Below, piece by piece: positions 1 to 25,031 of a DNA stretch of 25,031 bases. Within the stretch, counting starts at the first letter, position 1. Each line of letters opens with the position of its first letter. The DNA lies in IMG/VR virus record IMGVR_UViG_3300025000_000395, positions 1 to 25,031 of that record; one strand, written 5' to 3'. The notes under the pieces are model-generated. The model worked only from the letters and a program-made list of their open reading frames with translations, had not been told where the DNA came from and did no database searches. Both the position numbers and the translations under genes were made by a program. Source of the DNA: a virus.

Positions 1-309
1 GAAGTAATGCCGGCATTCACTGTGAACGCTTTATCCACCGAAATCGGTACAAAAGCGTTTAAGACCATAACCAGCATCGCTGTTCCGGCAATGGATGGCG
101 TAGGAGTCACAATAGACGTAGGCATAGGCGAAAAGCTTGGCCTTCCGTATAAACTGACTCACAATACCGTACTGGCAGCCGCGATAAACAACGTGCGCGA
201 AGCTGTTGCTCCGACTGTGACGGTATCACCGACCGCCATTGAGTCAAACACAATAGACCTAGACACCGCTTTAGGCGGCACAGTAGTAGACGTATATTTG
301 ATAGTTTAG
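1..309 (+). CDS. capsid-region phage protein, C-terminal part
   Basis: The reading frame is open from the first base, so this is the 3' part of a gene whose start lies outside the window; an internal ATG at base 7 is probably not the real start. The visible 102 residues are rich in Thr, Val and Ala with alternating beta-type stretches (TIDVGIGEKLGLPYKL, then TVTVSPTAIESNTIDL). This resembles a small beta-rich protein I recall next to the capsid and head-tail genes of Bacillota and thermophile phages, but I cannot name a family with certainty. Its position directly before a gp6-like connector supports a head or head-decoration role. That role is inferred from context. Confidence 0.6.
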   Translation, partial: EVMPAFTVNALSTEIGTKAFKTITSIAVPAMDGVGVTIDVGIGEKLGLPYKLTHNTVLAAAINNVREAVAPTVTVSPTAIESNTIDLDTALGGTVVDVYLIV

Positions 310-320
310 GAGGTTAGGCG

Positions 321-620
321 ATGGCAGCATTGACGCTTTTGGAAAAGGTAAAAGTAAACTTAAGAATATCCTCTACGTCTTTTGACGATGGAGAGATAAC
401 GCCTTTAATCGATGCTGCCAAAGCCGACCTAATATCGGCTGGCGTGGACTCGGTAATGGTCACAGCGGGCACAGATGCTCTTATTGTGAGAGCGATATGT
501 GTTTATGTTAAAGCGAATTTTGGCTTTGATAATCCGGATGCAGATAGATTAACTCAGTCTTATGAAATGTTAAAAACACATTTATCTATTGCAGAAGATT
601 ATGCCCAAGAGGTGACGTAA
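321..620 (+). CDS. head-tail connector protein (HK97 gp6-like)
   Basis: Encodes 99 residues, a typical size for gp6-like connectors that form a ring under the portal and link capsid to tail. The N-terminal pattern (LLEKVKVNLRISSTSFDDGEI, then a helix ending AAKADLISAGV) and the later VKANFGFDNPDADRL match the all-helical gp6/DNA-packaging family. AGGAGG about 9 bases before the ATG fixes the start. The stop codon overlaps the next ATG by one base, so translation is probably coupled. Family assignment is from recalled motifs and gene order. Confidence 0.8.
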   Translation: MAALTLLEKVKVNLRISSTSFDDGEITPLIDAAKADLISAGVDSVMVTAGTDALIVRAICVYVKANFGFDNPDADRLTQSYEMLKTHLSIAEDYAQEVT

Positions 621-922
621 TGTTATTTCGAGATGTCATAAGCCTTATAAGCTTCACGGATGTAATAAACGATATGGGCGATTCGGTAAGGACACCAGTT
701 GAACGCTCGGGCATATTTGCCGATAAGAAGTCTATTCGCCAGAGTGAGTTTTATCAAGCAGCAGCCGCAGGATTAAGACCCGAAATGATGTTTGTTATCA
801 GATCAGGTGACTACCAAGGCGAGCTTACGCTAAAATACGGCTCAACGCAATACACAATTATCCGCACATATGACAAGAACGGTGAATTTATCGAGTTGAT
901 TTGTCAAGGGTTGGTGAATTAA
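620..922 (+). CDS. head closure / head-tail adaptor (SPP1 gp16-like)
   Basis: Encodes 100 residues of mostly beta character. The central segment (RSGIFADKKSIRQSEFYQA) and the end (YTIIRTYDKNGEFIELICQG) fit the phage head-tail joining family of SPP1 gp16 and HK97 gp7-like stoppers, which close the connector after DNA packaging and provide the tail docking surface. It starts inside the stop codon of the connector gene (TAATG) with a GGTG-type ribosome site. Its place between the gp6-like and gp10-like genes is the standard order. Confidence 0.75.
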   Translation: MLFRDVISLISFTDVINDMGDSVRTPVERSGIFADKKSIRQSEFYQAAAAGLRPEMMFVIRSGDYQGELTLKYGSTQYTIIRTYDKNGEFIELICQGLVN

Positions 923-1357
923 ATGCTGCCTAAATCTGTTATGAAAATTAACAAGCAGGGTGTGCAATACACTTCCAGTGTCGACAAAGCTCAATATTTA
1001 ATCACCGAATTAAATCGCGCTGCTCTTCGAGATGTCGCAAGGTTCGTTAAATATCAGATCAGGCAGGAATATAACAAGCTTCCTGGTATGCGCAGAGCAA
1101 ACTCAAGGTTTAAAGGTGCATATCAACACTGGCTGCGTAATCGTGAAGGTGACTTGCAAATCGGTATCAAGGCTAATACTTGGTACGGTGTTCAGCAGGA
1201 ACTCGGCACAAAGAACCAACCTAAACGAGACCTCTTGAGAAATGCGGTGTATAACAACATTGGAAAGATAAGAGAAATCGAATCACAATATCTTAAGCAT
1301 GTTGAAGATGAGCTTAGAGCAGTCATGTTGATTAACGAGCAGGAGGAGATTGAATGA
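923..1357 (+). CDS. HK97 gp10-like tail-completion protein
   Basis: Encodes 144 residues. The most telling feature is the YGVQQELGTKNQPKRDLLRN stretch (about residues 93-112): an aromatic-E-x-GT turn followed by a proline and a helix, characteristic of HK97 gp10/SPP1 gp16.1-type proteins at the head-tail interface. The N-terminal half is helical and basic. The ATG follows the previous stop directly and the 3' end overlaps the next gene by four bases (ATGA), so it belongs to the same translationally coupled run. A short plus-strand frame inside it (from about 1032) looks like an overlapping shadow. Confidence 0.8.
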   Translation: MLPKSVMKINKQGVQYTSSVDKAQYLITELNRAALRDVARFVKYQIRQEYNKLPGMRRANSRFKGAYQHWLRNREGDLQIGIKANTWYGVQQELGTKNQPKRDLLRNAVYNNIGKIREIESQYLKHVEDELRAVMLINEQEEIE

Positions 1358-1728
1358 AAGCAATACGAAAAGCCTTACAATCTCGGCTTGAATCGTTACA
1401 CGCGAGAGTATATTTCCAGACGGCTCCTGACAACGCGGCTTATCCCTATTTGGTCTATGACATAACCAGTGTATTCTCTGATGGCGAAGGCCATGAGACT
1501 GCGGCAATCGATGTTGATGGATGGGACTTTAACGATACGCGAAATACAACAGTCATCGAAGATTTAATGACCACGGTAAACACGGGGCTCAATAAATATT
1601 CGACATCGAATGAAGATATTTCAGTCTTCGTTACTTTGGAAAATAAGATTCCATTGACTGACCCCGATAAACGGATTCACCGAAGAAAATACACATACGA
1701 AGTTAAGATTTTCAAATTAAAGGAGTGA
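1354..1728 (+). CDS. tail terminator / DUF3168-like tail protein
   Basis: Encodes 124 residues, the usual length of phage tail terminator (completion) proteins that cap the tail tube at the head-proximal end. It opens with a helix (IRKALQSRLESL), then a beta strand rich in Tyr and Pro (APDNAAYPYLVYDI), and ends RIHRRKYTYEVKIFKLKE, consistent with the DUF3168/gpU-like alpha-beta fold. GGAGGAG precedes the ATG, which overlaps the upstream stop. It lies immediately before the major tail gene, the expected location. Confidence 0.7.
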   Translation: MKAIRKALQSRLESLHARVYFQTAPDNAAYPYLVYDITSVFSDGEGHETAAIDVDGWDFNDTRNTTVIEDLMTTVNTGLNKYSTSNEDISVFVTLENKIPLTDPDKRIHRRKYTYEVKIFKLKE

Positions 1729-1734
1729 AATTAA

Positions 1735-2595
1735 TTGACTATAACACAAACACAAGTCGACAATATTCAAATCGATTATGGCTTAGTCTATATCGATTTT
1801 GGGTTAGCCGGTGAAAAGCTGCTTGCTCCATCAAGAGGCGGCGGCACATTCAAGGTTGACCAAAAAATAAGAGATATTGAATTTGACGGCATGAAAGGCA
1901 AGACAAAGGGGATGCAAGCTGTCGAGTCTATTGATGCAACATTGAGCGTAACACTGCTTGATACATCGATGGATAATCTGGCTCTGGCTATGCCCTGGGC
2001 AACATACGCAACGTCTATCGTAACAGGCAAGACTGCCAATATCGCAGTTGTAGCGACAAGCGCATACCTGACCAACGTAACGATGTTTGCAAAACTCGTA
2101 TCAGGCTCATATAAAAAGATAACCTTATACAACGCCATGGCTGAAAACGGATTTTCGCTCAATGCTAAACCCAAAGGCGAAGGCGAAGTATCGCTTGAGT
2201 TCTCAGCTCACTGGAATGTTGTTGATGATTCGGCAGACCTCTACAAAATAGAGGATGTAGCCTCCATCGGCGCAGATGTAACGGCTCCGACAGTCGTAAC
2301 CGTTCCGCTTGACGCAGCCGTCAACGTGGTAATAACATCTAACCTGACCGCAACATTCTCAGAAGACATCCGCCAGGCTGACATCAATACGAATAACTTC
2401 ATATTGATTAAAGCTTCAGACGGTGCCGTAATCGCGGGTGCATTGACTTATGACCTGGCAACAAAGACCGCATTGTTCAATCCGACAGCCTCGCTTGACG
2501 CAAATACAGCCTATATATGGGTTATATCTAACGTCAGAGACGTAGCGGGTAACACAATGGTAACTGCTACACGAAACTTCACCACAGCAGCATAA
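1735..2595 (+). CDS. major tail protein with C-terminal Ig-like domain
   Basis: Encodes 286 residues from a TTG start with an AAGGAG site about 10 bases upstream; no ATG nearby fits. Residues 1 to about 178 match a tail-tube protein: a short N-terminal strand region, a GGGTFKVDQKIRDIEFDG segment, a VSVTL-like strand and a GEGEVSLEFSAHW strand near the end. From about residue 181 (APTVVTVPLDAAVNVV onward) to the C-terminus there is a separate bacterial Ig-like module of the Big_5/SbsA type, recognisable by TATFSEDI and VAGNTMVTATRNFTT. Such modules decorate the outer tail surface in several siphophages and are thought to help weak attachment to polysaccharide. It is probably the most abundant tail protein. 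Confidence 0.8.
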   Translation: MTITQTQVDNIQIDYGLVYIDFGLAGEKLLAPSRGGGTFKVDQKIRDIEFDGMKGKTKGMQAVESIDATLSVTLLDTSMDNLALAMPWATYATSIVTGKTANIAVVATSAYLTNVTMFAKLVSGSYKKITLYNAMAENGFSLNAKPKGEGEVSLEFSAHWNVVDDSADLYKIEDVASIGADVTAPTVVTVPLDAAVNVVITSNLTATFSEDIRQADINTNNFILIKASDGAVIAGALTYDLATKTALFNPTASLDANTAYIWVISNVRDVAGNTMVTATRNFTTAA

Positions 2596-2601
2596 TTATG
2601 A

Positions 2602-2633
2602 TGAGCGCTCTTAACCGGGCGCTCAATCTTTTT
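2602..2633 (+). terminator. intrinsic terminator after the major tail gene
   Basis: A perfect 7-bp stem (TGAGCGC at 2602-2608 with GCGCTCA at 2619-2625), a 10-base loop and then ATCTTTTT. It lies in the only sizeable gap within the structural genes, just after the major tail stop. It probably acts as a partial terminator that lowers expression of the chaperone and tape measure genes relative to the major tail protein. Confidence 0.7.
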
Positions 2634-2644
2634 CAGGGGGACAT

Positions 2645-2935
2645 ATGACTATAAAACAGACTATTAAGCTATCGGCAATTATCGATAAGCTTGAACTTAA
2701 AATTACTGATCCGAAAGCCGGACAAGAAGCAGTTGGTGCTGACTTAATAATCCAACTTGCAGCAAAAGCGCATAAAGCAGAAAAGGAAATCTATAACTTC
2801 ATTGCTGACTTCAAAAAGATAACAGCAGCCGAAGCGGAAGATGTGGAAATTTCTGATTTTGCAAAAGAGCTTTTTAACATTCCGGGTCTATCAGATTTTT
2901 TCAAATCTGCCGTCAAATTAAGTGCCCAAGGATAA
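2645..2935 (+). CDS. tail assembly chaperone, short form (gpG-like)
   Basis: Encodes 96 residues starting at the ATG after a GGGGG ribosome site. It is helical and charged, and sits between the major tail and tape measure genes, the fixed position of gpG/gpGT-type chaperones that coat the tape measure protein during tail assembly. The frame ends at 2935, but a T TTT TTC slippery heptamer at 2896-2902 lies 10 codons before that stop. Frame -1 is open from there through 3201. The short product is thus residues 1-96 and the long product fuses residues 1-86 to the following reading frame. Function is assigned from position and architecture, not from a sequence match. Confidence 0.75.
   Translation: MTIKQTIKLSAIIDKLELKITDPKAGQEAVGADLIIQLAAKAHKAEKEIYNFIADFKKITAAEAEDVEISDFAKELFNIPGLSDFFKSAVKLSAQG
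2896..2902 (+). other. predicted -1 ribosomal frameshift site (TTTTTTC)
   Basis: In the chaperone frame the codons are GAT TTT TTC, giving the canonical heptamer T TTT TTC. Slipping one base back re-pairs TTT/TTT and continues at base 2902 in a frame with no stop until 3199-3201. A perfect 7-bp hairpin (CAGATTT 2892-2898, AAATCTG 2903-2909, loop TTTC) surrounds the heptamer. Confidence 0.75.
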
Positions 2936-3201
2936 TAGAAATCCTTTCGAGCGCCTATGACTTGATGGCTATTTATGAACTTGAATTTAATGTTGACCTG
3001 TTCACTCACGCAATGGAAAAGGACATCGAAAATCAATCATGGCAAACATGGTTAAGCCTTTACCCGTACATGATGACCAGTCAGATAGAATTTATAAGCT
3101 TTGAAACATACAAAGAAAAACAAATCACGCGAACTGAAAAAGTTTCTCGCAAAACAGCCCAAGAAATTGAAGCTGAATTTAAAGGTTTAATCGGGAGGTA
3201 A
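2902..3201 (+). CDS. tail assembly chaperone, frameshift extension (gpT-like)
   Basis: This is the -1 frame read after slippage, 99 residues that would make a chaperone fusion of about 185 residues. The segment WQTWLSLYPYMMTSQIEFIS, followed by FETYKEK, resembles the conserved W...YPYM...FISFE(D/E)Y block of Bacillota gpGT C-termini. There is no ribosome binding site before the possible starts at 2962 (TTG) or 2965 (ATG), which argues for expression only by frameshifting. It ends two bases before the tape measure start, whose ribosome site (GGGAGG) lies within its last codons. Confidence 0.75.
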   Translation, partial: QICRQIKCPRIIEILSSAYDLMAIYELEFNVDLFTHAMEKDIENQSWQTWLSLYPYMMTSQIEFISFETYKEKQITRTEKVSRKTAQEIEAEFKGLIGR

Positions 3202-3203
3202 AA

Positions 3204-5345
3204 ATGGAATTATTCCGTTTGTTTGGATCCATATTAATTGACAATAAAGATGCAAATAATGAACTCGATAAAACCGATAAAAAAGGTGAAAGTTTAGGCC
3301 AAAAATTCGGGCATATCACAAAGACAGTTGCTATTATGGGCACAGCTATAGTCGGTGCCGGAGCAGTTGCTGGCGGAGCTCTCTTTGCTTTAGCTAATAA
3401 GGCCTCAAATTTATCCGAAGCGCAAAACGTTGTAAATGAAACATTTAAAACGTCAAAAGATTCAATATTAGCATGGGCAAAGACTCTTGCTGATTCAGCA
3501 GGAATTTCTGAAACTAACGCAACGAAATTTGTCGGAGCAATGGGCGCAATGCTTTTGTCTTCGGGTTTAACTGAAGACGCCGCTGCCGGTATGGCAAAAT
3601 CGATGGTTCAATTGGCTGGCGATATGTCATCGTTTTATAACCTCGACAATGAAACCGCATGGGAAAAGATAAGGGCGGGCATTTCGGGCGAAACCGAACC
3701 TCTAAAGCAATTAGGTATTAATATGTCGGTTGCCAATTTAGAGGCGTATGGCATGGCTAACGGCATGAATAAAGCTTATAAAGAAATGTCGCAAGCCGAG
3801 CAAACGCAATTACGCTACAACTATTTAATGGATGTAACGGCGAATGCGCAGGGCGACTTCGGGCGCACATTAGAGACATCATTTCCCAACCAACTGCGTG
3901 TTGCGAAACTAAACATTGAAAAACTAACAACGGCTATCGGGCAGCAATTCATCCCGGGCTTTTTAGATGCCTTTAAAAAAATAAACGAATATATGCCAGA
4001 GATTCAGGCGTTTATAAGTAACGCCTTTGAAAAAATTCAAGCAGTTATCGAACCAATATTACCCATAGTTATCGATTTAGTTAAAAAAGGGTTTAATGTT
4101 CTCAAAGAAGCGATCGAATTTATCTCTGATGCAATCAATGACGCGATAGATTTTTACACGAAATATAAAGACATCATTGACCCCATTGCTATCGCGGTAG
4201 GAGCCGCGGCTTTAGCGTTTAATATTTGGTCAGCAGCAGTCGGTATATGGACATTTGTAACGACGGTTGCTACACCTATCACTGTTGCTTTTGGCGCGGC
4301 TGTCGCGTTCCTCACATCACCTGTGTTCCTTGTTACGGCGGCTATCGGGATATTAATCGGAATTGTTTTCCTGTTGTGGAAACACTGGGATTCTATAGTA
4401 GCGTTTTTAAAAACCAGTTGGGACGCAGTAGTCAACGCATTCAATACGGCAATCAACGCTATAGGAGACTTTTTTAAAGGCCTATGGGAAGGGATAGTAA
4501 AAATATTTGCTCCTGTTGTCGAGTGGTTCGGCAATATTTTCAAAGGTGCATGGGAAGCGATAGTCAATATATTCTCGCCCATCGTTGAATGGTTCGGGCA
4601 ACTTTTCAAGGCTTTGCTTGCTATTATCTGGAAAGTTAACGAACCGATAATTAAATTCTTCGTAAAAGTATGGGACGGAATTGTTGGTATTTTTACTCCT
4701 ATAATCAAATGGTTCGGAGATATTTTTACTTCTGCTTGGGAAGGTGTAAAATCGGCATTTTCAGCAGTCGGTAAATTCTTCACTGATGTGTGGGATGGAA
4801 TTGTAAAAATATTTACTCCAATTGTTAACTGGTTTGGCGATCAATTTAAAAAAGCTTGGGAAAGCATCAAGGCTGTTTTCTCTGTTGTGAGCGATTTCTT
4901 TCAAGGGATATTTGACAAAGTTGTCGGCATTTTCTCGAAAGTCGGCTCGGCCATTGGAGACGCAGTAAGCGGCGCGTTTAAATGGGTAATTAACGGAGTC
5001 CTGGGCATTGTTGAAGGTGTAATCAACTCAATCATTAAAGGCATCAACAAAGTAACCGGATTTCTCACTAAAATATCCGGTGTTGATATAAATCAGATAC
5101 CTGAATTTAACATACCCAGACTTGAAAAAGGCGGCGACATCACACGATCAGGCCGCGTTCTCGTCGGTGAAGCAGGACCCGAGTTTCTTGACCTCCCTGA
5201 CGGAGCCAGAGTAACACCGCTTAACAAAGCAGGTGGAGCGACATTTAACTTTTACGACACTCGCGTCATGGGCCCCAATGATATTGATTATCTCATGGAA
5301 GCTATGACTAAGAGAGCAAGACAGTTAGGAGTGGTGCCCGCATGA
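3204..5345 (+). CDS. tail tape measure protein
   Basis: Encodes 713 residues, the longest gene here, immediately after the chaperone pair. Tape measure proteins set tail length and are expelled at DNA entry. The N-terminal part has a Gly/Ala-rich hydrophobic stretch (about 38-65) and a minor-tail core (ATKFVGAMGAMLLSSG; MVQLAGDMSSFYNLD; LKQLGINMS) typical of phage tail tape measure proteins. Long hydrophobic segments follow at about 330-395. Residues 430-580 hold repeats built on W(E/D)GIVKIFxPIVxWFG with units of 22 and 18 residues. The C-terminus has GGDITRSGRVLVGEAGPEF, a motif common at the ends of tape measure proteins. The last codons overlap the next ATG by four bases. At roughly 3 bases per angstrom-scale step this predicts a tail near 0.1 micrometre, an inference only. 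Confidence 0.92.
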   Translation: MELFRLFGSILIDNKDANNELDKTDKKGESLGQKFGHITKTVAIMGTAIVGAGAVAGGALFALANKASNLSEAQNVVNETFKTSKDSILAWAKTLADSAGISETNATKFVGAMGAMLLSSGLTEDAAAGMAKSMVQLAGDMSSFYNLDNETAWEKIRAGISGETEPLKQLGINMSVANLEAYGMANGMNKAYKEMSQAEQTQLRYNYLMDVTANAQGDFGRTLETSFPNQLRVAKLNIEKLTTAIGQQFIPGFLDAFKKINEYMPEIQAFISNAFEKIQAVIEPILPIVIDLVKKGFNVLKEAIEFISDAINDAIDFYTKYKDIIDPIAIAVGAAALAFNIWSAAVGIWTFVTTVATPITVAFGAAVAFLTSPVFLVTAAIGILIGIVFLLWKHWDSIVAFLKTSWDAVVNAFNTAINAIGDFFKGLWEGIVKIFAPVVEWFGNIFKGAWEAIVNIFSPIVEWFGQLFKALLAIIWKVNEPIIKFFVKVWDGIVGIFTPIIKWFGDIFTSAWEGVKSAFSAVGKFFTDVWDGIVKIFTPIVNWFGDQFKKAWESIKAVFSVVSDFFQGIFDKVVGIFSKVGSAIGDAVSGAFKWVINGVLGIVEGVINSIIKGINKVTGFLTKISGVDINQIPEFNIPRLEKGGDITRSGRVLVGEAGPEFLDLPDGARVTPLNKAGGATFNFYDTRVMGPNDIDYLMEAMTKRARQLGVVPA
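4480..4930 (+). repeat. degenerate Trp/Phe repeats in the tape measure gene
   Basis: The translated region contains at least five copies of a unit resembling W(E/D)GIVKIF(A/S/T)PIV(E/K/N)WFG, either 22 residues long or in a shortened 18-residue form (for example WEGVKSAFSAVGKFFTDV). The copies at about 4483, 4549, 4669 and 4789 are the most alike. The bases have drifted more than the residues, so these are old duplications kept by selection. Confidence 0.75.
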
Positions 5346-6787
5346 GGACGCTAACAGTTCAGGGGATTGAGCAAGTATTATCACCGGGCTGGCAGATAAG
5401 CGATAAGATAAACGCTCGCACGACTGCCAGCTTTTCCTTGCCTTACCTCACAACTTTAACTGACATTGAAGCTGGCGATGAAGTCATCCTTTTGGACGAT
5501 GTAACGGTTATCTTCGCAGGCAATATTGAAGACGTTTCAACCGCTCAAAATGGCACTTTAATCGAGTATTCTTTATCCTGCACTGACTATGCCTATCTCG
5601 CAGGGAAAAGAACGGTATACGGCTCGTATGAGTCCAAGACCTTAACCTATATCATTACCGACCTGATAACAAATTTTCTAGGCGGCGAAGGCGTAACACT
5701 TGGCACAATGCCGGATGTCACCATCGAAAAAGCAGTGTTTAATTATATCAGCGGAACACAGGCACTTGACCAACTCAGAGACGCTATAGGAATGAACTGG
5801 AATATCGACTTTGATAAGGCTCTTAATTTCTTTGCGCGAGAGTCAACCGCTTCACCGTGGAGCGTAACAGACTCAACGCCAGTTAAGAATTTGAGGGTCG
5901 AGAAATCAAAAGGCGAATACCGCAACAGACAATATATCCGAGGCGGCTATGGCAGGACATCATCAGTTCAGACCGAATCGCCGACACCAAAACCAGACGG
6001 ACAGTCGCGTAACTTTGTCTTGAGGTTCCCGGTCGCTGAAAAGCCGCAGATATTTATAAACGCTGTCGAAGTTTCCGCATCTGACATCGGCGTAAACGGC
6101 CTTGACTCGAATAAGAAATGGTATTTTTCATACAACTCCAACGTAATCGGGCAGGATGAAGCCGAAACAGTGCTATCCGACCTCGACGCAATATCCATAC
6201 AATATACAGGGCTATATCCTATCTTAGCCGTGGTTGAATCTGTTGCCGAGATAGCGGACAGGGCAGCCAATGAACCAGGCACTTCTGGAATATACGAAAC
6301 CTTGACAGTGGAAAACTCCATCAAAGACGGAGCGCAAGCTATCACATATGCTCAGGCTCTTCTCCTCAAATATGGCCGCATTCCGCGCAAGGTCACATTC
6401 TCGACAGAGACTTCAGGACTTCGCGCCGGGCAGCTCCTTCCGATCACGCGGACACTTCATAATTTGGCTGATAATTTTTTAATCGAGTCAGTCGCAATGA
6501 CGGACGCGGGCCCAAATATCAGATACTCTGTGACGGCCTTAGACGGTTCGAGTCTCGGCGGCTGGGAGAAGTTCTTCGGGGATATTGTGAATGTTGCGAA
6601 GTCTGCGTCCATCGTCATCAACGAAAACGAAGTCTTGATTATCGCTCAGGTCATATCCGAAACCTCGGACGCTATGGGCAATGTTGAGATAAAAACATTT
6701 GCTCCGCTATACCCGGCAGAAGACTTATACCCGGCAGAAGATTTATATCCAGGCATCCTAACAGGGACGGTGACAGTGAATGATTGA
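5342..6787 (+). CDS. tail hub / tail-tip protein
   Basis: Encodes 481 residues directly downstream of, and overlapping, the tape measure gene, where siphophages place distal-tail and hub (Tal/gpD-like) proteins. The N-terminal third is a beta-rich module (DEVILLDDVTVIFAGNIEDV, then YSLSCTDYAYLAGKR) similar in style to the base of hub proteins, and a middle segment with ALDQLRDAIGMNWNIDFD fits the same class. The C-terminus carries a tandem LYPAED repeat. No peptidase or lysozyme motif is visible, so an enzymatic role is not supported. There is no separate distal-tail gene, so this protein may combine both roles. The hub role is inferred from position and overall look. Confidence 0.65.
   Translation: MRTLTVQGIEQVLSPGWQISDKINARTTASFSLPYLTTLTDIEAGDEVILLDDVTVIFAGNIEDVSTAQNGTLIEYSLSCTDYAYLAGKRTVYGSYESKTLTYIITDLITNFLGGEGVTLGTMPDVTIEKAVFNYISGTQALDQLRDAIGMNWNIDFDKALNFFARESTASPWSVTDSTPVKNLRVEKSKGEYRNRQYIRGGYGRTSSVQTESPTPKPDGQSRNFVLRFPVAEKPQIFINAVEVSASDIGVNGLDSNKKWYFSYNSNVIGQDEAETVLSDLDAISIQYTGLYPILAVVESVAEIADRAANEPGTSGIYETLTVENSIKDGAQAITYAQALLLKYGRIPRKVTFSTETSGLRAGQLLPITRTLHNLADNFLIESVAMTDAGPNIRYSVTALDGSSLGGWEKFFGDIVNVAKSASIVINENEVLIIAQVISETSDAMGNVEIKTFAPLYPAEDLYPAEDLYPGILTGTVTVND
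6708..6741 (+). repeat. 18-bp tandem repeat at the hub gene 3' end
   Basis: TATACCCGGCAGAAGA occurs at 6708-6723 and again at 6726-6741, with a third degenerate partial copy from 6744. It encodes repeated LYPAED followed by LYPG. The near-identity of the bases suggests a recent slippage duplication. Confidence 0.85.
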
Positions 6788-7229
6788 CAGAGTCAAAGCA
6801 TCGGGAAAGTTTGAAATATCCATCAATGGCAAGCTTGTAGAGACGATAGAAAATAAATTAATGAACGCAGTATTAGAAGCGTACAGCAGAAGTCTCTTAG
6901 GCACTGCTCCTGACATCGAAATCGCATATCTTGCGCTTGGCACAGGCTCAACCGCTCCGACAAACACGGACACGCAGTTACAGACTGAGGTGTTCCGCAC
7001 TCCGATCGTGAGCCTTGCCGAAACAAGCACAGGAGTCATCGAGTCGCTTTTCATCGTCTTGTCTGCTGAGGCCGTTGCCGTTGTTGAGGAAATCGGCATA
7101 TTTGGCGGCACTACCGCAGGAGCAGGCGCGAACTCAGGGACACTTTTAGCTCGCGTCTTATGGCATCACGATAAAACCGCATCAGAAGAAATCCAATTTA
7201 AACGCACTGATACCGTGAGGAGGGCATAA
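6780..7229 (+). CDS. tail-tip associated structural protein
   Basis: Encodes 149 residues, overlapping the hub gene by eight bases. The pattern YLALGTGSTAPTNTDTQL, then TEVFRTPIVS, VVEEIGIFGG and LLARVLWHHDK is one I recognise from a small beta-rich protein found next to hub or fibre genes in many Bacillota and proteobacterial phages, likely forming part of the tail tip or fibre attachment. The ribosome site is weak (GGTGA), consistent with translational coupling to the hub. The exact role is not known to me. Confidence 0.6.
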   Translation: MIDRVKASGKFEISINGKLVETIENKLMNAVLEAYSRSLLGTAPDIEIAYLALGTGSTAPTNTDTQLQTEVFRTPIVSLAETSTGVIESLFIVLSAEAVAVVEEIGIFGGTTAGAGANSGTLLARVLWHHDKTASEEIQFKRTDTVRRA

Positions 7230-8122
7230 TGGCATATTCACCTACCGTATGGGATTATTTAACCGCGGTCAACCCGACAAATTTAAATAAAATTGAGCAG
7301 GGTATTCTTAATGCTTCACAGAACTCCGTATCGGTCAATAACGGTATACTTGAGTTTTTAAATGCTGGAGCCAAACTGACAAGAAATGTTGCAGACGCAA
7401 ATACTGCATTTGCCGTAGATAAGGTTCTTGGCACAGGAAATATATTTGAAGCTCGCTTTGGCGGAGTATCAAAATTTTCCGTAACTATTGACGGCATGGC
7501 ACTCGCTGATTCAGGATTTTCTACCAGCTACGGCCTTTCAAACTCGCTCGACTGGAACAACGCTTATGTAAATGTTGCCTCAACAGGAACGGTTATAAGC
7601 CGAAATATTGCAGACGCTAACCCTGCGCTAATCGTAAAACAGGCTCACGCATCATCAACTGGCGACATAGCACGATTCACAAATTCCTCCGATGTAGTAA
7701 TAGTAGGAATTGCCCTCGCAGGACTTACCTCAATTCACACAATGTCATTATTGGCAAACGGTCAATATATCGGGGACTGCGCAATAGCGACAATGGCGGC
7801 AACATGCGCCTTATATGATTTACTCTACGCCTCTTCCACAGGTTACAACAAAGCAAAGGCTAATGTGGTCGGGACTATTCCATGCGTGGCAATGTGCTTA
7901 GAAGCAGGAACTGGCGCACGGAAGATAATGTATTCAGGGACTCTCCGATATGATACATGGGCTTGGACACCTGGCGGCCTATTATATGTCAGTCCGACAA
8001 CCGCAGGAGCGATGACACAGACAAGACCCTCGACAGTTGGGCATCAGGTTCAAGTTGTAGGTCATGCAGTAGACGCTGACAGAATCAGATTTGAGCCAAA
8101 TATCGTGTTTGTAGAGGTATAA
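7229..8122 (+). CDS. putative tail fibre / receptor-binding protein
   Basis: Encodes 297 residues with a GGAGGG ribosome site and an ATG inside the upstream stop. The start (PTVWDYLTAVNPTNLNKIEQG) resembles N-termini of tail fibre-like proteins that anchor to the tail tip. The middle has two related segments, NAGAKLTRNVADANTAFAV (about 46) and TGTVISRNIADANPALIV (about 115), suggesting an internal repeat typical of fibre shafts. The C-terminal part (TGARKIMYSGTLRYDTWAW, LLYVSPTTAGAMTQ) looks like the C-terminal head-type module found in some phage fibre proteins. Host-binding is inferred from position and composition. Confidence 0.6.
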   Translation: MAYSPTVWDYLTAVNPTNLNKIEQGILNASQNSVSVNNGILEFLNAGAKLTRNVADANTAFAVDKVLGTGNIFEARFGGVSKFSVTIDGMALADSGFSTSYGLSNSLDWNNAYVNVASTGTVISRNIADANPALIVKQAHASSTGDIARFTNSSDVVIVGIALAGLTSIHTMSLLANGQYIGDCAIATMAATCALYDLLYASSTGYNKAKANVVGTIPCVAMCLEAGTGARKIMYSGTLRYDTWAWTPGGLLYVSPTTAGAMTQTRPSTVGHQVQVVGHAVDADRIRFEPNIVFVEV

Positions 8123-8123
8123 T

Positions 8124-8690
8124 ATGTCAACGATAACTAAGTTTCCGACCGCGAACTCAGGCGGCACTTATCCGTGGACTAGCCCTGGCAATTTATACGC
8201 AGATGACAATACTTATGCTTCAGTCGCAAACCCATTCAACGTTTATAACCGTGATTATATTCAATTTTTATCAACGTATGCTTTCGGGGTACCTGTGGGA
8301 GCTATAATCAACTCCGTCACAGTTACAGCAGGGTGGTATGGCGGCAGCGTTGACGAGACTTTTGATTTGGGCATACAGGCATATCTTGGCACATCGACAG
8401 CCAGAGGCGCTGAAACAACAGTAAGCGCCACACAAGGCTCTGAAGTTGTGCTAACTCTGGCAAATCCCGGCACATGGTCAGTGGCCGAGCTTAATACAAA
8501 CACAACAGCCGGTATGAATATTCGTCTACGATATAGAAAAACATCTGACAATGGCTATGCACAATCAATTTTTTGCGATTACATCAAGGTCGTTATTGAT
8601 TATTCACTCGGCTATGCACACAAAGTTTTAGGAATATTAACACCTGCAAAAGTCAATGGCGCAATACCTGCAAAGGTATTAGGAGTATAG
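8124..8690 (+). CDS. putative beta-sandwich tail protein
   Basis: Encodes 188 residues with an AGGT ribosome site. It is Thr, Ser, Tyr and Gly rich and predicted mainly beta: INSVTVTAGWYGGSVDETFDL, VVLTLANPGTWSVAEL, MNIRLRYRK and DYIKVVIDYS give the strand pattern of a jelly-roll or carbohydrate-binding-like module. The last 30 residues form a loosely repeated tail (KVLGILTPAKVNGAIPAKVLGV). Its position after the fibre gene suggests an accessory adsorption protein. I recognise no named family. Confidence 0.55.
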   Translation: MSTITKFPTANSGGTYPWTSPGNLYADDNTYASVANPFNVYNRDYIQFLSTYAFGVPVGAIINSVTVTAGWYGGSVDETFDLGIQAYLGTSTARGAETTVSATQGSEVVLTLANPGTWSVAELNTNTTAGMNIRLRYRKTSDNGYAQSIFCDYIKVVIDYSLGYAHKVLGILTPAKVNGAIPAKVLGV

Positions 8691-8698
8691 GAGAACAT

Positions 8699-9082
8699 AT
8701 GAAAATAAAGAACGCGGAACTTACAGAGGTAATCAGAGCGCTAAATGCTCTCTCAATGCAAAAGTTAGACATTCAACTGGCTTGGGACTTAGGTACATCA
8801 CTTAAATCATTGATGGAAAAACATGAACAAATGGAGCAACTCAGACTCCAACTTTGCAGAGAGCATTGCGACAAGGACGAAGACGGTAATACATTGATGA
8901 TAGATGGGCGATATTCAGGGCTTGATGACAATAAAGAGTTCATCGAAGAGGTCACTGAATTATTGCAAATTGAGAATGAATTTAATGTGCCGCCTATATC
9001 ATTTCAAACGCTCGTCAAGAACAATATCAAACTGACTACGCAAGAGGTCGAAGCATTGAAAAATTTTATTGTGAGGGATTAA
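8699..9082 (+). CDS. DUF1617-like phage protein
   Basis: Encodes 127 mainly helical, charged residues. The opening (IKNAELTEVIRALNALSMQKLDI), then LAWDLGTSLKSLMEKHEQ, a HCDKDEDGN turn and a late LTTQEVEALKNF helix match the layout I recall for DUF1617, a family found between fibre and lysis genes in Bacillota phages. Its function is unknown. The start is set by AGGAG before the ATG. Confidence 0.6.
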   Translation: MKIKNAELTEVIRALNALSMQKLDIQLAWDLGTSLKSLMEKHEQMEQLRLQLCREHCDKDEDGNTLMIDGRYSGLDDNKEFIEEVTELLQIENEFNVPPISFQTLVKNNIKLTTQEVEALKNFIVRD

Positions 9083-9083
9083 T

Positions 9084-9371
9084 ATGCCAATAAAAAAGAT
9101 TATAACCGATAAAAAAGGCATGGTTACACGGCATCACCGAATCCGCGCCTGTTCAATCACCGAGGAACTTGATGGCGAATACATAGACATCAACCTAACC
9201 TCTTATGCCAATAAAGCCATATGGGATTTAGAGGTCGCAGAGGGCGAAAATTTATCCTATACATCGATGGCCATACGGTTGCCGCTCGGAGATGGCAATA
9301 TCAGCAAGGCTAATTTGTACGCTCGAATTAGAGCGGAGATACCAGAATTTGCAGGAGCAACGGAGGAATAG
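9084..9371 (+). CDS. hypothetical late-region protein
   Basis: Encodes 95 residues, starting two bases after the previous stop, with GAGGGA as ribosome site. It is charged, with a short basic N-terminus (PIKKIITDKKGMVTRHHRIR) and no membrane segment or recognisable motif. Its place between the DUF1617-like gene and the XhlA-like gene implies late expression, but no function can be proposed. Confidence 0.6.
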   Translation: MPIKKIITDKKGMVTRHHRIRACSITEELDGEYIDINLTSYANKAIWDLEVAEGENLSYTSMAIRLPLGDGNISKANLYARIRAEIPEFAGATEE

Positions 9372-9374
9372 GGA

Positions 9375-9623
9375 ATGCTACAGTCAGATGTGACACGCGA
9401 TGAATTTGACAGCCTAGGAAATAGGGTAAACACTGTCGAGGGAGATTTTAAAGTGGTTAAATCTAAGGTGAACGACCTCGAAACAAAGACGGCTTGCCTT
9501 CCCGACATGAACACGAGGCTTGCTTTACAAGGGCAAACGCTCAAATCAATAAACAAGCTATTATGGGCTATTTTAGGAGCTACTCTAACATTGATTATCT
9601 ACATAATTACAAAATTATATTAA
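9375..9623 (+). CDS. XhlA-like holin accessory protein
   Basis: Encodes 82 residues: a heptad-patterned coiled coil from about residue 8 to 40 (FDSLGNRVNTVEGDFKVVKS) followed by one C-terminal membrane segment (about 61-79, LLWAILGATLTLIIYIIT). This is the architecture of the hemolysin XhlA family, small membrane proteins that work with holin and endolysin in lysis of Bacillus-type hosts. It sits directly upstream of the holin gene. Identification rests on architecture and position. Confidence 0.75.
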   Translation: MLQSDVTRDEFDSLGNRVNTVEGDFKVVKSKVNDLETKTACLPDMNTRLALQGQTLKSINKLLWAILGATLTLIIYIITKLY

Positions 9624-9637
9624 GGAGGTGAATGTAT

Positions 9638-9817
9638 ATGCAAAACAGACTAAAATCATGGGCAACGTGGCTATCAATATCAACATTAATCGGATTCGTC
9701 GCTAAAACTTATTTCGGCTGGGAAATCCCAATGTTTAATCAATTAGTTGATATGATACTGCTCACACTTACCGCGTTTGGTATCCTCAACAACCCGACAG
9801 ACCCAGCGCATTTCTAG
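9638..9817 (+). CDS. phage holin
   Basis: Encodes 59 residues from the second of two in-frame ATGs (9632 and 9638). AAGGAGGTG at 9622-9630 leaves only a few bases to the first ATG but a good distance to the second. Two hydrophobic segments (about 6-22 and 34-50) and the C-terminal GILNNPTDPAHF match small phiLC3-type holins, which pore the membrane at a set time to release the endolysin. The endolysin gene follows after eight bases. Confidence 0.85.
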   Translation: MQNRLKSWATWLSISTLIGFVAKTYFGWEIPMFNQLVDMILLTLTAFGILNNPTDPAHF

Positions 9818-9825
9818 GAGGGCAT

Positions 9826-10446
9826 ATGATTAACTTTTTGGAACTTATCAAACCGGGCGCGCTAGAGGCGTGGAGAAAACACAATATCAGGTCAAGCGTC
9901 ACGATGGCACAAGCTATCATTGAGAGCGCATGGGGCGACTCAGCGCCGGGGAATAACCTATTCGGAATGAAATGGTATGACGGCTGCGGATATGATGTGC
10001 AATACCTCGACACGCAGGAGTATATTCAAGGGCAGTATGTCACCATGAAAGAGCCGTTCCGCAAATACAATTCATTCACCGACTCAATCTACGACCATAC
10101 TCAACTATTACTGATAGACAGATATATCCCTGTACGTCAGGCAGAGTCGTATCAAGAGGCGGCTAGGGCGCTCCAGACATGCGGATATGCAACTGACCCA
10201 GCATACGCTAATGCGCTGATCAGGATTATCGAGCAGTATGGATTAAATTATTATGATGGAGGGATGTTTAAAGTGTACGGAGATTATGAAAAAATCGCTG
10301 AATGGGCGAGAGCTGACGTTCAGGAGCTATATGAGCGTGGCATAATGAAAGGCGATGACAAGGGGAATTTTAACCCTAAAGAGCCGATTACCCGTGAACA
10401 GGCGGCATCCCTTATAATGAGGGCTCTCCGCTCAATAGGCAAATAA
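9826..10446 (+). CDS. endolysin: glucosaminidase with SLH domain
   Basis: Encodes 206 residues. Residues 1-140 are a GH73-type N-acetylglucosaminidase (FlgJ/LytG-like): SVTMAQAIIESAWGDS gives the catalytic glutamate (E33), followed by NNLFGMKWYDG, the FRKYNSFTDSIYDH aromatic region and the ALQTCGYATDPAYANAL block. It should cut the glycan strand of host peptidoglycan. Residues 155-203 (AEWARADVQELYERGIM, GDDKGNFNPKEPITREQAA) form a single S-layer-homology domain, which in hosts binds pyruvylated secondary cell-wall polymer. No signal peptide is present, so it depends on the upstream holin. AGGAGGG precedes the ATG. Confidence 0.92.
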   Translation: MINFLELIKPGALEAWRKHNIRSSVTMAQAIIESAWGDSAPGNNLFGMKWYDGCGYDVQYLDTQEYIQGQYVTMKEPFRKYNSFTDSIYDHTQLLLIDRYIPVRQAESYQEAARALQTCGYATDPAYANALIRIIEQYGLNYYDGGMFKVYGDYEKIAEWARADVQELYERGIMKGDDKGNFNPKEPITREQAASLIMRALRSIGK

Positions 10447-10525
10447 AAAGACTCCGCGCAAGCGAAGCCTCTTATAATTATGCGGTGTAGATCGGTACGC
10501 ACAGGTGTGGAACTGCGGACACTTT

Positions 10526-10549
10526 GGCTCCTTCGGGAGCCTCTTTTTT
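10526..10549 (+). terminator. intrinsic terminator at the end of the late genes
   Basis: GGCTCC (10526-10531), TTCG loop and GGAGCC (10536-10541) followed by TCTTTTTT. It ends late plus-strand transcription 80 bases after the endolysin. Its T tract overlaps the stop codon of the convergent minus-strand gene. The interval 10447-10525 shows no other clear feature. Confidence 0.85.
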
Positions 10550-11000
10550 ATGCCTCGAAAAATTTTATAATCGCCTTATCCATGATTCTGCTCATCGGCA
10601 CGCCAGTTTCGGACGAATATTTGCGGAGCTTGGCCATTAATTCCGAGTCAATCACCATATTCACGCGCTCGCGGGTAGTCAGGTCAGAGGGCGCGGCTTC
10701 TTCTTGCGCGCCGAATTCTGCCTCAACAGTTTCGGCAAATAAATGTTTCTCTGCCCATGCTTGCGCATCCTCTGCGGTCATCGGGTTAATTGTCTCGCCG
10801 CCGTGCGTCTCGTTGCCGATATGACGCGCATACTCGCTCATCGGGCCGCCGTAGCCGTGAAGGAAATACGCGCCTTTGGTGTTACGGTACAGTGCCTGAT
10901 AGCAGTGCGAAAAATCCCTGTTGCTCCGCTCGTTCGACCAATCGCCTATCAATTTCGATGTTTCCGTGTTGTACGTCCTGCCGTCAATAATTTTTCGCAT
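10548..11000 (-). CDS. ribbon-helix-helix protein with N-terminal phage domain
   Basis: Encodes 150 residues from the ATG at 11000, chosen because GGAG lies six bases before it; the upstream in-frame ATG at 11012 has no ribosome site. Residues 1-90 (KIIDGRTYNTETSKLIGDWS, LYRNTKGAYFLHGYGGPMS, then AEDAQAWAEKHL) form a domain I recall in many Bacillota phage and mobile-element proteins. Residues 110-150 (TTRERVNMVIDSELMAKLRK, GVPMSRIMDKAI) look like a ribbon-helix-helix DNA-binding unit. It is probably a small regulator and may control the upstream operator. The bases are distinctly richer in G+C than the neighbouring 101-aa gene, hinting at separate origin. Confidence 0.75.
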   Translation of the reverse strand: MRKIIDGRTYNTETSKLIGDWSNERSNRDFSHCYQALYRNTKGAYFLHGYGGPMSEYARHIGNETHGGETINPMTAEDAQAWAEKHLFAETVEAEFGAQEEAAPSDLTTRERVNMVIDSELMAKLRKYSSETGVPMSRIMDKAIIKFFEA

Positions 11001-11015
11001 GATGTTCTCCATTCT

Positions 11016-11045
11016 GCCGGGATTTACCGCCCGGCTCGGTTTTTT
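11016..11045 (+). terminator. hairpin with T tract between two minus-strand genes
   Basis: GCCGGG (11016-11021) pairs with CCCGGC (11030-11035) around an 8-base loop and is followed on the plus strand by TCGGTTTTTT. In that direction it looks like a second terminator against late read-through. On the minus strand it lies between the 101-aa gene and the RHH gene without a T tract, so it could affect mRNA processing instead. Confidence 0.5.
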
Positions 11046-11047
11046 GT

Positions 11048-11353
11048 TTATTCTGCGATTTCTTTAATTTTTTCGACAATTGTATTAAAATCATCGGAGC
11101 TGATATTTTTTGACTCGAATTTCTCTGTTGTAAAATCAAACCAAACTTTTGCGTAATATAAATTGCTAATCATTTTGCTTGCTGATGAGTTTGAAATTTT
11201 TTGGCCATTGAGTTCGGCGTATGAAATGCTTCCTGTGTTGTATTTTTCTACTACCAAGCCAAGCAATTTTGCTAAATCATTAAAATATATCCTATGGTTG
11301 TTTCCGTTAATCCATTCTTTTCCTATAGTGAGCATTTTTTCTGTGTTTAACAT
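11048..11353 (-). CDS. hypothetical phage accessory protein
   Basis: Encodes 101 residues with a strong AGGAGG before the ATG. The text MLTIGKEWINGNNHRIYFND, GSISYAELNGQKISNSSAS and the final helices resemble small proteins recalled from clostridial and Bacillus mobile elements, all without known function. It is AT-rich and is the first gene after the promoter at 11384-11412. It lies upstream of the RHH gene on the same strand, and the pair probably forms one transcript expressed in the lysogen. A toxin-antitoxin-like or regulator-plus-effector pair is possible but not shown. Confidence 0.65.
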   Translation of the reverse strand: MLNTEKMLTIGKEWINGNNHRIYFNDLAKLLGLVVEKYNTGSISYAELNGQKISNSSASKMISNLYYAKVWFDFTTEKFESKNISSDDFNTIVEKIKEIAE

Positions 11354-11383
11354 TGTCGTTGCCTCCTGTTATTTGATAATCTA

Positions 11384-11412
11384 AGTATACATCAGTTGAT
11401 GTATGGTGTCAA
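11384..11412 (-). promoter_or_regulatory. sigma-A promoter for the 101-aa/RHH operon
   Basis: Read on the minus strand: TTGACA (11412-11407), 17 bases, TATACT (11389-11384), then AGGAGG and the ATG at 11353. This is the best-matching promoter on the minus strand of the window. Confidence 0.85.
11387..11404. promoter_or_regulatory. palindromic operator between -35 and -10
   Basis: ATACATCAGTTGATGTAT is a perfect 8-2-8 inverted repeat filling the promoter spacer and entering the -10 box. Related half-sites (TACAT at 11413, ATGTA at 11421, TTGATGTA at 11443-11450) continue upstream, suggesting a cluster of operators for a dimeric repressor. The nearby RHH protein is the obvious candidate. Confidence 0.75.
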
Positions 11413-11483
11413 TACATATAATGTACATAAAATGATAAATTATTGATGTAAAATGTAACAATATTGCCATATGATGGGCAAAT

Positions 11484-11504
11484 AAAAAGCCCTCCGAAGA
11501 GGGC
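11484..11504 (-). terminator. intrinsic terminator for the exonuclease gene
   Basis: On the minus strand GCCCTC, loop TTCG and GAGGGC are followed by TTTTTATTTG. It stops transcripts of the exonuclease gene before the next promoter. The bases 11505-11568 hold nothing else I can identify. Confidence 0.85.
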
Positions 11505-11568
11505 GAAAAGTCAGAACGCTTGGAGTAAATATCGTATTCCCGATAATACAATCGTCGCGAATGTACAA

Positions 11569-12390
11569 TTATGCTCGCGTTCGCCTTTCAATCCTTTTAG
11601 CTTCCTGATCGGCTTCTGCCAGTTTTAACAGCTCTATAAATATCATGCCTGTAATCCGAGCATCAGCATATGCTCTATGGTATCCACCTTGGTCTATGTT
11701 AAAATGTTTAGCGACATTGATGAGTTTATGACTGTTTAGATTTACGTACTTTCTAGAGCAATTTAAAGTACATACATAAGGGTTTAGAATACTCACACCT
11801 TGCCTATGTAAATTTGCCATCAGAAACGATAGGTCAAACGTGGCGTTATGCATAACGATTGGCAACTCTCCGATGAACTCGGTGAGTTTCGGCAGCATCT
11901 CTTCTATAGAAGGTGAATCAGCAACCATGTCGTTAGTTATTCCGTTGATTTTTGTTATAAATTCGGTTATTGGAACCTTTGGTTTTATAAGTTTTTCAAA
12001 AGAAGCAAACTCTTTTCCGTTAATGAACCTGACGGCCGCGAATTCGATTATTTCGCAATTGCTAGGGCTTAATCCTGTGGTTTCGATGTCAAATGCAATA
12101 AAGTCGTTGCATCGGGCTCTGCCTTTTATAGTGTTTATCCTTATCTGCTCAGTTTCCCCGATTATTTCATTATATTCATCGTCCATGTTTGAGCGCCGTG
12201 AGTAAACATGCTGTTGCTGAGACTCTTGCGGTTGGGTTTGCTCTTGGGACTTATCGGCTGTCTTAGCTTTGCCGATAAAATAAAACGCTAAAATAATTAT
12301 TGCAATCCCGACAAAAAGATTTGCGCTTAGTATCGCAATGCAAATCAATACAGCTGCTACAGCTCCGAGAATCGATAAGATTTTTTTCAC
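11569..12390 (-). CDS. membrane-anchored DEDDh 3'-5' exonuclease (DnaQ-like)
   Basis: Encodes 273 residues from a GTG at 12390 with GAGGTGA six bases upstream; an earlier GTG at 12399 falls inside that ribosome site. Residues 4-22 and 24-40 are two hydrophobic segments, probably a membrane hairpin or one long anchor, followed by a Gln-rich linker. The exonuclease domain spans about 95-260 with all three motifs: D101-I-E103-TTG, H181-N-A-T-F-D186 and H238-RAYA-D243. It should remove nucleotides from DNA or RNA 3' ends with two metal ions. Housekeeping DnaQ proteins and polymerase epsilon subunits lack such an anchor. The gene stands alone with its own promoter-like sequence and terminator, beside attP and opposite to the late genes, which is the pattern of a lysogen-expressed accessory gene. 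A role in blocking incoming DNA is a hypothesis. Confidence 0.88.
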   Translation of the reverse strand: MKKILSILGAVAAVLICIAILSANLFVGIAIIILAFYFIGKAKTADKSQEQTQPQESQQQHVYSRRSNMDDEYNEIIGETEQIRINTIKGRARCNDFIAFDIETTGLSPSNCEIIEFAAVRFINGKEFASFEKLIKPKVPITEFITKINGITNDMVADSPSIEEMLPKLTEFIGELPIVMHNATFDLSFLMANLHRQGVSILNPYVCTLNCSRKYVNLNSHKLINVAKHFNIDQGGYHRAYADARITGMIFIELLKLAEADQEAKRIERRTRA

Positions 12391-12444
12391 AACAATCACC
12401 TCATTAAATTATTTAATAGATTTTTAGCCTTGACGTTTATTGAA

Positions 12445-12473
12445 ATTGTAATACTAAATTTAACGATGTGCAA
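12445..12473 (-). promoter_or_regulatory. possible promoter of the exonuclease gene
   Basis: On the minus strand TTGCAC (12473-12468), 17 bases and TACAAT (12450-12445) lie about 55 bases before the GTG. The -35 box is weak, so this is tentative. Confidence 0.4.
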
Positions 12474-12511
12474 GTTAATTTTTATATTACTTTATTTCGG
12501 CGACTTTATTT

Positions 12512-12533
12512 TGTGCGTTATTTGTGCGTTATT
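12512..12533 (+). repeat. left arm-type repeats of attP (two TGTGCGTTATT)
   Basis: TGTGCGTTATT occurs at 12512-12522 and immediately again at 12523-12533. The same 11-mer occurs twice, in the same orientation, on the other side of the tRNA-derived core. Paired direct repeats flanking a core are the usual form of arm sites bound by the N-terminal domain of a tyrosine integrase. Confidence 0.7.
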
Positions 12534-12538
12534 ACATG

Positions 12539-12579
12539 AAAACAGCGACCTGCTAGCTTTACCTAGAAGTCGCTGTTTT
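12539..12579 (-). terminator. long hairpin terminator beside the tRNA fragment
   Basis: AAAACAGCGAC (12539-12549) and GTCGCTGTTTT (12569-12579) form a perfect 11-bp stem around a 19-base loop that has a smaller CTAG/CTAG pairing. Its A and T tracts let it work in both directions. On the minus strand it follows the tRNA fragment's CCA by two bases, so it can end the integrase transcript and, after integration, could serve the restored tRNA-Arg gene. Confidence 0.75.
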
Positions 12580-12581
12580 GC

Positions 12582-12631
12582 TGGTGTTCCCGAGACGACT
12601 CGAACGTCCGGCCAACGGATTAGAAATCCGT
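12582..12631 (-). other. attP core: 3' half of tRNA-Arg(UCU)
   Basis: Read on the minus strand: anticodon stem ACGGA, loop TTTCTAA (anticodon TCT), stem TCCGT; a five-base variable region; T arm GGACG-TTCGAGT-CGTCT; acceptor strand CGGGAAC; discriminator A and CCA. The bases beyond 12631 have no D arm or 5' acceptor strand, so the gene is only half present. Such 3'-half copies next to an integrase gene are attachment cores that restore the host tRNA on insertion. The presumed host target is a tRNA-Arg(UCU) gene with encoded CCA. Confidence 0.88.
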
Positions 12632-12677
12632 TGAATTACGTAGCGTAACGGTATTTGTAAAAATATCAAATGCTCAA

Positions 12678-13847
12678 TTACAGAGGCTTATTTAATCGCT
12701 TTATTTTTGCACTACGCAACGTGTTTAAATTTGTTTTAATAGCGTTATTGCCGCTACTAACGTTTTGTGCGTTATTTTGTGCGTTATTTGCCGCCGCTAA
12801 CTCTTCGTTGAAAATGTCTTTCATTCTATCGTCCATCGCTTTATTATCATTGCTTTGAAGATGCTGATATATCTTTTTTAGCACAACGACATCGTGTCCA
12901 AGTCTTTGAGCGGCGTATTGATCGGGTATTCCATTTCTATACATAACTGTCGCTTGATAGTGCCTTAAATTGTGAAACGTAATCTCAGGAGTTCCGAGCT
13001 TGTCCATAAGATTGGCCCATCTGCCGCTATAGCTATCTGGCCGCATATTAAATATCGGAGCTGATGACTTTTTATAATCGATTGGTCTTTTTGATTTTAA
13101 TAATTGAACCAAATATTCAGGCAAAACAACTCTTCGTATGCCTCTTTCGGATTTAGGTTTTTTATTTTTATATCCTTCTTCCGTAATACCTCTGCTTTTT
13201 ACTATATAAATAATTGAATTATTAAAATCAACATCCGCCCATGTTAAGGCGAATATTTCGCCTTCTCGCATTCCGGCATGCGCCGCCAACAAAAACGGCA
13301 ACTCGTCAAACGTGCCTTTGACACATCGGTGCAAAAGAGCGGCTTGCTCTTCTGTAGGGACACACGGTGTGTATTTTTCGACCTTGGGCGATTTAAGTTC
13401 TAACATCGGCGATTTTCTTTTTAGAGCTGTATAGAAAATATTAGATAAAACTCCAAAATATTTCCTGACCGAAGTAGACGAATGACTTGATAATTCTTTT
13501 GATAAATAATCTTTAACATGAAGATCGTTAATTTGAGATAATTTATATTTACCAAATACAGGCTTAAAATGCGTCTCGATATACATTTTATATGAAATAA
13601 AAGTAGAATCTTCTATTTCTGGTTTTTTCATTTCCAACCATTTATCGGCCCAAATATTAAACCTCATATTTGAAACATTGAGTAAGCTTTGGTTTTCCAC
13701 GTCTATTTCTATATCACGAGCCGCAGCGATACAGTCTTTTTCTCTCTGTCGCGTTATATACTCCCTTATCATCTTTCCATTTAAATCTCTGCCTTTATAT
13801 ATGCAAGCTTGAAATGTTCCGTTTTTTAATTTTCTAATATATGCCAT
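12678..13847 (-). CDS. int: tyrosine site-specific integrase
   Basis: Encodes 389 residues from the ATG at 13847 (AGGA upstream); the open frame extends further into the repressor gene but without a start signal. Residues 1-55 are an arm-binding domain (KLKNGTFQACIYKGRDLNGK), 63-150 the SAM-like core-binding domain and 165-330 the catalytic domain with R194 (AGMREGE), K232, H292/R295 (HNLRH), H318 (RLGHD) and the nucleophile Y327 (KKIYQHL). It inserts and excises the phage at the tRNA-Arg site. A tail of about 55 residues after the active tyrosine is Asn/Gln rich because the attP arm repeats lie inside it. It follows the repressor by 13 bases and probably shares its transcript. Confidence 0.95.
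   Translation of the reverse strand: MAYIRKLKNGTFQACIYKGRDLNGKMIREYITRQREKDCIAAARDIEIDVENQSLLNVSNMRFNIWADKWLEMKKPEIEDSTFISYKMYIETHFKPVFGKYKLSQINDLHVKDYLSKELSSHSSTSVRKYFGVLSNIFYTALKRKSPMLELKSPKVEKYTPCVPTEEQAALLHRCVKGTFDELPFLLAAHAGMREGEIFALTWADVDFNNSIIYIVKSRGITEEGYKNKKPKSERGIRRVVLPEYLVQLLKSKRPIDYKKSSAPIFNMRPDSYSGRWANLMDKLGTPEITFHNLRHYQATVMYRNGIPDQYAAQRLGHDVVVLKKIYQHLQSNDNKAMDDRMKDIFNEELAAANNAQNNAQNVSSGNNAIKTNLNTLRSAKIKRLNKPL
12766..12788 (+). repeat. right arm-type repeats of attP inside the integrase gene
   Basis: TGTGCGTTATT occurs at 12766-12776 and 12778-12788, matching the left pair. A degenerate copy (GCGTTATT) is at 12743-12750. On the coding strand these produce the NNAQNNAQN stretch near the integrase C-terminus. 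Confidence 0.7.
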
Positions 13848-13860
13848 GGCTATGTATCCT

Positions 13861-14490
13861 CTATATATTTGATTTAAACGATTTAACTTTGCCAAGTATT
13901 TTAATATTTTTAAAATCTTTTTTGCCATAAACTTTATCGGGGTAAATAGGGTTTTCGGCTCTTAGAATGATACAATCATCAACTTTATATATTCTTTTGA
14001 TAGTCGCTTCGTCATCAATCATACATAAAGCAATTTCGCCATTTTCGACATCGGGCTGGCTTCTAATATATACAGTGTCGCCATCGTGAATCCTAGCGTT
14101 AATCATGCTATCTCCCTTTACTTTAAGGCAAAAATCAACATCGTCTGACGAATCAACCGTTTCATAACTTTCAATGTTTTCTTCTGCTGAAATTGGCTTG
14201 CCTGCGGCCACTCTTCCTAATACCGGAATTTTTTTATATTTTAACTTACGATCTTCCGAGTATTTCGGGGCATCCATCCCCATCAACCATACAGGATTTA
14301 CTTTAAAATAATGCGCCAACAACTTTATACCTGTTTGTCGAGCGTTGATTTCGGCCCTTTCGTATCTAGATATTGTGGCGCCGCTTAAACCAACTTCTTC
14401 ACCTAATTGCCTTACGTTTAAATCGTTTTCATCCCTGCATTCTTTTAACCTTTTTGCAAATATTTGCAATAATTCGGGGTTTGCTACCAT
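13861..14490 (-). CDS. CI/LexA-like phage repressor with S24 domain
   Basis: Encodes 209 residues with AAGGAG ten bases before the ATG. Residues 8-65 are an XRE-type helix-turn-helix (VRQLGEEVGLSGATISRYER). Residues 88-205 are an S24 peptidase/LexA-fold domain with a cleavage site at A96-G97 (RVAAGKP), S128 (KGDSM) and K165 (ATIKR) as the catalytic pair. It should hold the prophage silent by binding operators in the divergent region and lose activity by RecA-stimulated self-cleavage after DNA damage, making the phage inducible. It is read leftward with the integrase. Confidence 0.93.
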   Translation of the reverse strand: MVANPELLQIFAKRLKECRDENDLNVRQLGEEVGLSGATISRYERAEINARQTGIKLLAHYFKVNPVWLMGMDAPKYSEDRKLKYKKIPVLGRVAAGKPISAEENIESYETVDSSDDVDFCLKVKGDSMINARIHDGDTVYIRSQPDVENGEIALCMIDDEATIKRIYKVDDCIILRAENPIYPDKVYGKKDFKNIKILGKVKSFKSNI

Positions 14491-14513
14491 TATCGCTCAA
14501 CTCCTTTTGTTTC

Positions 14514-14542
14514 ATTATAATTAAACATGTATTAACACGCAA
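14514..14542 (-). promoter_or_regulatory. repressor (lysogeny) promoter
   Basis: On the minus strand TTGCGT (14542-14537), 17 bases, TATAAT (14519-14514). The -35 box lies within a CGCAACAA operator-like site, so the repressor may control its own synthesis. Confidence 0.75.
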
Positions 14543-14638
14543 CAATTATTTTAAAAAATTGCTTTATTTTGTTGCGCAATGTATTGACAATCTTAATATA
14601 TGATTTATAATTTTAAATATGATACGTAGCGCAACAAA
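14537..14638. promoter_or_regulatory. operator sites of the immunity switch
   Basis: GCGCAACAAA is present at 14568-14577 (minus strand; with TTGCGCAA palindrome at 14572-14579) and 14629-14638 (plus), with a weaker match at 14537-14546. They flank both divergent promoters: one on the leftward -35, one just upstream of the rightward -35 and one just downstream of the rightward start site. This is the layout expected for CI/Cro control. Confidence 0.7.
14584..14611 (+). promoter_or_regulatory. early (lytic) promoter
   Basis: TTGACA (14584-14589), 16 bases and TATAAT (14606-14611): both boxes are perfect. It drives the cro-like gene and the early genes and is bracketed by operator repeats. Confidence 0.88.
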
Positions 14639-14654
14639 GAAAGGAGGCGAGATG

Positions 14655-14921
14655 ATGAGGATTAAGCCGATCGGCACATATTTAACAGAAAAACAAATTG
14701 GCATGATTAAAGAAAGAATCTTCATGAGCAAAACAAACTTGCGGAAAATGGCTGATGAGATGATTATTAGCCCAACTACGCTCTGCAATAAAGTTAACGG
14801 CAGGAGCGAATTAACACAAACCGAAATATACAATTTGAGTATGATTTTAGATATACCAGTTGATGAAATTTCGGATTATTTTTTTGACGATATGTTACGC
14901 AGCGCAACAAAAAAGCAATAA
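14655..14921 (+). CDS. Cro-like helix-turn-helix regulator
   Basis: Encodes 88 residues from the ATG at 14655, seven bases after AAGGAGG; an ATG at 14652 is too close and one at 14619 has no ribosome site. Residues 25-75 hold a small XRE-type fold (TNLRKMADEMIISPTTLCNK, then LTQTEIYNLSMILDIPVDEI). As first gene after the early promoter and divergent from the repressor it fits a Cro role, shutting off repressor synthesis during lytic growth. Its last codons contain another copy of the operator repeat. Confidence 0.85.
   Translation: MRIKPIGTYLTEKQIGMIKERIFMSKTNLRKMADEMIISPTTLCNKVNGRSELTQTEIYNLSMILDIPVDEISDYFFDDMLRSATKKQ
14897..14911 (+). repeat. operator-like repeat inside the cro-like 3' end
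   Basis: ACGCAGCGCAACAAA matches ACGTAGCGCAACAAA at 14624-14638 at 14 of 15 bases. Both are in the same orientation, 273 bases apart, one just before and one just inside the end of the cro-like gene. Confidence 0.75.
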
Positions 14922-14956
14922 AATGAATGAGCTGCAAAACAGAAAGGAGCAACACA

Positions 14957-15604
14957 ATGGACAAGCTAGTATTTTTAGACCCGGATGATATTCAGGAAAC
15001 GCCGTTCACAACTTCAAAAGTTATAGCTGATCACGGCAAGGTCAAGCATCACGCTTTACAACAAATGATTTTAAAGTATCAGGAAGACGTTGAAGAGTTC
15101 GGGAAGCTCGCATTTGAAATGCGACCTTTGGACAACGGACAGTCTGAAAAAGTCTATCACCTGAACGAAGAACAAGCGACTTTGCTCATAACCTACATGA
15201 AAAACACGGAGCCGGTTCGCAGATTCAAAAAGGCGCTGGTCAAACAATTCTATATCATGCAGAAAGAATTGACCTCACGCAAAGTCACAAGGCAGATCGG
15301 CAAGGAAGCGAGAGAAGCGCTCACAAACGCGATTCAAATGTTGCCGGACAGTCCGCACAAAGAAATGAAGTACAAGCATTACACCGATTTGGTTTACAAG
15401 ATTGTTTTTGAGATGAACTCGAAACAATTGAGAGAATCATTCGGATTGGCAAAGGGCGATGACCTAAGAAACAGATTTTCGGCGACAGAGCTTGATCGCG
15501 TTTTAAAGCTCGAAAGACAGGTCAGCGTATTACTTGAACTCGGCTATGATTATCGGGCTATAAAAGAGGCATTAAACAAGGCCCCGATGTTGATGGCAGG
15601 ATAG
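14957..15604 (+). CDS. Rha-family phage regulatory protein
   Basis: Encodes 215 residues from the ATG at 14957, preceded by AAAGGAG; an earlier in-frame ATG (14927) lacks a site. The first 110 residues (PFTTSKVIADHGKVKHHALQ, LKYQEDVEEFGKLAF, KVYHLNEEQATLLITYMKNT, FKKALVKQFYIMQ) match the Rha domain, a DNA-binding-like module common in phage early genes and named for a protein that impairs P22 growth in hosts lacking integration host factor. The C-terminal half (KYKHYTDLVYKIVFEMNSKQ, LKLERQVSVLLELGYDY) resembles the ORF6C-type helical segment. It probably tunes the lysis-lysogeny decision. Confidence 0.85.
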   Translation: MDKLVFLDPDDIQETPFTTSKVIADHGKVKHHALQQMILKYQEDVEEFGKLAFEMRPLDNGQSEKVYHLNEEQATLLITYMKNTEPVRRFKKALVKQFYIMQKELTSRKVTRQIGKEAREALTNAIQMLPDSPHKEMKYKHYTDLVYKIVFEMNSKQLRESFGLAKGDDLRNRFSATELDRVLKLERQVSVLLELGYDYRAIKEALNKAPMLMAG

Positions 15605-15639
15605 CAATAACAATCCAAACACGAAAGGAGGCGAAAGAG

Positions 15640-15936
15640 ATGGAAGAAAGAATTGAAATTAGACTTATTGGCAAAACGAAAGGCGCTTTGATTATGGCAT
15701 ATAGCTCAAACATACATGACACAACTCCGGCGCAGGTCCGAACAGTTAAAGCAGAATACGGCAAGAGTGTAAACGAGAGCGAGATACTTATCAAAACGTG
15801 CGGAATGGCTATTGCTTGGGGTATTAACACCGTTTACGTTGATCCGTGGAATTGGGCCGAAGATTTGATTGATGATTTAAAGGAATTTGGGCTGAAAGTA
15901 AAAGAAAGGCCAACTGCTGTAACAGCTGACCCTTGA
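15640..15936 (+). CDS. hypothetical early protein
   Basis: Encodes 98 residues with a strong ribosome site inside a 16-base sequence repeated before the 82-aa gene. The first half is beta-rich (MEERIEIRLIGKTKGALIMA), and the end has DLIDDLKEFGLKVKERP. No family recognised. It converges with the minus-strand gene at 15939 with a gap of two bases. Confidence 0.65.
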   Translation: MEERIEIRLIGKTKGALIMAYSSNIHDTTPAQVRTVKAEYGKSVNESEILIKTCGMAIAWGINTVYVDPWNWAEDLIDDLKEFGLKVKERPTAVTADP

Positions 15937-15938
15937 GC

Positions 15939-16157
15939 CTACTCCTTGCCGCTCTCGGTAAGTAAGTGAATTACAAGCTCTTCGCAATAATTCTTAATCT
16001 TACTGGCTACCGAATAAACCAATTTAGAAATGTCATCGTTAGTAAACTTTTCACCTTTATCGGCAAAATCTTCAAGAGACTTAACAACAGACTCCCTGTA
16101 AGATTCGCCAACATCATCACTAAATTTTGCGGCAATGAATTTTACATCTTTACTCAA
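15939..16157 (-). CDS. small antisense-oriented protein in the early region
   Basis: Encodes 72 residues from a TTG preceded by GGGAGGTGAT, an excellent ribosome site in the correct spacing. It is charged and helical (KFIAAKFSDDVGESYRESVV, LEDFADKGEKFTNDDISKL) with no known family. The opposite-strand frame (15966-16235) is Ile/Phe/Arg-rich noise-like text without a ribosome site, so the minus strand is the likely coding strand. It stands alone against the early genes, with a TGGTA-N5-TACCA palindrome just upstream (16172-16186 region), implying separate regulation. Confidence 0.7.
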   Translation of the reverse strand: MSKDVKFIAAKFSDDVGESYRESVVKSLEDFADKGEKFTNDDISKLVYSVASKIKNYCEELVIHLLTESGKE

Positions 16158-16224
16158 ATATTAATCACCTCCCTCTGGTACATTTTACCACTTCGGGGGA
16201 TCGCAAGAAAGGAGGCGAAAGAAG

Positions 16225-16473
16225 ATGAAATATAAGGACATAGATCAGTGGTCAAGAATTGCTCAATTCGCGGACAAGCTTGTGGCTGAAGTCGCCGAAG
16301 TTTCAAAAGACGCGACGGAAGGATTCGATGCTTTGAAAATGGCAAAGAAAAAATTCCGTAAAAAATATTTTAGCACAATAGATTACGTTCGAACATATGA
16401 CGGATGGGTTTCAGGACTTGTATCAGCAATCACAGCACTTATCGTTTCGCTTATTTTACGGAAGATACGATGA
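16225..16473 (+). CDS. small protein with C-terminal membrane anchor
   Basis: Encodes 82 residues with AAAGGAGG upstream. The first 60 residues are charged and helical (WSRIAQFADKLVAEVAEVSK). A hydrophobic segment at about 62-78 (VSGLVSAITALIVSLIL) followed by RKIR looks like a tail anchor with the body in the cytoplasm. No family is recognised. It may be a small early membrane protein acting on the host envelope or exclusion. Confidence 0.6.
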   Translation: MKYKDIDQWSRIAQFADKLVAEVAEVSKDATEGFDALKMAKKKFRKKYFSTIDYVRTYDGWVSGLVSAITALIVSLILRKIR

Positions 16474-16497
16474 TAGCCACAAAGAAAGGACAAGCCA

Positions 16498-17229
16498 ATG
16501 AAACTATTAGAAAACGGAATTATCCCGGTATACGAATCAAAGACTGGACAAGCGGTAAACGCAAGAGACCTCCACGAATTTCTGGAAGTCGGCAGAGACT
16601 TCACAACATGGATTAAAGACCGCATTGAAAAGTACGGATTTACCGAAAATGAGGACTTTGTAATATTCCCCGAATCGGGGGAAAATCCCGGGCGGCCAAA
16701 AATGAAGTACATTCTCTCGCTCGACACAGCCAAAGAAATCGCAATGGTCGAAAACAATGAGCGCGGATCAGAGGCCCGGAAGTATTTCATCTCAATCGAG
16801 AAAAAATTCAAGCAGCTCGTCAAGCCAAAGTGCATCGAAGATGTGCTAATCGAATCACTCCAAGAAATGAAAAACATCAGGCTCGCTTTGACCGAGACAA
16901 AACAGGAAGTGCAAGCCATCCGCGACACGATAATTGTTTGCCCGGAAGACTGGCGCAAATACTGCGTAGATGCATTACGGAAAATCGCCTTCATAACCGG
17001 TATGAGTTACGAAGAGGTCAACCGGATAAGTTACGAAGCTTTTGACCTGAAGGGTTACGATCTGAATGCCAGGCTAAAGAACCGCCGCGAAACAGCTGAG
17101 TCATTTAGCGTATCAAGAACCAAAATCAATCTAATGAACAAGCTAGACTGCATTGGTGAGGACAAGCGCCTCATTAATACTTATGTCAATGTGGTCAAAG
17201 AAATGTCAGTCAAATACAAAGCGGCGTGA
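16498..17229 (+). CDS. AntA-type antirepressor with ORF6C domain
   Basis: Encodes 243 residues with AAAGGACA upstream. Residues 10-90 form the AntA/AntB antirepressor domain: AVNARDLHEFLEVGRDFTTW, YGFTENEDFVIF, a proline turn (NPGRPKMKYILSLDTAKEIA) and EARKYFISIEKKF. Residues 130-240 match the ORF6C helical domain (IIVCPEDWRKYCVDALRKIA, AFDLKGYDLNARLKNRRE, INTYVNVVKEM). Such proteins bind repressor and release it from operators. With the Rha-type gene upstream, this phage carries two ORF6C-like regulators. Confidence 0.88.
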   Translation: MKLLENGIIPVYESKTGQAVNARDLHEFLEVGRDFTTWIKDRIEKYGFTENEDFVIFPESGENPGRPKMKYILSLDTAKEIAMVENNERGSEARKYFISIEKKFKQLVKPKCIEDVLIESLQEMKNIRLALTETKQEVQAIRDTIIVCPEDWRKYCVDALRKIAFITGMSYEEVNRISYEAFDLKGYDLNARLKNRRETAESFSVSRTKINLMNKLDCIGEDKRLINTYVNVVKEMSVKYKAA

Positions 17230-17243
17230 AAGGAGAAAGTATC

Positions 17244-17495
17244 GTGAAAAAGAGCGACGAAAACAAAACCATAAAATTCCGACTTTTTATGTCTAATACG
17301 TTCCACCAATGCACATGCGCCAATGATTTAAAAATTTTAAGGGGAACAAAAATAATGGATTTCATTGACGTTGAATACGACAATGGCGACGAAGGCGTGC
17401 TATTCCTTTGCGAGGCCGCAGACGGCAAAGTCATCGAATTTACGTTCTTCGAAGATGGCTGTATTCATTTGTGCGAAAGGACTGATTTTCCATGA
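17244..17495 (+). CDS. hypothetical early protein
   Basis: Encodes 83 residues from a GTG at 17244 with AAGGAG ten bases upstream; an earlier GTG at 17226 overlaps the previous stop. It holds two Cys pairs (FHQCTCAND; GVLFLCEA ... GCIHLCER) and an acidic middle (DFIDVEYDNGDEG). It may be a small beta-rich fold; no family recognised. Its stop overlaps the start of the 26-aa gene. Confidence 0.6.
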   Translation: MKKSDENKTIKFRLFMSNTFHQCTCANDLKILRGTKIMDFIDVEYDNGDEGVLFLCEAADGKVIEFTFFEDGCIHLCERTDFP

Positions 17496-17572
17496 GCATC
17501 AAATGGCCTGACGCGATTATCATCATCGGAATATTCGCATTAATAACCGCAATTTACAGGAGGACAAAATGA
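17492..17572 (+). CDS. 26-residue membrane miniprotein
   Basis: ATG at 17492 overlaps the previous stop by four bases (ATGA), and the frame ends at TGA 17570-17572, overlapping the next ATG (17569) by four bases in the same way. It encodes MSIKWP, a hydrophobic stretch (DAIIIIGIFALITAIY) and a basic RRTK end: one membrane helix with a positive C-terminus. The ribosome site of the next gene (AGGAGG) lies in its last codons. The double overlap and clean composition support a real gene. I recall similar tiny membrane proteins in other Bacillota phages but no function. Confidence 0.65.
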   Translation: MSIKWPDAIIIIGIFALITAIYRRTK

Positions 17573-17877
17573 TAACAGTCGTAGTAGTAGAACCCGGTAA
17601 AGACCCGTACATCATGGAAATGCCAAACACACTCAAAGAGATGCAAAGCCTCGTTGGTGGATACATAGAGACTATCGCGCTTAAAGATGGATTCGTCATT
17701 GTATGTAACGCAGACGGCAAGCCGCTCAATCTACCGCCTAATCGCTGGAACGGCATCAACATGATATTCGGCACATTCTTTATATGTCGGCAAAAAGGCG
17801 GCAAATTCACATCGCTCAAATCCGGCATGATGGATTATTGGACGGCCAGATTTAAGTTGAACAGGAGGGTGAAGTGA
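17569..17877 (+). CDS. DUF3846-like protein
   Basis: Encodes 102 residues with AGGAGG in the preceding miniprotein gene. The motif set VVVVEPGKDPYIMEM, LKEMQSLVGGYIETIALKDG, ICNADGKPLNLPPNR-like text and IFGTFFICRQ is that of DUF3846, a small family of phage and mobile-element proteins often found near recombination genes. Function unknown. Confidence 0.82.
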   Translation: MITVVVVEPGKDPYIMEMPNTLKEMQSLVGGYIETIALKDGFVIVCNADGKPLNLPPNRWNGINMIFGTFFICRQKGGKFTSLKSGMMDYWTARFKLNRRVK

Positions 17878-18230
17878 TGGAAGATTGGAGCGAGTTTGGG
17901 TTTAGAAAAGATTATAAGCAGGAAGAAAGAGTCGTTAAGCAAGAAAAAATTGAGTATTGCGGCAAGGGTTTTTACGTTTCAACAATAGACCTCGGACTTG
18001 ACCATTCTTTCGGAGGCACAACGCCTTTATATTTCGAAACGATGATTTTCGCTACAGAAAACGGTCAAGTTAATTATCCCGATTTATATTGTGATAGATA
18101 CGAAACTCGCGATGAAGCTGCTATCGGGCATGCGGCGGTTATTACCACTTTTAAAAACAAAGCTTTTATGTTTAAAAATGGTCAATTAACAGTTGTCGGA
18201 GATGGAGAAGGAGGCGTTTATGCTGACTAA
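17877..18230 (+). CDS. hypothetical early protein
   Basis: Encodes 117 residues from the ATG at 17877, chosen over GTG 17874 because AGGAGGG is better spaced. The core YFETMIFATENGQVNYPDLY, CDRYETRDEAAIGHAAVI is a pattern I recall from short phage proteins in Bacillota, where the second part helps form a helix. Function unknown. It overlaps the downstream gene. Confidence 0.65.
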   Translation: MEDWSEFGFRKDYKQEERVVKQEKIEYCGKGFYVSTIDLGLDHSFGGTTPLYFETMIFATENGQVNYPDLYCDRYETRDEAAIGHAAVITTFKNKAFMFKNGQLTVVGDGEGGVYAD

Positions 18231-18477
18231 ACTGCAAGAATCACGGCTCGCTGCCATACATGACCTTCAAGGCTGGGCAACAGTGGCCCTGATCGTATTA
18301 TCGATAGTATGCGTGACTTTACTTGTGTGGTTCATCGTATGGCTAAAAAATCACGAAGAATGTGCTAGATGTGGCGAACTCTGCAAGCCAAATCAATATT
18401 ACCTAGAGAATCGCAAGGTCCATCCGATATGCGATAGGTGCTATGCGGAGGAAATGGAAAAGGAGGAGCGGAGATGA
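18220..18477 (+). CDS. membrane protein with C-terminal zinc-ribbon-like motif
   Basis: Encodes 85 residues from the ATG at 18220, with GGAGG five bases upstream, inside the end of the previous gene. A membrane segment covers about residues 17-39 (ATVALIVLSIVCVTLLVWFI). The cytoplasmic tail has C-ARC-GELC and C-DRC (ECARCGELC, HPICDRCYAEE), two CxxC pairs that could bind zinc. A small membrane-tethered zinc protein; role unknown. Confidence 0.65.
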   Translation: MLTKLQESRLAAIHDLQGWATVALIVLSIVCVTLLVWFIVWLKNHEECARCGELCKPNQYYLENRKVHPICDRCYAEEMEKEERR

Positions 18478-18644
18478 GCGAGGAAAAGAATTGCATGAAT
18501 TGCAGGGATGGACACATCTTGCCAGATCAAGGACGATGCGCGAAATGCTTTAGAGCTGGTGATTTTGTAAATTGGAAAGCAAAGAAAAAGCCCTCACTAT
18601 GGCAGCGGATGAAGATGAAGCGGAAAGGATTGGTAGAGAGATGA
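18474..18644 (+). CDS. small zinc-finger-like basic protein
   Basis: Encodes 56 residues from the ATG at 18474 (AGGAG upstream), overlapping the previous stop. NCMNCRDGHILPDQGRCAKC places two CxxC pairs about 14 residues apart, likely one zinc site, and the C-terminus is very basic (KAKKKPSLWQRMKMKRKG). It may bind nucleic acid. Confidence 0.65.
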   Translation: MSEEKNCMNCRDGHILPDQGRCAKCFRAGDFVNWKAKKKPSLWQRMKMKRKGLVER

Positions 18645-18832
18645 GCGATAAAACATTATTTGAACGCTGGCAACAGGCAAGGATGGCACTAAACCAAGCG
18701 GAGCATGATGTCGAAGAAGCGAAACCCGGATATGAGGACGGAGCTGCATACAGACTACTGGCGGCAAAGTCTGACTTGAACGCGATAAGCTGCGAAATGC
18801 GTAAAAAAGAGACTCCCAAAGGAGCCAAATAA
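18641..18832 (+). CDS. small coiled-coil protein
   Basis: Encodes 63 residues from the ATG at 18641, overlapping the previous stop by four bases (ATGA). The sequence is a helix with heptad spacing (LFERWQQARMALNQAEHDVE ... LLAAKSDLNAISCEM). There is no strong ribosome site, so translation probably depends on coupling. Function unknown. An upstream TTG at 18572 would give a longer but less likely form. Confidence 0.55.
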   Translation: MSDKTLFERWQQARMALNQAEHDVEEAKPGYEDGAAYRLLAAKSDLNAISCEMRKKETPKGAK

Positions 18833-18867
18833 AACAACAAAGTAATTATATCACAAATGGAGGACAA

Positions 18868-19074
18868 ATGGACAATTACGAAATAGAAGCGCTCTTGTAC
18901 TATATGAGACTAAAAAATCTCGGAATATCATGTGGGCTTGAATTAACCGGAAACAGGATAGATGACCCGATTGTGTGGATATATGACTTTGATATGTCAT
19001 CGCACAGATTTTCAGCTCAGGACTCGGCACAAAGCCGAATAGAACTCGATAAAATTTTAATGGAGGCAGAATGA
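18868..19074 (+). CDS. hypothetical early protein
   Basis: Encodes 68 residues with GGAGG seven bases before the ATG, after a 35-base gap. It is acidic and helical at the start (NYEIEALLYYMRLKNLGI). No motif is visible. It precedes and touches the Gam-like gene, so it is probably part of the recombination transcript. Confidence 0.6.
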   Translation: MDNYEIEALLYYMRLKNLGISCGLELTGNRIDDPIVWIYDFDMSSHRFSAQDSAQSRIELDKILMEAE

Positions 19075-19598
19075 TGGAGTATAACCCTGTAATAGCAGAA
19101 GAAGATGTATTTTCGATTACGGACGATAAAACCGCAGAATGGGCGATTAAGATTATTGCTCAACATAACGCGGAAAAGGCACGTCTAACGGAATTAGTAA
19201 ACGATGAAAAGGCGAAGCTGGCGATAAAAGAAGAGTCGATTAAAAAGCACTATGAGAACGAAACAAACTATCTTAAAGCGAAGCTGGCTGAATACTTTAA
19301 CGCTCTCAAACCCGAAGCCTTACACACTACCGATACTATGTTGAAGTACAAGCTATTGTCTGGAGAACTCGTTTATAAGTTGCCGAAGGAAGTAAAGGAA
19401 TATGACGATGACATCGTGATTCCGTTCCTCGAAAAGAATGGCATGGCAGACTACATAAAGACCGTTGCAAGCGTTAAAAAAGCCGAGCTGAATAAGATTA
19501 CCAAAATCGTAAATGGCGTGGTTATAGACGAGAATGGGACGGTCATAGAGGGCATTACAGTAGTCGAAAAGCCGGGCGAATTTGAGGTGAAAATATGA
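19074..19598 (+). CDS. Gam-family host-nuclease inhibitor
   Basis: Encodes 174 residues from the ATG at 19074, seven bases after GGAGG; ATG 19071 is also possible. An N-terminal helix (KTAEWAIKIIAQHNAEKARL), a long coiled coil (about 40-75), a middle strand (YKLLSGELVYKLPKEVKEYD) and NGMADYIKTVASVKKAEL then GTVIEGITVVEKPGEFEVK match the Mu Gam-type family in Bacillota phages. Gam binds DNA ends and protects them from exonucleases. Its place before an annealing protein fits phage recombination. Confidence 0.85.
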   Translation: MEYNPVIAEEDVFSITDDKTAEWAIKIIAQHNAEKARLTELVNDEKAKLAIKEESIKKHYENETNYLKAKLAEYFNALKPEALHTTDTMLKYKLLSGELVYKLPKEVKEYDDDIVIPFLEKNGMADYIKTVASVKKAELNKITKIVNGVVIDENGTVIEGITVVEKPGEFEVKI

Positions 19599-20293
19599 GC
19601 GACAATCTTAAGATTTACAATGCATATCGATCAGTTCCTGAAGAAGCTAAAAAGCCTATTTTGGGCGGCCATCTCAAAAATAAAACAGACATTAACCCTA
19701 TGTGGCGTATTAAAGTTTTAACCGAGCTTTTTGGCCCGTGCGGAACAGGTTGGTGGTATGAAATCACGAATAAGGAACTATACCCCGGGCCCAATGGAGA
19801 AGTGGCAGCAGTAGTTGATATTGATCTATTTTATAGGCTCAATGGTGATGTAAGCAATGCGGTACAGGGCACAGGTGGAAACACATTCATTCAAGGTGGT
19901 CATATGGATGATGACTGCTTTAAAAAAGCTTTAACAGATGCAATATCAGTAGCCGCAAAAGCCCTCGGCATCGGTGCAGATGTTTATTGGGAAAAAGACT
20001 GTACAAAGTATGACGTTGATAAAAGTGTGAGTGAACCGCAGAATATCCCTGCAAAAAGTGTGAATGACCCGAGGCTTGAATTAATGTGCAAGGCACTCAT
20101 CGACTCAGCCAGAGAAAAAGGCGTGGTAGTCGGCAAGAATTGGGATGCATTCATTCAGATTACAACAAAACTATATGAGCAAAAGAAAGTTACTTCGATT
20201 TATTCACACGATACAAACCAGAAGCTTGTCTGGACTGAGGCAGATATGAAGACTATTGCCGAAGTGTTAAACGGAGAGGAGCTGCCATTTTGA
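19595..20293 (+). CDS. Rad52-like single-strand annealing protein
   Basis: Encodes 232 residues, overlapping the Gam-like stop by four bases. The region YNAYRSVPEEAKKPILGGHL, DINPMWRIKVLTELFGPCGT, GWWYEITNKELYPGPNG, then DCFKKALTDAISVAAKALGI and GADVYW is typical of phage Rad52/Sak3-type (DUF1071-like) annealing proteins: a beta-rich core plus a helix ending in a lysine-containing motif. It would pair complementary single strands during replication or recombination. The final 70 residues (DPRLELMCKALIDSAREKGV...) are an accessory helical domain. The specific subfamily is uncertain. Confidence 0.78.
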   Translation: MSDNLKIYNAYRSVPEEAKKPILGGHLKNKTDINPMWRIKVLTELFGPCGTGWWYEITNKELYPGPNGEVAAVVDIDLFYRLNGDVSNAVQGTGGNTFIQGGHMDDDCFKKALTDAISVAAKALGIGADVYWEKDCTKYDVDKSVSEPQNIPAKSVNDPRLELMCKALIDSAREKGVVVGKNWDAFIQITTKLYEQKKVTSIYSHDTNQKLVWTEADMKTIAEVLNGEELPF

Positions 20294-20622
20294 GGGCCTG
20301 TATGCTATGCGGCATGACCTCTAACCTAGAGCGGCATCATATCATCCCCGGCAGAGGTAAACGTAAGGCCTGTGAGACAGAGGAAAGCGTAATAGACCTG
20401 TGCTATGGGTGTCATGTACACGTTCATTCCTCAAAGGGCAACGAAGACCTGATGCGCCTTAAACGGTATCTGCAAAAGAAATATTTTGAGCAGGGATTGA
20501 GCGAAGAAGATGTCAGGGTAAAGATGGGAGATAGGCTATATCTCAACGAGGAAGGAGAAATACATGGACTCAGGAATGGACTTAATTCTGGCGATGAGGT
20601 CAGCGCGGCAAAGTCTGATTGA
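20290..20622 (+). CDS. HNH-like zinc nuclease-fold protein
   Basis: Encodes 110 residues from a TTG at 20290, eight bases after GGAGAGGAG and overlapping the previous stop. It starts with ACMLCGMTSNLERHHIIPGR, followed by LCYGCHVHVHSSKG: two Cys pairs and the paired His of an HNH/NinG-like fold. The usual central Asn position appears as Ser (ESVIDLC), so nuclease activity is uncertain. It may process recombination intermediates with the annealing protein. The last 59 bases overlap the next gene. Confidence 0.75.
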   Translation: MRACMLCGMTSNLERHHIIPGRGKRKACETEESVIDLCYGCHVHVHSSKGNEDLMRLKRYLQKKYFEQGLSEEDVRVKMGDRLYLNEEGEIHGLRNGLNSGDEVSAAKSD

Positions 20623-20884
20623 TTGCGTATCGGCCATGAAAAACGAAGGGCGCAAGCTTGCCGAAGCAGAGAAAAATTATCGGGTAGCATTGTGCCAGAA
20701 GATTCTAACCGAGCGCGAAAAGGGATCAGATGTGTGTCGCGGAGACCCAGACGTCGCAGAATTGAAGTTTACGCGAGATTTAAGGGAGTCAGATTACAAA
20801 GTTGTGCAAGAGAAAATCAATCAAGTAAAACTTGAAATTCGGATATTAGACGGTGAAATCACCGCAGAGAGGAACGGACAATGA
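20564..20884 (+). CDS. coiled-coil phage protein
   Basis: Encodes 106 residues with AAGGAG six bases upstream; it begins inside the preceding gene. Two long helices (LIDCVSAMKNEGRKLAEAEK, YRVALCQKILTEREKGSDV; then ADVAELKF-like and NQVKLEIRILDGEI) flank a CRGDP turn. I recall this layout in uncharacterised Bacillota phage early proteins next to SSB genes. Its stop overlaps the SSB start. Confidence 0.7.
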   Translation: MDSGMDLILAMRSARQSLIDCVSAMKNEGRKLAEAEKNYRVALCQKILTEREKGSDVCRGDPDVAELKFTRDLRESDYKVVQEKINQVKLEIRILDGEITAERNGQ

Positions 20885-21225
20885 ATAAAATTTTTCTACT
20901 TGGAAGATTGACAGCAGAGCCAACAACAAAATACACAAACAACAACACCGCAGTAACCTCTTTTACCATAGCAGTAAACAGAAGATACGCTAAAGAGGGC
21001 GAGGATAAAGCAGACTTCATCAACATCGTATCATGGTCGAAGCTGGCCGAGTTCGTGGGCAAATATTTCATCAAGGGGATGCGGGTTGTAGTCATCGGCA
21101 GGATGCAGAATCGCTCATGGGAGACAGATGGCAAGAAACACTACGCCACGGAGATCATCGCAGAGGAAGCATATTTTGCAGACTCGAAGAAAGCGGAAGC
21201 AGGCGGATTCTTCCCGGACGAATAG
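20881..21225 (+). CDS. ssb: single-stranded DNA-binding protein
   Basis: Encodes 114 residues. The OB fold is clear: MNKIFLLGRLTAEPTTKYTN, AVTSFTIAVNRRYA, DFINIVSWSKLAEFVGKYF, KGMRVVVIGRMQNRSW. The C-terminus is short and ends GGFFPDE rather than the common DDDIPF tip, leaving only a weak acidic tail for partner binding. It coats single-stranded DNA for replication and works with the annealing protein upstream. Confidence 0.95.
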   Translation: MNKIFLLGRLTAEPTTKYTNNNTAVTSFTIAVNRRYAKEGEDKADFINIVSWSKLAEFVGKYFIKGMRVVVIGRMQNRSWETDGKKHYATEIIAEEAYFADSKKAEAGGFFPDE

Positions 21226-21245
21226 AGGAAGCGTGAGGTAGAGAA

Positions 21246-21350
21246 ATGAAAATTCAAGCGAATTTAAATCAAATTCTTACCAAAAACACATGCGGTTTTA
21301 ATGAAATTCACTTAAAATTTGCACTAAATTTCAACAGAAAGCAGGGATAA
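21246..21350 (+). CDS. possible 34-residue protein
   Basis: In the 127-base gap between the SSB and initiator genes an ATG at 21246 with GAGGTAGAG before it opens a 34-codon frame to TAA 21348-21350, two bases before the next ATG. The product is Asn/Lys-rich and hydrophilic (MKIQANLNQILTKN...). It may be a genuine small protein or merely a leader whose end carries the next ribosome site (CAGGGA). Nothing else is seen in the gap. Confidence 0.4.
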   Translation: MKIQANLNQILTKNTCGFNEIHLKFALNFNRKQG

Positions 21351-21352
21351 AA

Positions 21353-22219
21353 ATGGCTTGGACTCCGGTATATCAACAACTCAGAGACCACCGAAAAATC
21401 AGAGAGCTTTATCGTCTTCTGAATGTATCAAGAGCCGAAGCCATAGGCACCCTTGTTTTGATCTGGACATGGGCGATAGACAACTGCACCCAAGACGGTG
21501 AGCTCTTGTCCGTAACGGTTGAAGATATCGCAAATGCAGCATATTGGGGCAAAAAGCCGAAGTTACTGTTTGAGGCTCTCATTCAATCTAAATGGATCGA
21601 TGTAGTCGGAGATAAGATTTTTCTTCATGACTGGGAGGATTACAACCGGCCTTTCTATCAATATGTTGAAAGAAAAAACAAGGATAAGCTGAGGAAAAGG
21701 CAAGAGAAATCCGCAGGAAATTCCACGGAAATTCCGCAGGAAGCTCCCGAAGAATTCCGCGACTCACATCCACATTCATATTCATCTTCATATTCATCAA
21801 AAGATATAAAGACCTCTTCGTCGGACAAGCCGCCGAAAGTGCAGGTCCCTTATGATGAGATAATCGCGTTTTACAACAAGAACCGCAGAGACATGCCGGA
21901 GGCAAAGGGGTTAACTGAACTCCGCAAAGGCTTGATTAACGCAAGATATTCAAAGTATGGACTCAATAAGATTCAAGAGGCGATTCTGAAAGCCAAAGAG
22001 AGCGATTTTATAAATGGCGGCGGGCCTAAAGCGTGGAGAGCAGATTTCAACTGGATTATGAAGCCGGAGAATTTCATAAAAGTGCTCGAAGGTACATATG
22101 ACAATAGGCTGCATAAGGCATCCCAATCGAAGGTCGCTCAATCCGGTAACTTCCAGCAGCGTGAATACTCAGACGATGATCTTGATGCCTTGATGGCAAA
22201 CAAGGAGGCGGAGGCATGA
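21353..22219 (+). CDS. phage replication initiator (winged-helix)
   Basis: Encodes 288 residues. Residues 1-110 resemble N-terminal winged-helix domains of phage replisome organisers (YQQLRDHRKIRELYRLLNVS, AIGTLVLIWTWAIDNCTQDG, YWGKKPKLLFEALIQSKWID). A Ser/Glu-rich linker (about 120-165) is followed by a C-terminal domain (YDEIIAFYNKNRRDMPEAKG; FNWIMKPENFIKVLEGTY) of the sort seen in DnaD-type replication proteins. It should recognise the phage origin and help load helicase. No DnaC-type loader gene follows in the window. Confidence 0.8.
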   Translation: MAWTPVYQQLRDHRKIRELYRLLNVSRAEAIGTLVLIWTWAIDNCTQDGELLSVTVEDIANAAYWGKKPKLLFEALIQSKWIDVVGDKIFLHDWEDYNRPFYQYVERKNKDKLRKRQEKSAGNSTEIPQEAPEEFRDSHPHSYSSSYSSKDIKTSSSDKPPKVQVPYDEIIAFYNKNRRDMPEAKGLTELRKGLINARYSKYGLNKIQEAILKAKESDFINGGGPKAWRADFNWIMKPENFIKVLEGTYDNRLHKASQSKVAQSGNFQQREYSDDDLDALMANKEAEA

Positions 22220-22416
22220 AAGGAATAAAACACACAGGCAAGTTCTGTCATTGTGGTCGCGAGTTATCTTCATGGGATTTGAGATGCAGCAAAGCCACTG
22301 CCTACAAAACACCAGTATGCGAGGCTTGCATTGCAAAAGAGTATGACAAGACGATCGATGAGCTGCGGAGCATTTTCGAGGACTTTTTCGGGATGAGGCC
22401 CTGCCAAGGATTATGA
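22216..22416 (+). CDS. small zinc-ribbon-like protein
   Basis: Encodes 66 residues with GGAGG just upstream in the initiator's last codons (GAGGCGGAGGC). The first half has CHCGRELSSWDLRC and CEACIAKEYD, two Cys pairs for one zinc site. The second half is helical and ends FFGMRPCQGL. I recall this small protein from Bacillota phages; its role is unknown. Confidence 0.65.
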   Translation: MKGIKHTGKFCHCGRELSSWDLRCSKATAYKTPVCEACIAKEYDKTIDELRSIFEDFFGMRPCQGL

Positions 22417-23528
22417 GCAGTGACTGGAATAAAAAGAAAAACGATCTCACATGGATGTTATTTGACGCCGGATGCACTGAGCAAGATTGCCCGGATGGTG
22501 TGAAATGGGATTCTGTTCACTATGAATTCACTTATACAGTCCCATTCCTCAGCTATACAGCATGGGAATCACCTTGTGGTTTATTTTGCAGAGGCCATTT
22601 CAGCAGCGGGTACATGTCTTATATGGGCATTGATTGGCGAGAAGAAAACAACAACATGACCCGCAGATGCCCACATGATAAAGCTGGCTGCCAGCTCAAC
22701 CATGAACACCTTAGAGGAAGGCATTGCGGTATTGTAGAGTGCGCTTTTAAGCTCTCGAATAAAGCCTATGATTATGAGCACAGCGTAGAAAAATTAAATG
22801 ACGATGCGTCAAGAGAAGTACACCGGCTTAAAATTGAGTTTTACCAAAAGCACGGATGGAGTGAAGGTGATTATTGCAGCTGTGTTAAATGGGATGGCAA
22901 TGCCTGGAACATCAAATACGATCCGATCACATGCTCGCATGAATGCCACAATGACGCTTGCTTGCTTACAAAACGAGATCTCAGTAAAAAAGGCAACGTG
23001 TACTATGATTTAAAATTCACAACTTATCGGCACGATCATTCATTATGGGATGGCGAAAAGATTGTGGCAATCACAAAAGGCAAAAAAATGTTTAACTCGC
23101 CTATACCGCTTGCTATATGCGATGAATTCGTAAAACGATGCAAGGATGAGATCCTGTGGAAAGAAAAAAGCAACCGTGGACTTATTTTGCATCAGAATCC
23201 AGGTGCCGAGATTGAGATTGAAAATGTAAGAGCTGAGCGGAGAGAAACAAGAGATTTGTTGCAGGATCTGCGCGATGTACAAGAAGGATTCAGTGTCGTG
23301 CACGCCAGCGATGTCTTGAAGCAGGCAAAAGAAGCTAAAAAGCAGCGAAGAACGTCGCGCCAAGAAAAAAGAATTGAAAAGTTGCTTAAACGGAGCCATT
23401 CCGGAGATGAAATTGCGCTCAACATACTGGCAAGAAAAGGCATAGATTACGAAAGCTATCCGGCGCAGGGAGCAAAACCAGTTAAGACCATCGAGCAAGT
23501 CACGTTATTCGATAAGGAGGCATTATGA
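22413..23528 (+). CDS. cysteine-rich early protein of unknown function
   Basis: Encodes 371 residues, overlapping the previous gene by four bases. The first 240 residues contain 15 cysteines, mostly in pairs (PCGLFC, RRCPHDKAGC, RHCGIVEC, YCSC, TCSHECHNDAC) with many histidines, suggesting several zinc-binding clusters. Residues 255-330 are highly charged helix (ERRETRDLLQDLRDVQEG, KEAKKQRRTSRQEKRIEKL). The composition suggests a nucleic-acid-binding zinc protein with a coiled-coil tail. I recognise no named family and its length is unusual for an early phage hypothetical. Confidence 0.6.
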   Translation: MSSDWNKKKNDLTWMLFDAGCTEQDCPDGVKWDSVHYEFTYTVPFLSYTAWESPCGLFCRGHFSSGYMSYMGIDWREENNNMTRRCPHDKAGCQLNHEHLRGRHCGIVECAFKLSNKAYDYEHSVEKLNDDASREVHRLKIEFYQKHGWSEGDYCSCVKWDGNAWNIKYDPITCSHECHNDACLLTKRDLSKKGNVYYDLKFTTYRHDHSLWDGEKIVAITKGKKMFNSPIPLAICDEFVKRCKDEILWKEKSNRGLILHQNPGAEIEIENVRAERRETRDLLQDLRDVQEGFSVVHASDVLKQAKEAKKQRRTSRQEKRIEKLLKRSHSGDEIALNILARKGIDYESYPAQGAKPVKTIEQVTLFDKEAL

Positions 23529-23881
23529 CTGATCACATGACCGCAGCAGAGTATAGCGCCATGAAACAGCCGAAAAGCAAATTTCACAACATCCCGGTAA
23601 CTATTGACGATATACGATTCCCGAGCATCCTCGAAGCAAATTACTACTGCAACCTCAAGATACTGCTGCGCCAGGGAGAGATAAAAGCGTTCGAGCGGCA
23701 AGTGAGATTTGACATCGGCGCCGGGCGAAAATATGTCGCAGACTTCGTCGTAGAGCATAACGACGGCTCAATCGAAGTAGTTGAAGTAAAGGGGTATGAG
23801 ACTGCCGTGTGGCGCTTGAAAAAGGCTTTATTCATCGAAAGATACCCGGATATAAAATTAACAGTCGTAAAAAGGAGATAA
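23525..23881 (+). CDS. DUF1064 nuclease-fold protein
   Basis: Encodes 118 residues, overlapping the previous gene by four bases. KSKFHNIPVTIDDIRFPSIL, the acidic E37, D73 in YVADFVV and E87-x-K89 in EVVEVKG form a PD-(D/E)xK-type active site, as in DUF1064 proteins. It probably acts as a structure-specific endonuclease in phage DNA processing. AAGGAGG precedes the start. Confidence 0.85.
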   Translation: MTDHMTAAEYSAMKQPKSKFHNIPVTIDDIRFPSILEANYYCNLKILLRQGEIKAFERQVRFDIGAGRKYVADFVVEHNDGSIEVVEVKGYETAVWRLKKALFIERYPDIKLTVVKRR

Positions 23882-23884
23882 GCA

Positions 23885-24685
23885 TTGAAAATTATCGTAC
23901 ATAAGGAATTTCCCGAAGAATTTAAAACGATTGAACTCTATTCTTACTCTGATGCTCATATTGGTCATCCACATTGTGACAGGCAGCTTATTTTAAAATG
24001 GCGTGATGAAGTCTCGGCTAAACCGAACAGGTATATTTGCGGAGTAGGAGATTATTGCGAGTGCATGACAGCCACATCAAAAGGCAACCCGATGGAGCAG
24101 ACCAAGAATGTCAATGAGCAGATCGCTGATACCCAAGAAATTCTATACCCGGTAAGAGACAGGATTTTAGGCTGGGGAGACGGAAACCATGAAGACCAAT
24201 CTTTCAGGGCATCGTCTATCAGGGTAAGCCAACAGATATTAACAGGCCTCTTCGGAGCTGGGCCCGATGGCGTAAAGAAAATCGACCAAATATATGCGCC
24301 TGATGCTTATCTGATGTTTTTGTCATTCGGCCAGAGAAATAATCAGCCATATCGAAAGATGCCATACGCGATTTATTGCCGGCACTTCATGTCGAGGGTA
24401 TCAACAGCTCCGGCAGCACAAATGAGAATCATTGATGCAGACGCTTTCATTTTCGGGCATATCCACGAAGCACAGCTAAAGCCGACATCGTTCATCCGAG
24501 TGGACAAGCATAACAACAAAACCACTCAGGTTGAGAAAAAGGTTATAGTCGGCAATTCATTTATTGGCATGGGTGGATATGGCGAGAGAGCCGGGATGAG
24601 CGTACCATCATCGGCATTTTCAAAATTAATCCTGTACGGAGACAAATATCACATAACCGCGATAAGCGATGGGAGGGACATATGA
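23885..24685 (+). CDS. calcineurin-like metallophosphoesterase
   Basis: Encodes 266 residues from a TTG with AAGGAG seven bases upstream. All phosphoesterase motifs are visible: D23-x-H25 (SDAHIGH), G-D56 (GVGDYCE), G-N101-H102-E (DGNHE), a conserved H in YCRHFMS, and GHIHE near residue 197. These bind two metal ions. The substrate is unknown: phage members include RNA/DNA ligand-processing enzymes, 2',3'-cyclic phosphatases and nucleotide phosphodiesterases. The neighbouring nuclease suggests a DNA-processing or defence-counter role. Confidence 0.88.
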   Translation: MKIIVHKEFPEEFKTIELYSYSDAHIGHPHCDRQLILKWRDEVSAKPNRYICGVGDYCECMTATSKGNPMEQTKNVNEQIADTQEILYPVRDRILGWGDGNHEDQSFRASSIRVSQQILTGLFGAGPDGVKKIDQIYAPDAYLMFLSFGQRNNQPYRKMPYAIYCRHFMSRVSTAPAAQMRIIDADAFIFGHIHEAQLKPTSFIRVDKHNNKTTQVEKKVIVGNSFIGMGGYGERAGMSVPSSAFSKLILYGDKYHITAISDGRDI

Positions 24686-25026
24686 TAGATGATAGATTAG
24701 TAATTTTCGATAAAGATGGCGGCTACGAGTATAAAGGCTGTTATTACGATGATATGGAATCGCTTTTACAATGTGGCGTATTAGAAATGTGCGGATGCGG
24801 ATGCCCAAGCGAAAATATCAAATTCGTTGCCGAAGGGTTGAAATTAGTGGGGATGGATTATCTCGACCGTCGTAAAAAAGAAGATGAGTATTTCGGAAAT
24901 GAAATATCGGCACAATTCTTTTATTATACGGTCGACAAATTAGTGTTAGTAGAACACGGTGGATGCATCCCAGGGTGGCTAACTAAAAAAGGCAAGGAAT
25001 TTATTAGACTTGCGGAGGGCTTATGA
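24682..25026 (+). CDS. hypothetical early protein
   Basis: Encodes 114 residues with GGGAGGG upstream and a four-base overlap with the phosphoesterase. LLQCGVLEMCGCGCPSENIK gives a Cys-rich loop, and DGGYEYKGCYYDDMESLLQ and KGKEFIRLAEGL suggest a small alpha-beta fold. No family recognised. Confidence 0.65.
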   Translation: MIDDRLVIFDKDGGYEYKGCYYDDMESLLQCGVLEMCGCGCPSENIKFVAEGLKLVGMDYLDRRKKEDEYFGNEISAQFFYYTVDKLVLVEHGGCIPGWLTKKGKEFIRLAEGL

Positions 25027-25031
25027 CATTA
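25023..25031 (+). CDS. start of a further early gene (truncated)
   Basis: An ATG at 25023 overlaps the preceding stop (ATGA) with a GAGGGC ribosome site, continuing the coupled-gene pattern; only three codons are inside the window. Confidence 0.4.

What the first reader, a model, noticed from the sequence alone, without database searches (positions are those of the whole stretch)
11569..12390. Membrane-anchored DEDDh exonuclease beside attP
A complete DnaQ-type active site follows two N-terminal hydrophobic segments and a Gln-rich linker, in a stand-alone gene with its own terminator and promoter-like sequence, transcribed opposite to the late genes. This is the location and orientation of lysogenic conversion genes. 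An exonuclease fixed at the membrane would meet DNA entering the cell, suggesting superinfection exclusion or defence against other phages or plasmids. It could also serve nucleotide salvage or small-RNA decay.
Basis: inference. Interest (0 to 1): 0.66.

Follow-up and report, generated by a model that had tools for sequence, protein, structure and literature searches.

The report
Prophage membrane-anchored DNA-trimming exonuclease
A temperate phage carries, right beside its integration site, an enzyme that probably chews DNA from an end and is tethered to the cell membrane; the same design recurs among the lysogeny genes of unrelated prophages, which suggests that prophages use it to guard their host against DNA coming in from outside.

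Summary
Window 11569-12390 (-) encodes a 273-aa protein: about 38 hydrophobic residues at the N terminus, a Gln-rich disordered linker, and an intact PolC-type DEDDh exonuclease domain (D101, E103, D186, H238, D243). It has its own ribosome-binding site and terminator. It lies beside a real attP, made of a tRNA 3'-end core and four perfect integrase-arm repeats, and is transcribed opposite to the late genes.

New here: the arrangement recurs. In a profile search blind to gene neighbours, all 5 membrane-anchored exonucleases lie beside a phage repressor gene, against 0 of 13 without an anchor (p about 1e-4). In staphylococcal-type prophages, a Clostridia prophage and others the order is repressor - (ImmA) - TM-exonuclease - integrase, with tyrosine or serine integrases. 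The anchor varies: N-terminal TMs or C-terminal TM/TM2. Exonuclease dN/dS is about 0.1 in the staphylococcal-type group.

Best reading: a prophage-expressed, membrane-tethered 3'-5' exonuclease that trims incoming DNA, working like SNIPE (a membrane-bound GIY-YIG nuclease) but with an unrelated nuclease. Expression, location, substrate and exclusion phenotype are inferred, not shown. In this phage the gene lies outside the repressor-integrase operon, and soluble lysogeny-module relatives exist.

The parts
11569..12390 (-). CDS of the membrane-anchored DEDDh exonuclease (273 aa, GTG start)
12399..12402 (-). ribosome-binding site GAGG, 8 nt before the GTG
   Evidence: read from the sequence
12268..12381 (-). 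hydrophobic N-terminal segment(s), residues 4-41
   Evidence: hydropathy; long helix 2-44 in the AF2 model
12112..12255 (-). Gln-rich linker, residues about 46-93, mostly disordered
   Evidence: pLDDT under 50 at 46-78 and 86-93
11617..12105 (-). DEDDh exonuclease domain, residues about 96-258
12082..12090 (-). catalytic D101 and E103 (DIE motif)
   Evidence: sequence; alignment
11833..11835 (-). catalytic D186 codon
   Evidence: alignment
11662..11679 (-). catalytic H238 and D243 (HRAYAD)
   Evidence: alignment
12445..12472 (-). weak promoter-like site (TGCACA-16-TACAAT, 9/12)
   Evidence: not above chance
11489..11504 (-). intrinsic terminator downstream of the gene
12539..12579 (.). strong hairpin with flanking A/T runs (terminator-like in both directions) between the att core and the exonuclease gene
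   Evidence: dG -24.8, z -5.2
12591..12640 (-). attP core: 3' part of a tRNA, probably tRNA-Arg(TCT)
   Evidence: Rfam tRNA partial match; anticodon read by eye
12510..12533 (+). two integrase arm-type repeats TTTGTGCGTTATT
12764..12788 (+). two integrase arm-type repeats TTTGTGCGTTATT
12678..13928 (-). tyrosine integrase
13861..14490 (-). CI/LexA-like repressor (HTH + peptidase S24)

Best explanation
The gene encodes an active DEDDh 3'-5' exonuclease tethered by its N terminus to the cytoplasmic face of the membrane. It is made from the prophage and trims free 3' ends of DNA that enters at the membrane (phage DNA at injection, or other incoming DNA), so it works as a superinfection-exclusion or defence gene of the lysogen. 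Shown by sequence: fold, intact active site, hydrophobic anchor, flexible linker, position at attP, own terminator, recurrence of the design in lysogeny modules, and purifying selection on the exonuclease domain in the staphylococcal-type relatives. Inferred: activity on DNA, cytoplasmic orientation (Lys residues flank the hydrophobic stretch), expression in the lysogen, and the exclusion effect. Tethering would also keep the nuclease away from host 3' ends, as shown for SNIPE, whose version without the TM is toxic (PMC13190303).
For: Domain and active site. Structure: the exonuclease part of the AF2 model has pLDDT mostly above 90 and matches the PolC exonuclease (9qpc, Z 23.4), the S. aureus DinG exonuclease (9ii8, Z 23.3), Cap18 (7t2s, Z 18.3) and TREX1 (7tqn, Z 17.4). 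SaDinG degrades ssDNA 3'-5' to mononucleotides (PMC12345164). Context in the window. Recurrence: L024 HTH-ImmA-TMexo-serine integrase; L025 HTH-TMexo-tyrosine integrase; Staphylococcus phage O1-69 CI-TMexo-integrase with 16 bp or less between CI and exonuclease; L047 Clostridia S24 repressor-TMexo-BRCT-integrase; L029 HTH-exo with C-terminal TM-ImmA-integrase; Streptococcus satellite Javan739 exo+TM2 beside its integrase; L084-L098. Context test on the neighbourhood-blind set: 5/5 anchored against 0/13 unanchored have a repressor gene nearby, p=1.2e-4. dN/dS of the exonuclease domain 0.06-0.20 in nearly all pairs, linker mostly 0.2-1. Precedents: SNIPE; membrane Sie proteins between integrase and repressor (PMC7693887).
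Against: No expression, location or activity data. In this phage the gene is not in the repressor-integrase unit; a strong hairpin and attP separate them, and its promoter match is no better than chance. Soluble DEDDh genes also occupy lysogeny modules, so the anchor is not required for that location. L003, otherwise similar, reads DVK instead of DxE. PolC-type exonucleases prefer single strands or frayed ends (own knowledge), so an intact injected duplex may be a poor substrate without a partner. No DUF4041-like DNA- or tape-measure-binding domain was found.
Confidence: 0.5

Rival explanations
1. Lysogeny stabiliser: the exonuclease removes ssDNA 3' ends (imported or damage-derived) that would load RecA or activate ImmA, so it dampens prophage induction or protects the prophage from removal by transformation ('chromosomal curing').
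For: It often lies in one gene string with CI or ImmA. A C1-regulated pneumococcal prophage is activated by RecA-DNA filaments formed on imported DNA, and pneumococcal prophages are in an arms race with transformation (PMC12637031). The related DinG exonuclease digests ssDNA 3'-5'. Transforming DNA is held to enter Gram-positive cells 3' end first (own knowledge).
Against: No data tie it to induction; host competence is unknown; damage-derived ssDNA in the nucleoid would not need a membrane enzyme.
Confidence: 0.2
2. Counter-defence or nucleotide/RNA turnover at the membrane: it degrades defence-related nucleic acids, small RNAs or nucleotides for the phage.
For: DEDDh enzymes include RNases and dinucleases; Cap18 of E. 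coli (CBASS-associated, own knowledge) is a structural match.
Against: Nearest relatives are the DNA exonucleases of PolC and DinG; the marks of diDNases are absent (DEDDh not DEDDy, HNATFD not HHAxFD); early-gene placement would be expected for a lytic counter-defence gene.
Confidence: 0.12
3. Helper of integration or excision or of prophage replication, kept beside int because it acts with it.
For: Adjacent to integrase in nearly all cases.
Against: It pairs with unrelated tyrosine and serine integrases, which need no exonuclease (own knowledge); a membrane anchor does not fit.
Confidence: 0.06
4. A drifting or passenger gene without benefit to the phage.
For: L003 has lost the DxE Glu and L105 holds only a remnant.
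Against: Catalytic residues intact in the other anchored relatives aligned and exonuclease dN/dS about 0.1.
Confidence: 0.07

Closest known systems
SNIPE / PD-Lambda-1 (membrane-bound GIY-YIG nuclease, PMC13190303)
   Same: N-terminal membrane anchor, further region, cytoplasmic nuclease at the C terminus; single gene; proposed action on entering DNA.
   Different: DEDDh exonuclease instead of GIY-YIG; no DUF4041 detected; carried in phage lysogeny modules; no activity shown.
Membrane superinfection-exclusion proteins of lysogeny modules (Sie2009, PMC7693887)
   Same: Membrane-associated product encoded in or beside the repressor-integrase module of a temperate Bacillota phage.
PolC exonuclease domain / DinG N-terminal exonuclease (2p1j, 9qpc, 9ii8)
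   Same: Closest sequence and fold; same catalytic pentad.
   Different: Stand-alone, no polymerase or helicase; membrane anchor and linker instead.
TREX1 (membrane-tethered DEDDh exonuclease of animals)
   Same: DEDDh DNA exonuclease domain plus a membrane anchor.
   Different: TREX1 has a C-terminal anchor (own knowledge); only about 18% identity in the structural alignment; no common descent of the design implied.
PDC-S48 (PADLOC candidate) and lysogeny-module exonucleases of Streptococcus phages
   Same: Same exonuclease domain; the Streptococcus genes lie between a metalloprotease/repressor and the integrase.
   Different: The PDC-S48 match covers the exonuclease domain only; the Streptococcus phage protein examined lacks a TM.
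diDNases (PMC11706625)
   Same: DEDD nuclease in mobile elements of Gram-positive bacteria.
   Different: DEDDy, about 200 aa, HHAxFD motif; not met here.

Membership tests
DEDDh / RNase_T exonuclease superfamily | DnaQ fold with D-x-E, N-x3-D and H-x4-D motifs | tested here: met
   PF00929 E=5e-32; residues 101, 103, 186, 238, 243; fold
PolC-type DNA polymerase III | polymerase and PHP domains beside the exonuclease | tested here: not met
   273 aa; only positions 404-591 of the 1445-position PolC model match
SNIPE | GIY-YIG nuclease domain | tested here: not met
   Pfam finds the RNase_T exonuclease and related DnaQ-like models instead
SNIPE | DUF4041 domain | tested here: not met
   no Pfam match in the window protein or in ten anchored or related proteins; L084 has a weak PD-Lambda-1 match (1.2e-5), probably coiled coil
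SNIPE | N-terminal membrane anchor with cytoplasmic nuclease | tested here: inconclusive
   hydropathy supports an anchor, charges suggest a cytoplasmic C terminus; topology not measured
SNIPE | cleaves phage DNA during injection | not testable with these tools
   needs infection assays
Lysogeny-module superinfection-exclusion genes | membrane-associated product encoded in or next to the repressor/integrase region | tested here: met
   282 bp from int across attP, anchor by prediction only; relatives lie between repressor and int
Lysogeny-module superinfection-exclusion genes | expressed in the lysogen and excludes phages | not testable with these tools
   no expression or phage data
diDNase | DEDDy with HHAxFD(L/I)xxF | tested here: not met
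   window has HNATFDLSF and a His (DEDDh)
PDC-S48 | match over the whole 411- or 512-position profile | tested here: inconclusive
   window matches positions 5-178 of 411 only
tRNA-targeted temperate phage attP | tRNA 3' end as core plus flanking arm repeats and an adjacent integrase | tested here: met

The most novel reading that the evidence does not exclude
Temperate phages and satellites of Bacillota have repeatedly fused a DEDDh 3'-5' exonuclease to unrelated membrane anchors to make a checkpoint for incoming DNA at the inner membrane. It would degrade phage or transforming ssDNA from its 3' end, so that the prophage excludes rivals and also avoids induction and curing by imported DNA. 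This would be a prophage-borne, exonuclease-based counterpart of SNIPE.
Probability: 0.2. Interest if true: 0.82.

Novelty: new variant of a known kind. Interest (0 to 1): 0.6.

Why it matters
Membrane-bound nucleases that meet DNA at entry are a newly shown defence principle (SNIPE). A second, unrelated nuclease fold with a similar overall design, carried by prophages next to their repressor and integrase, would show that the principle evolved more than once and is used by phages themselves. It gives a defined, easily cloned gene with a clean active-site control for testing superinfection exclusion, prophage induction and the conflict between prophages and DNA uptake.

Tried and rejected
Host identification through the tRNA sequence: no match in 398 genomes of one Clostridia-containing phylum sample, and in viral contigs only the near-identical contig; the nearest terminase, from Caldibacillus phage CBP1 (53.6%), points only to a Bacillota host. 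A genome-wide protein search mostly returned host PolC and DinG-sized proteins. Closer homologues of the window protein with the anchor: none beyond the near-identical contig L002. In 50,697 phage records only Staphylococcus phage O1-69 came up with an N-terminally anchored full-length form among the hits inspected; the other hits looked at were PolC or lacked an N-terminal TM. Scans with the L024 and L047 proteins gave nothing new, and L096 returned mostly the same contigs. The promoter-like site was rejected as evidence. Membership in SNIPE, diDNase and PolC was tested and not met. Read-through from the restored tRNA gene into the exonuclease gene after integration was considered; the hairpin at 12539-12579 makes it unlikely. 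No paper naming PDC-S48 was found.

Full report
What is there. The window is a virus record of 25031 bases; a second contig, 99.98% identical over the 12.8 kb compared, extends it upstream to the capsid, portal and terminase genes. The terminase is nearest to phages of Bacillota, 53.6% to Caldibacillus phage CBP1. On the minus strand run a CI/LexA-like repressor (14490-13861), a tyrosine integrase (13928-12678), attP, and the gene in question (12390-11569). The late genes and the lysin (9826-10446, glucosaminidase plus SLH) run on the plus strand and converge on it.

The protein. The start is GTG at 12390 behind GAGG with 8 nt spacing. Residues 4-41 are strongly hydrophobic (hydropathy 2.83 and 2.03). 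Residues 46-93 form a Gln-rich linker that is mostly disordered in the AF2 model. Residues 96-258 are a DEDDh exonuclease (PF00929 E=5e-32), closest in sequence to PolC exonuclease domains (2p1j E=4e-27) and in structure to PolC (Z 23.4) and S. aureus DinG (Z 23.3), with Cap18 (18.3) and TREX1 (17.4) lower. D101, E103, D186, H238 and D243 are all present. AF2 draws one long N-terminal helix (2-44), so whether the anchor is a hairpin or a single segment is open. Lysines flank the hydrophobic stretch on both sides. In the relatives L084-L090 the loop between two segments carries negative charge and the C-terminal flank positive charge, which suggests that the exonuclease faces the cytoplasm (inference).

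attP. The core 12591-12640 (-) is the 3' part of a tRNA, by its anticodon Arg(TCT) (for the tRNA match; anticodon read by eye). Four perfect copies of TTTGTGCGTTATT flank it, two on each side; for the 12-base core of this repeat 0.21 matches are expected in the whole window. These are the expected arm-type integrase sites. Between core and gene lies a strong hairpin with A/T runs (12539-12579, dG -24.8, z -5.2). By the usual logic of integration, the gene would end up just downstream of the restored tRNA gene, insulated from it by this hairpin, and at the opposite prophage end from int.

Relatives. A profile search of 2.9 million viral contigs was blind to gene neighbourhood. Of 18 non-redundant loci, 5 encode proteins with predicted membrane segments (window/L002, L003, L024, L025, L029) and 13 do not. 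All 5 have an HTH repressor gene within 1.5 kb and 4 have an integrase within 1.1 kb (L003 is cut by the contig end). None of the 13 has either in the loci held (p=1.2e-4 and 1.6e-3). The detection models were built here from a few members, including four of these five, so remote repressors or integrases near the other 13 could be missed and the p-values lean in favour. The contexts are: L024, HTH-ImmA-TMexo-serine integrase; L025, HTH-TMexo-tyrosine integrase; L029, which was not used to build the models, HTH-exo with C-terminal TM-ImmA-integrase. Staphylococcus phage O1-69 has CI-TMexo-integrase with about 15 bp between the first two. A Clostridia genome has S24 repressor-TMexo-BRCT-integrase. 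A group of contigs found with the O1-69 protein (L083-L098; related to each other and chosen by similarity, so not independent) repeats CI or HTH-ImmA, TMexo, then either a tyrosine or a serine integrase. A Streptococcus satellite carries the exonuclease fused to a C-terminal TM2 domain beside its integrase. The membrane anchor therefore occurs in several forms.

Limits of the pattern. Soluble relatives also sit in lysogeny modules: Streptococcus phages phiARI0923 and Javan310 (exonuclease near repressor/metalloprotease and integrase; a BRCT-like C terminus in the phiARI0923 protein was read by eye), and L099-L104, which begin with an amphipathic-looking MGILQRLFGKK. Membrane tethering is thus common but not obligatory. 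L003 has DVK instead of DxE (AAA codon) and L105 only a remnant. Across the staphylococcal-type group the exonuclease domain has dN/dS of 0.06-0.20 in nearly all pairs, the linker mostly 0.2-1, so enzyme activity is probably maintained there.

How it most likely works. The design (anchor, linker, nuclease in the cytoplasm) resembles SNIPE, a membrane-bound GIY-YIG nuclease shown to cut phage DNA during injection and toxic when its TM is removed (PMC13190303). Its place matches membrane Sie proteins encoded between integrase and repressor (PMC7693887). SaDinG, whose exonuclease domain is close in structure, degrades ssDNA 3'-5' (PMC12345164). I therefore favour an exclusion or defence role on entering DNA, at about 0.5. 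The main rival is a role in the conflict between prophage and imported ssDNA or RecA signals (PMC12637031). It is not a SNIPE (no GIY-YIG, no DUF4041), not a diDNase (DEDDh, not DEDDy) and not a PolC.

Verdict. Novelty: a new variant of a known kind (membrane-tethered nuclease against incoming DNA; lysogeny-module exclusion gene).

Noticed in passing
window 10548-11412 (-): Two-gene unit (unknown 101-aa ORF and a ribbon-helix-helix protein) behind a strong promoter match (TTGACA-17-TATACT) overlapped by the palindrome TACATCAACTGATGTA (by eye), possibly an autoregulated operator.
   Followed up: partly
L025 8947-9450: A relative by eye of the window's RHH protein (10548-11012) lies a few genes from the TM-exonuclease and integrase of another phage.
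   Followed up: no
L003 4066-6520: Reverse transcriptase gene beside a C-type-lectin-like ORF (both by eye), possibly a diversity-generating retroelement, in the phage contig that carries the DVK exonuclease.
   Followed up: no
L003 727-1758: The exonuclease has Lys (AAA) in place of the catalytic Glu of DxE while the other motifs are kept: inactivation, new role or sequencing error.
   Followed up: partly
L082 3989-4915: Streptococcus satellite phage exonuclease with a C-terminal TM2 membrane domain, annotated as DinG helicase.
   Followed up: partly
L047 1138-2583: TM - coiled coil - DEDDh - BRCT-like protein between repressor and integrase in a Clostridia genome, four parts in one gene.
   Followed up: partly
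L105 about 4001-4153: Only a fragment of the exonuclease (90% identical over 51 residues) remains between ImmA and integrase, a decayed or replaced copy.
   Followed up: no
window 9826-10446: Endolysin with glucosaminidase and one S-layer-homology repeat; L003's lysin also ends in an SLH-like stretch (by eye), suggesting hosts with SLH-binding cell walls.
   Followed up: no
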